A DNA stretch of 64,000 bases from Chromatiales bacterium. Its GTDB lineage: Bacteria > Pseudomonadota > Gammaproteobacteria > Steroidobacterales > GCA-2729495. Shown piece by piece: positions 1 to 64,000 of the stretch. The stretch covers positions 392,335-456,334 of the forward strand of contig CP070671.1 of NCBI GenBank assembly GCA_020351875.1, given 5' to 3'. The position numbers were made by a program, and so were the translations under genes. Below the pieces are notes generated by a model, which saw only the letters and a program-made list of their open reading frames with translations, did not search any database and was not told the origin of the DNA. How positions within the stretch are numbered: the stretch's first letter is position 1; every line of letters starts with the position of its first letter.

Positions 1-228
1 TTGGTCTTGCTCCGGGTGGGGTTTGCCGTGCCGCGGCGTGTTACCACCCGCGCGGTGCGCTCTTACCGCACCATTTCACCCTTACCGGCCGGGGCCGGCG
101 GTATATTTTCTGTGGCACTTTCCGTGGGCTCGCGCCCCCCAGGCGTTACCTGGCACCCTGTCACGCTGGAGCCCGGACTTTCCTCCCGGCACGCGGCCGG
201 GCGGCTGCCTGGCCGACTCCGGCGTGTA
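1..228 (-). ncRNA. rnpB: RNase P RNA, 5' part (runs off left edge)
   Basis: This is the catalytic RNA of RNase P, which trims 5' leaders from pre-tRNAs. Read on the minus strand it carries the conserved bacterial type A core: the block GGAAAGTCCGGGCTCC (169-184), the segment complementary to ccaggcgttacctggc (138-153), the GGGTGAAA-like stretch and the GTGCGGTAAGAGCGCACC block (about 55-72), then the GGCAAACCCCACCCGGAGCAAG segment near position 1. The 5' end is placed near 228 by matching the start of the E. coli RNA and may be off by several bases. The 3' third, including the second half of the P4 pseudoknot, lies outside the window. Its promoter must overlap the 3' end of rsmI; a weak TTGCCG-16-CTAAGG pair is visible there. 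Confidence 0.93.
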
Positions 229-238
229 CCTTAGGCCA

Positions 239-1084
239 TCACTCCGGGTCCGGCAAGCGGGCCAGCCGGTACGCGTCGGCGCGTTTGGCCCCGGTAATGC
301 GCGCCGCCAGCGCTGCCGCGCGGCCGGGCGGCAGCTCCTGGACCAGCAGGCCGAATATCCGCTCCAGCTCGGCGTCCGCCGGGCCGCGGTCAGCCAGCTG
401 CCCGCCGACGACCAATGTCAGCTCACCGCGGTCGGCGCCTTCGTCACTGCGGCGCAATTCGCGCAGTTCCGCGAGCGTCCCGCGCTGAATTGTCTCGTGG
501 CGCTTCGTCAGTTCCCGGCATAGCGTCGCGGGCCGGTGGGGCCCAAGGATGTCGGCGAGGTCGGCCAGGCATTCGTCAATGCGGTGCACGGCCTCATAGA
601 AGACCAGGGTTTGGGGGTACGCGGCGATGATCTGCAGGCGCCGGCGCCTGGCCGCAGCCTTCGGTGGGAGAAAGCCCTCAAAATGAAAGCGGTCGCTGGG
701 CAGGCCGGCGACCGACAGCGCAGCGATGACGGCGCTGGGTCCGGGCACCGGGCACACCGGCAATTGCGCTTCGCGCAACGCGGCCAGCAGGCGATATCCG
801 GGATCACTCACCAGCGGGGTGCCAGCGTCACTGACCAGTGCCACGTCCTGGCCGCCGCGCAGCTTCTCCAGCAACTCGCCCACGCGCCGGGTCTCGTTGT
901 GTTCATGCAGTGAGAGCAGCGTCTGCTGCACGCCCAGGCGGGTTAGCAATTGCCCGGTGCGCCGCGTATCCTCGCACGCCACCACGGCGACAGTCTCGAG
1001 GATCCGCCTCGCCCGCGGACTCAGATCGTCCAGATTGCCGATGGGCGTGGCCACGACATACAGCGTCCCCGGTGCGACGCTCAC
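239..1084 (-). CDS. rsmI: 16S rRNA (cytidine1402-2'-O)-methyltransferase RsmI
   Basis: RsmI uses S-adenosylmethionine to 2'-O-methylate C1402 in the decoding centre of 16S rRNA. The protein (about 281 aa) starts with the family's hallmark TLYVVATPIGNLDDLSPRA. It continues with ACEDTRRTGQLL, LHEHNE, VSDAGTPLVSDPG and VPGPSAVIAALSVAGLPSDRF, the tetrapyrrole-methylase fold elements that bind SAM. The frame stays open to 1378, but family alignment places the start at GTG 1084; the upstream extension is Arg/Ser-rich and unlike the family. The gene is divergent from lpoA with about 90 bp between them and runs toward rnpB, an arrangement common in gammaproteobacteria. Confidence 0.95.
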   Translation of the reverse strand: MSVAPGTLYVVATPIGNLDDLSPRARRILETVAVVACEDTRRTGQLLTRLGVQQTLLSLHEHNETRRVGELLEKLRGGQDVALVSDAGTPLVSDPGYRLLAALREAQLPVCPVPGPSAVIAALSVAGLPSDRFHFEGFLPPKAAARRRRLQIIAAYPQTLVFYEAVHRIDECLADLADILGPHRPATLCRELTKRHETIQRGTLAELRELRRSDEGADRGELTLVVGGQLADRGPADAELERIFGLLVQELPPGRAAALAARITGAKRADAYRLARLPDPE

Positions 1085-1175
1085 CGGCTTCGTTCCCGGC
1101 AGTGCCGGTGTCTTGATGCTGCGCTGACGGACATCGTGGCCGGGGCTCCGTGGGCGGAATTGGGAAGTGGGGCAA

Positions 1176-3143
1176 ATGAGTCTTCGCAAAGCGAGTGTAA
1201 AGGGCGCGCGCCGCGACCGGAAAAACCCGCAGCGCAGCACCTGGCTGACCGGGGCAAGCCTGGGGCTGCTGCTGGTTATCGCGGCCTGCGCCCCGTTGCA
1301 GCGAGAAGCCGAGCCCGGCGCCGAAGACCCGGGCGTCCGCGAGGCCACGGCGCTGGCTGGCCAGGGCCGACACGACAAGGCGGCCGAGGCTTACCTGCGC
1401 CTTGCCGAGGGCGCCACGGGCCCGCTGAAGGAGCGCTACCAGATTCGTGCGGCCCGTGAACGGCGCCTGGAAGGGCAACTGGATGCCGCCCAGGCCATTC
1501 TCGACAGCCTGGCGGAACCCATCAGCGAGGAAAACCTGCTGGGCTGGGCACAGGTCGCCGGCGACATCGCCATCGCGCGGGACGACCCGGCGGTGGCATT
1601 GGCCGTGATCGTGCGGGCACCGCGCACATCCAAACCGGCGGCGGCGGCCGAGATCCAGAGAATCCGGGGCGAAGCCCAGTTCCGGCTCGGTGAACCGCTG
1701 CGGGGCACCGAAGCCCTGCTCGAGCGCGAGGTCTGGCTTAGCAGCGCGACTGCGATCGCCGACAACCAGCGGCTGTTGTGGTCCCTGTACCAGCGCTATG
1801 GCGCCGCGACGGACGTGCCGATTACCAGCATCCAGGACCCGGTGTTGGCGGGCTGGCTCAAGCTCGGACGACTCGCAGCCGACCGGCGCAGCGGCCGCGC
1901 CGGCATGGCGCTCGCGCTGCGCAACTGGCAACAGGCGAACCCCCAGCATCCCGCTAACAGCGTGCTTGTGCCAGAGTTGCTGGCCGACCTCAAGACGGCC
2001 GCATTCCTGCCGGACCGGGTCGCGCTTTTACTGCCGCTCAGCGGTCGCCAGTCGCTGGCCGGCGCGGCGGTCCGGGACGGTTTCATGGCCGGTTTCTACC
2101 ATGCCAGGGGCGAACAGACACCGGCCATTCGGATCTACGACACGGTGCAGGATGGTGTCGTGAACGCGTATCGCCGCGCGGTGATCGACGGCGCCCAGGT
2201 CGTGATCGGACCGCTGCTGAAAGACCAGGTTGCGATGCTGGCAACCAGCAGCAGCGGACTGGAGGTCCCGACACTCGCGCTCAATTTCCTGCCCGACGAC
2301 ATACCCGCCCCGCCGGGCCTGCTGCAGTTTGCGCTGGCGCCGGAAGACGAAGCGGCAGCGACCGCCGAGCGCGGCATCGCTGAGAGAAAACTGCGGGCCA
2401 TCGCACTGGTGCCGAACGACGACTGGGGACGGCGCGTGCTGAACAGTTTCGCCGCCACCTACCAGGGCTTGGGTGGAGTGCTGGTGGACTACCGGATGTA
2501 CCAACCCGCCGGCCGGGATTTCTCCTACGGCCTCCAGGATGTGCTGCTGATCGGCGAGAGTCGTGATCGCATGACGCGACTACAGGCAAATCTCGGTATT
2601 GAGCTTGGATACGAGCCGCGACGACGCAGCGACGTGGATTTAATCTTCATGGCGGCGCCCGCGGACACGGGCAAATTGTTGCGGCCGCAGTTGCGCTTCT
2701 ATTACGCGGGCACCATTCCCACCTATTCAACGTCGGCCATTTATATCGAAGGGGCGCGGGGTAATTCCGACCTGAATGGCATCATGTTCCCTGATATGCC
2801 CTGGATCATTGCACCCGACCCGCAGGCCGTTGCTGCGCGGGCGAGCCTGGCACGCTACTGGCCTGCGGATGCGAGTCGCCGCACGCGCCTGTTCGCAATG
2901 GGTTTCGACGCCTTCCAGATCGCGTCACGCATGACCGGACCCGGTGGCCTGACCGAGTTCAACGGTGTGACGGGCCGCCTGTACCTGGCCCGCGACGGCC
3001 GCATACACCGGCGCCTGATGTGGGCCCGCATCGCCGGCGGCCAGCCGGTGCCGCTGGACCCGTTGCCCGTGGTGGAGACCCCGGCAGACACGGCAGCGGC
3101 GGAACCCGCGCCAGCTGACACCGGTGACGCGCAGGCGGAATGA
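1176..3143 (+). CDS. lpoA: Penicillin-binding protein activator LpoA (LppC family lipoprotein)
   Basis: LpoA is an outer-membrane lipoprotein that reaches through the periplasm to stimulate the bifunctional peptidoglycan synthase PBP1A. The roughly 655-residue product has a basic N-terminus, a hydrophobic segment (GLLLVIAAC) with a lipobox-type cysteine, an N-terminal helical/TPR-like half, and a C-terminal periplasmic-binding-like half (DRVALLLPLSGR...AVRDGFMAGFY). An in-frame GTG lies at 1167. ATG 1176 is preferred because the purine-rich GGGAAGTGGGG sits at good spacing before it. yraN follows, overlapping the 3' end by 20 bases, the usual lpoA-yraN order. The C-terminus is acidic and Pro/Ala-rich, probably disordered. 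Confidence 0.92.
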   Translation: MSLRKASVKGARRDRKNPQRSTWLTGASLGLLLVIAACAPLQREAEPGAEDPGVREATALAGQGRHDKAAEAYLRLAEGATGPLKERYQIRAARERRLEGQLDAAQAILDSLAEPISEENLLGWAQVAGDIAIARDDPAVALAVIVRAPRTSKPAAAAEIQRIRGEAQFRLGEPLRGTEALLEREVWLSSATAIADNQRLLWSLYQRYGAATDVPITSIQDPVLAGWLKLGRLAADRRSGRAGMALALRNWQQANPQHPANSVLVPELLADLKTAAFLPDRVALLLPLSGRQSLAGAAVRDGFMAGFYHARGEQTPAIRIYDTVQDGVVNAYRRAVIDGAQVVIGPLLKDQVAMLATSSSGLEVPTLALNFLPDDIPAPPGLLQFALAPEDEAAATAERGIAERKLRAIALVPNDDWGRRVLNSFAATYQGLGGVLVDYRMYQPAGRDFSYGLQDVLLIGESRDRMTRLQANLGIELGYEPRRRSDVDLIFMAAPADTGKLLRPQLRFYYAGTIPTYSTSAIYIEGARGNSDLNGIMFPDMPWIIAPDPQAVAARASLARYWPADASRRTRLFAMGFDAFQIASRMTGPGGLTEFNGVTGRLYLARDGRIHRRLMWARIAGGQPVPLDPLPVVETPADTAAAEPAPADTGDAQAE

Positions 3144-3519
3144 GCCGGCCCCGCACCTGGAGGCGGGCCGCCGAGCCGAAACGCTGGCAGAGCGTTACCT
3201 GGTCGCAAAGGGCTTGCGCACCGTGTCGCGCAATTTCCGCTGCCGCACGGGCGAACTCGACCTGGTCATGGAAGACGGGCCCCAGCTCGTAATCGTCGAG
3301 ATTCGTTATCGACTCCGGACAGCGTTGGTGGCGCCCGCGGAAAGCATCACGTCGAGCAAGCGCCGGCGCCTGGCCCGGGCGACGCAGTATTTTCTGCAGT
3401 GCCATACACGCTACGCCGAACATCCGCTGCGCTTCGATGTGGTTGCGGTATCCGGCTCGTTTGAAAACCCGCAACTGCTCTGGCTGCCGGCGGCTTTCGA
3501 CTACAGCAGCCCATCGTAA
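3124..3519 (+). CDS. yraN: YraN family (UPF0102) nuclease-fold protein
   Basis: This is a small protein (131 aa) of the YraN/UPF0102 family, which has a restriction-endonuclease-like fold and an unproven cellular role. It shows the family pattern GRRAETLAERYLVAKGL, NFRCRTGELDLVM, VIVEIRYR and a basic KRRRLARATQYF helix, ending with RFDVVAV. The E..D..E-x-R arrangement matches E. coli YraN, where Arg replaces the Lys of a classical PD-(D/E)xK site. The GTG start at 3124 overlaps lpoA by 20 bases, and no better-placed ATG exists in frame. It is probably translationally coupled to lpoA. Confidence 0.88.
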   Translation: MTRRRNEPAPHLEAGRRAETLAERYLVAKGLRTVSRNFRCRTGELDLVMEDGPQLVIVEIRYRLRTALVAPAESITSSKRRRLARATQYFLQCHTRYAEHPLRFDVVAVSGSFENPQLLWLPAAFDYSSPS

Positions 3520-3539
3520 CGCGCGCAGGGTTCGACACC

Positions 3540-3956
3540 TTACTTGATGACTTTCAGGTGCGGTCGGCCGCCAGTGGTGGGTAGCGGCTCCCGATCGGCG
3601 TCGCCGGCATCCGGCATTGCGTCGGCCTCACCTTCTTCGTGGGCCGCAAAGATCATGCCGCGGCCCGTCTCGCGGGCATAGATACCGAGAATCGCATTGA
3701 TCGGCACGAACAGTCGCTGTGGGACGCCGCCGAAGCGAGCCTCGAAACTGATGTCGTTGTTGCCGAGCTCCAGGTCACGTACCGCGGCATAGCTGACATT
3801 CAGGATGATCTTGCCATCGGACACGTGCTGTTCGGGCACTTCGACCCCGGGCGCCGTGGCGTCCACGACCACGTGCGGCGTATGGCCGTTGTCCGTCATC
3901 CACTCGTGCATCGCGCGCAGCAGGTAGGGACGCTGGGAGGTGGTGGACGACTTCAT
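3540..3956 (-). CDS. sspB: ClpXP protease specificity-enhancing factor SspB
   Basis: SspB is the adaptor that binds ssrA-tagged polypeptides and delivers them to ClpXP. The product (138 aa) begins TTSQRPYLLRAMHEWM and has HVVVDA, ISFEARFGGVPQRLFVPINAILGIYARETGRGM (the substrate-binding beta fold), an acidic linker, and a C-terminal LKVIK tail matching the ClpX-docking (XB) motif. ATG 3956 is preferred over the in-frame GTG 3968 because a GGAA lies just upstream. The gene follows sspA after 19 bases, so the two are probably cotranscribed, as is usual. Confidence 0.95.
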   Translation of the reverse strand: MKSSTTSQRPYLLRAMHEWMTDNGHTPHVVVDATAPGVEVPEQHVSDGKIILNVSYAAVRDLELGNNDISFEARFGGVPQRLFVPINAILGIYARETGRGMIFAAHEEGEADAMPDAGDADREPLPTTGGRPHLKVIK

Positions 3957-3975
3957 GGTTCCGAGCACGACAAGC

Positions 3976-4575
3976 CTACTGGCGCATCTCGTGCTCGAGC
4001 TCCGTCAGGCTGTCCTGGAAAGACCGCCGCGAGAAGACTTCGTCCATGTACTTCTCTACCGGCTCGCCACCGCTGCCGAGTTCCAGGCCATAGCTTTCCA
4101 GGCGCCAGAGCAATGGTGCGATAGTGCAGTCCACCAGCGAAAACTCGTCGCTCAGGAAAAAATGCCGCGCGCTGAAGACCTCGGCACTCGCCAGGATGCT
4201 CTCCCGCAACATCTTGCGAATGCGCGACGCCTGCTTGTTGTCACTCGCGTCTTCCAGGTCACGCGCCAGGCCGTACCAGTCGCGCTCGATGCGATACAGG
4301 GCCAACCGGAACTGGGCGCGGGTGACCGGGTCGACGGGCATCAGCGGCGGATGCGGAAAGCGTTCGTCGAGGTACTCCACGATCACGCGCGAGTCGTACA
4401 GCACCAGCTCCCGGTCAACCAGCGTGGGCACACTGTGGTACGGGTTCAGGTCCAGCAGGTCCTCGGGCAGCTCGGGCCCCGGCACACTGACGATATCCAT
4501 ACTGATGTTCTTTTCCGCCAATACCAGGCGGACGCGATGACTGTGAAAACAGGTCGGGCTCGAGTAGAGCATCAT
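3976..4575 (-). CDS. sspA: Stringent starvation protein A
   Basis: SspA is a glutathione-S-transferase-fold protein that binds RNA polymerase and alters transcription in starvation and stationary phase. The product is 199 aa, with an N-terminal thioredoxin-like domain (MLYSSPTCFHSHRVRLVLAEK, then the conserved PYHSVPTLVDRELVLYDSRVIVEYLDERFPHPPL) and an all-helical C-terminal half. GST proteins of this group usually lack transferase activity. The gene sits between petC and sspB on the same strand, the classical petABC-sspA-sspB order. The 107-bp gap to petC holds a small GTGGGC/GCCCAC hairpin (around 4587-4603). Confidence 0.95.
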   Translation of the reverse strand: MMLYSSPTCFHSHRVRLVLAEKNISMDIVSVPGPELPEDLLDLNPYHSVPTLVDRELVLYDSRVIVEYLDERFPHPPLMPVDPVTRAQFRLALYRIERDWYGLARDLEDASDNKQASRIRKMLRESILASAEVFSARHFFLSDEFSLVDCTIAPLLWRLESYGLELGSGGEPVEKYMDEVFSRRSFQDSLTELEHEMRQ

Positions 4576-4682
4576 CGATCAGGTACTCCGTGGGCTCAGG
4601 CCCACACCTCTTATTATCGTATGGCCGCCGGCGGACGGCCGTCTGATTGTGATTGGAATCCGGCAAGCGCCCGGCGGCGCGG

Positions 4683-5420
4683 CTACTTGATGTCTTTCCA
4701 GATCTCTTCTTTTAACAGGTATGAAAACAAGCCGAAGACGAGCAGGAATGCAATCACCCAGCCGCCGAGGCGAATGCGCTCCCGCTGCATCGGTTCGCCG
4801 ACATAGTCCAGGAAGTTCACGATATCCCGCACGAATTGATCATATTCATCGGGGGACAGTCGCCCGGGCCTGACCATCTCCAGCCGCTGCACCCTGTGAC
4901 CTTCGTCGTCCGTCTCCTCGATCAGCCGCTGTTCACCCTGCAGCTCCCATAACACGTGGGGCATGCTGGCATTGGCGAGCACGAGATTGTTCACGCCAGT
5001 TGGACTGCCCGGCTCCAGGTAGAAGGTTTTCAGGAACGTGTAGAGATAATCCGGGCCGCGGCTGCGCGCGATCAGACTGAGGTCCGGTGGCGCCTGCCCG
5101 AACCAACCCTGCGCATCTTGCTCGGGCATCGCGATCGTCATGGTTTCCTGGGGCTTTTCCGCAGCAAACATCAGGTTGTCGATCACCTGGTCTTCGCTGA
5201 GGCCCAGGTCTTCCGCCAGGCGGTTGTAGCGAACGTACTGGGCTGAATGGCAGCCCATGCAGAAGTTCACGAAGTTTCGCGCCCCGCGTTGCAAGGACGC
5301 AATGTTGCTGACGTCGTTCCCCGCGTGCTGCAACGGAAATTCACCGGCACCGTGGGCCGGCAGCCCGACCACCAGTGAGACGGCCAGGACGGCGATGTAC
5401 GTGCGCGCAGAAGCTCTCAT
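4683..5420 (-). CDS. petC: Ubiquinol-cytochrome c reductase, cytochrome c1 subunit
   Basis: Cytochrome c1 accepts electrons from the Rieske protein in the bc1 complex and passes them to soluble cytochrome c. The product (about 245 aa) has a Sec signal peptide (ASARTYIAVLAVSLVVGLPAHGA), a single covalent haem site CMGCH, the usual VRYNRLAEDLG segment, a Met-containing region supplying the sixth ligand (candidate Met near MPHVLW or in the MTIAMPEQD segment), and one C-terminal membrane anchor (GGWVIAFLLVFGLFSYLL). Two nearby ATGs exist (5426 and 5420). The second sits at better distance from AGGG. It is the last gene of petABC, 15 bases after petB. Confidence 0.95.
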   Translation of the reverse strand: MRASARTYIAVLAVSLVVGLPAHGAGEFPLQHAGNDVSNIASLQRGARNFVNFCMGCHSAQYVRYNRLAEDLGLSEDQVIDNLMFAAEKPQETMTIAMPEQDAQGWFGQAPPDLSLIARSRGPDYLYTFLKTFYLEPGSPTGVNNLVLANASMPHVLWELQGEQRLIEETDDEGHRVQRLEMVRPGRLSPDEYDQFVRDIVNFLDYVGEPMQRERIRLGGWVIAFLLVFGLFSYLLKEEIWKDIK

Positions 5421-5435
5421 CAGCATCGCCCTGCC

Positions 5436-6695
5436 CTATTCGTGCCAGACAACCCGTTCGGGCACGGGCTTCGTTTTCTCCATGCGCGTATAGATCGGCA
5501 TGAAGAGGAAAAAGGCGAAGTAAAGACCCGTAAAAATCCGGGCAAGAATCACGTAGGTTTGCGTCGCCGGCATCAGCCCCAGGTAGCCGAGCGCCACGAA
5601 GCTGATCGCGAATATAGCCAGCGCGAGCTTGAAGGTCCACCCACGGTAGCGAATCGACTTGACCCGGCAACGGTCAAGCCACGGCAGCAGGAACAGGGCC
5701 ACGATGGCGAGCAGCATCAGCAGCGCGCCGAGCCCCTTGCTCGGCACCGCGCGCAGGATCGCGTAGAAGGGCGTGAAGTACCACACGGGGGCAATGTGTT
5801 CCGGCGTCTTCAACCGGTTCGCCGGCTCGAAATTTGCGTGCTCCAGGAAATAGCCGCCCATCTCTGGCGAAAAGAAGATCACGCCCGAAAACAGGATCAG
5901 GAAAACCACGATGGCCACCAGGTCCTTGGCGGTCAGGTACGGATGGAAGGCGACACCGTCCAGCGGAATGCCGTCGGCGCCCTTCTTCTCCTTGATCTCG
6001 ATGCCGTCGGGGCCCAGCGAGCCCGTCTCGTGCAGTGCCAGGATGTGCACCACGACCAGCATGACCAGGGCCAGCGGCACCGCAATCACGTGCAGCGCAA
6101 AAAAGCGATTCAGCGTGATGTCCGAGATGTAGAAGTCACCCCGTATCCATTCGACCAGCGAATCGCCCACGAATGGCACGGCACCGAACAGCGACACGAT
6201 CACCTGCGCGCCCCAGTAGGACATCTGGCCCCAGGGCAACAGGTAGCCGAAGAAGGCCTCGGCCATCAGGGCGAGATAGATCAGCATGCCGATGATCCAC
6301 AGCAGCTCGCGCGGCGGCTTGTAAGAGCCGTACATCATGCCGCGGAACATGTGCAGGTAGACCACGATGAAAAAGGCCGACGCCCCGGTCGAGTGCATGT
6401 AGCGGATCAGCCAGCCCCACTCGACGTCGCGCATGATGTATTCCACCGACGCGAATGCGTCCGCGGCGGAAGGCTTGTAGCTCATGGTCAGCCAGATGCC
6501 GGTCAGCAGCTGAATGATCAGCACCACCATGGCCAGCACGCCGAAGACGTACCAGACATTGAAGTTTTTCGCCGCGTAATACTCCGTCGCGTGCTCCTTG
6601 AGCATTTTCGTCAACGGGAAACGCGCATCGATCCAGTCGAGGAAGCGCGCGGAACGGCTGCCGCCGGTCACGGCATCGGCACGGGCAGAATTCAT
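5436..6695 (-). CDS. petB: Ubiquinol-cytochrome c reductase, cytochrome b subunit
   Basis: Cytochrome b is the membrane core of the bc1 complex, with quinone-oxidising and quinone-reducing sites and two b haems. The product (419 aa) starts [12 protein letters not shown] and shows the family landmarks: [14 protein letters not shown], the histidine-containing helices [22 protein letters not shown] and [23 protein letters not shown], the Qo-loop PEW-type region (here [17 protein letters not shown]), and at least eight hydrophobic helices. The frame is open upstream to 6836, but that extension is Arg-rich and lies inside petA. The start overlaps the petA stop in an ATGA-type junction, implying translational coupling. 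Confidence 0.96.
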
Positions 6696-7285
6696 GCGTT
6701 TGCTCCGGTGTCTTCGCCGACGATGATCAGGTCGTCGCCAACGTAACGATGCGGTGGCACCGGCAGGTTGGTCGGCGCGGGCACGCCCGAATAAACGCGG
6801 CCGGCCAGGTCGAACTTCGACCCGTGACAGGGACAATAGAAGCCGCCCTCCCAGTCCGGCCCGAGATCTTCAGGCGCCACGTCGAAGCGCTCGATCGGCG
6901 CGCAGCCAAGATGGGTACACGTGCCGATGACCACCAGGACTTCCGGTTTGACGGAACGCGTGTCGTTCTGCGTGTAGCTGGGCTGCTCGGATTTGAGGGA
7001 CTCGGGGTCGCTCAGCTGGCCGACCACCTGTGTCATGCGTTCGAGCATGTCTTCGGACCGGCGCAGGATCCACACCGGGCGGCCACGCCACTCCACGCGC
7101 ACCATCGCTCCCGTTTCCAGTTTGCTGATGTCGACTTGCACCGGGGCACCGGCGGCCTGGGCACGCGCACTGGGCTTCCACGACGCCAGGAACGGCACGG
7201 CGGTAAACCCCACCCCGACCAATCCCGTGACCGTAGTCGCCGCAGTCAGAAAATTCCGTCGGCTGAGCCCCGACCCTTCACTCAT
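6692..7285 (-). CDS. petA: Ubiquinol-cytochrome c reductase, Rieske iron-sulfur subunit
   Basis: The Rieske protein carries the [2Fe-2S] cluster that takes the first electron from ubiquinol in the bc1 complex. The product is 197 aa. It has a twin-arginine signal/anchor ([20 protein letters not shown]), suggesting Tat export of the folded cluster domain. It has both cluster-binding boxes: CTHLGC (Cys123, His125, with Cys128 in the disulfide) and CPCHGS (Cys151, Cys153, His154). The closing [15 protein letters not shown] is typical. It is the first gene of petABC, with GGGAGGG upstream of the ATG, and follows a terminator-like hairpin that separates it from murA. Confidence 0.97.
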
Positions 7286-7355
7286 TCAGCTAACCCTCCC
7301 AGCGGGCGTCTCTGCACGGCAGGACCCCCGGGCAAGACCCCGGACGACCCCGGAC

Positions 7356-7398
7356 CGAAAAAACGCCCGCGAAGAGATGAATCTGAGCGGCGGGCGTT
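7356..7398 (-). terminator. Rho-independent terminator after murA
   Basis: On the minus strand a 9-bp inverted repeat (AACGCCCGC, 7390-7398, and GCGGGCGTT, 7362-7370) with a 19-base loop is followed by a run of Ts (complement of the A-run at 7358-7363). It lies about 60 bases beyond the murA stop and before petA, so it should end murA transcription and insulate petA. Confidence 0.75.
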
Positions 7399-7460
7399 GA
7401 AAAAGGCGGCGGAATTATACACGGGGCTCCGGAAGCTTGCCTACCGGGGGCACCGTCAGG

Positions 7461-8983
<1,523 letters not shown>

Positions 8984-9027
8984 TGCAATGCCTCGGGCCG
9001 CGCCGGGCCATCATTATAATCGCCACC

Positions 9028-9993
9028 ATGATTCTCGAACTCGCCGCCATTCTCGCCGGCCTGCTACTGCTCGCGTGGGGTGCCGATCGCGTTGTCGAGG
9101 GGGCTGGCGTGATTGCCCGCGCGTTCAACGTCCCGCCACTGCTCATTGGCCTGACCGTGCTCGGCTTCGCCACGTCGCTGCCCGAGATGCTGGTGTCCGC
9201 GGCCGCAGCGCTATCCGGCGCACCGAACCTGGCCGTGGCCAATGCGCTGGGCTCCAATATCGCGAATATCGGCATGGTCACCGCCATCGCCGCAATCATC
9301 CGCCCGCTGCACATTCAGTCACAGACCCTGCGCAGCGAGTTGCCCGTGATGCTCGCGGTCAGCGTCACGCCGGTGGTCTTGTTCCCGGATGGCGTGCTGA
9401 GCCGCATGGATGGCCTGCTGCTGCTCGCCGGCCTGGTGGTCTTCATCATCTGGGTGCTGAGGCTGGGGCTGCAGACCCGGGGTAAAGACCCCATCGAAGC
9501 GGAGTACGCGGCCGAAATCGCCACCGGCATCACGCCGGGCCGCGCCGCACTGGTGCTGCTGCTGGGGCTGGGTACACTCGCGCTGGGTTCGGAAGCCCTG
9601 GTCTGGGGCAGCAGGAACCTGGCCCTGCGCCTGGGTATCAGCGACCTGGTCATCGGCCTGACCATCGTGGCCATCGGCACCAGCCTGCCGGAACTGGCCG
9701 TTTCTGTCGTCGGTGCGCGCAAGGGTGAGCATGGCCTGGCCCTGGGCAACGTCATCGGCTCAAACATTTTCAATACGCTGGCGGTCATCGGCGTGGCGGG
9801 CGCGATTCGTCCGGCAATCCTCGACCCGGACGCCGTCGTCCTGCACCTGCCGATAATGCTGGGGTTCACGCTGGCCTTTTTCTTCTTCGCGTACAATGCC
9901 GGCGACACGATCAGGATCGGCCGGGGGGCCGGCTGGCTGGCGCTCATCGGCTTTATCGCCTACCTCGCTTACCTGGTCGGCACGGTGATCTGA
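9028..9993 (+). CDS. yrbG: YrbG-type calcium/sodium (cation:H+) antiporter
   Basis: This is an inner-membrane CaCA-superfamily exchanger (321 aa). Two inverted repeats are visible, each with the signature of the family: GLTVLGFATSLPEMLVSAAAALSG...NALGSNIANIG in the first half and GLTIVAIGTSLPELAVSVVGARKG...NVIGSNIFNTL in the second. These alpha repeats hold the ion-binding Glu and Asn/Ser residues. About ten membrane helices are apparent. ATG 9028 is chosen because the protein starts directly with the first helix (ILELAAILAGLLLLAWG). It heads the kdsD-kdsC-lpt cluster, as in E. coli. Confidence 0.92.
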   Translation: MILELAAILAGLLLLAWGADRVVEGAGVIARAFNVPPLLIGLTVLGFATSLPEMLVSAAAALSGAPNLAVANALGSNIANIGMVTAIAAIIRPLHIQSQTLRSELPVMLAVSVTPVVLFPDGVLSRMDGLLLLAGLVVFIIWVLRLGLQTRGKDPIEAEYAAEIATGITPGRAALVLLLGLGTLALGSEALVWGSRNLALRLGISDLVIGLTIVAIGTSLPELAVSVVGARKGEHGLALGNVIGSNIFNTLAVIGVAGAIRPAILDPDAVVLHLPIMLGFTLAFFFFAYNAGDTIRIGRGAGWLALIGFIAYLAYLVGTVI

Positions 9994-10015
9994 GACCCGG
10001 CGTGGTGGATTGCGC

Positions 10016-11002
10016 ATGAGCGCTGTTGCATTGGACGACTCGGAATTGCAGGCACGGGCCCGGCGCGTGCTGGACGTCGAGGCTCAGGCGATTCGCGACC
10101 TGGTGCCGCGTATCGACGCCGACTTTGCCCGGGCATGCCGCCTGTGCCTGGAATGCCCGGGCCGCGTGATCGTCACCGGCATGGGCAAGTCGGGCCATAT
10201 CGGCAGCAAGCTCGCCGCCACGCTGGCCAGTACGGGCACCCCGTCTTTCTTCGTCCACCCGGGCGAAGCCAGCCACGGCGACCTGGGGATGATCACCGCG
10301 AAAGATCTGGTGATTGCGATCTCCAATTCCGGCGAAACCGCGGAGGTCGTCACGATCCTGCCGCTACTCAAGCGCCTGGATGTCCCGTTGATCACGATGA
10401 CTGGCGTGCGCGGATCCACCCTTGGGGAGGGTGCCGACGTCGTGCTGAACGTCGGCGTTCGGGAAGAGGCCTGTCCGCTGAACCTGGCGCCAACTGCCAG
10501 CACGACCGCCACACTGGCCATGGGCGACGCACTGGCCGTGGCCTTGCTGGAGAGCCGCGGCTTTACCCGGGAAGATTTCGCGCTGTCGCACCCCGGTGGC
10601 TCCCTCGGGCGCCGGCTATTGCTGCACGTGAGCGACCTGATGCACACCGGGGCGGAACTGCCCAGCGTGCGCGACGACGCGCCGCTGCACGAAGGCTTGC
10701 TGGAGATGACGCGCAAGAGTCTCGGCATGACCGGCGTGGTCGACGCCAGCGGCCGGGTTGCCGGCGTATTTACCGACGGTGATCTGCGCCGGGCCCTGGA
10801 TCGCAATGTCGACTTGCAGGCCACCCGCATGAACGAGGTGATGACCAGGAACTGTCGGACGGCCGCGCCGGAGGAACTGGCCGCCGAAGCCCTGCTGCGG
10901 CTGGAACAGAACAAGATCACCGCATTGCTGGTGGTGGACGACGAACAGAAACTCGTGGGCGCCCTGCACGTGCATGACCTGCTGCGCGCGGGCGTGGTCT
11001 GA
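10016..11002 (+). CDS. kdsD: D-arabinose 5-phosphate isomerase
   Basis: KdsD converts ribulose 5-phosphate to arabinose 5-phosphate, the precursor of the lipopolysaccharide sugar Kdo. The product (about 328 aa) has an N-terminal SIS domain (VIVTGMGKSGHIGSKLAATLASTGTPSFFVHPGEASHGDLGM, ISNSGETAEV, catalytic-region HPGGSLGRRLL) and two C-terminal CBS repeats (VFTDGDLRRALDR; LLVVDDEQKLVGALHVHDLLRAGVV). ATG 10016 is preferred over TTG 10010, with GGTGG six bases upstream. It is followed by kdsC 9 bases later, giving consecutive Kdo-pathway steps. Confidence 0.96.
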   Translation: MSAVALDDSELQARARRVLDVEAQAIRDLVPRIDADFARACRLCLECPGRVIVTGMGKSGHIGSKLAATLASTGTPSFFVHPGEASHGDLGMITAKDLVIAISNSGETAEVVTILPLLKRLDVPLITMTGVRGSTLGEGADVVLNVGVREEACPLNLAPTASTTATLAMGDALAVALLESRGFTREDFALSHPGGSLGRRLLLHVSDLMHTGAELPSVRDDAPLHEGLLEMTRKSLGMTGVVDASGRVAGVFTDGDLRRALDRNVDLQATRMNEVMTRNCRTAAPEELAAEALLRLEQNKITALLVVDDEQKLVGALHVHDLLRAGVV

Positions 11003-11011
11003 AGCGCCGCA

Positions 11012-11527
11012 ATGGCCATCGACCAGGCATTGCTGAACCGCGCCGCGCGTACCCGGCTGCTGGTGCTGGATGTCGACGGCGTGATGACGGACGGTCGCCT
11101 TTACTACGACAACCACGGCAATGAAACGAAGGCCTTCCACGTGCGCGACGGCTACGGCATCAAGGCAGTCATACGCCAGGGCTGCGAAGTCGCCGTGATT
11201 TCGGGGCGCCGGTCCGTTGCGGTGCAAACCCGCCTCGGTGAACTGGGCGTGCAGCACGCAATACTTGGCCAGGATGACAAGTTGCCAGCACTGCAAACCC
11301 TCGCCGGCGAGCTCGGGATCGAAGACCTGCAAACGGTCGCCTGCGTCGGCGACGATTCACCGGACCTGCCCATCCTAGCCGCCGTGGGCTTTGCGGTTGC
11401 GCCCGCCGATGCCCATCCGGGCGTGGCGGCGCGGGTGCACTGGCAGACCGCGGCCCGCGGCGGGCGCGGCGCGGTCCGCGAGGTGTGCGACCTGCTGACC
11501 CGGGCCTGGGCGGAGGCCCCATCCTGA
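11012..11527 (+). CDS. kdsC: 3-deoxy-D-manno-octulosonate 8-phosphate phosphatase
   Basis: KdsC removes phosphate from Kdo-8-phosphate. It is a stand-alone HAD-superfamily enzyme without a cap domain (171 aa). The catalytic DxD is in LLVLDVDGVMTDGRLYYD, followed by HVRDGYGIKAV, the Ser/Arg motif VISGRRS, and the acidic motif GDDSPDLPIL. It lies between kdsD and lptC, which overlap or abut it. Confidence 0.95.
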   Translation: MAIDQALLNRAARTRLLVLDVDGVMTDGRLYYDNHGNETKAFHVRDGYGIKAVIRQGCEVAVISGRRSVAVQTRLGELGVQHAILGQDDKLPALQTLAGELGIEDLQTVACVGDDSPDLPILAAVGFAVAPADAHPGVAARVHWQTAARGGRGAVREVCDLLTRAWAEAPS

Positions 11528-12090
11528 AAGGCAGCGGCGGCGTCAACGGCTTCACCCTGGTGCTGCTGGCCGCGGGCGCACTGGCGAGCGGCTTGTGGTT
11601 GTGGCAACTGCAGGAACCGGACGACGACAACGGGCGATCACGCCGGCTTGGCACGGGCTACTACCTGAAGGACGCAGAGCTGGTGGGCACCGGGACCACC
11701 GGCGAGGTGCTGTACCGGATTCGCACCCGCGAAATGCTGCAGGACCCGGTCGACGGGGCCGTGGCCCTGACGGACGTTGCCCTGCAGTATTCGCCGAGCG
11801 CCGCTGTGCCGTGGGATCTCACGGCTGACGCAGGCAGTATGCCGCCTGACAGTGATATCCTGCAGCTGTCGGGCGAGGTCGTTGCCGTGACCCGGGAGGA
11901 CAGTGGCGAACCGGCCATCATCCGTACGGACTATCTCGAAATCGACCCGCAGACTTTCATCGCGTACACGGAGCGCCCGGTGGCCATAGAAATGTCGGGC
12001 GACCGCATTCTCGCGACCGGAATGCGCGTGTTTCTCAAGGAAGACCGTTTGCAGTTGATTGCCGATGTCACCGGGACGTTTACACCCTAG
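11485..12090 (+). CDS. lptC: LPS export ABC transporter periplasmic protein LptC
   Basis: LptC links the inner-membrane LptB2FG extractor to the LptA periplasmic bridge. The product has one N-terminal membrane anchor (FTLVLLAAGALASGLWLW) followed by a beta-jellyroll periplasmic domain (GYYLKDAELVGTGTTGEVLYRIR..., ALTDVALQYSP, DYLEIDPQTFIAYTERPVAIEMSGDRILATGM). The start is uncertain. The only standard start in frame before the anchor is GTG 11485, which overlaps kdsC by 43 bases. A CTG at 11524, overlapping the kdsC stop codon, would give a more typical short N-terminus. lptA begins inside its 3' end. Confidence 0.9.
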   Translation: MRPADPGLGGGPILKGSGGVNGFTLVLLAAGALASGLWLWQLQEPDDDNGRSRRLGTGYYLKDAELVGTGTTGEVLYRIRTREMLQDPVDGAVALTDVALQYSPSAAVPWDLTADAGSMPPDSDILQLSGEVVAVTREDSGEPAIIRTDYLEIDPQTFIAYTERPVAIEMSGDRILATGMRVFLKEDRLQLIADVTGTFTP

Positions 12091-12697
12091 CTACGGCCTG
12101 CTGCTCGCGGGCGCGCTGATCGCCACTGCGCCATCAATCGCCGAAGAGGAAATCGAGGCGGAACTGGGCCTCGAGTTCGACCGCGCCGCCCCGATCGACC
12201 TCGACGCGGACTCATCGGAATTTGACCGGCGCAACGACCGGCTGAGCTTTACGGGGCTCAGCATCCGCCAGGGTGACCTGGGTATCACTGCGGACAGCGC
12301 CGAAGCCACGCGCCTGGACTTCGAAGACAGCACCTGGACCTTCAAGGGCAATGTGGTCATCCAGAGCGCGACCACCCGTACCTGGTCAGACACGGCCGAG
12401 GTGCATTTCGTGGCACATCGGCTAGACAGCGCCAAACTGAGCGGCCGGCCCGCGCGATTCGAGCAACAGAAGACCGGCGACCGGGGGATGACAAAGGGCC
12501 GCGCCGCCATCATGGAATACGAGCTGGCATCGAACCTGATACGCCTGGTGGACGATGCGTGGGTCAGCGACGGCACGAACGAAGTTTCCGGCCCGCGAAT
12601 CGCCTACGACCTGCGGCGTGAGTTCATCATCGCCGACGGCGACGATTCCGGCCAGGTACGAATGAAAATCAAGCCCTCCGAGCGTGATGGCTCCTGA
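12065..12697 (+). CDS. lptA: LPS transport periplasmic protein LptA
   Basis: LptA forms the oligomeric periplasmic bridge carrying lipopolysaccharide to LptDE. The product (about 210 aa) has a signal peptide ([18 protein letters not shown]) and the OstA-type beta repeats ([106 protein letters not shown]). It has a longer acidic N-terminal region than E. coli LptA. ATG 12065 lies two codons after a TTG (12059). It overlaps lptC by 26 bases. Confidence 0.93.
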
Positions 12698-13430
12698 GTC
12701 TGCTGCCAGCACCTTACGCGCCGAGAGCATCAGCAAGCGCTTCAAGCTCCGCCAGGTCGTTCACGACATTTCCCTGGAGATTCGCAGCGGTGAAGTCGTG
12801 GGGCTACTGGGCCCCAACGGTGCGGGCAAGACCACGGCCTTTTACATGATCGTCGGCCTGATTCCGACCGACAGTGGGCGCATCGAGCTCGACGGCGAGA
12901 ACCTGACCTACATGCCCATGCACCAGCGCGCGCGCAAAGGGCTCGGCTACCTGCCCCAGGAAGCCTCGGTATTCCGCAAGCTGAGCGTCGAACGGAACAT
13001 CATGGCGATTCTGCAGACCCGCCCCGGCCTGTCGCGCGCCGAGCGTGAAAGTCAGCTGGAGGAACTGCTCGATGAACTGCACGTGAGCCACGTGCGCACC
13101 AGCCTGGGCATGAGCCTGTCGGGCGGCGAGCGCCGGCGGGTCGAGATCGCGCGGGCCCTGGCGGCAGAGCCCCGCTTCGTGCTGCTGGACGAACCCTTCG
13201 CGGGCGTCGACCCGATATCGGTGCTCGACATTCAGCGCACTATCCGGCACCTGGCGGCCCGCGGCATCGGCGTGCTCATCACCGATCATAATGTGCGCGA
13301 GACACTGGGAATCTGCGAGCGAGCCTATATTCTCAGCGAAGGTTCACTGATCGCGGAGGGTGCGCCCGACGCGATTCTCGACAACGAGCAGGTCCGCAAG
13401 GTTTATCTCGGTGAAGAATTCAGGCTCTAG
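12687..13430 (+). CDS. lptB: LPS export ABC transporter ATPase LptB
   Basis: LptB powers lipopolysaccharide extraction from the inner membrane. The 247-aa ATPase has Walker [20 protein letters not shown], the Q-loop region [18 protein letters not shown], the signature [15 protein letters not shown], Walker [14 protein letters not shown], and the H-switch [11 protein letters not shown], all typical of LptB. A GTG codon directly precedes ATG 12687 and either may be used. It overlaps lptA by 11-14 bases, so lptC-lptA-lptB look translationally coupled. Confidence 0.97.
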
Positions 13431-13475
13431 TGCAATGAGGCGGATGCGTCGGGCAGGACACTTGGCGTGAGTGCG

Positions 13476-14879
13476 ATGAAACCATCGCTGCAGCTGCGGG
13501 TCAGCCAGCAGCTGGTGATGACACCTCAACTGCAGCAGGCCCTGCGCCTGCTGCAGATGCCAGTGCTCGAACTCAATACCCAGTTGGAGCAGGCCCTCGC
13601 CGACAACGTGATGCTGGAGGCGGAGGAACCGGCCGAAGTGGAAACGCCCGCCCCGGCCGATGACAACGCCGAGCCGGAAGTCGTGGCCCGGGAAGCGGAC
13701 GAAATCAGCCTGTGGGATGAACCCGCAGTCCGGGACAATCGCAGCGACGTATGGGCAGACGACGGGCGGCGGCCCGAGATCGCCGACACCAGCAGTGAAT
13801 CCCTGCGCGAGCACCTGCTCTGGCAGCTGGAAATGGAGCATTTCTCGCCGCGGCAGGTGGCCATGGGCCATGCGATCGTGGACGCGCTGAACGATGACGG
13901 TTACCTGACGGAAGACCTGGAGACCATCCACGCCACGCTGGCTGAGGACGCGAGCTTTTCGCTGGCTGAACTGGAAGCCACGCTGGCAAAGATTCAGACA
14001 CTGGATCCCGCCGGCGTGGGTGCAAGGACGCCCGCCGAATGCATTGGCATTCAATTACGCCAGCTGGCACCCGACACGCCGGGACGTGAACTGGCTTTGC
14101 GTATTGCCGCAGATTCATTGGACCTCGTGGCCGACAGGGCCTACGGCCAGTTGCGACGAGACTATGGCGCGTCGGAAGAAGCGCTCACCCTGGCGCTGAT
14201 GCTGATTCGCGCCTGCCACCCCCGTCCGGGCTCGGCGGTGCAACCCGATGCGACCGAGTACGTGGTGCCGGACGTGTACGTGCGCAAACAGGATGGCCGC
14301 TGGGTCGTGGAACTGAACCGCAGCTTCTCGCCGAAACTGAAGGTCAACCAGGCCTATGCCGAGATGCTGAAGACCGACCGTGGCCACGATACGCTGCGCG
14401 CGCAACTGCAGGAGGCACGTTTCCTGGTGCGCAGCCTCGAAATCCGTGACGACACTTTGATGAAAGTGGCAATGACTATCGTCGAACGGCAGACCGGCTT
14501 TCTCGAACACGGCGAAGAACAGATGAAGCCAATGATCCTGAAAGACGTGGCCGAAGCCGTCGGCATGCACGAGTCAACTATCTCGCGGGTCACCTCCAAC
14601 AAGTACATGCACACTCCGCGGGGCGTCGTCGAGTTCCGCTACTTTTTCTCGAGTCAGCTGCCAAAATCGGACGGCAGCGGCGAATCCTCGACCGCCATCA
14701 AGGCGCGCATTCGTCGTCTGATCGGCCACGAGAACCCGGCCAAGCCCCTCAGCGACAGCGCAATTGCAAGGACTCTAGCGGGCGAAGGGGTCAGTGTTGC
14801 CCGGCGAACAGTGGCAAAATACCGGGAAGCCCTGCGAATTGCCCCGTCAGCGGAACGCAAACGTTTGAGCGTTCGGTGA
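13476..14879 (+). CDS. rpoN: RNA polymerase sigma-54 factor
   Basis: Sigma-54 directs RNA polymerase to -24/-12 promoters and needs AAA+ activators. The product (about 467 aa) has region I (MKPSLQLRVSQQLVMTPQLQQALRLLQM), an acidic region II, the core-binding region (LREHLLWQLEME, IVDALNDDGYL), the helix-turn-helix VAEAVGMHESTISRVTSNKYMHTPRG, and the RpoN box ARRTVAKYREAL near the end. ATG 13476 is chosen over GTG 13467 because the family usually starts MKPSLQLR. It follows lptB and precedes hpf, the standard order. Confidence 0.97.
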   Translation: MKPSLQLRVSQQLVMTPQLQQALRLLQMPVLELNTQLEQALADNVMLEAEEPAEVETPAPADDNAEPEVVAREADEISLWDEPAVRDNRSDVWADDGRRPEIADTSSESLREHLLWQLEMEHFSPRQVAMGHAIVDALNDDGYLTEDLETIHATLAEDASFSLAELEATLAKIQTLDPAGVGARTPAECIGIQLRQLAPDTPGRELALRIAADSLDLVADRAYGQLRRDYGASEEALTLALMLIRACHPRPGSAVQPDATEYVVPDVYVRKQDGRWVVELNRSFSPKLKVNQAYAEMLKTDRGHDTLRAQLQEARFLVRSLEIRDDTLMKVAMTIVERQTGFLEHGEEQMKPMILKDVAEAVGMHESTISRVTSNKYMHTPRGVVEFRYFFSSQLPKSDGSGESSTAIKARIRRLIGHENPAKPLSDSAIARTLAGEGVSVARRTVAKYREALRIAPSAERKRLSVR

Positions 14880-14912
14880 GAAACCGGGACTGACAAGAAG
14901 GAGGACACCAGC

Positions 14913-15227
14913 ATGCAATTGAATCTGACCGGCCACCATGTCGACGTTACCCCGGCCATGCGGGACTACGTCGAAGAAAAACTGCAAAGACTGGAACGAC
15001 ATTTCGAGAATGTGACCGGGATTCACTGCATACTGACCGTCGAAAAACTGCGGCACAAAGCCGAAGCGCGTGTGGCACTGTCGGGCGGACAACTGTTTGC
15101 AGACGCGGTGGAAGACGATATGTACGCCGCCGTCGACAGCCTCGTGGACAAACTCGATCGGCAAATCATCCGGCACAAGGAAAAGATTACCGACCACCAC
15201 GCCCGGCACGCCAACAAGCGTTCGTGA
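14913..15227 (+). CDS. hpf: Ribosome hibernation promoting factor (short HPF)
   Basis: HPF binds 30S subunits and helps form inactive 100S ribosomes in stationary phase. The product is 104 aa, the short form, with the family pattern MQLNLTGHHVDVTPAMRDYVEEKLQRLERHFENV...DMYAAVDSLVDKLDRQIIRHKEKITDHH. A strong AAGAAGGAGG ribosome-binding site precedes the ATG. It sits between rpoN and ptsN, as in enterobacteria and pseudomonads. Confidence 0.94.
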   Translation: MQLNLTGHHVDVTPAMRDYVEEKLQRLERHFENVTGIHCILTVEKLRHKAEARVALSGGQLFADAVEDDMYAAVDSLVDKLDRQIIRHKEKITDHHARHANKRS

Positions 15228-15236
15228 GCTTGCCCC

Positions 15237-15707
15237 ATGCTCAACCCGGAATTCCTGACCGCGGATCGTGTCCGCGTTGACGTAGAGGCCAGCAGTCGCA
15301 AAGACGCGCTGCAGTCGCTGAGTTTGCTGCTGGCAAGCGGTCCGGGCTCCCTGACGGCGCCGGAGATATTCGAACTGCTGGATCAGCGCGAGCGCCTCGG
15401 CAGCACCTGCCTTGGCAACGGCGTTGCGGTGCCACACGGGCGCGATCCGGGGCTCGACGAACCGGTCGGCGCGCTGCTGCGCTTCACGTCGCCCGTGGAC
15501 TTCGACGCCGGCGAGGACGCCGAGATCTCTGTCGCGGTGGGCCTGATGCTGCCCGAGGACGAGGGCGGCGAGCTCAGCACGGTCGTTGCAGCGCTGCGCA
15601 CCGAATCCAGCCCGCAGGCCCTCCAGGACGCCGCCACGCCAGACGCAGCCGTCACGGCAATGCGCGCCTTTCTGCCAGGGCCGGGCACGGACGACGGCTC
15701 GGCCTGA
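15237..15707 (+). CDS. ptsN: Nitrogen-PTS EIIA component
   Basis: PtsN (EIIA-Ntr) is the terminal phospho-acceptor of the nitrogen phosphotransfer system and regulates potassium uptake and other targets. The product is 156 aa. The phosphorylatable His is residue 67 in GNGVAVPHGRDPGLDEPVGALLRF. It lies between hpf and rapZ, the conserved cluster. The usual NPr gene (ptsO), its phosphate donor, is not next to rapZ here. Confidence 0.93.
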   Translation: MLNPEFLTADRVRVDVEASSRKDALQSLSLLLASGPGSLTAPEIFELLDQRERLGSTCLGNGVAVPHGRDPGLDEPVGALLRFTSPVDFDAGEDAEISVAVGLMLPEDEGGELSTVVAALRTESSPQALQDAATPDAAVTAMRAFLPGPGTDDGSA

Positions 15708-15711
15708 TCCA

Positions 15712-16608
15712 ATGCGCCTGGTCATCATCAGCGGCCTGTCCGGCTCCGGCAAGAGCGTGGCCTTGAACCTGCTGGAGGACATGGGCTTTTACTGCATCGA
15801 CAACGTACCGGCGATGCTCGTGGAAACGATGGTGTCGCAAGTCATTGCGTCCGGTCACGCAGATTACGAGAACCTCGCAATGGGTGTGGATGCCCGCAAC
15901 CGCAGCGCCGATCTCGAATCGGTGCCGGCCATGGCACACCGGCTGCGGGAAGGCGGGATTCAATGCGAGGTGGTATTCCTGCACGCGGACGACGACATTC
16001 TGCTGAAGCGCTACTCCGAAACCCGGCGCCGTCATCCGTTGCGGCGCGAAGGCGATAGCCTGAAGGATGCCATCGCGCTGGAACGGGAACTGCTGGGGCC
16101 GATTATCGACGCGGCGGAACTCGTGATCGATACGACCCGCACCAGCATCTACGAGCTGCGGGACACGCTGCGCGAACGCGTGGGTCTGCGCCAGTTACCG
16201 AACCTGTCTATTCTCGTGGAGTCTTTCGGCTTCAAGCACGGCCTGCCGGCCGACGCGGACTTCGTGTTCGACCTGCGCTGCCTGCCGAACCCGTACTGGG
16301 AGATCCATTTACGGGCCCTGACAGGCCGTGAGCAGCCGGTTGTCGAGTTCCTCGACGCGAGCGAAGCCGTGCAGGACATGTACCGCGACATACTCGGCTT
16401 CCTGGAGCACTGGATTCCGCGCTACGTGGATTTTCACCGTAATTACCTGACCATCGCGCTGGGCTGCACGGGCGGTCAACACCGCTCGGTCTACATGGCC
16501 GACAAACTGGCTGCAGCCCTGTCCGCGAAACACGAGGACGTGCTCACACGTCACACCGAGCTGCCTGCCGCCGAGCAGGCGGGCGGAAGCCTGCAGCGTA
16601 TCGATTAG
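15712..16608 (+). CDS. rapZ: RNase adapter protein RapZ
   Basis: RapZ binds small RNAs and recruits RNase E, linking amino-sugar supply to GlmS control. It also has a P-loop that binds nucleotides. The 298-aa product starts MRLVIISGLSGSGKSVALNLLEDMGF (Walker A) and has the RapZ-specific FGFKHGLPADADFVFDLRCLPNPYW and the C-terminal LTIALGCTGGQHRSVYMADKLA. The start follows the ptsN stop by a few bases. It continues the rpoN-hpf-ptsN-rapZ series, and mgtE replaces the expected ptsO downstream. Confidence 0.96.
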   Translation: MRLVIISGLSGSGKSVALNLLEDMGFYCIDNVPAMLVETMVSQVIASGHADYENLAMGVDARNRSADLESVPAMAHRLREGGIQCEVVFLHADDDILLKRYSETRRRHPLRREGDSLKDAIALERELLGPIIDAAELVIDTTRTSIYELRDTLRERVGLRQLPNLSILVESFGFKHGLPADADFVFDLRCLPNPYWEIHLRALTGREQPVVEFLDASEAVQDMYRDILGFLEHWIPRYVDFHRNYLTIALGCTGGQHRSVYMADKLAAALSAKHEDVLTRHTELPAAEQAGGSLQRID

Positions 16609-16626
16609 GTCACCGGAACCACCCCG

Positions 16627-17979
16627 ATGGACCTGTCCAACCCACCTGCGAAGACCGATCTCGGCCTGCTTCGCGAGGCCCTCGAGAGCGGCACGATGCG
16701 GCAGGTGCGCAACCTGGTGCGCTCGCTGCACCCGGCCGAAATCGCCGACCTGCTCGAATCACTGCCGCCCGCCGAGCGGGCCATCGTCTGGGACCTGGTG
16801 GATGATGCCGACGATGGCGAGGTGCTGCTGGAACTCAACGACGAGGTCCGCGCCGGCATCATCGACGGCATGGAGGCCGCCGAGCTGGTGGCCGCCACGG
16901 AGGGCATGGACCTCGACGACCTGGCCGACTTCGTCGCCGACCTGCCCGAGGCCGTCACCCAGCAGGTGATTCGGTCCCTGTCGGACCAGGACAAGGAGCG
17001 CCTGCAAACGGTACTGGCCTACCCGGAAGACAGTGCCGGCGGCCTGATGAATCCGGACACCATCTCGGTGCGCCCGGACGTGAGCCTCGAAGTGGTGCTG
17101 CGTTACCTGCGCATGCTGACGGACATCCCGGACAAGACCGACGCGGTCTTCGTGGTCGATCGGCACGGCCGCTACCTCGGCGCACTTTACATGTCGCGAC
17201 TGGTCAGCCGCGACCCGGCGGCCACGGTGATTTCCATCATGGATGCGGCCGTGGAACCCATCCCGTGCGAGCTGCCGGCGCAGGAAGTCGCGCGCGAGTT
17301 CAAGAACCGCGACCTGGTATCAGCCCCGGTCGTAGACGCCGAAGGCAAGCTGATCGGCCAGATCACCGTCGACGACGTCGTGGACGTGATCGAGGAACAG
17401 GCGGAGCACGTCGTGCTCAGCATGGCCGGCCTGGACGAAGACGACGACATGTTCGCGCCCGTGGTCACCAGCGTGCGCCGGCGCGCCATCTGGCTCGGCA
17501 TCAACCTGGCAACCGCGTTCCTCGCGTCTGCCGTCGTCGCGCAGTTCGAAGCCACGCTGAGCAAGGTGGTGGTGCTGGCCGTGCTGATGCCGGTCGTTGC
17601 CAGCATGGGCGGCATCGCCGGCAGCCAGACGCTGACGCTGATGATTCGCGGTCTCGCCCTGGGCCGGGTCGAAAACTCCAACGCCCGCTGGGTAATGTTC
17701 AAGGAGTGTTCCGTCGGGCTGCTGAACGGCCTGACCTGGGCCGTCGTGGTCGGGATCGTGACCGTCATTTTCTTCAGTACCTGGGAAGTCGGCGTAATCA
17801 TCGCCGCTGCGATCACGCTGAACCTGATCATCGCGGCTTTCGCCGGGTTCCTGATTCCGCTGGTGATGCGGCGGCTGAACATCGACCCGGCCCTGGGAGG
17901 CTCCGTGGTCCTGACCACGGTCACCGACGTGGTGGGCTTCCTGACTTTTCTCGGTCTCGGTGCGCTGTTCCTGACCTGA
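16627..17979 (+). CDS. mgtE: Magnesium transporter MgtE
   Basis: MgtE is a gated magnesium channel of the inner membrane. The 450-aa protein has the cytoplasmic N domain (helical MgtE_N superhelix, HPAEIADLLESLPPAERAIVWDLVDD), two CBS domains (MNPDTISVRPDVSLEVVLRYLR; DLVSAPVVDAEGKLIGQITVDDVVDVI) that sense Mg2+, and five C-terminal membrane helices with the pore region (LMPVVASMGGIAGSQTLTLMIRGLALG). It starts 18 bases after rapZ and ends tail-to-tail with the patatin gene. Confidence 0.95.
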   Translation: MDLSNPPAKTDLGLLREALESGTMRQVRNLVRSLHPAEIADLLESLPPAERAIVWDLVDDADDGEVLLELNDEVRAGIIDGMEAAELVAATEGMDLDDLADFVADLPEAVTQQVIRSLSDQDKERLQTVLAYPEDSAGGLMNPDTISVRPDVSLEVVLRYLRMLTDIPDKTDAVFVVDRHGRYLGALYMSRLVSRDPAATVISIMDAAVEPIPCELPAQEVAREFKNRDLVSAPVVDAEGKLIGQITVDDVVDVIEEQAEHVVLSMAGLDEDDDMFAPVVTSVRRRAIWLGINLATAFLASAVVAQFEATLSKVVVLAVLMPVVASMGGIAGSQTLTLMIRGLALGRVENSNARWVMFKECSVGLLNGLTWAVVVGIVTVIFFSTWEVGVIIAAAITLNLIIAAFAGFLIPLVMRRLNIDPALGGSVVLTTVTDVVGFLTFLGLGALFLT

Positions 17980-17980
17980 A

Positions 17981-19249
17981 TCAGCCGGTGGACGGTACCT
18001 TCAGGGCGGGCAAGCGCTGAGAATACTCGTCGCTGAGGTCCTCCCAACCGGATATCCCGGTGGACGCCTCCAGCGGCACCCCGTCCATGAACGTCGTCAA
18101 TTCTTCGCGACGCGCCATCGCGTCTTCATAGCCCAGTTCGATCAGCGCGCGCGTGTAGCCGGCTTCGAACAACAGGTAACTGATCAGTTGCCGACCGCCA
18201 TAATTCAGCGCGCCGAGGCCACGCATCAGCAGGCGCACCGGGCGCGGCAGTTCGTGCATGTAACGCAGCGCCACGTCCCGCACGTCGCGGCTCGGCAGGA
18301 TGATGAGCGCGTCGATAAACCGCAGTGGCCCACCCTCGCCGTCCATGCGCCGGTCCGGCATCTGGTTCAACATGAGGTTGATGCGCGTGAGCCGCTCGAG
18401 GTCGGACGCGAGCCCGTCCGTGATCAACGTATCGAGCATGTAACCGGCAATGCGCCCGAAGCTCGGAAAGACCCCGGCGTCGCCGCTTTGCTCGCCGGTC
18501 CCAGGTTCCTCATCGCGGCAGCCGATAATCAGCAGGCGCTCGGCGCCCAGGCGCACAGCCGGCGACAAGGGCGTCGCCTGGCGCATGGCTCCGTCGCCGA
18601 AGTATTCCTGGCCGATCAGCACCGGCGGAAACACCAGCGGCGCGGCCACGCTGGCCATCAGGTGCGGCAGGCCGAGTTCTGCGGGTTTGCCGCGCCGGCG
18701 GACGCGTGCCCAGGATTCCAGGCCCTCGCAGCCTTCGAAGAAAGTCATGGAGCGGGCGGAGTCGTAGCTCGCAGCGGTGACCGCCAGCGCATCCAGGTAA
18801 CCCTTGTCGATCGCGTGGCCCACCGCGTCGAAACGGATATTCCTCGACAGCAGCTGCTCCAGCGGCTCATTGTCCAGCAACGACCGCGGATTACCCACCC
18901 CCAGCCCCCCCAGTACCAGGGCCGCAAGCCAATGCAGACTGCTCTTGACCATGGTGCCCGCGTCGCAACGGAAGACCTGCTCAGTGCGGAAATTGCCCCA
19001 GACCCGCTCGAGGTCGGCCACGCCGTGGCGGAGCAGGCGCGCCCGGGTCGCCAGCACGACCGCGTTGATGGCCCCGGCCGAGGTCCCGCTGATCACCCGG
19101 AACGGGTTCGGGGACCGGCGGGGCATCAGCTCCGCAAGGCCCTTCAGGACACCCACCTGGTACGCACATCGGGCACCCCCGCCCGGCAGGACGAGGCCGA
19201 TGTTCTGGGCCCAGGTGCGCGACTTGCTGCTGGAATCGGTCCGCGCCAT
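17981..19249 (-). CDS. Patatin-like phospholipase family protein
   Basis: This is a serine lipid acyl hydrolase of the patatin family (422 aa), probably acting on membrane phospholipids. It has the oxyanion loop GLVLPGGGARCAYQVGVLKGL, the nucleophile elbow GTSAGA with Ser57, and the catalytic-dyad Asp219 in EYFGDGAM. The remainder resembles the RssA-like bacterial branch with a long C-terminal helical extension. No signal peptide is obvious. Its stop lies one base from that of mgtE on the opposite strand; the divergent neighbour is an exported peroxiredoxin. The physiological substrate cannot be told from sequence. Confidence 0.88.
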   Translation of the reverse strand: MARTDSSSKSRTWAQNIGLVLPGGGARCAYQVGVLKGLAELMPRRSPNPFRVISGTSAGAINAVVLATRARLLRHGVADLERVWGNFRTEQVFRCDAGTMVKSSLHWLAALVLGGLGVGNPRSLLDNEPLEQLLSRNIRFDAVGHAIDKGYLDALAVTAASYDSARSMTFFEGCEGLESWARVRRRGKPAELGLPHLMASVAAPLVFPPVLIGQEYFGDGAMRQATPLSPAVRLGAERLLIIGCRDEEPGTGEQSGDAGVFPSFGRIAGYMLDTLITDGLASDLERLTRINLMLNQMPDRRMDGEGGPLRFIDALIILPSRDVRDVALRYMHELPRPVRLLMRGLGALNYGGRQLISYLLFEAGYTRALIELGYEDAMARREELTTFMDGVPLEASTGISGWEDLSDEYSQRLPALKVPSTG

Positions 19250-19322
19250 GCTGACGAAATGTTAACCGGTGCGCTGCTCAGCGGCCACCGACCTGGATCA
19301 CACTGCAAAGGACAAACCGGAC

Positions 19323-19856
19323 ATGCGCAACCCCCTGACACTGCTGCCGCTGGTGCTGCTCACCGTCGCCGCCAGCCCCACACTCGCCCAGCCCGAAGCC
19401 GGTGATGAGGCACCGGGCTTTCGCCTGCAGGACCAGAACGGCGAATGGCACACGCTCGGTGATTACCGGGGTAAATGGATCACGCTGTATTTCTATCCAA
19501 AAGACGACACGCCCGGCTGCACTACGGAAGCCTGCGCGTTTCGCGACAATATCTTCGCCTTCGACAGGATCGGCGCGGTGGTGCTCGGCGTGAGCCTCGA
19601 CGACGTCGAATCGCATGCGCAATTCGCCGAAAAGTACAGCCTGCCCTTCCCGTTGCTGGCCGACAGCGGCTCTGATACCGCCCGCGCTTATGGCGTGTTG
19701 TCGAGCATGGGCAGCTTCAAGATGGCAAAGCGGGAAACCTTCCTGATCGATCCGCAGGGCCGGATCGCGAAACACTACGCGAAAGTCAGTCCGGCCAATC
19801 ACTCCGAAGAGGTGCTGGGTGACATCGAGACCCTGATGGCCGCTGCCGGCGACTGA
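19323..19856 (+). CDS. Peroxiredoxin, Bcp/PrxQ type, with signal peptide
   Basis: This is a thiol peroxidase of the AhpC/TSA family, Bcp (PrxQ) type, reducing hydroperoxides. The mature part has WITLYFYPKDDTPGCTTEACAFRDN, with the peroxidatic Cys in TPGC and a second Cys five residues on, as in E. coli Bcp. FLIDPQGRIAKHYAKVSPANHSEEVL closes the domain. Unlike E. coli Bcp it begins with a signal sequence (NPLTLLPLVLLTVAASPTLAQ), so the enzyme should act in the periplasm. ATG 19323 follows AAAGGA. A GCCGGCG/CGCCGGC hairpin overlaps the stop codon (19845-19863) and could serve as a transcription end. Confidence 0.9.
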   Translation: MRNPLTLLPLVLLTVAASPTLAQPEAGDEAPGFRLQDQNGEWHTLGDYRGKWITLYFYPKDDTPGCTTEACAFRDNIFAFDRIGAVVLGVSLDDVESHAQFAEKYSLPFPLLADSGSDTARAYGVLSSMGSFKMAKRETFLIDPQGRIAKHYAKVSPANHSEEVLGDIETLMAAAGD

Positions 19857-19871
19857 CGCCGGCGGGAAGAT

Positions 19872-21206
19872 TCAGACCTTTGTGACCGCGGCGTCGCCGG
19901 GGGGTGATGCTGTGGGCACCTCGCCGCCGTCCAGGCGTTCGAAACGGCGCCCCAGGAAGGCACCGACAAAAGCCCACACCGACGCGATGCCTGCCCCCAC
20001 CGCAGCCATCGCCCCGAGACCCAGGCCGATACCGTCCGTGAGCCCGGCGAAGGCAATACTGCTGAGCGCATCACCGCCCCGATATACGGCTATGTCGATC
20101 ACGGGTTTCGCCTTGAAGCGGGTCTCCCGATCGACCGCGGTAAACAGCATTTCCCGGCCGGGCCGGGTAATCGCATAATTGCCCGCGCGGCGCGCCACCT
20201 GGAGTGCCAGGACCACCGTCAGGATCGGGGCGAACGCGAGTATCAACAGGCCGGCCGCGATGAACACCGGCACCATGGCCAGCGTCGCGGGCATACCGAA
20301 GCGGGTCACGATGCGGCTGGTCGCAAACAGACCAATCGCAAAGGTCAGGATGTTCACGAACCAGTCCACCGCCCCGAGTATCTGGGTGCGCGTGGCGCGG
20401 TCGTAGGCCGCCAGCAGGTTCTTCTGCTCGAAATACACGAAAGACCCGATGGCCGTGTAGAGCAGGATGAACAAACCAATCGCCAGCAGGTAGGGATTGG
20501 TGAAAAACATCTTGAAGCCGGCGAAAGGCTTGCCGCCGATCGTGGCGGTGGTCAGGTCGGCGCTCACGTCTTCATTGTGCAAGTCGACGATCTTCAGACG
20601 GTCGAGGTACAGAATCATCGGTATCGGAATCAGCAGCATGACCGCCGCAATCAGCAACAGCTGGTCCGTGCCCAGCGCACCGGCGAACAGCGTCGGAATT
20701 AGCGGCCCGACCAGCGCCCCGGCACTGGAGCCCGCCGCAATGAAGGCGAACAGCCGGCCCGATTGCTCCTTGGTGTACAGGTCCGACATGAAGCTCCAGA
20801 ACACCGAGATATGAAACAGGCTGAACACGCTGACCCAGATATAGAAGGTCTTGTCGATCAGCACACGATCCTCGATGGCGCTGACACCGAGGTAAAAGGC
20901 GAGAAAGCTCGCGGCGAAGAACGCGTAGACGGCTGGCACCAGCACGATGAAACGCAGCCGGGACACCGCAATGCCGTAGATCGCGACCACGCCCAGGCTG
21001 ATGAAAAAGTTCAGGTTCCACAGCAGGCTGACCTCGGTGTCCGTCCAGTCGCTCGCCATGGCATCGCGCACGGGCCGCAGGATGTAGTAGGCCGCCATCA
21101 GCGTAAACACGAAGGCGAAAGACAACAGGACCGCCCGCAGTTCATGGGCCTCGATCTTCGAAGCCTTTTTCATGATGCGCTGAATGAAACTGACATTCTC
21201 GGTCAT
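19872..21206 (-). CDS. MFS-type transporter related to NTP/NDP exchangers
   Basis: This is a twelve-helix inner-membrane transporter (444 aa from ATG 21206; an ATG at 21239 is also in frame). The segments YYILRPVRDAMA near the first helix and RPGREMLFTAVDRETRFKAKPVIDIAVYRGGDALSS in the second half resemble the branch of MFS proteins related to ATP/ADP (NTP/NDP) translocases found in free-living proteobacteria. Substrate is unknown; nucleotide exchange should not be assumed. GAGGCA precedes ATG 21206 at good spacing. It lies downstream of the pyk-pgk-gap-tkt cluster, on the same strand, 178 bp after pyk. Confidence 0.8.
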   Translation of the reverse strand: MTENVSFIQRIMKKASKIEAHELRAVLLSFAFVFTLMAAYYILRPVRDAMASDWTDTEVSLLWNLNFFISLGVVAIYGIAVSRLRFIVLVPAVYAFFAASFLAFYLGVSAIEDRVLIDKTFYIWVSVFSLFHISVFWSFMSDLYTKEQSGRLFAFIAAGSSAGALVGPLIPTLFAGALGTDQLLLIAAVMLLIPIPMILYLDRLKIVDLHNEDVSADLTTATIGGKPFAGFKMFFTNPYLLAIGLFILLYTAIGSFVYFEQKNLLAAYDRATRTQILGAVDWFVNILTFAIGLFATSRIVTRFGMPATLAMVPVFIAAGLLILAFAPILTVVLALQVARRAGNYAITRPGREMLFTAVDRETRFKAKPVIDIAVYRGGDALSSIAFAGLTDGIGLGLGAMAAVGAGIASVWAFVGAFLGRRFERLDGGEVPTASPPGDAAVTKV

Positions 21207-21384
21207 CGTCTGCCTCACGGCGCCGAAACCCATCGGCACGCGCTAATCGTTCTAGCTTGATCTCATTGGTGGCGCGTCAACGTTGCGCTGCACGATCTGG
21301 CGGTGAGGCCGCGGGGCACGGCCAGATTCCGTATTCAGCATATCGACGCCGGCGGGCGGGTTGGCACGTCGCCGGCCGACCTAT

Positions 21385-22818
21385 TCACTGGCCGGACACG
21401 CGGAGAATCTTCATCGCGTTCGTCCCTCCCGACACGCCCTCCAGGTCGCCCTTGGTGATGATCACCAGGTCACCCACACGGACATGCCCCATACGCACCA
21501 GCGCTTCGAAGACCTCCGGGTACAGGCGCTGCGGGTCGGTGTGCACCGGGTCGAAGGCCACCGGGTAGACCCCGCGGTACAGCGACACGCGGCGCAAGGT
21601 GGACGGTTGCCGCGTCAGGGCAAAGATCGGGATATCGGAACGGATGCGCGACATCCACAGCGACGTGGAACCCGATTCCGTCAGCGCGATGATCGCTTCC
21701 ACGTCGAGGTGATTGGCCGTGTACATCGCGGACATCGCAACCGCTTCGTCGACGCGGCCGAAGCGGTCGTCCATGCGGTGACGGGTCATCGGCGCGGCAG
21801 ACTGGTGATAGGTTTCCGCGCCGATGCAAACCTCGGCCATCGCGTCGACCGTCTTCACCGGGTACTGCCCCACCGCGGTTTCCGCCGACAGCATCACCGC
21901 GTCGGTACCGTCCATGACCGCGTTGGCCACGTCGGACACCTCGGCGCGGGTCGGGGTCTGGCTGTGAATCATCGACTCCATCATCTGTGTCGCGGTAATC
22001 GACACCTTGAGCCGGCGCCGCGTCATGCGAATGATGTGCTTCTGCAGGCCCGTCATGCCTGCGTAGCCGGTTTCCACCGCCAGGTCGCCGCGCGCGACCA
22101 TGACTGCATCACTGGCATCGATAATGGATTCGAGATTCTCGACCGCCTCCGTGCGTTCGATCTTCGCAACGATGCGCGCTTCGCTGCCGGCGTCGCGCAA
22201 ACACTGCCGCGCTTCGTGCAGATCCGCCGCGGAGCGTACGAATGACACGGCGAGCCAGTCGAAATCGAGCCGCGCAGCGTGCACCAGGTCGTCCCGGTCC
22301 TTGTCGGCCAGTGCCGGCGCCGACAGGCCGCCGCCCTGGCGATTGATGCCCTTGTTGTCGCCGAGCGTGCCGCCCACCTGCACGGTGCAGACCACGCGCG
22401 TGCCGGCCACCGCACCCACGCTGAGCCGAATCTGGCCGTCGTCCAGCAGCAGCGTATCGCCGGGGCACACGTCCCGTGGCAGGCTGGCATAAGCCACACC
22501 GACCCCATGTTCGTCGCCGGCATCCTCGGGCAGGCCCGGGTCGAGCACGAACTCCTGTCCTTCGCTCAGCGTGACCGGGCCGTTGCGAAACCGCTGGATG
22601 CGAATCTTCGGACCCTGCAGATCGCCGAGAATCCCGATGTAGCGGCCCACTTCCGTCGCAGCCTGGCGCACCATCGCGACCCGCCGCTCGTGCTCTTCCC
22701 AGTTGCCGTGCGAGAAATTGATGCGCACGACATCCACGCCGGCTTCCAGCAGGCGCTTGATCACGCCGGCGTCGTCTGTAGCCGGGCCGAGGGTCGCGAT
22801 AATCTTGGTGCGGCGCAT
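21385..22818 (-). CDS. pyk: Pyruvate kinase
   Basis: Pyruvate kinase makes ATP and pyruvate from phosphoenolpyruvate. The 477-aa product starts MRRTKIIATLGPATDD and has the family landmarks VDVVRINFSHG, GDLQGPKIRIQRF, the active-site region VAKIERTEAVENLESII, VMVARGDLAVETG, and TQMMESMIHSQTPTRAEVSDVANAVMDGTDAVMLSAETAVGQYP. The C-terminal allosteric domain is complete. It is the last of four consecutive sugar-phosphate genes (tkt, gap, pgk, pyk), after a 64-bp gap from pgk. Confidence 0.96.
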   Translation of the reverse strand: MRRTKIIATLGPATDDAGVIKRLLEAGVDVVRINFSHGNWEEHERRVAMVRQAATEVGRYIGILGDLQGPKIRIQRFRNGPVTLSEGQEFVLDPGLPEDAGDEHGVGVAYASLPRDVCPGDTLLLDDGQIRLSVGAVAGTRVVCTVQVGGTLGDNKGINRQGGGLSAPALADKDRDDLVHAARLDFDWLAVSFVRSAADLHEARQCLRDAGSEARIVAKIERTEAVENLESIIDASDAVMVARGDLAVETGYAGMTGLQKHIIRMTRRRLKVSITATQMMESMIHSQTPTRAEVSDVANAVMDGTDAVMLSAETAVGQYPVKTVDAMAEVCIGAETYHQSAAPMTRHRMDDRFGRVDEAVAMSAMYTANHLDVEAIIALTESGSTSLWMSRIRSDIPIFALTRQPSTLRRVSLYRGVYPVAFDPVHTDPQRLYPEVFEALVRMGHVRVGDLVIITKGDLEGVSGGTNAMKILRVSGQ

Positions 22819-22882
22819 CGGGTTCAGAGAGATAACTGGCTGCGGCGGAGAGTAGCCGACTCACGCGTCGGCGGCCAACGCT

Positions 22883-24058
22883 TCAGCCGGTGGCGCGCGA
22901 TTCCAGCATCGCGACGGCGGGCAGGGTCTTGCCTTCCAGGAACTCCAGGAACGCACCGCCCCCGGTGGAGATGTAGGACACCCGCTCGGTGAGCCCGTAC
23001 TTTTCCAGTGCAGCCAGCGTGTCGCCGCCGCCGGCGATGCTGAACGCGTCGCTGTCCGCCACGGCCTGGGCCAGGCGCCGGGTGCCATCACCGAACTGGT
23101 CGATTTCGAAAACCCCCACCGGACCGTTCCACACGATCGTGCCCGCTTGCGCGACGAGCGCTGCATACTGGTCTGCGGTGCGCGGCCCGATGTCCAGGAT
23201 CAGCTCGTCGCCGCGCACCTCGGCAACGTTGCGCTGCGTCGCCGGCGCGGACGGGCTGACTTCCGGCGCCACCACCACGTCCTCCGGTACCGGGATCCGC
23301 GCGCGACCCGGCGCCTCGGCCATCAGGGCCTGCGCTTCCGGCACCAGGTCAGGTTCGCACAGGGACTGCCCGATATCGTGCCCGGCAGCGGCGATGAACG
23401 TGTTGGCGATGCCGCCGCCCACGATCAGCTGGTCCACCCGCTCGGCCAGGGTCTTCAGCACGGTGAGCTTGGTGGATACCTTGGAGCCGCCGACGATCGC
23501 CACCACCGGGCGCGCCGGGTCCTTTAGCGCTCGCCCCAGGGCCTCGAGTTCGCCCACCAGCAGTGGCCCCGCGCAGGCCACCGGCGCGTGCAGGCCGACC
23601 CCGTGCGTGCTGGCCTGGGCCCGGTGTGCGGTGCCGAAGGCATCCATCACGTAGATGTCGCACAGCGCGGCCATTCGGCGCGCGAGCGTCTCATCGTCGG
23701 ACTTTTCGCCAACGTTGAAGCGCACGTTTTCGCACAGCACCACCTCACCCGGCACGACGTCCACGCCGTCGAGCCAGTCCTTTGCCAGCCACACCGGGCT
23801 GCCGAGCAGTTCGCTGATGTGCCCCGCCACGGGCTCGAGGGACAAGGCGGGGTCGTAATCGCCCTCTTTCGGCCGGCCGAGATGCGACATCACGAGCACG
23901 GCCGCGCCGGCGTCCCTTGCTGCGCGAATTGTGGGCAGCGCCGCCCGAATGCGCGTGTCGCTCGCCACCTGGCCGTCTTTCAACGGGACGTTCAGGTCTT
24001 CGCGAATCAGGACTCGCTTGCCAGCCAGCTCCAGGTCCTGCATGCGCAGTAAGGTCAT
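22883..24058 (-). CDS. pgk: Phosphoglycerate kinase
   Basis: Pgk transfers phosphate from 1,3-bisphosphoglycerate to ADP. The 391-aa product has [17 protein letters not shown] at the N-terminus, [68 protein letters not shown], and the nucleotide-binding C-terminal ending [17 protein letters not shown]...[22 protein letters not shown] 24058 is used; a Met at 24043 is an alternative. It starts 19 bases after gap, so the two are almost certainly cotranscribed. Confidence 0.96.
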
Positions 24059-24077
24059 GATCGTGGCCCCGCCGGCT

Positions 24078-25091
24078 CTACCTGGCGTTCAGCAGTGCCA
24101 GCGTGGTATCGAGCATGCGGTTCGAGAAGCCCCACTCGTTGTCGTACCAGGCGCAAACCTTTACCAGCGTGCCGTCGATGACCTTGGTCATGGTCGCATC
24201 GTAGATCGACGAGAGCGGGTTGTGGTTGAAGTCCACCGACACCAGCGGGCCGTCGTTGTAACCCAGCACGCCGGCCAGCGCACCCTGGCTGGCCTGCTTC
24301 ATGATCTCGTTGATCTCGTCGATGGAGGTTTCGCGAGCGGCCGTGAAACTGAGGTCCACCAGGGACACGTTGATCGTCGGCACACGCACCGAGAAGCCGT
24401 CGAGCTTGCCGTTCAGTTCCGGCAGCACCAGGCCCACCGCGGCTGCGGCCCCGGTCTTGGTCGGGATCATGGACATGGTTGCGGACCGGGCCCGCCGCAG
24501 GTCCTTGTGGAACACGTCCGTCAACACCTGGTCGTTCGTGTACGAGTGAATCGTGTTCATCACGCCGCACTTCACGCCGATCGCGTCGTGCAGCGGCTTC
24601 ACCAGCGGCGCAAGGCAGTTGGTGGTGCACGATGCATTGGAAATCACCGTGTCGCTGGCCGTCAGCACGTCGTCGTTCACGCCATAGACCACCGTGGCGT
24701 CCACGTCGCTGCCGCCGGGCGCAGAAATGATCACTTTCTTTGCGCCCGCGGCGAGGTGCGGCGCGCATTTTTCCTTCGAGCGGAACAGCCCGGTGCATTC
24801 CAGCACCACGTCCACGCCCAGGTCTCCCCACGGCAGCTTGCCCGGATCACGCTCGGCGAACACGCGGATGCGATCGCCGTTCACGACGATGTTGTCGCCG
24901 TCCACGCTCACCTCACCCGGGAACGGGCCGTGGGCCGTGTCGTAACGCGTCAGGTGCGCATTGGTCTCGGCGTCGCCGAGGTCATTCAGCGCGACGATCT
25001 GGAATTCGCCGGTCCGGCCACTCTCGTAGAGAGCACGCAGCACGCAGCGGCCAATGCGGCCGTAGCCGTTAATCGCAAGCTTTACGGACAT
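24078..25091 (-). CDS. gap: Type I glyceraldehyde-3-phosphate dehydrogenase
   Basis: GAPDH oxidises glyceraldehyde 3-phosphate to 1,3-bisphosphoglycerate. The 337-aa product has the Rossmann start [23 protein letters not shown], the catalytic cysteine in [65 protein letters not shown] and [14 protein letters not shown]. It lies between tkt and pgk on the same strand with short gaps (30 and 19 bases), the classical gammaproteobacterial order. Confidence 0.97.
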
Positions 25092-25121
25092 GGATCAGTC
25101 TCCTGGAAACGTGAAGGCCGG

Positions 25122-27149
25122 TCAGGTGGCGGCCAGCAACTCGCGTGCGAGTACCGCCACCTTTTCCGGCGTAAAACCGAAGTGTTCGAACAATTCCGCG
25201 GCGGGCGCTGACTCGCCGAAGCGGTCCAGGCCGACGATTCGGCCGTCTTGCCCCACGAAGCGATGCCACAGGTGCGGGCTGCCCGCCTCCACGGCCAGCC
25301 TGCGTGCGACCGCGGCCGGCAACACGGCCTCGCGGTAGTCCTCCGACTGCTCGAGGAACTGCTTCATGCACGGCATCGAGACCACGCGAACGGCGTGCCC
25401 TTCCGCCTCGAGCAGTTCGGCGGCCGACACCGCGAGGGCCACTTCCGAACCACTCGCGATCAGGATCAAATCAGGCATGCCGGTGCCGCGCAATACGTAA
25501 GCTCCACGACTCACGTCCGCGCACTGTTGTGCGTCGCGCTGCTGCGGGGGCACACCCTGGCGCGTCAGCACGAGACTGGTGGGCCCGTTCGGGCGCTCGA
25601 TCGCATCGCGCCAGGCGACGGCGGTTTCAAACGCGTCGCAGGGGCGCCAGACCCGCATGTTCGGCATCACCTGCAGGCTGGCCACATGCTCGACGGGTTG
25701 GTGCGTCGGCCCGTCCTCGCCCAGGCCGATGGAGTCGTGAGTCAGCACCGCGATCTGCCGAATGCCCATCAGTGCTGCGAGGCGCAAGGCGTTGCGCGCG
25801 TAATCGGCAAATACCAGGAAGGTCCCGCCGTAGGGAATGTAGCCACCGTGCAGGGCGATACCGTTCAGGATGCCGGTCATGCCGAATTCGCGCACGCCGA
25901 AGTGCAGATAGTTGCCAGCGGGCTCCTGGGCCGTGAGCACCACCGACCCGTTGTGCAGCGTGAGGTTCGAACCCGTCAGGTCCGCCGACCCGCCGAACAG
26001 CTCGGGCAGCGCGGGCGCGAATGCGTTCAGCGCGCGCAGAGACGACTTGCGGGTGGCCTCTTTCTGTGGGTCTGCGGCGATGGCCGCGAGCGCAGCATCC
26101 GCAAAACTGTTCCAGTCGGCCGGCAGCTCGCCGGCCAGGCGCCGCTTGAGCTCCGCGGCCAGCTCGGGGTGCTCGGCCGTGTAGCCCGTCATCAGCTCCT
26201 GCCATTCCGCTTCGCTGGCAACGCCCGCCGTGGTGGCATCCCAGAACTCGCGGAGGTCCGCAGGCACTTCGAAAGGCGGCCACTCCCAGCCGAGCGTGTC
26301 GCGAGCCGCAGCAACTTCGTCGGCGCCCAGCGGCGCGCCATGGGTGGACTCGCTGCCCTGCTTGTTCGGCGCGCCCTTGCCGATCACGGTCTTGCAGCAG
26401 ATCAGCGACGGCCGATCGTCGGCGCGCGCGGCCTCGATGGCGGCGCCGACCGCGTCCGGATCGTGCCCGTCCACGCCGGGCAGCACGTGCCAGCCGTAGG
26501 CCTCGAAGCGCGCCGGCGTATCGTCGCCAAACCAGCCGGCCACATCGCCGTCGATCGAGATGCCGTTGTCGTCGTAGAAGCAGATCAGCTTGCCGAGCTG
26601 CCAGGTGCCCGCCAGCGAGCAGGCCTCGTGAGAGATGCCCTCCATCAGGCAGCCGTCGCCGAGGAAGGCATAGGTGTAATGGTCGACCACGGGGAAACCC
26701 GGCCGATTGAAGGTCGCGGCGAGGGTTTTTTCGGCCAGCGCCATGCCGACCGCGTTCGACAGCCCCTGTCCCAGCGGGCCGGTCGTGGTCTCCACCCCGA
26801 TGTCGAGATCGAACTCCGGGTGGCCCGGCGTCTTCGCCCCGAACTGGCGGAACTGGCGCAGCTCTTCCATCGATAACCCATAGCCGCTCAGGTGCAGCAA
26901 GCCGTAAAGCAGCATGGACCCGTGACCGTTCGACAGCACGAAGCGGTCGCGATTCGGCCAGCGGGGATTCTGCGGGTTATGGCACAGGAAATCCGTCCAC
27001 AGGACCTCGGCGATATCCGCCATGCCCATCGGCATGCCGGGATGGCCGGAGTTGGCCTTCTGGACGGCATCCATCGCCAGGGCGCGCAACGCATTCGCGC
27101 GCTCGCGCCGGCTCGGGGCGTCAACTGCGTTGCTCGGACTCGTGACCAT
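25122..27149 (-). CDS. tkt: Transketolase
   Basis: Transketolase moves two-carbon units between sugar phosphates in the pentose phosphate and Calvin-type pathways, using thiamine diphosphate. The product (about 675 aa) has [34 protein letters not shown], the ThDP motif [18 protein letters not shown]...[14 protein letters not shown], and the pyrimidine domain RVREFGM-type segment (here [14 protein letters not shown]), then [22 protein letters not shown] 27149 is chosen; upstream sequence in the same frame is low-complexity and unlike the family. It heads tkt-gap-pgk-pyk. Confidence 0.96.
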
Positions 27150-27261
27150 GGGCAGGGCGGCGGCGGGCGCGTTTGTTGTTATGTCTCGTGGAGTGGCCGC
27201 GCATTTTCGCGTTTTCACTGCCCCCCCGCAACAAGAGCAGGTGACGCGGGCGCGGCATGGC

Positions 27262-27267
27262 TATAAT
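27262..27267 (+). promoter_or_regulatory. Candidate -10 element of the metK promoter
   Basis: A perfect TATAAT lies 35 bases before the metK start codon in the tkt-metK divergent gap. I do not see a good -35 at the right distance (the hexamer 17 bases upstream is AGGTGA), so the assignment rests on the -10 and its position. Confidence 0.45.
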
Positions 27268-27301
27268 GCTTGGTTTCGTCACACAAACAAGAGATACCCG
27301 A

Positions 27302-28474
27302 ATGAGTAGCCGGACCCTCTTCACCTCGGAATCCGTGTCCGAGGGCCACCCCGACAAGATCTGCGACCAGATATCCGACGCGATCCTCGACGCGATCCTG
27401 GCCAAGGATCCGACCGCGCGGGTCGCGGCGGAGACCGCGGTCAAGACCGGCTTCGTGATGCTGGCAGGTGAAATCAAGACGCACGCGAAAGACGTGTTCT
27501 TCGAGCTGGAAGATCTCGTGCGCAACGTCGTGCTGGATATCGGCTACAACGACTCTGCCATGGGCTTCGACGGGGCGAGCTGCGGGGTGCTGAATGCGCT
27601 GGGCAAACAGTCGCCCGACATCAACCAGGGTGTCGACCGCGGTGACGAGCGCCAGCAGGGTGCGGGCGACCAGGGCATGATGTTCGGCTACGCGACCAAT
27701 GAGACCGATGTGCTGATGCCAGCGCCAATTCGGCTCGCCCACCAACTGGTCCGTCGCCAGGCGCAGGTCCGCAAGTCGGGCGAACTGGCCTGGCTGCGCC
27801 CGGATGCCAAGAGCCAGGTCACGCTCGTCTATGAAGACGGCCGGCCCGTCGCGATCGATGCCGTCGTGCTGTCCACTCAGCACTCCCCGGACGTCGACAG
27901 CCAGGCGCTGCACGACGGGGTGATGGACGCCATCATCAAGCCGGTGCTGGAACCCACCGGCTGGCTCGGCGCACAGACCCGCTACCACATCAATCCCACC
28001 GGTCGCTTCGAGATCGGCGGGCCATTAGGCGACTGTGGCCTGACCGGGCGCAAGATCATCGTCGACACCTACGGCGGCATGGCCCGCCACGGGGGCGGCG
28101 CTTTCTCCGGCAAAGATCCGTCGAAAGTCGACCGTTCCGCTGCCTACGCATCCCGCTACGTCGCCAAGAACCTTGTGGCGGCTGGGCTCGCAGACCGCTG
28201 CGAGATCCAGGTGTCATACGCGATTGGCGTCGCCGAACCCACGTCGATTTCCGTGGAGACCTTTGGCACCGGCAAGCTGCCGGAAGACCGCCTGGTGCAA
28301 CTGGTCCGCGAGCACTTCGACCTGACGCCTTTCGGAATCCGGGAGATGCTGGACCTGCAGCGCGCGATTTACCGGCCGACCGCCGCCTACGGTCATTTCG
28401 GCCGGGACGACCTCGACCTGAGCTGGGAACGCACCGACCGGGCAGACGCGCTGCGCGGCGCGGCGGCAGCCTGA
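27302..28474 (+). CDS. metK: S-adenosylmethionine synthetase
   Basis: MetK makes S-adenosylmethionine from methionine and ATP. The 390-aa product has the start [28 protein letters not shown] with the ATP-binding His, the hexapeptide [16 protein letters not shown], the P-loop-like [27 protein letters not shown], and [26 protein letters not shown]. It is divergent from tkt and followed 55 bases later by ahcY, so SAM synthesis and removal of its by-product SAH are encoded together. Confidence 0.97.
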
Positions 28475-28529
28475 TCCATCGCGACCGACCCGACGAAACC
28501 TACTCGAATCCTCCTGGAGCCCAACACTC

Positions 28530-29945
<1,416 letters not shown>

Positions 29946-30015
29946 GACCTGCGCCCGGCCGCTGCAAAGTGGCTGGGCTATAGTCCCGGGCTGTTGCCCC
30001 GCCCGGAGCCCTGCG

Positions 30016-30783
30016 TTGACGCAACGCGTCGCCAGATTGCTGCACATCACCGACACGCACCTGCATGCGTCGCCGGAAGGGCGCATGCGCGGCGTGTGCA
30101 CGGATGCAACCCTGCGTGCGGTGCTCGCTCGCGCCCTGGCCGACGACGATCCACCCGACGCGATATTGGCAACCGGCGACCTGGTGCAGGACGAAACGCG
30201 GGCCGGCTACGAACGGCTGCGCGAACTCCTGAGCCCGTCCGGTCTGCCGGTCTATTGCCTGCCGGGCAATCACGACGAACTCGCGGCCATGCACGCGGTC
30301 CTGGATGGCGAGCCGTTCCAGGTCTGCGGTGAAGCCAGGCTGGGAAACTGGTCGCTGTTGTTACTGAACAGTCATTTTCGCGGTGCCGATGCCGGTTGGC
30401 TGTCGCCCGAAGAACTGCAACGCGTGGTAGATGCACTGGCACGCAACGATGCCAGTCATTACCTGGTCTGCGTGCACCACCAGGTGCTGCCAATGGGCAG
30501 TCGCTGGCTGGACGGCGTGGGACTGAGTAATGCGGACGACCTGGTGGAAGTCCTCGACGGGCACAAGCGGGTGCGTGGCGTGGTGTGGGGCCACGTGCAC
30601 CAGGCCTCCGACCGACGCCGCCAGGGCGTGCGTTTTCTCAGCTCCCCGTCGACCTGTGCGCAGTTCCTGCCGAACAGTGACGACTTCGCCATCGACGCTC
30701 GGCCACCCGGGTTTCGCTGGCTGAACCTGCACGCGAACGGCAGAATTGACACCAAGGTGGTCTGGCTGGAGGCCGACTCATGA
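30016..30783 (+). CDS. cpdA: 3',5'-cyclic-AMP phosphodiesterase CpdA
   Basis: CpdA is a metallophosphoesterase that hydrolyses cAMP. The 255-aa product shows the dinuclear metal-site motifs in order: LLHITDTHLH, ILATGDLVQDE, LPGNHDE, VCVHHQVLP and VWGHVHQ. Length and spacing fit the CpdA/YqhE-type class III phosphodiesterases. The start is TTG 30016, the only suitable codon before the first metal motif. The stop overlaps the start of the next gene (ATGA), indicating translational coupling with the TraB/GumN protein. Another substrate among cyclic nucleotides or phosphodiesters cannot be excluded. Confidence 0.86.
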   Translation: MTQRVARLLHITDTHLHASPEGRMRGVCTDATLRAVLARALADDDPPDAILATGDLVQDETRAGYERLRELLSPSGLPVYCLPGNHDELAAMHAVLDGEPFQVCGEARLGNWSLLLLNSHFRGADAGWLSPEELQRVVDALARNDASHYLVCVHHQVLPMGSRWLDGVGLSNADDLVEVLDGHKRVRGVVWGHVHQASDRRRQGVRFLSSPSTCAQFLPNSDDFAIDARPPGFRWLNLHANGRIDTKVVWLEADS

Positions 30784-31646
30784 CGCATTTACGCTGGCTC
30801 GTTGCGGCCGCCTGCCTCGTTCTCGCACCGGCGGCGCTGAGCCTGCCGCTGTGGGAACTGGAAGGTGCCCGCGGGCAGGTCCGGCTGCTGGGTTCCATTC
30901 ATTTCCTGCGCGCATCGGACTACCCGCTGCCGCCGGCCATGCAGCGCGCCTACGACGAAGCCGATGTGCTGGTCATGGAACTGGACATGGACGACCTGGA
31001 TCAGCTGCAAGCCCAGGCGACGATCATGCAAATGGCCATGGACCCGAAGGGCCGCAACCTCGAAACGCTGATTGGTCCCCGGGACTATGCCAAAGCCCGC
31101 AGGGACGCCGAGGCCATCAACCTGCAGTTGGACATGTTCCAGCCATTCGAGCCGTGGTTCGCATCACTGCAGATTACCCAGCTGCGACTGATGCAGCTGG
31201 GCTTCGATCCGAACCTGGGGCTGGAACAGCAGTGGTCGGTGCGCGCCCGCGCGGACGGCAAGGAAGTCCGGGGCCTGGAAACGCTGCAGGATCAACTCGG
31301 TGCGCTGGACTCTATGCCGGAACAGGTGCAGAAGAAATTTTTCCTGATGACCATCGAGGAAGCTGTGCGCGCCGAAAGCATGATCGATCGCACGCTGAGC
31401 GCCTGGCGCAATGGCGATCTCGACGAACTGGGGCGGGAAACCACCCAGGCGTTGCGCGAACAGCCACAGGTCTACCAGAAGCTGCTCGTGGACCGGAACC
31501 GGGCGTGGACCCGCCAGATCAAGGAACTCGCCCGTGACGACGGCAACTACCTGGTGATTGTCGGCTCAGCCCACCTGCTGGGCGAAGACAGCGTCCTGCA
31601 GATGCTGGAGCGGGATGGCTACAAGTCGACGCGCATCACCCGTTAG
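30780..31646 (+). CDS. TraB/GumN family protein, exported
   Basis: This 288-aa protein has a signal peptide (LRWLVAAACLVLAPAALS) and the TraB/GumN pattern: VRLLGSIHFLR near the N-terminus, PLPPAMQRAYDEADVLVMELDMD, GLETLQDQLGALDSMPEQVQ, and the C-terminal GNYLVIVGSAHLLGEDSVLQMLERDGY. The conserved GSIH and GSAHL motifs are thought to form a metal-dependent (Tiki-like) protease site; this is known from distant relatives and is inferred here. It overlaps cpdA by four bases. Confidence 0.85.
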   Translation: MTHLRWLVAAACLVLAPAALSLPLWELEGARGQVRLLGSIHFLRASDYPLPPAMQRAYDEADVLVMELDMDDLDQLQAQATIMQMAMDPKGRNLETLIGPRDYAKARRDAEAINLQLDMFQPFEPWFASLQITQLRLMQLGFDPNLGLEQQWSVRARADGKEVRGLETLQDQLGALDSMPEQVQKKFFLMTIEEAVRAESMIDRTLSAWRNGDLDELGRETTQALREQPQVYQKLLVDRNRAWTRQIKELARDDGNYLVIVGSAHLLGEDSVLQMLERDGYKSTRITR

Positions 31647-31651
31647 CCGCG

Positions 31652-31834
31652 TCAGTCGGTCACCAGCTCGAAATCTTCCCGGCCGGCGCCGCAATCCGGA
31701 CAGCGCCAGGACAACGGAATGTCGTCCCATCGCGTGCCCGGCGAAATACCGGCCTCGGGCAGGCCTTTCTGCTCGTCGTACTCGTAACCGCAGATCAGGC
31801 AACGGTATACCTTGTACTCGGGCACTTCGGTCAT
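31652..31834 (-). CDS. Rubredoxin
   Basis: This is a small iron protein (60 aa) carrying one Fe(SCys)4 centre, a one-electron carrier in the cytoplasm. Two knuckles are intact: [15 protein letters not shown] and [14 protein letters not shown], with the usual [15 protein letters not shown] between them. The same frame is open far upstream (to 32005), but only the part from ATG 31834 belongs to the family. Its redox partner is not evident from the neighbours (a LON-domain protein and mpl on the same strand). Confidence 0.94.
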
Positions 31835-31856
31835 GGGCTGCCGGCCGCTCCGCCGG

Positions 31857-32471
31857 CTACTGCTGGCTTTCCTGGCGAATCGCGCGGAGCAGCGGCCGGA
31901 CATACTCGAGCCGCTGAATCGGATCATCGATTTCCAGGCAAGTCTGCTTCTGCTCGATTTCCATCGGCAGAATCTCGGCAAAACGGGCCGCCACCCAGGC
32001 CGCATCTTCGTAGTGCTTGGGTAACGGATCGTAAAGTTTGCCCAGGTCCTCGATCACGGCCTTCAGCAGGGTCGCCATCGGCTCGTATTCCGCGGGTAAC
32101 GCCACCTCGGGTTCCGGGGCCAGCGCTTCCACCGTGCCGAGGTACAGGCCGTCCGCCTGCTTGTCGACAGCCTGCAGTACGAAGCGCTGCGTGCCAACCG
32201 CGGTAACGCCCAGGATGCCGTCGCTGCCCTGGTACCAGTCGGTGATGCGCGCCCGCGTCCCGATTTCCGCAATCCGCGCGTCGCCCACTTCGGAGCCGTC
32301 CCGGATCATGACCACGCCGAACTCCGCATCATCTTTCATGCAGCGGCTGATCATGTCGAGATAGCGCGGCTCGAAAACCCGCAGCGGCAGCGGCCCGCCC
32401 GGAAACAGCACCGTCCGCAGCGGGAACAGCGGGATGCTGTCGGTCAGAATCTGGCTAGCCTGGTCTGCCAC
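31857..32471 (-). CDS. LON substrate-binding-domain protein (Lon N-terminal type)
   Basis: This 204-aa protein matches only the N-terminal substrate-recognition domain of Lon protease, without the AAA+ or protease domains. It has [78 protein letters not shown], and a helical C-terminal half. Such stand-alone proteins are common in gammaproteobacteria and of unknown function. GTG 32471 is the best start; the frame extends upstream without family similarity. It lies between rubredoxin and mpl on the same strand. Confidence 0.85.
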
Positions 32472-32487
32472 GCCGGAAACTATACAC

Positions 32488-33846
32488 TCACCGGGCGGCC
32501 GACAGCGATTGCGCCAGGCGTTCGTGAATACCACCGAAGCCGCCGTTGCTCATGACCACCACGCAATCGCCCGGCAGCGCGTCGGCGGCGATCTCAGCAA
32601 CGATCTGGGCCACTTCATCCCGCACGACCACGGCGCCACTGCCAGCCAGCGCGCCATCGAGATCCCAGTCGAGGTTCTCCGGTCGCAGCACCCAGGCCCG
32701 GTCTGCCCCGGCCAGCGCGGGGCCCAGGGCATTGCGATGCACGCCCATGCGCATGGTATGTGAGCGCGGCTCCAGCGCCACCAGCACCCGCCCATCCGGC
32801 GATCGGGCACGGATGCCCGCGAGCGTGCGCGTGATGGCAGTCGGGTGATGGGCAAAATCGTCATAGAGCTCGACCCCACTGAAGGTCCCGCGCAGCTCCA
32901 GCCGCCGTTTCACGCCGGAGAACCGGCGGATGGCATCCAGCGCCTGTGCGGGTGCGATGCCCACCTCCCCCGCCGCGATCAGCGCCGCAGTGGCGTTTTC
33001 CGCGTTGTGCGCACCGGTCAGCGGCCAGTCGACCGCGCCCGCCGCGGCTGCGCCGTGCTGCACGACCAGCTGGGCGCCCTGCGCGATACCGGTCCAGTCT
33101 GCGCCCGCAGCCGGGTCGCTGGAGAAACTCGTCTGCGGGGTCCACACGTCATGGGCCAGCAGCGGATCCAGGTTCACTTCGCCGGCGCGCACCACCAGCC
33201 GGCCGCCGCCGGGCAAAGCCCGGATCAGCTGGTGGAACTGGCGTTGAATCGCCGCGAGATCGGGATAAATGTCGGCGTGGTCGAACTCGAGGTTGTTGAT
33301 CACCAGGGTGCGTGGCCGGTAGAGCAGGAACTTGGCGCGCTTGTCGAAAAACGCGGTGTCGTATTCGTCGGCCTCGATCACGAAGGGCTCGCCTTCGCCC
33401 AGACGCGCGGAAACGCCGAAGTCGTTCGGCACGCCGCCGATCAGGAAACCGGGAGACTGTCCGTTCGCCTCGAGGATCCACGCCAGCAGACTCGCGGTGG
33501 TGGTCTTGCCGTGGGTGCCGGCAACGGCCAGCACGTGGCGGTCGCGCAGCACTTCACGTGCCAGCCAGTCGGGCCCCGACGTATACGGGATGCGGCTGTT
33601 CAGCAGCGCCTCGACCACCGGCAGGCCCCGGGTCATCACGTTGCCAACCAGCACGACGTCAGGCGCGGGCTCCAGCTGCTCGGCGTCGTAGCCCTCCATC
33701 ACGTCGATGCCCAACGCAGCCAGCTGGTCACTCATCGGCGGATAGACGCCACGGTCGGAACCGCTCACTCGGTGGCCTGCCGATCGCGCCAACGCTGCGA
33801 CACCGCCCATAAAGGTGCCGCAAATTCCAAGTATATGTACGTGCAT
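32488..33846 (-). CDS. mpl: UDP-N-acetylmuramate:L-Ala-gamma-D-Glu-meso-DAP ligase
   Basis: Mpl recycles peptidoglycan by joining the tripeptide L-Ala-D-Glu-mDAP to UDP-MurNAc. The 452-aa product begins MHVHILGICGTFMGGVAALARSAGHRVSGSD, has the ATP-binding VAGTHGKTTTASLLAWILE, the Mpl-specific IEADEYDTAFFDKRAKFLLYRP, NNLEFDHADIYPDL, and LYDDFAHHPTAI, then GRVLVALEPRSHTMRMG. ATG 33846 is used; the frame stays open upstream but lies within the rnd promoter region. It is divergent from rnd with 73 bp between starts. Confidence 0.96.
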   Translation of the reverse strand: MHVHILGICGTFMGGVAALARSAGHRVSGSDRGVYPPMSDQLAALGIDVMEGYDAEQLEPAPDVVLVGNVMTRGLPVVEALLNSRIPYTSGPDWLAREVLRDRHVLAVAGTHGKTTTASLLAWILEANGQSPGFLIGGVPNDFGVSARLGEGEPFVIEADEYDTAFFDKRAKFLLYRPRTLVINNLEFDHADIYPDLAAIQRQFHQLIRALPGGGRLVVRAGEVNLDPLLAHDVWTPQTSFSSDPAAGADWTGIAQGAQLVVQHGAAAAGAVDWPLTGAHNAENATAALIAAGEVGIAPAQALDAIRRFSGVKRRLELRGTFSGVELYDDFAHHPTAITRTLAGIRARSPDGRVLVALEPRSHTMRMGVHRNALGPALAGADRAWVLRPENLDWDLDGALAGSGAVVVRDEVAQIVAEIAADALPGDCVVVMSNGGFGGIHERLAQSLSAAR

Positions 33847-33919
33847 CGTGACTCTGTCAGCTCGGCATCGGCGGCCGAATCGTGCGCCGGCCGCTGATGA
33901 TCCTCTACACTCGACGCTT

Positions 33920-35029
33920 ATGCCAGTGCCCGACCAGGAACCCCTGCCGCTGACCACGGATGCGGAAATCGCCGCACTCGTTCCGGCACTGTCGGGACAG
34001 GAAGTGATTGCCGTCGACACGGAGTTCAATCGCACCAACACGTACCGGCCGCAACTCTGCCTGGTGCAATTTGCCGCCGGGTCGCGCAGCGCGCTGGTCG
34101 ACATGCTGAGCGAGGCCGACTACGCGGGCGTGCGGCAGCTGCTGGCCGAAGATTCCGGCCTGAAACTCTTTCACGCAGCAAAACAGGACCTCGAAGCCCT
34201 GCAGCTGACCTTCGGCTGGCTGCCAAACCGTCTGTTCGACACGCAGATTGCAGCGGGGCTGGTGGGTCACCCGGCACAGGCGGGCTATGCAACATTGGTG
34301 GAAAAGCTGCTCGGCTTGCAGCTGGACAAGGCGGCTACCCGTACCGACTGGTCGCGCCGGCCACTCACAGAGTCACAACTGCGCTATGCCCGCGAAGATG
34401 TGGTCTACCTGCTGCAGGTCTACGACCAGCTCCGCGAGCAACTGCTGGCGGCGGGTCGATATGACTGGGCGCTCGAAGACAGTGCTGCGCTGCTGAATCC
34501 GGCGCTATACGTCATGGAACCATCTGCGGCCTGGCGCCGGCTGGGCGGCCTGGCGCGCCTGACGATACCGGCGCTGGCGCGGGCCAGGGCCCTCGCCACG
34601 TGGCGGGAACGCCGGGCGCAGTCCATCGACCGGCCCAGGCAGTGGGTACTCGCGGACAAGGCGCTGCTGAACATCGCCAGGGCGGACCCGCCTGATGCAG
34701 CCACACTGGCCCGGGTACCCGACGTACCCCCGGCCGTGGCGCGGCGGCAGGGCCAGCAACTGCTCGATGCCCTCGCGCAGGGTAACGACGCATTGAAAGA
34801 GGATTCCCTTGACCTGCAACCCGAACCACGACCCGAGCCGCCGGACCCCGTGGCATTCAAAGCGCTGGCCAGGCTGGTCGGTGATTGTGCTGACGGCCTG
34901 GGCCTGGCCCCGGAGATTCTCGCCACGCGCAAGGAGCTGGCCGGACTGCTGCGCGGCGAGCATGAACAACGGGTGACCAGCGGCTGGCGCCGTGAAATCA
35001 TCGGCGCCGAACTCCTGGCGGCGGTCTAG
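33920..35029 (+). CDS. rnd: Ribonuclease D
   Basis: RNase D is a 3'-5' exoribonuclease that trims stable RNA precursors. The 369-aa product has the DEDDy exonuclease motifs: IAVDTEFNRTNTYRPQLCLVQFA (Asp and Glu), KLFHAAKQDLEAL (Asp), and LRYAREDVVYLLQVY (Tyr/Asp). One or two HRDC-type helical domains follow (LATWRERRAQSIDRPRQWVLADKALLNIAR). ATG 33920 is chosen because the protein then begins just before the exonuclease domain. Its 3' end overlaps that of adk by four bases on the opposite strand. Confidence 0.94.
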   Translation: MPVPDQEPLPLTTDAEIAALVPALSGQEVIAVDTEFNRTNTYRPQLCLVQFAAGSRSALVDMLSEADYAGVRQLLAEDSGLKLFHAAKQDLEALQLTFGWLPNRLFDTQIAAGLVGHPAQAGYATLVEKLLGLQLDKAATRTDWSRRPLTESQLRYAREDVVYLLQVYDQLREQLLAAGRYDWALEDSAALLNPALYVMEPSAAWRRLGGLARLTIPALARARALATWRERRAQSIDRPRQWVLADKALLNIARADPPDAATLARVPDVPPAVARRQGQQLLDALAQGNDALKEDSLDLQPEPRPEPPDPVAFKALARLVGDCADGLGLAPEILATRKELAGLLRGEHEQRVTSGWRREIIGAELLAAV

Positions 35030-35670
35030 ACCCCCAGGGCCGTTTTCAGCCGCGCGTAGACTTCGTCCATCGAGCCGTCACCGGCCACATTGCGCAGCAA
35101 TCCCGCGTCGCGATAGAAGCTGACCAGCGGTTCGGTCTGCTCGCGGTACACCTGCAGCCGGTTGCCGATGGTCTGCTCGTTGTCGTCAGCGCGCTGGATC
35201 AGTTCACCACCGGCCTCCACGCACGCATCCAGCTCACTTTGCGGCGAGAAGTAGATGTTCAGGAGCTTGCCGGTCTTCGAGCAGGTGCGCCGGCCCGTCA
35301 GGCGTTTCATCAGGATGTCGAAGTCCACGTCCAGCAGGCACACCGCATCCAGTGGCTGGGAGATGTCGGCGAGCACGTCGTCCAGCGCCCGGGCCTGTGC
35401 GAGGTTGCGCGGGAAACCGTCGAGTATGAAACCGGCGGTGGTGTCCGGCTCCTGCAGCCGGTCGTGGATCATGCCGAGCACGATCTCGTCGGAGACCAGT
35501 TCACCGGCGTCCATCGCGGCCTTGGCACGCTGGCCCAGTTCACTGCCCGACGCTACGGCTGCCCGCAGCAGGTCGCCCGTGGATATCTGCACGACACCGA
35601 AGTCGGCAACCAGTCGCTGGGCCTGGGTACCCTTGCCGGAACCCGGTGCCCCGAGGAATACGATTCGCAT
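35026..35670 (-). CDS. adk: Adenylate kinase
   Basis: Adenylate kinase interconverts AMP + ATP and 2 ADP. The product (214 aa) is a long-form enzyme: IVFLGAPGSGKGTQAQRL (P-loop), DLLRAAVASGSELG, ILDGFPRNLAQARALDD, the LID domain RLTGRRTCSKTGKLLNIYF...LDACVEAGGEL, and EQTEPLVSFY. The LID keeps the first and third cysteines of the four-Cys zinc site seen in many adenylate kinases but has Thr and Ala at the second and fourth, so zinc binding is doubtful. It faces the PPi-type phosphofructokinase gene across a 123-bp divergent gap. Confidence 0.97.
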   Translation of the reverse strand: MRIVFLGAPGSGKGTQAQRLVADFGVVQISTGDLLRAAVASGSELGQRAKAAMDAGELVSDEIVLGMIHDRLQEPDTTAGFILDGFPRNLAQARALDDVLADISQPLDAVCLLDVDFDILMKRLTGRRTCSKTGKLLNIYFSPQSELDACVEAGGELIQRADDNEQTIGNRLQVYREQTEPLVSFYRDAGLLRNVAGDGSMDEVYARLKTALGV

Positions 35671-35793
35671 GACTTGCCCTTCATGGCCTGGCGCGGTCGG
35701 CGAAAGCTACCGCCGCGGCCGGGGCAGGTCAATCACATCAGCGCGTGACCCGGCTGTGCTATGTTCCGGGCCCTCGAAAAAGAGGTGAGCCCA

Positions 35794-37056
35794 ATGCCTA
35801 AGCCCAACGCTTTTTACGCCCAGTCCGGCGGCGTGACCGCCGTCATCAACGCCTCTGCCTGCGGTGTGATCGAAACGGCCCGCCGGCACCGGGACCGGAT
35901 CGGCAAGGTGTACGCCGGCAACAACGGCATCATCGGCGCGCTGACCGAAGACATGTTCGATACCAGCAAGGAAACCGCACGGGCCATCGCGGCTTTGCGC
36001 CACACGCCCGGCGGGGCCTTCGGCTCGGCCCGCTACAAACTGAAGAGCCTCGAAGCGAATCGCGCAGAATACGAGCGGCTGATCGAGGTCTTTCGGGCCC
36101 ACAACATCGGTTACTTCTTCTACAACGGCGGCGGCGACTCCGCCGACACGTGCTACAAGGTCTCGCAACTGTCGAAAAAGCTGGGCTTCCCGGTACAGGC
36201 GGTGCACGTGCCGAAGACCGTGGACAACGACTTGCCCATCACGGACAACTGCCCGGGTTTCGGTTCCGTCGCCAAGTACGTCGCGGTGTCCACCCGCGAA
36301 GCGGCCCTGGACGTCGCGTCGATGGCGCGCACGTCCACGAAGGTATTCATCCTGGAGGTCATGGGGCGTCACGCCGGCTGGATTGCCGCCGCGGCCGGGC
36401 TCGCGGGCAATGGGCCAGCTGAAGCACCGCACGTGATCCTGTTCCCCGAAGTGCCTTTCAAGAAAGCCACTTTCCTGCGCCGCGTGAAGCAATGCGTGCG
36501 CGACTACGAATACTGCGTGGTGGTGGTCAGCGAAGGCGCCCAGTACAAGGACGGCCGCTTCATCGCGGACGCGGGCACGGTTGACGCCTTTGGCCACAAG
36601 CAGCTGGGCGGCGCAGCGGAGGTCATCGCGCAGATGGTGCGTGACGAGCTCGGCCTGAAGTACCACTATGCGATTGCGGACTACCTGCAACGCTCGGCGC
36701 GCCACATCGCGTCGGCCACCGATGTGGAGCAGGCCTACGCGGTCGGCCGCGCCGCGGTGGAAATGGCACTGGCGGGGAAAAACTCCGTGATGCCGGCCAT
36801 CACCCGCACGTCCGACAAACCCTACCGCTGGAAGATTACCGCCGCACCGCTGAGCCGCGTCGCCAACCGCGAAAAAATGATGCCGAAGCGCTACATCACC
36901 AGGGACGGTTTCGGCATCACGGCCGCCTGCCGCAAGTACCTGGAACCGCTGATTCGGGGCGAAGACTATCCGCCTTACCGCAACGGTCTGCCGGACTATG
37001 TCGAACTGAAACGCGTGCCAGTGCCGAAGAAATCAGGTACCCGCTTTGTGCTATGA
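35794..37056 (+). CDS. 6-phosphofructokinase, pyrophosphate-dependent type
   Basis: This enzyme phosphorylates fructose 6-phosphate, most likely using pyrophosphate rather than ATP, reversibly. The 420-aa product has AQSGGVTAVINASACGV, the donor-site segment YNGGGDSADT (residues 110-118), VPKTVDNDLPITDNCPGFGS (140-158), and VMGRHAGWIA. Asp at the position that is Gly in ATP enzymes (GGDGS), together with Lys in PKT(V/I)DND, is the recognised signature of PPi-using PFKs. The first acidic residue of the GGDDS motif is Gly here, a variant. ATG 35794 follows GAGGTG. The neighbour downstream is a membrane pyrophosphatase, which fits PPi metabolism. Confidence 0.88.
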   Translation: MPKPNAFYAQSGGVTAVINASACGVIETARRHRDRIGKVYAGNNGIIGALTEDMFDTSKETARAIAALRHTPGGAFGSARYKLKSLEANRAEYERLIEVFRAHNIGYFFYNGGGDSADTCYKVSQLSKKLGFPVQAVHVPKTVDNDLPITDNCPGFGSVAKYVAVSTREAALDVASMARTSTKVFILEVMGRHAGWIAAAAGLAGNGPAEAPHVILFPEVPFKKATFLRRVKQCVRDYEYCVVVVSEGAQYKDGRFIADAGTVDAFGHKQLGGAAEVIAQMVRDELGLKYHYAIADYLQRSARHIASATDVEQAYAVGRAAVEMALAGKNSVMPAITRTSDKPYRWKITAAPLSRVANREKMMPKRYITRDGFGITAACRKYLEPLIRGEDYPPYRNGLPDYVELKRVPVPKKSGTRFVL

Positions 37057-37069
37057 TCGCCGGCTGTTC

Positions 37070-37092
37070 GCGGTGGGGCTCCGCCCCACCGC
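37070..37092 (+). other. Perfect 10-bp hairpin between PFK and hppA
   Basis: GCGGTGGGGC and GCCCCACCGC form a perfect 10-bp stem with a three-base loop, 13 bases after the PFK stop codon. No T-run follows, so it is not a classic terminator. It could mark a transcript 3' end, stabilise upstream mRNA, or partly attenuate readthrough into hppA. GGGAGGGAGT before the hppA ATG is a strong ribosome-binding site. Confidence 0.6.
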
Positions 37093-37171
37093 AGCTTTCC
37101 TAAGCAAAATCAATTTCTTATAGCCGGGCCACGGCGCCCGGTCACGCCTGCCCGTCGGGAGGGAGTCAAGC

Positions 37172-39220
<2,049 letters not shown>

Positions 39221-39249
39221 GAGCTGCGCTGTCGAGCCTGCTGGCCTGA

Positions 39250-39275
39250 AACCCCGGCCCCGGCCGGGGTTTTTT
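39250..39275 (+). terminator. Rho-independent terminator after hppA
   Basis: AACCCCGGCC and GGCCGGGGTT form a 10-bp stem with a two-base loop followed by TTTTT. It lies 30 bases after the hppA stop and touches the stop of the convergent GGDEF-EAL gene. It should end hppA transcription and may work weakly in reverse. Confidence 0.9.
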
Positions 39276-41601
39276 ATTGCAGGGCCGACGCCCGGCCCTC
39301 GCCGAGCGGTGCCGGGCGTTCGACGAAGTAACCCTGAATGAAATCGACCTGCAGTTCCCGCAGCACGTCGAAATCTGCCTGTTCCTCCACCTGCTCGGCG
39401 ACCACGCGAAAGCCCATCGTGCGCGCCAGGCGGGTGATGGCCGACACGACCTGGTGATTCACACTGTCGGTTTCGAGGTCACGCGTGTAAGCGCCGTCGA
39501 TCTTCAGGTAGTCGATGGACAGCTCGCGCAGGCTGGCCAGCGAACCGATGCCGCTGCCGAAATCGTCGATCCCGAACCGGCAGCCGATGCCGTGCAGCAC
39601 GCCGACGAAACGCCGGGCGTGGCTCAGGTCCGACATCACGGCCCGTTCGGCGATCTCGAACGACACGCGCGACGGTGGCACCTGGCTGTGATCGAGACAC
39701 TCAACCACGAACTCCAGGAATTCTTCGTCCCCCAGGGTCTGACCCGACAGGTTGATACTGCAGCTGCGGTCGTCGGGCAGGCGGATCATGCCCTGCCCCA
39801 CCGCGGCCAGCGTCGCGCGCACGACCCAGCGATCGATCTGCCCCATCAGGTGGTAGCGCTCAGCGGCCTTCAGGAATTCCTGCGGCGGCACGAGTGCCCC
39901 ACGCTCGTCACTCATCCGCAACAGCACCTCAGCCGCCGGGCCGTCGGCAACGCGACCGGCCACAGAAATGACTGGCTGGGTAAATAGTTCGAAACCACCA
40001 TCTTTCAGCGCGGCCTGCAGCTGCTGCAGCCAGTGAATCTCGCCGCGCTGGCGAGCCTGGGCCTCGTCTTTCGCCGAGTACACGTGCACGCGCCCCCGGC
40101 CCTGCTGCTTCGCCACGTAACAGGCGGAATCGGCCGCGGCCAGCAGTTCCTTGATGCTGCCGCTCTCCTGCCCGACTTCCACCAGCCCGACGCTGACACC
40201 GACCGTGAAGATCTTGTCCTGCCAGACGAAGCGGTGTTCGCGCACGGCGGCGCACACGTCGTCGGCGATCTGGCGCGCCTTCTGCAGCGGGCAGCGGATC
40301 AGCAACAGGCCAAACTCATCCCCGCCCAGCCGCGCCACGCAGTCCGACTCACGCACCTGCTCCTTGATCAGCCCGGCAATCTCGCGCAGCAGGTTGTCGC
40401 CGGCCAGGTGTCCACAGGTGTCGTTGACGGCCTTGAAGCGGTCGAGGTCCAGGTAGCAGAGCACGTGTGATGCGCCGTCATTGCGCACGGTGCGCAAGGA
40501 ATCTTCCAGGCGCCGTTCGAACTCGCGGCGGTTCACCAACCCCGTCAGTGCATCGTGGGCGGCCTGGTAACTCATGCGCTGGGTCAACCCGCGAATTTCC
40601 GTGACGTCGTGCATGATCACGACCACGCCCGCTTCCTGGTCTTCGGGGCCCTTGATCGGTGATGCGGTCAGCTCTATCGACAGCTCGCGTTCGTTATCCG
40701 CCGGAATCATCAGCGCCCGCCGCCCCACATTGACACGCCGGCGGTCGCTCAGCGCCCGGTCCACCGGGTCGGCCAGCGCGCGGCGGTCCGATTCGTCAAC
40801 CAGGCTGACCAGGTCGGACATTCGCTTGCCGGCCGCAGCCGCGCGCTTCACACCGGTGAGTTGTTCCGCGGCCGCGTTCAGATAATCGATGCGGCCCTGC
40901 GTATCGGTCGTAATCACGCCTTCGCCGATGGACTCCAGCGTGAACTGCGCCTGCTGCTTGCTGCGGCCCAGTGTGGCTTCGATGCTCTTCCGGTAGCTGA
41001 TGTCGCGCGCGATGGTCAGGATGACGTCTTCGCCGCGATAGTTGATGGGTGCGCTGCTGAGCTCCACCCACAGCCCGCGCTCGTCGGCCGTCACCAACTG
41101 CACCTCGGGGCGATCTGGCACGGCCTCACCGGCCATCAGGCTTTCGATACGCTTGCGGGTCATGGCCCGGTAGGCTGGCCGCAGCAGGTCCACCACCGGC
41201 CGGCGGGCCAGCTGCTCCGGTGTGACACCCAGCAGGCTCGCGGCGGCCGAATTGGCAAACACGACCCGGTCGCGATGCACGAGCACCACCTCGGGCATCG
41301 TGTTGGCCAGGTCCTGGAACAGGCTCTCGCGCTGGTACAACGCCTGCTCCTTGTCGTGCAGTGCGTCGAAAAGGCTGTTGATGCTGCTGCCGAGCTCGGC
41401 GAACTCCGGCGGCACTGCCCGCTGGGAAATCCGCTTCCCGAAAGCCGCTTTCTCGGCGGTGTCCACCACTTCGGCCTGCAGCGCGCGCACCCGGTCGAGA
41501 TCGGCACGCCGTGCCCGCCAGAGCCACACGCACAGCCCCCCGAGGCCGAGCGCAACGGCGGCAAAGAGGTAGACGGGCCAGGCTTCGGTCATGGGAATCA
41601 C
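39274..41601 (-). CDS. Membrane PAS-GGDEF-EAL c-di-GMP signalling protein
   Basis: This 775-aa protein makes and/or degrades cyclic di-GMP. Order of parts: an N-terminal membrane helix (residues 9-28), a coiled linker, a PAS domain (about 95-200), a second PAS (about 215-335), GGDEF (about 345-505), and EAL (about 525-765). The cyclase site LGGDEF (426-430) is intact, with the product-inhibition site RESD five residues before it. The phosphodiesterase domain reads AEVLLR (EVL variant), INLSGQ, SFEIAE, DDFGSG, LKIDG and QGYFVERP, so the metal ligands seem present. The final VAEQVEEQ differs from the usual AEGVE. Both activities are possible. There is no periplasmic sensor; signals are probably read by the PAS domains. 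Confidence 0.93.
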   Translation of the reverse strand: MIPMTEAWPVYLFAAVALGLGGLCVWLWRARRADLDRVRALQAEVVDTAEKAAFGKRISQRAVPPEFAELGSSINSLFDALHDKEQALYQRESLFQDLANTMPEVVLVHRDRVVFANSAAASLLGVTPEQLARRPVVDLLRPAYRAMTRKRIESLMAGEAVPDRPEVQLVTADERGLWVELSSAPINYRGEDVILTIARDISYRKSIEATLGRSKQQAQFTLESIGEGVITTDTQGRIDYLNAAAEQLTGVKRAAAAGKRMSDLVSLVDESDRRALADPVDRALSDRRRVNVGRRALMIPADNERELSIELTASPIKGPEDQEAGVVVIMHDVTEIRGLTQRMSYQAAHDALTGLVNRREFERRLEDSLRTVRNDGASHVLCYLDLDRFKAVNDTCGHLAGDNLLREIAGLIKEQVRESDCVARLGGDEFGLLLIRCPLQKARQIADDVCAAVREHRFVWQDKIFTVGVSVGLVEVGQESGSIKELLAAADSACYVAKQQGRGRVHVYSAKDEAQARQRGEIHWLQQLQAALKDGGFELFTQPVISVAGRVADGPAAEVLLRMSDERGALVPPQEFLKAAERYHLMGQIDRWVVRATLAAVGQGMIRLPDDRSCSINLSGQTLGDEEFLEFVVECLDHSQVPPSRVSFEIAERAVMSDLSHARRFVGVLHGIGCRFGIDDFGSGIGSLASLRELSIDYLKIDGAYTRDLETDSVNHQVVSAITRLARTMGFRVVAEQVEEQADFDVLRELQVDFIQGYFVERPAPLGEGRASALQ

Positions 41602-41769
41602 TTCGGACGGTTATTGGGGTACCGCGAATGACGCCGCCGGCGCGCCAGGATCGCGGAACGACCGGCGGACTTTAGAATAGCCCACGGCCCCCGACGGCAG
41701 TCCGGGTATTCACCATAATGCGAAGCCGTTACGATGCGCGGGCGCCGATTTCGCCGACGGAGACGATGA

Positions 41770-42423
41770 ATGAGTTTGAACGTGAACCAGGCTCGCGCGG
41801 TGATGATTCAACAACAGCTGCGCGCCGGGACCGTGCTGGACCCGGGCGTGCTGGACGCGCTGGCCACCGTGCCGCGCGAGCAGTTCGTGCCGCCCGCCTA
41901 TCGCGGGGTGGCCTTCGCCGATGAGTCGATTCCGCTGCCCTGCGGCCAGTGCATGATGACGCCCGTACAGGAAGGACTGTTGCTGCAGGCGCTGAACATC
42001 CGTCCGACGGACCGCATCCTGGAGATCGGCACCGGCAGCGGCTATCTCACTGCATGCCTGGCGCGCCTCGGCGCCCAGGTGACCAGCATCGAATTGTTCC
42101 CGGAACTCGCGGACACCGCTCGGGACCGGCTCCGGTCTCACGGTATCGAGAACTGCGAAGTGGTGCCAGGCGATATTTTCGAGATCGGTGCGCAACGGGC
42201 AGACGTGATCGCGGTCACCGGCTCGCTGCCCGTGGCAGTCTCCCGCTTCGCCGACTGGCTGAACCCGGGCGGGCGGCTGTTCCAGGTCGTCGGCCGGACA
42301 CTGCCGATGCACGCGTGGCGTATCGAGCGCGCCGCCGGCAACGACTTCCATCGCAGGCGCCTGTTCGAGACCGCGATCCCGGCACTGCTGCATGCCCCCG
42401 AAGCGGCGCCATTCGTGTTCTGA
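41770..42423 (+). CDS. pcm: Protein-L-isoaspartate O-methyltransferase family protein
   Basis: This is a SAM-dependent methyltransferase of the PCMT family (217 aa), which repairs isoaspartyl residues. It has QARAVMIQQQLRAG, VPREQFVP, and the SAM motif ILEIGTGSGYLTACLARLGAQVTSIEL. The central part reads DESIPLPCGQCMMTP where the canonical enzyme has (I/L)G.GQTIS.P, so the catalytic loop is divergent. This type is often found just upstream of tolC, and true isoaspartate specificity is uncertain. ATG 41770 is used; an out-of-frame ATG lies four bases before. Confidence 0.85.
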   Translation: MSLNVNQARAVMIQQQLRAGTVLDPGVLDALATVPREQFVPPAYRGVAFADESIPLPCGQCMMTPVQEGLLLQALNIRPTDRILEIGTGSGYLTACLARLGAQVTSIELFPELADTARDRLRSHGIENCEVVPGDIFEIGAQRADVIAVTGSLPVAVSRFADWLNPGGRLFQVVGRTLPMHAWRIERAAGNDFHRRRLFETAIPALLHAPEAAPFVF

Positions 42424-42533
42424 CGCGACAGCTGTGCGGTCACACGTTGCACCGGCTCTGGGTTAGCATGGCGCGTCGCCGCTCCCGGCCGACCCTGTAT
42501 CGACGCTATATATATCGGAGCCTGAGAGTTGCC

Positions 42534-43922
42534 ATGAGAATGCTACCCCCCTTGCTGCTGGCCACCGTAACGATCGCGGGTGCGCCTGCTCATGCCACGG
42601 ACCTGATTGAAATCTACGCCCAGGCTCTGACCAGCGACCCGCAGCTCCGTGAAGCGGAAGCCAGTCTGCAGGCCACCCTGCAGCGCAAGCCGCAGGCCAT
42701 CGCAGCGCTGTTGCCGCAAGTGTCCGCCGGCTGGACCTACGACGACAATAAGAACAATACGCGCGCGATTCGCGGCGTCGGATCTGTCGTGGCACCGAGC
42801 ATCACGGACACCACCTCCGACGGCTGGGGCTGGAGCGTAGACTTCACGCAGACGCTGTTCCGGGCCGACCAGTGGCTGCGGGTGCGGCAGGCCGACAAGG
42901 AAGCCGCGCAGTCCGAAGCCGACTACCAGGCGGCGCGGCAGAACGTGATCACGCGTGTCGCCACCGCCTACTTCGACGTGCTGGCGGCCCAGGACACGCT
43001 CGAATCCGAACAGGCCGCGAAGGAAGCCATCGGCCGGCAACTGGAACAGGCACAGAAGCGCTTCGAAGTGGGCCTGATCGCGATCACCGACGTGCAGGAA
43101 GCGCAGGCCGGATATGACGAGGCGGTAGCCGCGGAAATCACGGCCAAGCGTGTGCTCGCCAACCGCCGTGAGGTGTTGCGCGAGATCACGGGCCAGTACA
43201 CGCCCGACCTGGACGGCCCCCAGGAGGAGATTCCGCTGGTCAGCCCGAACCCGGTGGACGAGAACCAGTGGGTCGAAATCGCGCTGCAACAGAACCTGTC
43301 GCTGATGTCGGCGGATATCGCGGTGGATATTGCTCGCGACGACGTACGCATTGCCCGCTCGGCGCATCTGCCGACCCTGGACCTCGTCGCGCGCCGGCAG
43401 GTGCAGGACATCTCGGGTGGCGGTCACAATACCGCGCAGGATTTTAACGACCCGACCATTATCGAGCGCCAGGTCATCGATACGCTGAACGACTCCACGT
43501 CAGAAGTGATTTCTCTGCAGTTCTCGGTGCCCATTTACGCGGGTGGGGCGATTCGTTCCCAGTCCCGCGAAGCGGTATGGCAACGCCGCGCGGCCCTGGA
43601 ACGGCTGGAACGCACGGCGCGGGAAGTTGAGCGGCAGACGCGTGACTCCTACCTGGGGGTGATCTCGGAAATCGCTCGCGTGAAGGCGCTGAGACAGGCC
43701 CTGAAGTCCGCGCAGACCGCGCTGCAGGCAACGGAAGCCGGCTTCGAGGTGGGTACGCGCACCACGGTGGACGTGCTGGATGCGCGGCGCCAGCTGTTCC
43801 TGGCGGAGACCAACTACGCGCGCAGCCGCTACGACTACATCGTCAACGTGCTGCTGCTGAAGGAAGCCGCCGGTACGTTGAACGAAACCGACGTCGCCGA
43901 GGTCAACGGCTGGCTCGAGTAG
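42534..43922 (+). CDS. tolC: TolC family outer membrane protein
   Basis: TolC forms the trimeric outer-membrane duct for type I secretion and multidrug efflux. The product (462 aa) has a signal peptide (MRMLPPLLLATVTIAGAPAHA) and two homologous OEP halves with TolC traits: TDLIEIYAQALTSDPQLREAEA, WGWSVDFTQTLFRADQW, RQNVITRVATAYFDVLAAQDTLESEQAAKEAIGRQLEQAQKRFEVGLIAITDVQEAQAGYD, and VISLQFSVPIYAGGAIRSQSREA...FEVGTRTTVDVLDARRQLFLAETNYARSRYDYI. The ATG is preceded by GGAG. It follows pcm by 110 bp and converges with the nrdJ-accessory gene. Confidence 0.94.
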   Translation: MRMLPPLLLATVTIAGAPAHATDLIEIYAQALTSDPQLREAEASLQATLQRKPQAIAALLPQVSAGWTYDDNKNNTRAIRGVGSVVAPSITDTTSDGWGWSVDFTQTLFRADQWLRVRQADKEAAQSEADYQAARQNVITRVATAYFDVLAAQDTLESEQAAKEAIGRQLEQAQKRFEVGLIAITDVQEAQAGYDEAVAAEITAKRVLANRREVLREITGQYTPDLDGPQEEIPLVSPNPVDENQWVEIALQQNLSLMSADIAVDIARDDVRIARSAHLPTLDLVARRQVQDISGGGHNTAQDFNDPTIIERQVIDTLNDSTSEVISLQFSVPIYAGGAIRSQSREAVWQRRAALERLERTAREVERQTRDSYLGVISEIARVKALRQALKSAQTALQATEAGFEVGTRTTVDVLDARRQLFLAETNYARSRYDYIVNVLLLKEAAGTLNETDVAEVNGWLE

Positions 43923-43925
43923 GCG

Positions 43926-44636
43926 CTAGCCGCACTTCGACTCGCCGCAGTTCAGGCAGGTCATGCAGCCGTCCATCATCACCACAGCCGTGACGCTGCA
44001 CTTGCCGCACAGCTGGGCCCCGGCCGGGAATTCGCTGGCCGCAAATGCGTCCTGCTGCTTCGTGCGGTCTTCGAACTCGCGGCGCTTCGTCTCCACGAGG
44101 CGTTGCTGGTGCTCGTCGAGCCCACTGTCCGGCAACATGCCGATGAATTGCAGGTGTTTCTCGATGATGTGCCCGAGCTCGGCGATGATCGACGGCATGA
44201 ACTTGCCGCCCGGCTGCCAGTAACCGCCCCGCGGGTCGAACACGGCCTTCAGCTCGTCCACGATGAAGGTCACGTCGCCGCCCTTCCGGAATACCGCCGA
44301 CATGATGCGCGTGAGCGCGACGATCCACTGGTAGTGGTCCAGGTTCTTCGAGTTGATGAAAATCTCGAAGGGCCGACGCTGCTCGAACTCGGTATCCGGG
44401 TTCAGGATCAGGTCGTTGATCGTCACGTACATCGCGTGATCGGAAATCGGCGTTTTCACCTTGTAGGTGGAACCTCGCAGCATTTCCGGCCGTTCGAGCT
44501 TCTCGTGCATCCGCACGACCTTGCCGTCGGCACTGGTCTCGACCGGCTGCGGCCGTTCGACCGGCTTCGCGGCACCTGGCGGCTCCGCCTCGACACGGAA
44601 GTCGACGATTGCCTTGCTGATTCTGATTTCTGCCAT
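43926..44636 (-). CDS. TSCPD-domain protein, NrdJb-like partner of class II RNR
   Basis: This 236-aa protein resembles the C-terminal part of long B12-dependent ribonucleotide reductases, encoded separately as in Pseudomonas aeruginosa (nrdJb). It has the TSCPD-type domain (RGSTYKVKTPISDHAMYVTINDL, NSKNLDHYQWIVALTRIMSAVFRKGGDVTFIVDELKAVFDPRGGYW, IAELGHIIEKHLQFIG) and a C-terminal cysteine cluster LCGKCSV...DGCMTCLNCGESKCG with six Cys. The cysteines could be a zinc ribbon or the redox shuttle that re-reduces the active site; this is inferred. It starts 49 bases after the nrdJ stop on the same strand. Confidence 0.9.
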   Translation of the reverse strand: MAEIRISKAIVDFRVEAEPPGAAKPVERPQPVETSADGKVVRMHEKLERPEMLRGSTYKVKTPISDHAMYVTINDLILNPDTEFEQRRPFEIFINSKNLDHYQWIVALTRIMSAVFRKGGDVTFIVDELKAVFDPRGGYWQPGGKFMPSIIAELGHIIEKHLQFIGMLPDSGLDEHQQRLVETKRREFEDRTKQQDAFAASEFPAGAQLCGKCSVTAVVMMDGCMTCLNCGESKCG

Positions 44637-44685
44637 GGTTGTCCAGCCTCTCTCGCCCCGACCGCCCGGTTAGCGGCCAGCGTTG

Positions 44686-47600
44686 TCAAAACTTCCCGTA
44701 GTAGCCTTCTTTCAGCGCATCGAACAGGTTTGCGGCGGTATGTACTTCCCCGTCGTACTCCACCTCCTGGTCGCCGCGCGCCTCGATCTCGGTGCCATCT
44801 TCCAGGACGAAGGTGTAGGTCGTGTTCTTCAGGTCTTTTTCCTTGACCAGCACGCCCTGGAAGGCCTCTGGATTGAAGCGGAAGGTCGTGCAACCCTTCA
44901 GCCCCTGCTCGTGCGCGTACAAGTAGATGTCCTTGAACTCCTCGTACGGAAATTCCGTCGGCACATTCGCGGTCTTGGAGATCGATGAATCCACCCATTT
45001 CTGGGCCGCCGCCTGGATGTTCACGTGTTCGGTGGGCGTGATGCTGTCCGCCGTCACGAAATAGTCGGGCAGCTGTTCGCCAGGCTTGTTCGAATCCGGC
45101 AGCGCGCGCGGGTTGACCAGCTCGCGATAGGCCAGCATTTCGAACGAGAACACGTCCACCTTTTCCTTGGTCTTCCGGCCCTCGCGAATCACGTTGCGGA
45201 AGTAATGATGCGCGAAGCTCGGCTCGATGCCGTTGCTGGCGTTGTTGGCCAGGGACAGCGAAATGGTGCCGGTGGGCGCGATGGAACTGTGGTGCGTAAA
45301 GCGCGCGCCGGTGCGCTCCAGTTCCTTGACCAGCTCCGGTGCCACCTCCCTCATGCGTTGCATGTAGCGGCTGTAGCGCGCGTGCAGCACGCGGCCCGGC
45401 ACCTTGTCGCCCACCTGCCAGCCATCGGCAGCCATCTCCGGGCGCCGCCGCAGCATTTCCGGGGTCACCCGGAATTCTTCGAGCATGATCGGCGCCGGGC
45501 CCTTTTCGCGGGCGAGTTCCAGGCCCGTTTCCCAGCCCGCCACGGCCAGCTCGCGGGCCACGGTTTCCGTGAACTCCACGGACTCCGAAGCGCCGTATTT
45601 CATGCGCAGCATCGCGACGGTGGAACCCAGGCCCAGGAAACCCATGCCGTGACGGCGCTTGCGGAAAATCTCGTGGCGCTGGCCATCCAGCGGCAGACCG
45701 TTCACTTCCACCACATTATCGAGCATCCGCGTGAACACGTTCACGACCTTGCGGAAATCTTCCCAGTCGAAACGCGCGTTGTCGGTGAACGGGTCGACGA
45801 CGAACTTGGTCAGGTTCACGGAACCCAGCAGGCAGGAGCCGTACGGCGGCAGGGGCTGCTCGCCACAGTTGTGGGCCCAGATACCGTTGGCGTCAAACGC
45901 GTTGATGCCCGGCACCTGGCAGTCGTAAACCGCTTCTGAGCCGTCCGCTGCCACCGCCTTGACGCGGGCCACGAAACGTTCCGTGCCCTGGGCGACGGCC
46001 GGGTGGGCCAAGGCATCTGCCAACCGCTCACTGCGCACTGTATCCGTGAACCCGATCAGCTCGGCGAACTGCGCCAGGTTGCTGCCGGAAATCCACAGGC
46101 ACGCCCCGGTGACCGCCGATGACCGCTGACCGCTGCGCCGGGCCACGATGCCGAACCGCAGCAGCATGCGCTGAATGCCCGGCAACGCATCCTCACGGAG
46201 ATCCGCATACCGGATCGCCGGGCCGGCAGCGCCTTCCGCCACGAGTTCGCCCCGTTGGTCGAAGGCGGCCCTGAGAAAACCGCGGTAAAAACCGCTGGAC
46301 GCCCGTTCCAGGCCCGCCGTCACCGCGCCGGGATCAGCCGCCAGGTCCAGGGCCGCGGCCACGCGACCCAGCCCGGGGATCACCAGCTGATGCCGGCCGG
46401 TGTCGGCCACCGGCTGCCAGCCGAGTTCGTCACCGTTGACGACCAGGGCCCGGGCCGCTTCTTCGGCCGTGCTCATCAACAGGTCCACGCCGGCCGCCAG
46501 AGGTGCCGCGGACCCGTTGGCCACCACGGCGGTACCACCGAGCTGAATGCTGGCGTCCGTGGCCGACACCTGGCCGGCACCGGTGTGCAACAGACCGAGC
46601 AGGTAGCCCTCTTCGCCACCGTAAGCACCCGGCCAGTGTGCGCGCCCGCGATGATCGTGCAGCATCACGCGATCGCCGGGGCACAGCTGCCCCGCCGTGC
46701 ACCAGTCCGTCTCCGTGACGTCGGCGTCGAAGCGCACCACGCGGCGCAGGCGATGATCCGCAGTCAGCCGCAGGCTGAAGCCGCCAGCGGTTTCCAGTCG
46801 CACCACGGGCTTGGTGGCGGTCTGGAAGAACCCGTCCGGGCCCGACTCCCAGGCCTCGCCGTCCAGCAGCGCCGTGAAGGGCCGGCCGACGAGTTCTGCC
46901 ACCTGCCGCGGCCCGTCCGCTGTCTGTACCCAGGTATCTGCTGTCACGCACGGGTTGGTCGCCCGAATGTTTTCGCAAAACCAGTTGTTGTTCATTTCGT
47001 TCACGCGGTCGACGAGAACGAAACCAGGCTCCGCGAAGTCATAGGTGGAAGCCATGATCATGTCCCACAAGCGCCGGGCCGGCAGCTTGCGGAAGATCTT
47101 GCAGGCCACCTGGCCGTGCTCGTTGGTCACGTAGCCGTTTGCCGGCCAGTCCCGCCACAGCACCTGCTCGGGATCGTCCAGGTCGATACCGCTGTTGTCG
47201 TATTCCCGCTGGTCGATCGGAAAGGCCAGCGCCCACTCGCCGTTGGCACGCACGGCGTTCACGAAGTCGTCCGTAATCAGCAGCGACAGGTTGAACTGCC
47301 GCAACCGGCCGTCTTCACGCTTGGCGCGGATGAAGTCGAGAACGTCCGGGTGGCCCACGTCGAAGGTGCCCATCTGGGCACCGCGGCGCCCGCCCGCCGA
47401 CGACACGGTGAAACACATCTTGTCGTAGATATCCATGAACGACAGCGGGCCGGATGTGTACGCACCGGCGCCGCTGACGTACGCCCCCTTCGGCCGCAGC
47501 GTAGAGAATTCGTAGCCGATACCGCAGCCGGCCTTCAGGGTCAGCCCGGCTTCGTGCACCTTGTCCAGGATGTCGTGCATGGAATCACCGATGATTCCGG

Positions 47601-47913
47601 ACACGGTGCAGTTGATCGTGGAGGTGGCCGGCTTGTGGTGCCGCGCACCCGCGTTCGATACGATTCGCCCCGCCGGCACCGCGCCGCTGCGCAGCGCCCA
47701 CAGGAAAGACTCGTACCACCGCTCGCGGTCCGGCTCCGCCTCGACATCGGCCAGTGCGCGGGCGACGCGTTTGTAGGTGTCGTCCATGGTTTCATCCACT
47801 ACCTCGCCGACCTTCGACTTGAGCCGGTACTTGGTGTCCCAGATATCCACGGAGGCTTCCTGGAAGACGATGCCCGAAACCTTGACCTGACCAACCTGCG
47901 CTGCGCTTTTCAT
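44686..47913 (-). CDS. nrdJ: Adenosylcobalamin-dependent (class II) ribonucleotide reductase, with intein
   Basis: NrdJ reduces ribonucleotides to deoxyribonucleotides using coenzyme B12 to generate a thiyl radical. The 1075-aa precursor holds 714 aa of reductase interrupted by a 361-aa intein. Reductase landmarks: GRIVSNAGARHHKPATSTINCTVSG (first redox Cys), AGCGIGYEFSTLRPKGAYVSGAGAYTSG, and NLSLLITDDF. The radical motif NPCGE is rebuilt only after splicing (NP before the intein, CGE after), with the partner Cys in YGSCLLGSVNL. THHSSIAPTGTISLSLANNASNGIEPSF lies further on. ATG 47913 is preferred; an in-frame start at 47958 would add 15 residues. It is followed by the TSCPD partner gene. Confidence 0.96.
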   Translation of the reverse strand: MKSAAQVGQVKVSGIVFQEASVDIWDTKYRLKSKVGEVVDETMDDTYKRVARALADVEAEPDRERWYESFLWALRSGAVPAGRIVSNAGARHHKPATSTINCTVSGIIGDSMHDILDKVHEAGLTLKAGCGIGYEFSTLRPKGAYVSGAGAYTSGPLSFMDIYDKMCFTVSSAGGRRGAQMGTFDVGHPDVLDFIRAKREDGRLRQFNLSLLITDDFVNAVRANGEWALAFPIDQREYDNSGIDLDDPEQVLWRDWPANGYVTNEHGQVACKIFRKLPARRLWDMIMASTYDFAEPGFVLVDRVNEMNNNWFCENIRATNPCVTADTWVQTADGPRQVAELVGRPFTALLDGEAWESGPDGFFQTATKPVVRLETAGGFSLRLTADHRLRRVVRFDADVTETDWCTAGQLCPGDRVMLHDHRGRAHWPGAYGGEEGYLLGLLHTGAGQVSATDASIQLGGTAVVANGSAAPLAAGVDLLMSTAEEAARALVVNGDELGWQPVADTGRHQLVIPGLGRVAAALDLAADPGAVTAGLERASSGFYRGFLRAAFDQRGELVAEGAAGPAIRYADLREDALPGIQRMLLRFGIVARRSGQRSSAVTGACLWISGSNLAQFAELIGFTDTVRSERLADALAHPAVAQGTERFVARVKAVAADGSEAVYDCQVPGINAFDANGIWAHNCGEQPLPPYGSCLLGSVNLTKFVVDPFTDNARFDWEDFRKVVNVFTRMLDNVVEVNGLPLDGQRHEIFRKRRHGMGFLGLGSTVAMLRMKYGASESVEFTETVARELAVAGWETGLELAREKGPAPIMLEEFRVTPEMLRRRPEMAADGWQVGDKVPGRVLHARYSRYMQRMREVAPELVKELERTGARFTHHSSIAPTGTISLSLANNASNGIEPSFAHHYFRNVIREGRKTKEKVDVFSFEMLAYRELVNPRALPDSNKPGEQLPDYFVTADSITPTEHVNIQAAAQKWVDSSISKTANVPTEFPYEEFKDIYLYAHEQGLKGCTTFRFNPEAFQGVLVKEKDLKNTTYTFVLEDGTEIEARGDQEVEYDGEVHTAANLFDALKEGYYGKF
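45868..46950 (-). other. Intein in NrdJ (361 aa) with degenerate homing endonuclease
   Basis: This is a protein intron translated in frame within nrdJ and expected to splice itself out. The first residue is Cys (CVTADTWVQTADG, block A). Block B is SLRLTADHRL with the conserved Thr-x-x-His. The C-terminal block reads VYDCQVPGINAFDANGIWAHN, with penultimate His, terminal Asn and a following Cys as the +1 residue. A LAGLIDADG-type endonuclease region lies between, but its two helices read LLGLLHTGAG (about 46570-46605) and FLRAAFDQRG (about 46246-46290), both lacking the catalytic Asp. Splicing should work while homing should not. The insertion is exactly between NP and CGE of the radical-cysteine motif. 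Confidence 0.94.
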
Positions 47914-48094
47914 TGCGACGAAACAACCCCGTATCTGAAGGCGGCCCCGGCCTGCCAAGCCGTGAGTCGCTGTCTTTTTGCCCGGTTCACCCCTGACCCG
48001 TGACCCCTTTTTTCAACGGACAGTCGTCCCCTGCAGCCGCGAGCGACACCCTCGGTCCTCGTGGCCGATACGACGATCCTGAAGAAAACCGCCG

Positions 48095-48110
48095 GCACAA
48101 GATATTGTGC
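48095..48110 (-). promoter_or_regulatory. NrdR box 1, overlapping the nrdJ transcription start region
   Basis: The 16-mer gcacaagatattgtgc matches the NrdR consensus acaCwAtATaTwGtgt at 12 of 16 positions, counting w as a match, including all upper-case ones. It is the core of an 18-bp interrupted palindrome (GGCACAA, four bases, TTGTGCC). It begins about 12 bases downstream of the -10 hexamer, so a bound repressor would cover the start region. NrdR is the ATP/dATP-sensing repressor of ribonucleotide reductase genes in most bacteria. Confidence 0.82.
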
Positions 48111-48121
48111 CGACGCCTGCA

Positions 48122-48150
48122 AGATTAGGACTCCGGGAATTTTCTGTCAA
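48122..48150 (-). promoter_or_regulatory. Sigma-70 promoter of nrdJ
   Basis: On the minus strand TTGACA (48145-48150) is followed after exactly 17 bases by TAATCT (48122-48127). The -35 is perfect and the -10 matches TATAAT at four of six positions. The expected start site is near 48115, giving a leader of about 200 bases before the nrdJ ATG. Box 1 for NrdR lies immediately downstream. Confidence 0.82.
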
Positions 48151-48271
48151 GGGAAAATTGTCTTTCAGCCTTATCGCTTAAATGGTTTAAAAACAATTAC
48201 TTATTGGCTTTTCAGAAAATACTCCGCAGAACAACTTGTGCTGACTGTAGCGTGGTCGCCTATTGGGCGGA

Positions 48272-48287
48272 CCACAACATCTTGTGT
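48272..48287 (-). promoter_or_regulatory. NrdR-like box 2
   Basis: ccacaacatcttgtgt matches the NrdR consensus at the conserved C-w-A, AT and T-w-G-t-g-t positions. It is 177 bp upstream of box 1, farther than the usual 15-16 bp spacing of paired boxes. It may act through a second, unrecognised promoter or by looping. Confidence 0.55.
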
Positions 48288-48314
48288 TCAGGCTATGCCC
48301 CGGAAGCCCCCAGT

Positions 48315-48323
48315 TTATCCACC
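48315..48323 (+). promoter_or_regulatory. DnaA-box-like 9-mer
   Basis: TTATCCACC matches the DnaA consensus TTATCCACA at eight of nine bases, about 28 bp beyond NrdR-like box 2. DnaA is known to regulate reductase genes in E. coli. A single near-match can occur by chance. Confidence 0.35.
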
Positions 48324-48501
48324 GGATATTCCACCCGCCGCCGGGATTGGGTAACCACGGCGGCCTGCAGATCTGCGACCAACCGCCGCTCTCCGGCATC
48401 CAGACTAGGACTGTTCAGCGAAACCCTGCGGGTCCGCGGCGAGGTCCGCGACCGGCTATGATTCGCCTCTTGTCCACCGCTTCTCCGGGAAATCATCCAG
48501 C

Positions 48502-49875
48502 ATGACGACGAAGTTGACGCTGCGGGCTGCGCTCGCCACCGCCGCCCTGTTAATCGCTACCACCTCGTGGGGGGCCCTGCCCGCCAAGATCGGTGACACG
48601 GAACTGCCGAGCCTGGCGCCGCTGGTCAAAGAGGTGTCGCCCGCCGTCGTGAACATTGCGACCCAGGGCACCCGGGAAGCGCAGAACAATCCGTTGATGG
48701 ACGATCCGTTCTTTCGGCGGTTCTTCGGCTTTCCCGAACAACGCCGGCAGCGGCCGGTGCGCAGCGCGGGCTCCGGTGTCATCGTCGACGCCGTCAAGGG
48801 CTACATCATCACCAATCACCATGTGGTGGAAAACGCCGACAAGATCGAAGTCACGCTGGTCGACGACCGGTCATTCAGCGCCGAAGTGGTGGGCTCTGAT
48901 CCGGGCACGGATATCGCGGTGCTGAAAGTCGACGACGCGAAGAATCTCACCGCGATGGACCTGGGTGATTCCGAGCGCATCGAAGTGGGCGACTTCGTCC
49001 TGGCCATCGGCAACCCCTTTGGCCTGCAGCACACCGTGACCTCCGGAATCATCAGCGCGCTGGGCCGGCGCGGTATCAGCCGCGACGGGTACGAAGATTT
49101 CATCCAGACCGACGCGTCCATCAATCCCGGCAACTCCGGCGGTGCGCTGGTCAACCTGGACGGCGAACTGATTGGCGTGAACTCTGCGATCTTCAGCAAC
49201 AGCGGCGGCAACATCGGCATCGGCTTCGCGATCCCGGTGAACATCGCCAGGTCCATCATGCTGCAGCTGATCCAATTCGGCGAAGTTCGCCGCGGGCTGC
49301 TGGGCGTGAGCATCAGCGACTTCAATGCCGAGACGGCTGAAGCCATCGGTGCAGACGCGGACATCGAAGGCGCGCTGGTGCAGGAAGTCGTGCCGGGGTC
49401 GGCCGCCGAGACCGCCGGCCTGCAGGTGGGCGACGTCATCGTTAAGGTCGACGGCGAAGACATCACGAGCGCGAACGATCTGCGCAACACCATCGGGCTG
49501 CGCCGCAGTGGCGAGTCAGTGGCCATCGAGGCGATGCGCGACGGCAAGCGCAAGAAGTTCAAGGCGGAACTCCAGGAGCTCGCGTCGATGCAGCAGATGT
49601 CCGCCGAAGACATCCACCCGGGTCTCGCTGGCGCCGAACTCTCCGACTATGCAGACGAGGTCGAACGGCTCGGCAAAGGCGCCGTGCGCGTCGACAGCGT
49701 CGCGGCGGGCAGCCCGGCGGGCATGCGGGGCCTGGAGGAAGGCGACCTGATCATCTCCGTGAACCGCGTACGCGTGCGCTCGGTGCAGGAAATGCAGGAG
49801 ACGGCGAACGGGCAGAAACTGCTGATCCTGGGCATTCGGCGCGGCAGCCGCGACCTGCTGCTGCAGGTGAAATAG
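48502..49875 (+). CDS. degQ: Periplasmic Do-family serine endoprotease (DegP/DegQ type)
   Basis: This is a protein quality-control protease/chaperone of the periplasm (457 aa). It has a signal peptide (MTTKLTLRAALATAALLIATTSWGA), a trypsin-like domain with the catalytic triad His107 (ITNHHVVENA), Asp137 (GTDIAVLKV) and Ser212 (NPGNSGGALV), and two PDZ domains (GLLGVSISDFNAETAEAIG...; IHPGLAGAELSDYADEVERLG...). The LA loop (DDPFFRRFFGFPEQRRQRP) is short, more like DegQ than E. coli DegP, so DegQ/MucD is the safer name. It is divergent from nrdJ and followed 16 bases later by an epimerase-like gene. Confidence 0.93.
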   Translation: MTTKLTLRAALATAALLIATTSWGALPAKIGDTELPSLAPLVKEVSPAVVNIATQGTREAQNNPLMDDPFFRRFFGFPEQRRQRPVRSAGSGVIVDAVKGYIITNHHVVENADKIEVTLVDDRSFSAEVVGSDPGTDIAVLKVDDAKNLTAMDLGDSERIEVGDFVLAIGNPFGLQHTVTSGIISALGRRGISRDGYEDFIQTDASINPGNSGGALVNLDGELIGVNSAIFSNSGGNIGIGFAIPVNIARSIMLQLIQFGEVRRGLLGVSISDFNAETAEAIGADADIEGALVQEVVPGSAAETAGLQVGDVIVKVDGEDITSANDLRNTIGLRRSGESVAIEAMRDGKRKKFKAELQELASMQQMSAEDIHPGLAGAELSDYADEVERLGKGAVRVDSVAAGSPAGMRGLEEGDLIISVNRVRVRSVQEMQETANGQKLLILGIRRGSRDLLLQVK

Positions 49876-49891
49876 GCCCGTCTGCCCGGCC

Positions 49892-50857
49892 ATGACTGCC
49901 TCCTCGCCAAGGATAGGCGGCACGCTCTGCGTGCTCGGCGGCACCGGCTTCGTGGGCTCCCGCGTGGTGGCCCACCTCGCGGCCCGGGGCTACCAGCTGC
50001 GCCTGCCGACCCGCGACCCGGTTCGGGCCCGGCATCTCGCGATCTTGCCCAGCGCGCGGCTGCTGCGCGCCGACGTGCATGATCCGGACACGCTGGCGCG
50101 GCTGGTGAACCGCTGCGACGCGGTCGTCAACCTGGTCGGCATCCTGAACGAGGCCGGGCATGACGGCAGTGGCTTCCAGCACGCCCATGCCGAAGTCACA
50201 GCAAAGCTGGTCCGCGCATGCGAAGCCGCCGGGGTGCCCAAACTGGTGCAGGTGAGCGCGCTGCACGCCGATGTGAACGGCCCCAGCCACTACCTGCGCT
50301 CGAAGGGCCAGGCGGAAGCGTTGATCACCGGTGCGCAATCCCTGCGCTGGACGATCCTGCAACCGTCGGTGATCTACGGCCCCGGCGATTCTTTCCTGAA
50401 CCGCTTCGCCGCACTTCTCGGGCAGTTGCCCCTGGCGCTGCCCCTGGCCTGCCCGAACGCGCGTTTCGCCCCGGTGCATGTCGACGATGTGGTGACCGCG
50501 GTGGCCCGATCTTTGCGCGATGGCGCAACGGACGGGCGCACCTATGAACTCTGCGGCCCCGAGATCTACACGCTGCGCGAACTCGTGCAGATGATTGCCG
50601 CCGCGACGGGCCGGCGCCGCTGGATTATCGGCCTGCCCGACTGGGCCGCACGTCTGCAGGCCCGGATCATGGAGCGGCTGCCCGGCAAGATTTTCACGAT
50701 GGACAACTACCGGTCCCTGGGGGTCCCGAGTATTTGCCGCAGCGACGGGTGCGCCGAGCTGGGAATCACGCCGCGCTCGCTGCAGCTCAACCTGGCGGCG
50801 AGCCTGGGCCTGTCGCCACCGTCGCAGCACAACTCGCCGCCGGCGCCGGCGAACTGA
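49892..50857 (+). CDS. NAD(P)-binding epimerase-like protein (complex I 39-kDa subunit type)
   Basis: This is an atypical short-chain dehydrogenase/epimerase-fold protein (321 aa). It has the dinucleotide motif LCVLGGTGFVGSRVVAHLAARGYQLRLPTRDP, AVVNLVGILNE, VQVSALHADVNGPSHYLRSKGQAEALI, and WTILQPSVIYGPGDSFLNRFAALL, matching proteins annotated as NDUFA9-like or nucleoside-diphosphate-sugar epimerases. The role is unknown; related eukaryotic proteins are accessory subunits of complex I. It follows degQ closely, and its last 71 bases overlap the convergent metallopeptidase gene. Confidence 0.85.
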   Translation: MTASSPRIGGTLCVLGGTGFVGSRVVAHLAARGYQLRLPTRDPVRARHLAILPSARLLRADVHDPDTLARLVNRCDAVVNLVGILNEAGHDGSGFQHAHAEVTAKLVRACEAAGVPKLVQVSALHADVNGPSHYLRSKGQAEALITGAQSLRWTILQPSVIYGPGDSFLNRFAALLGQLPLALPLACPNARFAPVHVDDVVTAVARSLRDGATDGRTYELCGPEIYTLRELVQMIAAATGRRRWIIGLPDWAARLQARIMERLPGKIFTMDNYRSLGVPSICRSDGCAELGITPRSLQLNLAASLGLSPPSQHNSPPAPAN

Positions 50858-51923
50858 CCGCAGCCTGCCCGAGTGCGGCCAGCGCGTCGGCCCTGGCTTC
50901 CCACTTCAGTTTCGCGATGGCTTTGGCCGCCGCATAGAAGGCCTCGAAGTCGCCGCCGTGCTGCGTGAGCAGCGTGGCGAATGCGGGCACATACTGGTCA
51001 TAGGTCGCCAGCGCAGCGAGCGTGGCGTTATTCAGCTCGGGACCAAACCAGCCGTCGAAGAACGGCGGCCCGCCCCAGCCCGCGCGCAGCGCCTGGTAGT
51101 CGGCCCGCATCCGGTCCAGCGCCGCGGCTTTGCCGGCGGCCAGCGCGCTGGTGTCATCGGTTTGCGCGTAAACCACTTCCAGCTGCGCGCGACCGCGGCC
51201 CAGCAAGACGCGCACCGCGCCGCGGCGCCCCAGCCAGTCCTCGTAGCGGCACAGCGCATCGGCGGCGCCGCGCTGGCGCAGCCAGAGCCGGATACCCGCC
51301 TGTTCCACCGCGCTCGCAAACGACTCGTTGAAGGCGGAATCCCCGGAAATGTAGAGACGCTGGTGGGCGAGTTCGTGAAAGATCAAACCCGCGAGCCGGT
51401 ACTCCGTCATTCGCAGCATCGCATTCGTCAGCGGGTCGGCAAAATTGCCCAACGTGGAATAGGCCGACACCCCGCCCACGTAGACATCGTCGCCAGCCGC
51501 GGCCCGGCGGGCCGCAAAGGCCTGCGCCTCGGCCTCATCGAAGTAACCGCGATAGCTGACGCAGCCCGCGACCGGAAAACACCAGGTACGTGGCTCCAAC
51601 GACCATTCCGGCGCGGCCACCACGCTCCAGACCAGGTAGCGGCGACCGGTGTCGGCGTACTGGCGATAACTGCCGTTGTCGGGCAGGGCCAGCTCCGCAT
51701 GGGCGAAGTCCACGGCGCTTTGGGCAAGTTCGAGTTGTCCGCGGGTGTCTTCGCTGGTCTCGGGATCCGCCAGCACGTCGGTCACGGGCTCGCGCTGGCC
51801 CATCAACTCCATGTGGCCGCGCATCGCCTGCCAGTAGTAACAGCTCCCCAGGGCCAGGCACACCGCCACCAGGGCGGCGATACGGGCCAGCGCGAGCAGT
51901 TGCTTTCTGACTTCAGTCACCAT
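50787..51923 (-). CDS. Putative lipoprotein metallo-aminopeptidase (COG4324 type)
   Basis: This 378-aa protein has an N-terminal hydrophobic segment ending in a lipobox (AVCLALGSCYYW), so it should be a lipoprotein. It has the zinc-peptidase motif GLIFHELAHQRLY followed by FNESFASAVEQAGIRLW, in which HExxH plus a downstream Glu would bind zinc. GGVSAYSTLGNFADPLTNAML and the overall length fit the predicted aminopeptidases of COG4324. Substrate and activity are unproven. The last 71 bases overlap the end of the convergent epimerase gene; the Pro/Ala/Ser-rich C-terminal tail encoded there is probably dispensable. Confidence 0.86.
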   Translation of the reverse strand: MVTEVRKQLLALARIAALVAVCLALGSCYYWQAMRGHMELMGQREPVTDVLADPETSEDTRGQLELAQSAVDFAHAELALPDNGSYRQYADTGRRYLVWSVVAAPEWSLEPRTWCFPVAGCVSYRGYFDEAEAQAFAARRAAAGDDVYVGGVSAYSTLGNFADPLTNAMLRMTEYRLAGLIFHELAHQRLYISGDSAFNESFASAVEQAGIRLWLRQRGAADALCRYEDWLGRRGAVRVLLGRGRAQLEVVYAQTDDTSALAAGKAAALDRMRADYQALRAGWGGPPFFDGWFGPELNNATLAALATYDQYVPAFATLLTQHGGDFEAFYAAAKAIAKLKWEARADALAALGQAAVSSPAPAASCAATVATGPGSPPG

Positions 51924-51956
51924 GCGGGGTCAACAGATAGCTTCTAGAATGCGTGT

Positions 51957-53171
51957 ATGCAAACCTATCTCGTCGGTGGTGCCGTGCGCGACCGCCTGCT
52001 TGGCGAAACTGCGGCCGAACGCGATTGGGTCGTCGTGGGCGCCACGCCGGCCGAGCTCGAACAGGCGGGTTTCCGCCGCGTGGGCCGCAGCTTCCCGGTG
52101 TTCCTGCATCCGGAGACCGGCGAGGAATACGCGCTGGCGCGCACGGAGAGCAAGACCGGGCCCGGCTACCACGGCTTCGAATTCTGCACCGACCCCGACG
52201 TGACGCTGGAGCAGGACCTGCAGCGCCGCGACCTGACCATCAACGCAATGGCCGAAACCGCCAACGGCGAACTCGTCGATCCTTACGGCGGGCAGCGGGA
52301 CCTCGACACCCGGACACTACGGCACGTGTCCGACGCCTTTCGTGAGGATCCGGTGCGCATCCTGCGCGTCGCGCGGTTCGCGGCCCGGTTTCACAACCTG
52401 GGATTCGAGATCGCTGCAGACACGCGGCAGCTGATGACGGAAATGGTGGCCGCGGGTGAAGCCTCGGCGCTGGTCCCTGAACGCGTCTGGAAGGAAACCG
52501 ACACCGCCCTGGCCACGGACGCCCCGCAGGTGTTTTTCCAGGTCCTGCGCGACTGCGGTGCGCTGGCGGTCATCTACCCCGAACTGAACGCGCTGTTCGG
52601 CGTGCCGCAACCGGAACGCTATCACCCGGAAATCGATACCGGCGTGCATACCCTGATGTGCCTGCAGCAGGCCGCGCGCCTGCAAGCCAGCCCCGAGGTG
52701 CGTTATGCGGTGCTGATGCACGATCTCGGTAAAGCCACCACCTCGCCCGACCTGTGGCCCGCCCACCCGGCGCACGAATTCCGCAGCGAAGAACTGGCCC
52801 GCCTGACGTCGCGTCGCATCGGGGCCCCGCGTCGCTACCGCGAACTCGCCGAACAGGTCGCCCGCTACCACACGCTGTGCCACCGCGCCGCCGAACTCCG
52901 CCCCGCCACCCTGCTGAAACTGCTGGAAGGCGCCGACGCGCTGCGCCGCCCGGAACGCTTCGAAGATTTCCTGCTCGCCTGCGAAGCCGATGCCAAAGGC
53001 CGCACCGGCCTGGAAAACAACCCGTACCCCCAGGCCGACCTGCTACGCCGCGCCCGCGACGCCGCCGCGTCCGTCACCGTCGCCGATCTCAAGCTTCCCG
53101 ACCTCGACGGCGAAGCCGTCGGCAAAGCCCTGCGCGAAGCCCGCTGCGAAGCCATCGCCGCGATCAACTAA
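51957..53171 (+). CDS. cca: CCA-adding tRNA nucleotidyltransferase
   Basis: This enzyme adds or repairs the 3' CCA end of tRNAs. The 404-aa product is a class II nucleotidyltransferase: MQTYLVGGAVRDRLLGETAAERDWVVVGATP, the RRDLTINAMA motif, the FREDPVRILRVARFAARF helix, the template region PERVWKETDTAL, and an HD phosphohydrolase domain (HTLMCLQQAARL; VLMHDLGKATTSPD). This is the full-length E. coli-like form, including the HD domain with 2',3'-cyclic phosphodiesterase potential. It starts 34 bp from the divergent metallopeptidase gene. Confidence 0.95.
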   Translation: MQTYLVGGAVRDRLLGETAAERDWVVVGATPAELEQAGFRRVGRSFPVFLHPETGEEYALARTESKTGPGYHGFEFCTDPDVTLEQDLQRRDLTINAMAETANGELVDPYGGQRDLDTRTLRHVSDAFREDPVRILRVARFAARFHNLGFEIAADTRQLMTEMVAAGEASALVPERVWKETDTALATDAPQVFFQVLRDCGALAVIYPELNALFGVPQPERYHPEIDTGVHTLMCLQQAARLQASPEVRYAVLMHDLGKATTSPDLWPAHPAHEFRSEELARLTSRRIGAPRRYRELAEQVARYHTLCHRAAELRPATLLKLLEGADALRRPERFEDFLLACEADAKGRTGLENNPYPQADLLRRARDAAASVTVADLKLPDLDGEAVGKALREARCEAIAAIN

Positions 53172-53389
53172 CCGTCGCACAACGCCCGGCGCACCTCCCC
53201 TCGCCCCACCCCCGAACTTGGCTGGTGGCACTCAATCGCGGGGAAAACTGGCCGGCAGAGGCGGCAACTGCGGGCAAGCAGGAAAGAGGTTTAGCACGCA
53301 AGACAGTCCGGCTCCGGCGACTTCCGAGTACAGATCTGACATTGAGCCAACCGCGCCTGGAAGAGGCAGGAACACCCGCTGTGCAATCC
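53172..53389. other. Intergenic stretch after cca
   Basis: I see no gene here. It holds several short GC-rich segments and a phrase GAGGTTTAGCACGCAAGAC (about 53286-53304) that partly resembles the edge of the inverted-repeat element further right (AAGGTTTAGCCCGGACGAC, 53501-53519). It could be remains of a related copy. Confidence 0.4.
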
Positions 53390-53542
53390 CGGGCGGTGCG
53401 GCAGACCGGACGGTCGTCCGGGCGTCGTCCCGGAGGAGCGGAGCCATGGATGGCGAGAGCGACGGAGGGCCGATCCGACTGAGGACACGGATGTCCGAAG
53501 AAGGTTTAGCCCGGACGACCGTCCGGTCTGCCGCACCGCCCG
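53390..53542. repeat. 153-bp element with 34-bp perfect terminal inverted repeats
   Basis: The arms at 53390-53423 and 53509-53542 are exact reverse complements over 34 bp. Each arm itself contains an inner palindrome (CCGGAC-GGTC-GTCCGG). The 85-bp centre contains two further small hairpins: GCCATGGATGGC (53443-53454) and GGACACGGATGTCC (53483-53496). No transposase gene or clear target duplication is visible. It resembles MITE- or REP-like intergenic elements and lies between the convergent genes cca and uppP, where a folded RNA could also end transcription from either side. Confidence 0.8.
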
Positions 53543-53564
53543 AGCGCGAAACAGAACAGGTTTA

Positions 53565-54365
53565 CTACCAGAACACCACCACGATCACCGCCGCCAACAG
53601 CAACCGGTAAACCACAAACGGCACCATCCCGATGCGCTGAATCGCCGCCAGGAACAACTTGATGCAAAGCCAGGCACTGCAGGCCGCCACCACGAGCCCC
53701 AGTCCGATCGGTCCCCACGGCACCGGCTCCACCGACTGCATCAACGCCACCAGTTCCAGCGCCGATGCTCCGGCGATGGCCGGTATCGCGAGCAGGAACG
53801 AAAAGCGGGCCGCAGTTTCGCGATCGAGCCCCAGGGCCAGGCCGGCGGTCATCGTGATACCGGAACGCGAGCTGCCCGGGATCAGTGCCAGCACCTGCGC
53901 CAGCCCAATCAACACGCCCGCGCGCAAATTCACGTTGCGCAGCTGCCCCACCTGGTCTGGACGCCGGTCCGCCACCCACAGCAAGACGCCGAAGAACGCG
54001 GTGGCGCCCGCGATCACCAGGGGAGCGCGCAGCGCAGTGGCCACGAGGTCTTCCAAGAACAGCCCGGCCACCACCAGCGGCACGGTAGCCGCCAGCAAGG
54101 TCCAGCCAAGCTGCGCGTCGCGGGGCTCGTGCTGCAAGCGCAGCACGGCGCGGGTCCAGCCGGTCAGGATCGCGGCCACCTCGGCGCGAAAGTAATAGAG
54201 CACCGCGACCAGCGTGCCCAGGTGCACGGCGACATCAAAGGCCAGGCCCTGGTCCGTCCAGCCGAGAAAACGCGGCACCAGGATCAGGTGCGCGGAGCTC
54301 GAGATCGGCAGGAACTCGGTAACGCCCTGGACCAGCGCCAGGATGATGGCTTGCAGGCTATCCAA
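53565..54365 (-). CDS. uppP: Undecaprenyl-diphosphatase (BacA/UppP)
   Basis: UppP dephosphorylates undecaprenyl pyrophosphate, recycling the lipid carrier for peptidoglycan and O-antigen, and confers bacitracin tolerance. The 266-aa membrane protein has LVQGVTEFLPISSSAHLILVPRFLGW and LIPGSSRSGITMTAGLALGLDRETAARFSFLLAIPAI, the two active-site motifs. TTG 54365 is the likely start: GGAG lies seven bases upstream, and the product then begins with the usual DSLQAIILALVQG. A GTG at 54371 sits too close to that site. A perfect 20-bp hairpin lies just upstream of the ribosome-binding site. Confidence 0.95.
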   Translation of the reverse strand: MDSLQAIILALVQGVTEFLPISSSAHLILVPRFLGWTDQGLAFDVAVHLGTLVAVLYYFRAEVAAILTGWTRAVLRLQHEPRDAQLGWTLLAATVPLVVAGLFLEDLVATALRAPLVIAGATAFFGVLLWVADRRPDQVGQLRNVNLRAGVLIGLAQVLALIPGSSRSGITMTAGLALGLDRETAARFSFLLAIPAIAGASALELVALMQSVEPVPWGPIGLGLVVAACSAWLCIKLFLAAIQRIGMVPFVVYRLLLAAVIVVVFW

Positions 54366-54382
54366 GGCCACTCCGTGAGCTT

Positions 54383-54429
54383 GGGGACATTCTGCTTTTT
54401 CCATCAGGTGGAAAAAGCAGAATGTCCCC
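54383..54429. repeat. Perfect 20-bp inverted repeat in the uppP leader
   Basis: The arms at 54383-54402 and 54410-54429 (each beginning GGGGACATTCTGC when read inward) are exact reverse complements with a seven-base loop. It lies between midA and uppP, its near edge 18 bp before the uppP start. The GGGGACA...TGTCCCC ends are typical of dispersed palindromes associated with REP-associated tyrosine (Y1/RAYT) transposases; this link comes from general knowledge, and no such gene is in the window. Confidence 0.8.
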
Positions 54430-54471
54430 GTCTAATTGGCGGCACACCCTAAACCAAGCGCCACATCACGA

Positions 54472-55611
54472 CTAGAGCCGGTGTCGCAGATCGCGCCCGA
54501 CGTTCAACGGCGCGTCCGGCAGCGCCCGGCTCAGGGCCAGGACCTTGAAGCGCTCGCCCATTTCTCCCGGCAGCAGCAGGCGACGCAGGTTGGCCGCATG
54601 CCGGGCTCGCTCCACGGGATCGTCCGGCAGCGCCGCGTCCAGCACGCCGTTGGCCATCAGGAACTGCGCCTGCGTCGTGTACCCGGCGAGCTTCAGGCCG
54701 GCCTCGACACCGGCCTGCGCCGCGGCCGTGAAATCCACCCAGGCGGTGATGTCCTGTAAACCCGGCCAACGGAACGGGTCAGCATGTGCCCGGTGTCGGT
54801 AATGACACAGCAGGGTGCCGTCCCGTCGCTGCGGGTGGTAGTACTCGCGCGCCGTGAGCCCGTAGTCGCAAATCAACAGCAGGCCGCGCTCTAGACAGGC
54901 GGCGAGTCCGCCTATCCACGGCCTCAGGTTGGGGCAGAACTCCGACGTGTAGCCGGCCGGCCACTCGTCGCCGCCGGCCTCGCGCCGTTGCTCAACCTCG
55001 CGCGCGAGCTGTGCGTCTGCATCCCGGGCGGCCCAGGCGAAGGCCGCCCCGTCCCGTATGACCCCGACGGCCTGCACCCGGTCAGGCTGCCACCGAAATC
55101 GCCGCACCGGCAATGCGTCGGCCACTTCGTTGGCCAAAATTACGCCGCGGAAACCGGACGGCGGCAGCGTATCCAGCCAGCGCACCGGGTACGCGTCCAG
55201 CCGCAGCTGCTGGCGCTCGCGCAGCTCCGCGCTGACTTCGAGCACCTGGTAGTCGACGGCTGGGGCATCGCAATCCGCCAGTTCGTCCAGCACCGCGGCA
55301 GCGAGTGCACCGCTGCCGGCCCCCAGTTCCAGGATCGCGTCTCCAGGCTGCAGCAGCGGCGCGATACCCCGGGCGATGCACGCGCCAAACGCCGGGGTGA
55401 TTTCCGGCGCCGTGACAAAATCGCCCGCGGCACCAAAATTGCGCGCGCCCGCGCTGTAGTAGCCGAGACCCGGAGCATACAGCGCGAGCTGCATGTACTC
55501 GGCGAAATCGAGCCAGCCCCCTGCCGCATCGATCCGCGCAGCGAGCTGCGCGGTGAGTTCGTCACTCAGTGCGACGGCGGACGGCGGTGGTGCTGGCCAG
55601 TCAGAGTCCAT
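54472..55611 (-). CDS. MidA family SAM-dependent methyltransferase
   Basis: This is a class I methyltransferase of the COG1565/MidA (NDUFAF7-like) family (379 aa). It has the N-terminal GGWLDFAEYMQLALYAPGLGYYSAGARNFGAAGDFVTAPEITPAFG, the SAM motif AILELGAGSGALAAAVLDEL, VILANEVADALPVRRF, and LLICDYGLTAREYYHPQRRDGTLLCHYRHRAHADPF. The mitochondrial relative methylates an arginine in a complex I subunit; the bacterial target is unknown. ATG 55611 is used; the frame is open a little further upstream. It is divergent from the pteridine reductase gene (64 bp). Confidence 0.9.
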   Translation of the reverse strand: MDSDWPAPPPSAVALSDELTAQLAARIDAAGGWLDFAEYMQLALYAPGLGYYSAGARNFGAAGDFVTAPEITPAFGACIARGIAPLLQPGDAILELGAGSGALAAAVLDELADCDAPAVDYQVLEVSAELRERQQLRLDAYPVRWLDTLPPSGFRGVILANEVADALPVRRFRWQPDRVQAVGVIRDGAAFAWAARDADAQLAREVEQRREAGGDEWPAGYTSEFCPNLRPWIGGLAACLERGLLLICDYGLTAREYYHPQRRDGTLLCHYRHRAHADPFRWPGLQDITAWVDFTAAAQAGVEAGLKLAGYTTQAQFLMANGVLDAALPDDPVERARHAANLRRLLLPGEMGERFKVLALSRALPDAPLNVGRDLRHRL

Positions 55612-55675
55612 GATGCATTGCCCGGTCGGGCCGGTTATCGTAGCCGGCGCCACGCCACGGAATAAACTTCACGCG

Positions 55676-56431
55676 ATGCACATCCCGACTCATACGCTGG
55701 AAGGCCAATGGGTGCTGATTACGGGCGCCGGCAAACGCATCGGCGCGTGCATCGCGCGCACGCTGCATGCGGCCGGTGCCGGCGTTGCGGTGCACTACCG
55801 CGGCTCGGCGGACGCGGCGAACGAACTGGCGGCAGAATTGAATGCCGACCGCGCCGGTTCGGCGCTGACAGTGCAGGGCGATTTGCTCGACGTCGCCCGC
55901 CTCGCGCAGATGGTTGACCACGTCGTTGAACAGACCGGCAGGCTCGACGTGCTGGTGAACAACGCGTCGAGCTTCTACCCGACCCCCCTCGGCGAGATCA
56001 CGCCCGAGCACTGGGAAGACCTGATGGGCACGAACCTGAAGGCACCGCTGTTCCTGAGCCAGGCGGCCGCGCCGCAGCTGCAGGCGAACCAGGGCACCAT
56101 CGTGAACATCGTCGACATCCACTCGCAGCGGCCACTGCGCCATCATACGGTGTACGGCCCGGCGAAAGCCGCGCTGGCCATGCTGACCCGCACGCTCGCC
56201 CGCGACCTGGCGCCGGATGTGCGGGTCAACGGCGTGTCACCGGGTGCCATCCTGTGGCCGGAAGACGGTGTGTCCGACAGTTACCAGGAAAGCGTGCTGA
56301 AACAGGTGCCGCTGCGCCGCGCCGGCGAGCCCCAGGATATCGCCGATTGCGTGCTGTACCTGGTGCGCGACGCGCACTATGTGACCGGGCAGATCATCGC
56401 GGTAGACGGCGGGCGCAGCATCGGCTGGTAG
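55676..56431 (+). CDS. Pteridine reductase (SDR family)
   Basis: This NADPH-dependent short-chain reductase probably reduces dihydro- or oxidised pterins (251 aa). It has the nucleotide motif VLITGAGKRIGACIARTLHAAGAGVAVHYRG (Arg in TGxxxRIG is typical of pteridine reductases), LVNNASSFYPTPLGEI, VDIHSQRPLRHHTVYGPAKAAL with the Tyr-x-x-x-Lys pair, and the C-terminal ADCVLYLVRDAHYVTGQIIAVDGGRSIGW. It converges with folK and folB, a context that supports a folate/pterin role. FolM-like dihydromonapterin reductase is an alternative name. Confidence 0.9.
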   Translation: MHIPTHTLEGQWVLITGAGKRIGACIARTLHAAGAGVAVHYRGSADAANELAAELNADRAGSALTVQGDLLDVARLAQMVDHVVEQTGRLDVLVNNASSFYPTPLGEITPEHWEDLMGTNLKAPLFLSQAAAPQLQANQGTIVNIVDIHSQRPLRHHTVYGPAKAALAMLTRTLARDLAPDVRVNGVSPGAILWPEDGVSDSYQESVLKQVPLRRAGEPQDIADCVLYLVRDAHYVTGQIIAVDGGRSIGW

Positions 56432-56433
56432 TC

Positions 56434-56946
56434 TCAACCTGTCGCCAGGTCGACGTCCACCGGTTCGAGCGGGGCGCTACGACCGGGAAACGCCTGCCAC
56501 AGTTCGGCCATGGTCTGGCCCGCCACCGGGTGACGAAGCCCCGGTGCGATGTCTGCGAGCGGCTTCAGGACGAACGAGTACCTGGTGATGTCTTCCCGCG
56601 GCACCTTGACCGGCGGCTCGGGCATGATCGCGTCACCGTAAAGCAGCAGGTCCAGGTCCAGGGTTCGCGGTGAGAATGCGTCGGTGCCGCGCACCCGCCC
56701 GGCAAGCCGGTGCAGTTCTTCCAGGCTGTCCACCACCGCCAATGCCGACTCCCGAGTCGACAGCGCGAACACGCAGTTCAGGAACGGCTCGCCGTCGAAA
56801 CCCACTGCGGGTGTTCGGTAGACCGGTGACACCTGCACTTCGCCGTAGCGCTTTTCGAGTTCCCGACAGGCCAGCCGCAGGTTTTTCTCCGGCTCGATGT
56901 TGCTGCCGCCGCTGATGTATACCGCCACCGGCTCGCGGGCAGTCAC
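56434..56946 (-). CDS. folK: 6-hydroxymethyl-7,8-dihydropterin pyrophosphokinase
   Basis: FolK transfers pyrophosphate from ATP to hydroxymethyl-dihydropterin in folate synthesis. The 170-aa product has YISGGSNIEPEKNLRLACRELEKRYGEVQVSPVYRTPAVGF, FLNCVFALST, and the signature FSPRTLDLDLLLYGD, followed by VPREDITRYSFVLKPLADIAPGLRHPV. The start overlaps the stop of folB by four bases, so folB-folK are translationally coupled. Confidence 0.95.
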   Translation of the reverse strand: MTAREPVAVYISGGSNIEPEKNLRLACRELEKRYGEVQVSPVYRTPAVGFDGEPFLNCVFALSTRESALAVVDSLEELHRLAGRVRGTDAFSPRTLDLDLLLYGDAIMPEPPVKVPREDITRYSFVLKPLADIAPGLRHPVAGQTMAELWQAFPGRSAPLEPVDVDLATG

Positions 56947-57296
56947 CGTTCTCCGCGCTCAATCACCAGGCCCACGTCCCGGGAGCCACGAATTGCGAAG
57001 GGCTTGTGCACCGTTACCCGGACCCACGGCACCTGGAACTCGCCGGTGATGATCCCGGCAATGCCCTCCGCCATGGTTTCGATCAGCTGAAAACGGGACG
57101 CCTCCACGAACGCGACGATGCGCTTGGTCACCGCCTTGTAATCGAGCGTCGCGTCGATGTGATCGCGGGCAGCCGCTGCGGCCACGTCAGCGGCCATCTC
57201 GAGATCGATACTGACCGTCTGCGGCACCGCCCGCTCCCAGTCCCAGATACCCACGATCGTCTCGATACGCAGGTCTTTCAAAAAAATCGTGTCCAA
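56943..57296 (-). CDS. folB: Dihydroneopterin aldolase
   Basis: FolB cleaves dihydroneopterin to hydroxymethyl-dihydropterin, the substrate of FolK. The 117-aa product has MDTIFLKDLRIETIVGIWDWERAVPQTVSIDLEMAAD, DATLDYKAVTKRIVAFVEASRFQLIETMAEGIAGIITGEF, and VRVTVHKPFAIRGSRDVGLVIER, the usual fold including the catalytic Lys in HKP and the Glu of LIET. It lies immediately after tsaD (3-bp gap) and overlaps folK. Confidence 0.95.
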   Translation of the reverse strand: MDTIFLKDLRIETIVGIWDWERAVPQTVSIDLEMAADVAAAAARDHIDATLDYKAVTKRIVAFVEASRFQLIETMAEGIAGIITGEFQVPWVRVTVHKPFAIRGSRDVGLVIERGER

Positions 57297-57299
57297 GGA

Positions 57300-58361
57300 C
57301 TATTCCTGTCGGGCCAGTGCGGCAAGGTCCCAGCGCGGGTGTGCCTGCACGGAGGTGCTGGGCCTGGCGCCCGCGCTCAGCCGCAGATACCCGGTCAGGG
57401 CCACCATCGCGGCGTTGTCCGTGCAGAAGGCAATGCGCGGATAGTAGACGCGCCCGCCGCGCGCTTCCAACGCATCGCGCAGTTGCGCGCGCAACTGTTC
57501 GTTCGCGCCCACGCCCCCGGCGACCACCAGCCTGTCACGGCCCGTCGCGTCCAGCGCGCGCAGGCTCTTGGCCACCAGCGTGTCGACGACCGCGGCCTGG
57601 AATGATGCCGCCAGGTCGGCGCGGTCCTGCTCACCCGGGCCGCCGTGCTGTTCGAGCTGCCGTACCTGCATCATCACCGCGGTCTTCAAGCCGCTGAAAC
57701 TGAAATCCAGGCCCGGTCGCTTCAGCATCGGCCGCGGCAACGCGAACCGTGCCGGCGCCCCCTGGCCCGCCAGCCTGGCCAGCTCCGGTCCGCCGGGGTA
57801 CGGCAGGCCCAGCAGCTTCGCGGTCTTGTCGAAGGCCTCCCCGGCCGCGTCGTCCACCGTCTGGCCAAGCACGACGTACGCGCCGAATGCCGCCACGTCC
57901 ACCAGCATCGTGTGCCCGCCGGACACCAGCAAGGCCACAAACGGAAAGGCCGGCGGCGCGTCCTCGAGCAGCGGGGCCAGCAGGTGCGCTTCCATGTGAT
58001 GGATGGCGATCGCCGGCACACCCCACGCGCGCGCCAGGCCCATGCCGGCAGTGGCCCCGACCAGCAGCGCGCCGACGAGACCCGGACCGGCCGTGTAGGC
58101 CACCGCGCCGAGTTCCGGGCCCTTCACATTGGCGTCGGCGAGCACCCCGTCCACCAGGGGCAGCAGGCAACGCAGGTGGTCCCGCGAGGCCAGCTCGGGC
58201 ACCACGCCCCCGTAGCGGGCGTGCAGGGCGACCTGGCTGTGCACGGCGTGGGCCAGCAGCCCGCGTTCCGCGTCGTAGACGGCGGCCGCCGTCTCGTCGC
58301 AGCTGGTCTCGATACCCAGAACCGGGCCCGCCGGTGTGGTCGAATTTTTTTGCAATTCCAT
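57300..58361 (-). CDS. tsaD: tRNA N6-adenosine threonylcarbamoyltransferase TsaD
   Basis: TsaD with TsaB and TsaE installs t6A at position 37 of ANN-decoding tRNAs. The 353-aa product has [78 protein letters not shown] (metal-binding HHMEAH), [29 protein letters not shown], and [15 protein letters not shown]. It is divergent from rpsU, and its start codon lies inside the rpsU promoter spacer. This is the classical tsaD/rpsU-dnaG-rpoD layout. Confidence 0.96.
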
Positions 58362-58378
58362 GATTCAGCGGCTATATT
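58350..58378 (+). promoter_or_regulatory. Sigma-70 promoter of the rpsU-dnaG-rpoD operon
   Basis: TTGCAA (58350-58355) and TATATT (58373-58378) are separated by exactly 17 bases and lie 52 bp before the rpsU start codon. The tsaD start codon (58359-58361, minus strand) lies in the spacer, so initiation on one side may interfere with the other. Confidence 0.78.
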
Positions 58379-58430
58379 CCTCGCCCGCTCCGGCCTCATG
58401 CCGGTTTTTTTGGTGCCGAGGAACAGCACA

Positions 58431-58646
58431 TTGCCCAGCGTCCGAGTGCGAGAAAACGAGAATTTTGACGCCGCCCTGCGGCGTTTCAAGCGTGCCTGCG
58501 AAAAAGCCGGCGTGCTGACGGAAGTCCGTCGGCGCGAGTTCTACGAAAAGCCGACCCAGGAACGCAAGCGCAAGAAGGCCGCGGCCGTGAAGCGCCAGGC
58601 GAAGCGGGTCGCCCGGGAAACCAATCTGCGCCGCCGGCTGTACTGA
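58431..58646 (+). CDS. rpsU: 30S ribosomal protein S21
   Basis: S21 is a small basic protein of the 30S platform needed for initiation on natural mRNAs. The 71-aa product reads [18 protein letters not shown]...[21 protein letters not shown] and ends [10 protein letters not shown], exactly the family length. The start is TTG 58431, preceded by GAGGA seven bases upstream; no in-frame ATG fits the family N-terminus. It heads the macromolecular-synthesis operon. Confidence 0.96.
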
Positions 58647-58665
58647 GCCGCGCCTCCGGCCAGTC

Positions 58666-59112
58666 ATGGCCCTGAAAGACCAGATACTCGACGACGTGAA
58701 AGCGGCGATGCGCGCCGGTGAGAAGTCGCGCCTGGTCACCCTGCGCATGCTCACCGCTGCGATCAAGCAACACGAAGTCGACTCGCGCACCGAGGCGGAA
58801 GACGCGGACACGCTGCGCATCGTCGAAAAGCTGGTCAAGCAGCGACGCGAGGCGGCGGAACAGTTCCGCAAAGCCGGGCGCACCGAACTCGCCGACAAGG
58901 AAGTGGCGGAAGCGGACATCCTCAAAGCTTACCTGCCCGAGCCGCTGGACGATGCTGCGCTGGATGCGTTGATCGACGAGGTCATTGCGGCCACCGGGGC
59001 GGCGTCACCGAGAGACATGGGTAAGGTCATGAACGCGATCCGGGCCCAGGCCCAGGGGCGCGCCGACATGGGCGCGGTCAGCAAGCGGGTCAAGGCACGC
59101 CTGGCGGGCTGA
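58666..59112 (+). CDS. yqeY: GatB/YqeY domain-containing protein
   Basis: This 148-aa helical protein (MALKDQILDDVKAAMRAGEKSRLVTLRMLTAAIKQHEVDSR..., LVKQRREAAEQFRKAGRTELADKEVAEADILKAYLPEPLDDAALDALIDEVIAATGAASPRDMGKVMNAI) resembles the tRNA-binding tail of the amidotransferase subunit GatB. Its role is not established. It lies between rpsU and dnaG on the same strand, where it is commonly found. Confidence 0.94.
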   Translation: MALKDQILDDVKAAMRAGEKSRLVTLRMLTAAIKQHEVDSRTEAEDADTLRIVEKLVKQRREAAEQFRKAGRTELADKEVAEADILKAYLPEPLDDAALDALIDEVIAATGAASPRDMGKVMNAIRAQAQGRADMGAVSKRVKARLAG

Positions 59113-59179
59113 CGCCCCGGCGGTGCTAGACTGCCGCCAACCCGCGCCGCCCCCCGCGGCGCCCACAACGATACCAGCC

Positions 59180-60946
59180 GTGGCAGGCCGAATTCCGCAG
59201 GATTTCATCGACGAACTCATCGCCCGCGCCGACATCATTGACGTGGTGGGTTCGCGCGTGCAGCTGAAAAAGGCGGGCCGCGAATACAAAGCCTGCTGCC
59301 CATTCCACGACGAAAAGACCCCGTCTTTCACCGTCAGTCCGGAAAAGGGTTTCTATCACTGCTTCGGCTGCGGCGCGCACGGCACCGCGCTGGGTTTCCT
59401 GATGGACTATGAACGGCTCGATTTCGTCGAAGCAGTCGAAGAACTGGCCCAGCTGCTCGGCCTGGACGTGCCGCGTGAAGCCAGCGCCGAGACTCGCTCG
59501 CCGGTGGCGCCGGTACTCGAGATCATGGGCGCAGCCGCAAAGCTCTACCAGCAGGCGCTGCGCGAGCACCCGATGGCGGTGGACTACCTGAAAGGGCGCG
59601 GCATCGACGGCGAGCGCGCGCGGGATTTCGGCATCGGCTACGCACCCGCCGGCTGGGATTTCCTGTTGCAGCGCCTCGGCGACGGTGACGACCGGCGCCG
59701 GCTCCTGCAGGCGGGCGGGCTGATTACCGCGCGCGAAGGCGGCGGATTCTACGACCGCTTCCGCGACCGCATCATGTTTCCGATCCGCGACGGCCGCGGC
59801 CGGACCGTGGCCTTCGGCGGCCGGGTCCTCGGTGACGGCGAGCCGAAGTACCTGAATTCGCCGGAGACGGCGGTCTTTCACAAGGGCCGCGAACTCTATG
59901 GGCTCTACGAGGCGCGACGCGCAACCCGGCGCCTGGAATCGGTGCTGGTCGTCGAGGGCTACCTCGACGTGGTGAGCCTCGCCTGCCACGGCGTGCACAA
60001 CGCGGTGGCGACCCTGGGCACCGCCACCACCACCGAGCACCTGAAACGGGTGTTCCGGGCCACGCCGGAAGTCGTGTTCTGCTTCGACGGCGATCGCGCC
60101 GGGCGGGACGCGGCCTGGCGGGCACTGCAGAACACGCTGGCCGAAATGCGCGAGGGCCGCCAGGTGCGCTTCCTGTTCCTGCCCGACGGCGAAGACCCCG
60201 ATTCGCTGATTCGCAGCGAGGGCGCTGCAGCATTCCAGGCCCGCCTGTCCACTGCGCTGCCGCTGTCCGACTATCTGCTAAAGGAATTGAAAAACCGGGC
60301 CGACACCACCACTACAGAAGGGATGGCGCGGCTGGCTGAACTGGCCCGCCCGTTGCTGTCGCAGCTGCCGCCCGGGGTGTACCGGGAATTGCTGACGGAC
60401 CGCGTGGCCAGCGAGGTGAAGATCGGCCGCGACCGGCTCGCAGCCCTGGTCGGCGATAGCGCCGCGCCGGCGCCGCGGCCGCCACGGCGACCCGGGGCCG
60501 CGCCGGCACCAGGCCGACCGAGCCTGGTGCGGCGGGCGATACAGATTTTGCTGCATCATCCTGCTGCAGCGCGGCAGGCCGAGGTGCCCCGAGGCCTGGG
60601 CAATGCCCGCCAGCGCGGTGTGTCGCTGCTGCAGGAGCTGCTGGCGCTGCTGGCGCAGCACCCGGAGCTCGGCAGCGCCGCGGTGCTGGAGCGCTTTCGG
60701 GGCCGCTCCGAGGGGCCGCACCTGGAAAAGCTGCTCGCGGAGGAGCTGCTGATCGGCCCCGATGCTGCAGCGCAGGAGTTTGCCGACTGCCTGTTGCGGC
60801 TAGCCGAACGCGGCCGCAAAGACCGGCTGAATGAGTTGGTGCAGAAGGCCGAAGCGGGCGCGCTGAGCGACGCCGAACGCGAGGAATTACGGGGCATCCG
60901 GCCCGGATCTGCGGATCCTGAACCGGGTTCCGATGCCGGCGCCTGA
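59180..60946 (+). CDS. dnaG: DNA primase
   Basis: DnaG makes RNA primers for replication. The product (588 aa) has the N-terminal zinc domain CPFHDEKTPSFTVSPEKGFYHCFGCGAHG, the RNA-polymerase core (AGRIPQDFIDELIARADIIDVVGSRVQLKKAGREYKA; FYDRFRDRIMFPIRDGRGRTVAFGGRVLGDGEPKYLNSPETAVFHKGRELYGLYEAR), the TOPRIM motif VLVVEGYLDVV with VVFCFDGDRAGRDAAWRAL, and a C-terminal DnaB-binding region. GTG 59180 gives the normal N-terminus AGRIPQDFIDEL; the frame is open to 59123. Confidence 0.95.
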   Translation: MAGRIPQDFIDELIARADIIDVVGSRVQLKKAGREYKACCPFHDEKTPSFTVSPEKGFYHCFGCGAHGTALGFLMDYERLDFVEAVEELAQLLGLDVPREASAETRSPVAPVLEIMGAAAKLYQQALREHPMAVDYLKGRGIDGERARDFGIGYAPAGWDFLLQRLGDGDDRRRLLQAGGLITAREGGGFYDRFRDRIMFPIRDGRGRTVAFGGRVLGDGEPKYLNSPETAVFHKGRELYGLYEARRATRRLESVLVVEGYLDVVSLACHGVHNAVATLGTATTTEHLKRVFRATPEVVFCFDGDRAGRDAAWRALQNTLAEMREGRQVRFLFLPDGEDPDSLIRSEGAAAFQARLSTALPLSDYLLKELKNRADTTTTEGMARLAELARPLLSQLPPGVYRELLTDRVASEVKIGRDRLAALVGDSAAPAPRPPRRPGAAPAPGRPSLVRRAIQILLHHPAAARQAEVPRGLGNARQRGVSLLQELLALLAQHPELGSAAVLERFRGRSEGPHLEKLLAEELLIGPDAAAQEFADCLLRLAERGRKDRLNELVQKAEAGALSDAEREELRGIRPGSADPEPGSDAGA

Positions 60947-61047
60947 GCCGGCGACGTTATGACCAGTCCTGGCATCTAATGCGTGGGCTGGACGAATACT
61001 GATGTACACTTACGCGTTTTTTTACGCCAAACAATGAGGGCCACCGG

Positions 61048-62868
<1,821 letters not shown>

Positions 62869-62892
62869 GGTTTCTACCCCGGGCCGGGACCT

Positions 62893-63955
62893 TCAGGTAC
62901 CGGCCGGCGCCTGCCGGGTCGGGAACAGTTCGTCCAGCGCCAGCGTGCGCCCGTTCTCCTGCACGACCCGACAGTGATGACGGCGCAGCTTGCGGGGTTC
63001 CGCGGCGCCGCAGGAATGGGCAATCACGCAAACCTCCTTTTCCTTGGTGTGGTAGCGCATGACCCGCCTGGCCTTGGCCGTCGGGTCCAGGCCGCGCTGC
63101 AGGCGCTTGTCGTGGGTCGTGATGCCGGTGGGGCAGGTGTTCTGGTTGCACTTCATCGCCTGGATACACCCCAGCGCGAACATGAAGCCGCGTGCTGATG
63201 TCACGAAGTCGGCCCCGGCACACAGTGCTCACGCCACGCCCACCGGGTTGATCAGCTTGCCGCTCGCCACCACCCGCACGCGCTCGCGCAGGCCGGTCTT
63301 CATCAACGCATCCACCACCAGGGGCAGGCTCTCGCGCACCGGCAGCCCGACATGATCCATCAGGGTCATCGGCGCGGCGTCCGAGCCCCGCGCGCTGGCT
63401 TCCCACAGCGCGTCTTCGAGCCAGCCGAAACCGCCCATTACGGACTTGAAGCCCACCGGTTTGCCAGTGATCTGGCGGGCCCTGGCAATCATGTCCAGCA
63501 AGTCACTCGGCGAATCGATTTCCGGGTGGCGGTTCGGGCTGATCGAATCGTGCCCGACCTCGATGCCGCGACCTCGGTGACTTTTGCGCCCGGCAGGATG
63601 CCGCCCTTGCCCGGCTTTGCCCCCTGGCTCAACTTCAACTCGAACATCCGCACCTGCTCGTGAGCTGCGACCGCGCGCAGTTTGCCCTCGTCGAGTCGAG
63701 CGCCCCGTCGGACGTGCGCACATTGAACGGCATCTCCTCGCGATCCATCGCGAAGAAGTACTGGCGAAAGAACTCACCGATTTCCTCGAACAGGTAACGA
63801 AAGCGGCCGATGACCGGATAGTTGCGGCGAATTGCATGCTCTGTCTGCCGGACATCGATGACGTACATCACGACCAGCACCAGGGCCCCCACCCCCAACG
63901 CCAGGACGAACAGGGTGACGAGCACAGTCAGTACGTCGCTCACGAACTCCATCAT
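62893..63955 (-). pseudogene. FMN-binding glutamate-synthase-family protein, degraded
   Basis: Parts of a GltB-like FMN protein (normally about 500-550 aa) remain in order but broken. The N-terminus is intact (a membrane helix, then YPVIGRFRYLFEEIGEFFRQYFFAMDREEMPFN, to about 63722). The bulk of the catalytic domain is then missing, and the sequence resumes at VRTSDGALD. A frameshift leads to EQVRMFELKLSQGAKPGKGGILPGAKV, and another to GHDSISPNRHPEIDSPSDLLDMI. An internal deletion follows WLED, and TGA at 63229-63231 replaces the Trp of VAWALCAGADF. The C-terminus (FMFALGCIQAMKCNQNTCPTGITTHDKRLQ) continues in the same frame to 62893. Multiple lesions argue for a pseudogene over a single sequencing error. 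It converges on rpoD. Confidence 0.87.
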
Positions 63956-64000
63956 CGGGGAATTCTCCAGGCAGGATCGACGGGCAAGATGGCGCGGTCA

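What the first reader, a model, noticed from the sequence alone, without database searches (positions are those of the whole stretch)
48095..48150. Near-consensus nrdJ promoter with an NrdR palindrome on the transcription start
TTGACA-17-TAATCT is followed about 12 bp later by an 18-bp interrupted palindrome whose core fits the NrdR consensus. Geometry and match together make direct NrdR repression of this class II reductase likely. The predicted leader of about 200 bases has no recognised riboswitch and may carry further control.
Basis: partly seen in the sequence, partly recalled or inferred. Interest (0 to 1): 0.62.

Follow-up and report, generated by a model that had tools for sequence, protein, structure and literature searches.

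The report
NrdR–IHF DNA loop controlling nrdJ
The switch that turns down a DNA-building-block enzyme in this bacterium, and in many of its gammaproteobacterial relatives, seems to fold its own control DNA into a loop: two repressor sites about 17 helical turns apart with a DNA-bending-protein site halfway between, a layout missing from the published work on this repressor that I could read.

Summary
TTGACA-17-TAATCT and a perfect NrdR box (48096-48109) lie upstream of nrdJ on the minus strand, and the genome encodes NrdR. These are the only two sites within one mismatch in the 3.49-Mb genome. Published NrdR pairs sit 31-32 or 41-42 bp apart centre to centre, and NrdR binds a single box poorly.

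The long pair is conserved: 88 of 104 distinct relatives with a proximal box, and 51 of 369 class-wide Gammaproteobacteria (exact search, zero control hits). All 47 class-wide pairs with nrdJ in view lie upstream of nrdJ. Spacings cluster near 156, 167, 178 and 188 bp (period about 11 bp). Midway lies an IHF consensus (exact in 17 of 88 loops, 0.5 expected), and the IHF-to-box arms differ by whole helical turns. The -35 accompanies the proximal box in 86 of 86 loci, the distal box in none.

Best explanation: dATP/ATP-loaded NrdR bridges both boxes across an IHF-bent loop that holds the nrdJ promoter. No binding or expression data exist. Phasing is strong under a smooth null, weaker after phylogenetic pairing (p = 0.03-0.34).

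The parts
44686..47913 (-). nrdJ, class II (B12-dependent) ribonucleotide reductase, interrupted by an in-frame intein
   Evidence: PF02867, PF00317; TIGR02504; ATG placed by the reading frame
48093..48112 (-). Proximal NrdR box, 20-bp palindrome (16-mer 48095-48110, 14-mer core 48096-48109), just downstream of the predicted start site
   Evidence: 0 mismatches; one of two such sites in the genome; conserved in relatives
48122..48127 (-). -10 element TAATCT
   Evidence: sequence; TAATCT is the commonest hexamer at this place, 36 of 88 loci
48145..48150 (-). -35 element TTGACA
   Evidence: sequence; TTGAC at this offset in 86 of 86 loci
48191..48203 (-). IHF-like site TAAGTAATTGTTT (consensus YAANNNNTTGATW, one mismatch), followed by a T-rich tract, near the middle of the loop
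   Evidence: 94 bp from the proximal box start and 83 bp from the distal box start; enrichment and fixed position in relatives
48273..48286 (-). Distal NrdR box CACAAGATGTTGTG, 177 bp upstream of the proximal box
   Evidence: 0 mismatches; the only other such site in the genome; conserved
47914..48115 (-). Predicted untranslated leader, about 200 nt, no recognised RNA element
   Evidence: no Rfam match up to E = 1; start site predicted, not mapped

Best explanation
The nrdJ promoter lies inside a regulatory DNA loop. When dATP is plentiful, an ATP/dATP-loaded NrdR tetramer holds a box just downstream of the start site with one Zn-ribbon pair and a box 177 bp upstream with the other. IHF, bound midway, makes the sharp bend that brings the two arms together. 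This replaces the short linker between the adjacent boxes of known NrdR operators. RNA polymerase is then excluded or trapped, and nrdJ is repressed. When dATP falls, NrdR changes oligomer, releases the DNA, and nrdJ is transcribed. Shown here: boxes, promoter, IHF-like site, conservation, phasing under a smooth null, and the genes for NrdR, IHF-alpha and IHF-beta. Inferred: binding, loop formation, repression, and the nucleotide signal (the last from studied NrdRs).
For: Two perfect boxes, the only such sites in the genome. Long pair in 88 of 104 distinct relatives with a proximal box, mode 179 bp; two canonical 32-bp pairs. Class-wide exact scan: 51 of 369 genomes, zero reversed-pattern hits. 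A phylum-level sample: only the query genome of 398, though how many of those carry nrdJ was not counted. All 47 class-wide pairs with nrdJ in view lie upstream of nrdJ. Relaxed search of 79 usable further nrdJ upstream regions: about 27 more long pairs, four with a 31-32 bp pair, none in shuffles. Spacing periodicity about 11 bp, R 0.57-0.60, p < 0.0003 against a smooth null. IHF consensus exact in 17 of 88 loops (0.5 expected) and within one mismatch in 65 (11.9 expected), one orientation only, mostly -93 to -96; class-wide 34 of 47 (7.9 expected). Arms quantised: IHF-proximal about 84 or 94, distal-IHF about 72, 83 or 92. NrdR, IHF-alpha and IHF-beta over NCBIfam cut-offs. No -35 at the distal box at the same offset on either strand, 0 of 86. 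Known NrdR tetramers have two DNA sites about 80 A apart and need two boxes in helical phase (PMC9110341, PMC12051234).
Against: No NrdR or IHF binding, start-site or expression data for any of these promoters. Tree-paired tests of phasing are weaker: total spacing p = 0.08-0.16 with 19 changes; arms p = 0.03 at 10.5 bp but 0.34 at 11 bp, with 25 changes and some doubtful IHF assignments. The smooth-null p values do not fully correct for shared ancestry. About a quarter of loops lack an IHF match within one mismatch, and the window's own site has one mismatch. Some gammaproteobacterial nrdJ promoters show one good box only.
Confidence: 0.78

Rival explanations
1. The distal box does not pair with the proximal one but regulates the divergent htrA/deg protease gene (48502 onward); the two boxes act separately.
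For: htrA lies divergently upstream in most loci (83 of 103 with enough upstream sequence).
Against: Distal box to htrA start varies from 101 to 2542 bp (sd 369) while box to box has sd 4.4 bp. Long spacing persists in L065, L068, L108 and L109 with no htrA upstream. No -35 at the expected offset from the distal box on either strand. NrdR binds single boxes poorly (PMC12051234).
Confidence: 0.07
2. NrdR represses from the proximal box (with weak help nearby), and IHF independently activates nrdJ from about -84; the distal box is a storage or secondary site and no functional loop forms.
For: IHF can activate promoters from such positions (general knowledge). The IHF-proximal distance is tightly set.
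Against: The distal arm varies by whole turns as well (about 72, 83, 92), which a simple activator model does not explain. The distal box is as well conserved as a functional operator across the class.
Confidence: 0.1
3. Ordinary NrdR control through an adjacent, degenerate second box that the consensus search misses; the long spacing is a by-product of shared ancestry.
For: A few class members do have pairs at 31-33 bp (L102, L113, G118, G247).
Against: No partner at 31-42 bp at up to one mismatch in any long-spaced order-level locus. In the window no site at up to three mismatches lies at those distances. Conserved spacing between loci whose loops are only about half identical even within the genus.
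Confidence: 0.05

Closest known systems
Canonical NrdR operators (Streptomyces coelicolor nrdRJ, E. coli nrdHIEF; PMC9110341, PMC12176259, PMC12051234)
   Same: Same box consensus, two boxes per promoter, a box next to the start site, helical-phase dependence, same regulator family.
   Different: Known boxes are 15-16 or 25-26 bp apart edge to edge. Here they are about 163 bp apart with the promoter between them and an IHF-like site near the midpoint. The 2025 survey's search pattern allowed spacers of at most 50 nt, so it could not see this arrangement.
Pseudomonas aeruginosa nrdJ promoter (PMC4409342)
   Same: Class II nrdJ in a gammaproteobacterium, two predicted NrdR boxes; mutating box 2 mimics the nrdR mutant.
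   Different: Box 1 overlaps the -10 there; the exact spacing is in a figure not held here. No IHF site or loop appears in the passages read.
GalR-HU repressosome of the E. coli gal operon (general knowledge, not tested here)
   Same: Two distant operators flanking the promoter, bridged by a repressor with help from a DNA-bending protein of the HU/IHF family.
   Different: Different repressor family; HU rather than a sequence-specific IHF site; loop about 113 bp; sugar rather than nucleotide signal.
LacI repression loops (PMC5081198)
   Same: Repression by bridging two operators, with an oscillation in repression as operator spacing changes.
   Different: Repressor and signal differ; no dedicated IHF site in the loop (general knowledge).

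Membership tests
NrdR regulon member (NrdR-box promoter) | 16-bp palindromic NrdR box upstream of an RNR gene | tested here: met
   Two perfect boxes upstream of nrdJ; only sites within one mismatch in the genome
NrdR regulon member (NrdR-box promoter) | nrdR gene in the genome | tested here: met
   TIGR00244 212.8 bits vs cut-off 124.65; glyA-nrdR-ribD neighbourhood judged from the translations
NrdR regulon member (NrdR-box promoter) | NrdR binds the boxes in a dATP/ATP-dependent way | not testable with these tools
   Needs protein and DNA
Canonical paired NrdR operator | Two boxes 3 or 4 helical turns apart (31-32 or 41-42 bp centre to centre) | tested here: not met
   Spacing 177 bp; no partner at 31-42 bp of either box at up to three mismatches in the window
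Canonical paired NrdR operator | Integer number of helical turns between boxes | tested here: inconclusive
   Class-wide clusters near 156, 167, 178, 188; p < 0.0003 against a smooth null, but p = 0.08-0.16 in phylogenetic pairs
IHF-assisted repression loop | IHF site between the operators | tested here: met
   Strong enrichment at a fixed position and in one orientation; the window site has one mismatch; binding not tested
IHF-assisted repression loop | IHF genes in the genome | tested here: met
   IHF-alpha (TIGR00987) and IHF-beta (TIGR00988) above cut-offs
IHF-assisted repression loop | Repressor bridges both sites in vitro or in vivo | not testable with these tools
   Needs looping assays

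The most novel reading that the evidence does not exclude
NrdR, so far known only from operators with adjacent boxes, works in many Gammaproteobacteria as a long-range DNA-looping repressor with IHF as an obligate architectural partner, so that nrdJ control responds to IHF level and DNA supercoiling as well as to dATP.
Probability: 0.6. Interest if true: 0.8.

Novelty: new variant of a known kind. Interest (0 to 1): 0.72.

Why it matters
NrdR is a near-universal bacterial regulator of DNA precursor supply and a proposed antibiotic target. All structures and surveys I could read assume adjacent boxes, so a class-wide looped operator would have been missed by design. If true, it shows that the same tetramer can bridge sites 15-18 turns apart, ties dNTP supply to IHF and supercoiling, and gives natural series of arm lengths for testing how loops depend on helical phase. 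It also explains how nrdJ promoters that seem to have one NrdR box can still satisfy the two-box requirement.

Tried and rejected
Leader riboswitch: no Rfam match at gathering threshold or up to E = 1; the leader varies in length. Distal box as an htrA operator: rejected on distance variance, loci without htrA, and lack of promoter elements. Canonical partner 31-42 bp from either box: absent. The weak site at 48227-48240 as a third operator: 46 bp (about 4.4 turns) from the distal box and not listed in genus relatives. NrdR box at the second class II RNR gene (L002): none seen in the sequence before it. Phylogenetic-pairs test of total spacing: inconclusive. An extra order-level scan around G258 reached 20 genomes of one family, with spacings of 168, 175 and 189-190. 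No held paper links NrdR with looping or IHF in substance, judging by the listings. The founding NrdR-box paper (Rodionov and Gelfand 2005) is not held, so an early mention of long spacings cannot be excluded.

Full report
What is there. On the minus strand, TTGACA (48150-48145), 17 bp and TAATCT (48127-48122) precede an NrdR box, GCACAATATCTTGTGC (48110-48095), upstream of nrdJ (ATG at 47913). nrdJ is a class II, B12-dependent reductase (TIGR02504, PF02867). The genome encodes NrdR over its NCBIfam cut-off, has no class I small subunit by PF00268, and has a second short class II reductase without an evident box.

What was missed. Published NrdR operators have boxes 15-16 or 25-26 bp apart, and NrdR from studied species needs two boxes and prefers an integer number of turns (PMC12051234). 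The tetramer has two DNA sites about 80 A apart and kinks each box by about 90 degrees (PMC9110341). The published survey allowed spacers of at most 50 nt.

Conservation. In nrdJ upstream regions of GTDB relatives and of the window's own genus, family and order, 104 of 109 distinct loci have a proximal box. Of these, 88 have a distal box 156-202 bp upstream, mode 179; two have a partner at 32 bp. In an even sample of 369 Gammaproteobacteria, 51 genomes carry two exact boxes 134-194 bp apart and none matches the reversed control. All 47 pairs with nrdJ in view lie upstream of nrdJ. NrdJ itself occurs in 187 of the 369. Of 80 further nrdJ upstream regions fetched (one truncated), about 27 show a long pair at up to two total mismatches, four show a 31-32 bp pair, and shuffles give none. 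A phylum-level sample of 398 gives only the query genome. It includes many genomes outside these lineages and nrdJ carriage was not counted there, so it serves mainly as a chance control.

Anatomy of the loop. TTGAC of the -35 lies at the same offset from the proximal box in 86 of 86 loci and never at that offset from the distal box on either strand. Midway is an IHF consensus in one orientation: exact in 17 of 88 loops (0.5 expected), within one mismatch in 65 (11.9 expected), mostly at -93 to -96 from the proximal box. It is followed by an AT-rich tract, as in known IHF sites (the comparison is from general knowledge). The window's copy is TAAGTAATTGTTT, 48191-48203, one mismatch. IHF-alpha and IHF-beta are encoded. 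Within the genus the loop is only 52% identical, so the elements stand out from their background.

Helical phasing. Class-wide spacings cluster near 156, 167, 178 and 188, with single cases near 135 and 145. The best period is about 10.9-11.05 bp, R 0.53-0.60 depending on the set, with none of 4000 smooth-null draws as extreme. The IHF site divides the loop into arms that vary separately: about 84 or 94 bp to the proximal box and about 72, 83 or 92 bp from the distal box. So 156 = 84+72, 166 = 94+72 or 84+82, 179 = 95+84 and 186 = 94+92. Correcting for relatedness by independent tip pairs weakens this: total spacing p = 0.08-0.16 (19 changes), arms p = 0.03 at 10.5 bp and 0.34 at 11 bp (25 changes). 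I regard phasing as likely but not settled.

Mechanism. The simplest reading is a repression loop: NrdR bridges the two boxes, IHF supplies the bend, and the promoter lies inside. This keeps the known two-box requirement of NrdR and replaces the short linker by an IHF-bent one. Binding, looping, repression and the dATP signal are inferred. The rivals (distal box for htrA; IHF as activator only; hidden adjacent boxes) fit less well. Box-to-box spacing has an sd of 4.4 bp against 369 bp for distal box to htrA, and long pairs persist without htrA in four loci.

The leader. One short leader segment is largely conserved in the genus and was left as a side observation.

Novelty. No held paper links NrdR with looping, and the few that mention both NrdR and IHF do so in other contexts, judging by their listings. 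Rodionov and Gelfand 2005 could not be read. I class it as a new variant of a known kind: NrdR operators and repressor loops are each known, and the combination is not in what I could read.

Noticed in passing
window 45868-46950 (-): In-frame intein in nrdJ (361 aa; weak LAGLIDADG_3 and intein-splicing matches). Longer nrdJ frames (about 1080-1160 aa) in several relatives suggest inteins there too.
   Followed up: partly
L002 1420-3213 (-): A second, short class II reductase (597 aa, TIGR02504) elsewhere in the genome, with no NrdR box seen upstream.
   Followed up: partly
window 48049-48071 (-): Short leader segment AUCGGYCACG..ACCGAGGG, largely conserved in five genus members and able to form a small stem; no Rfam match.
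   Followed up: partly
window 1-220 (-): Bacterial RNase P RNA (class A), cut off by the window edge.
   Followed up: no
L102, L112, L113: A few related nrdJ promoters have ordinary NrdR pairs about 32-33 bp apart (one box weaker in L112) and no long partner, so both operator types occur within the class.
   Followed up: partly
window 48227-48240: Weak NrdR-like site (two mismatches) 46 bp from the distal box; not listed in genus relatives.
   Followed up: yes
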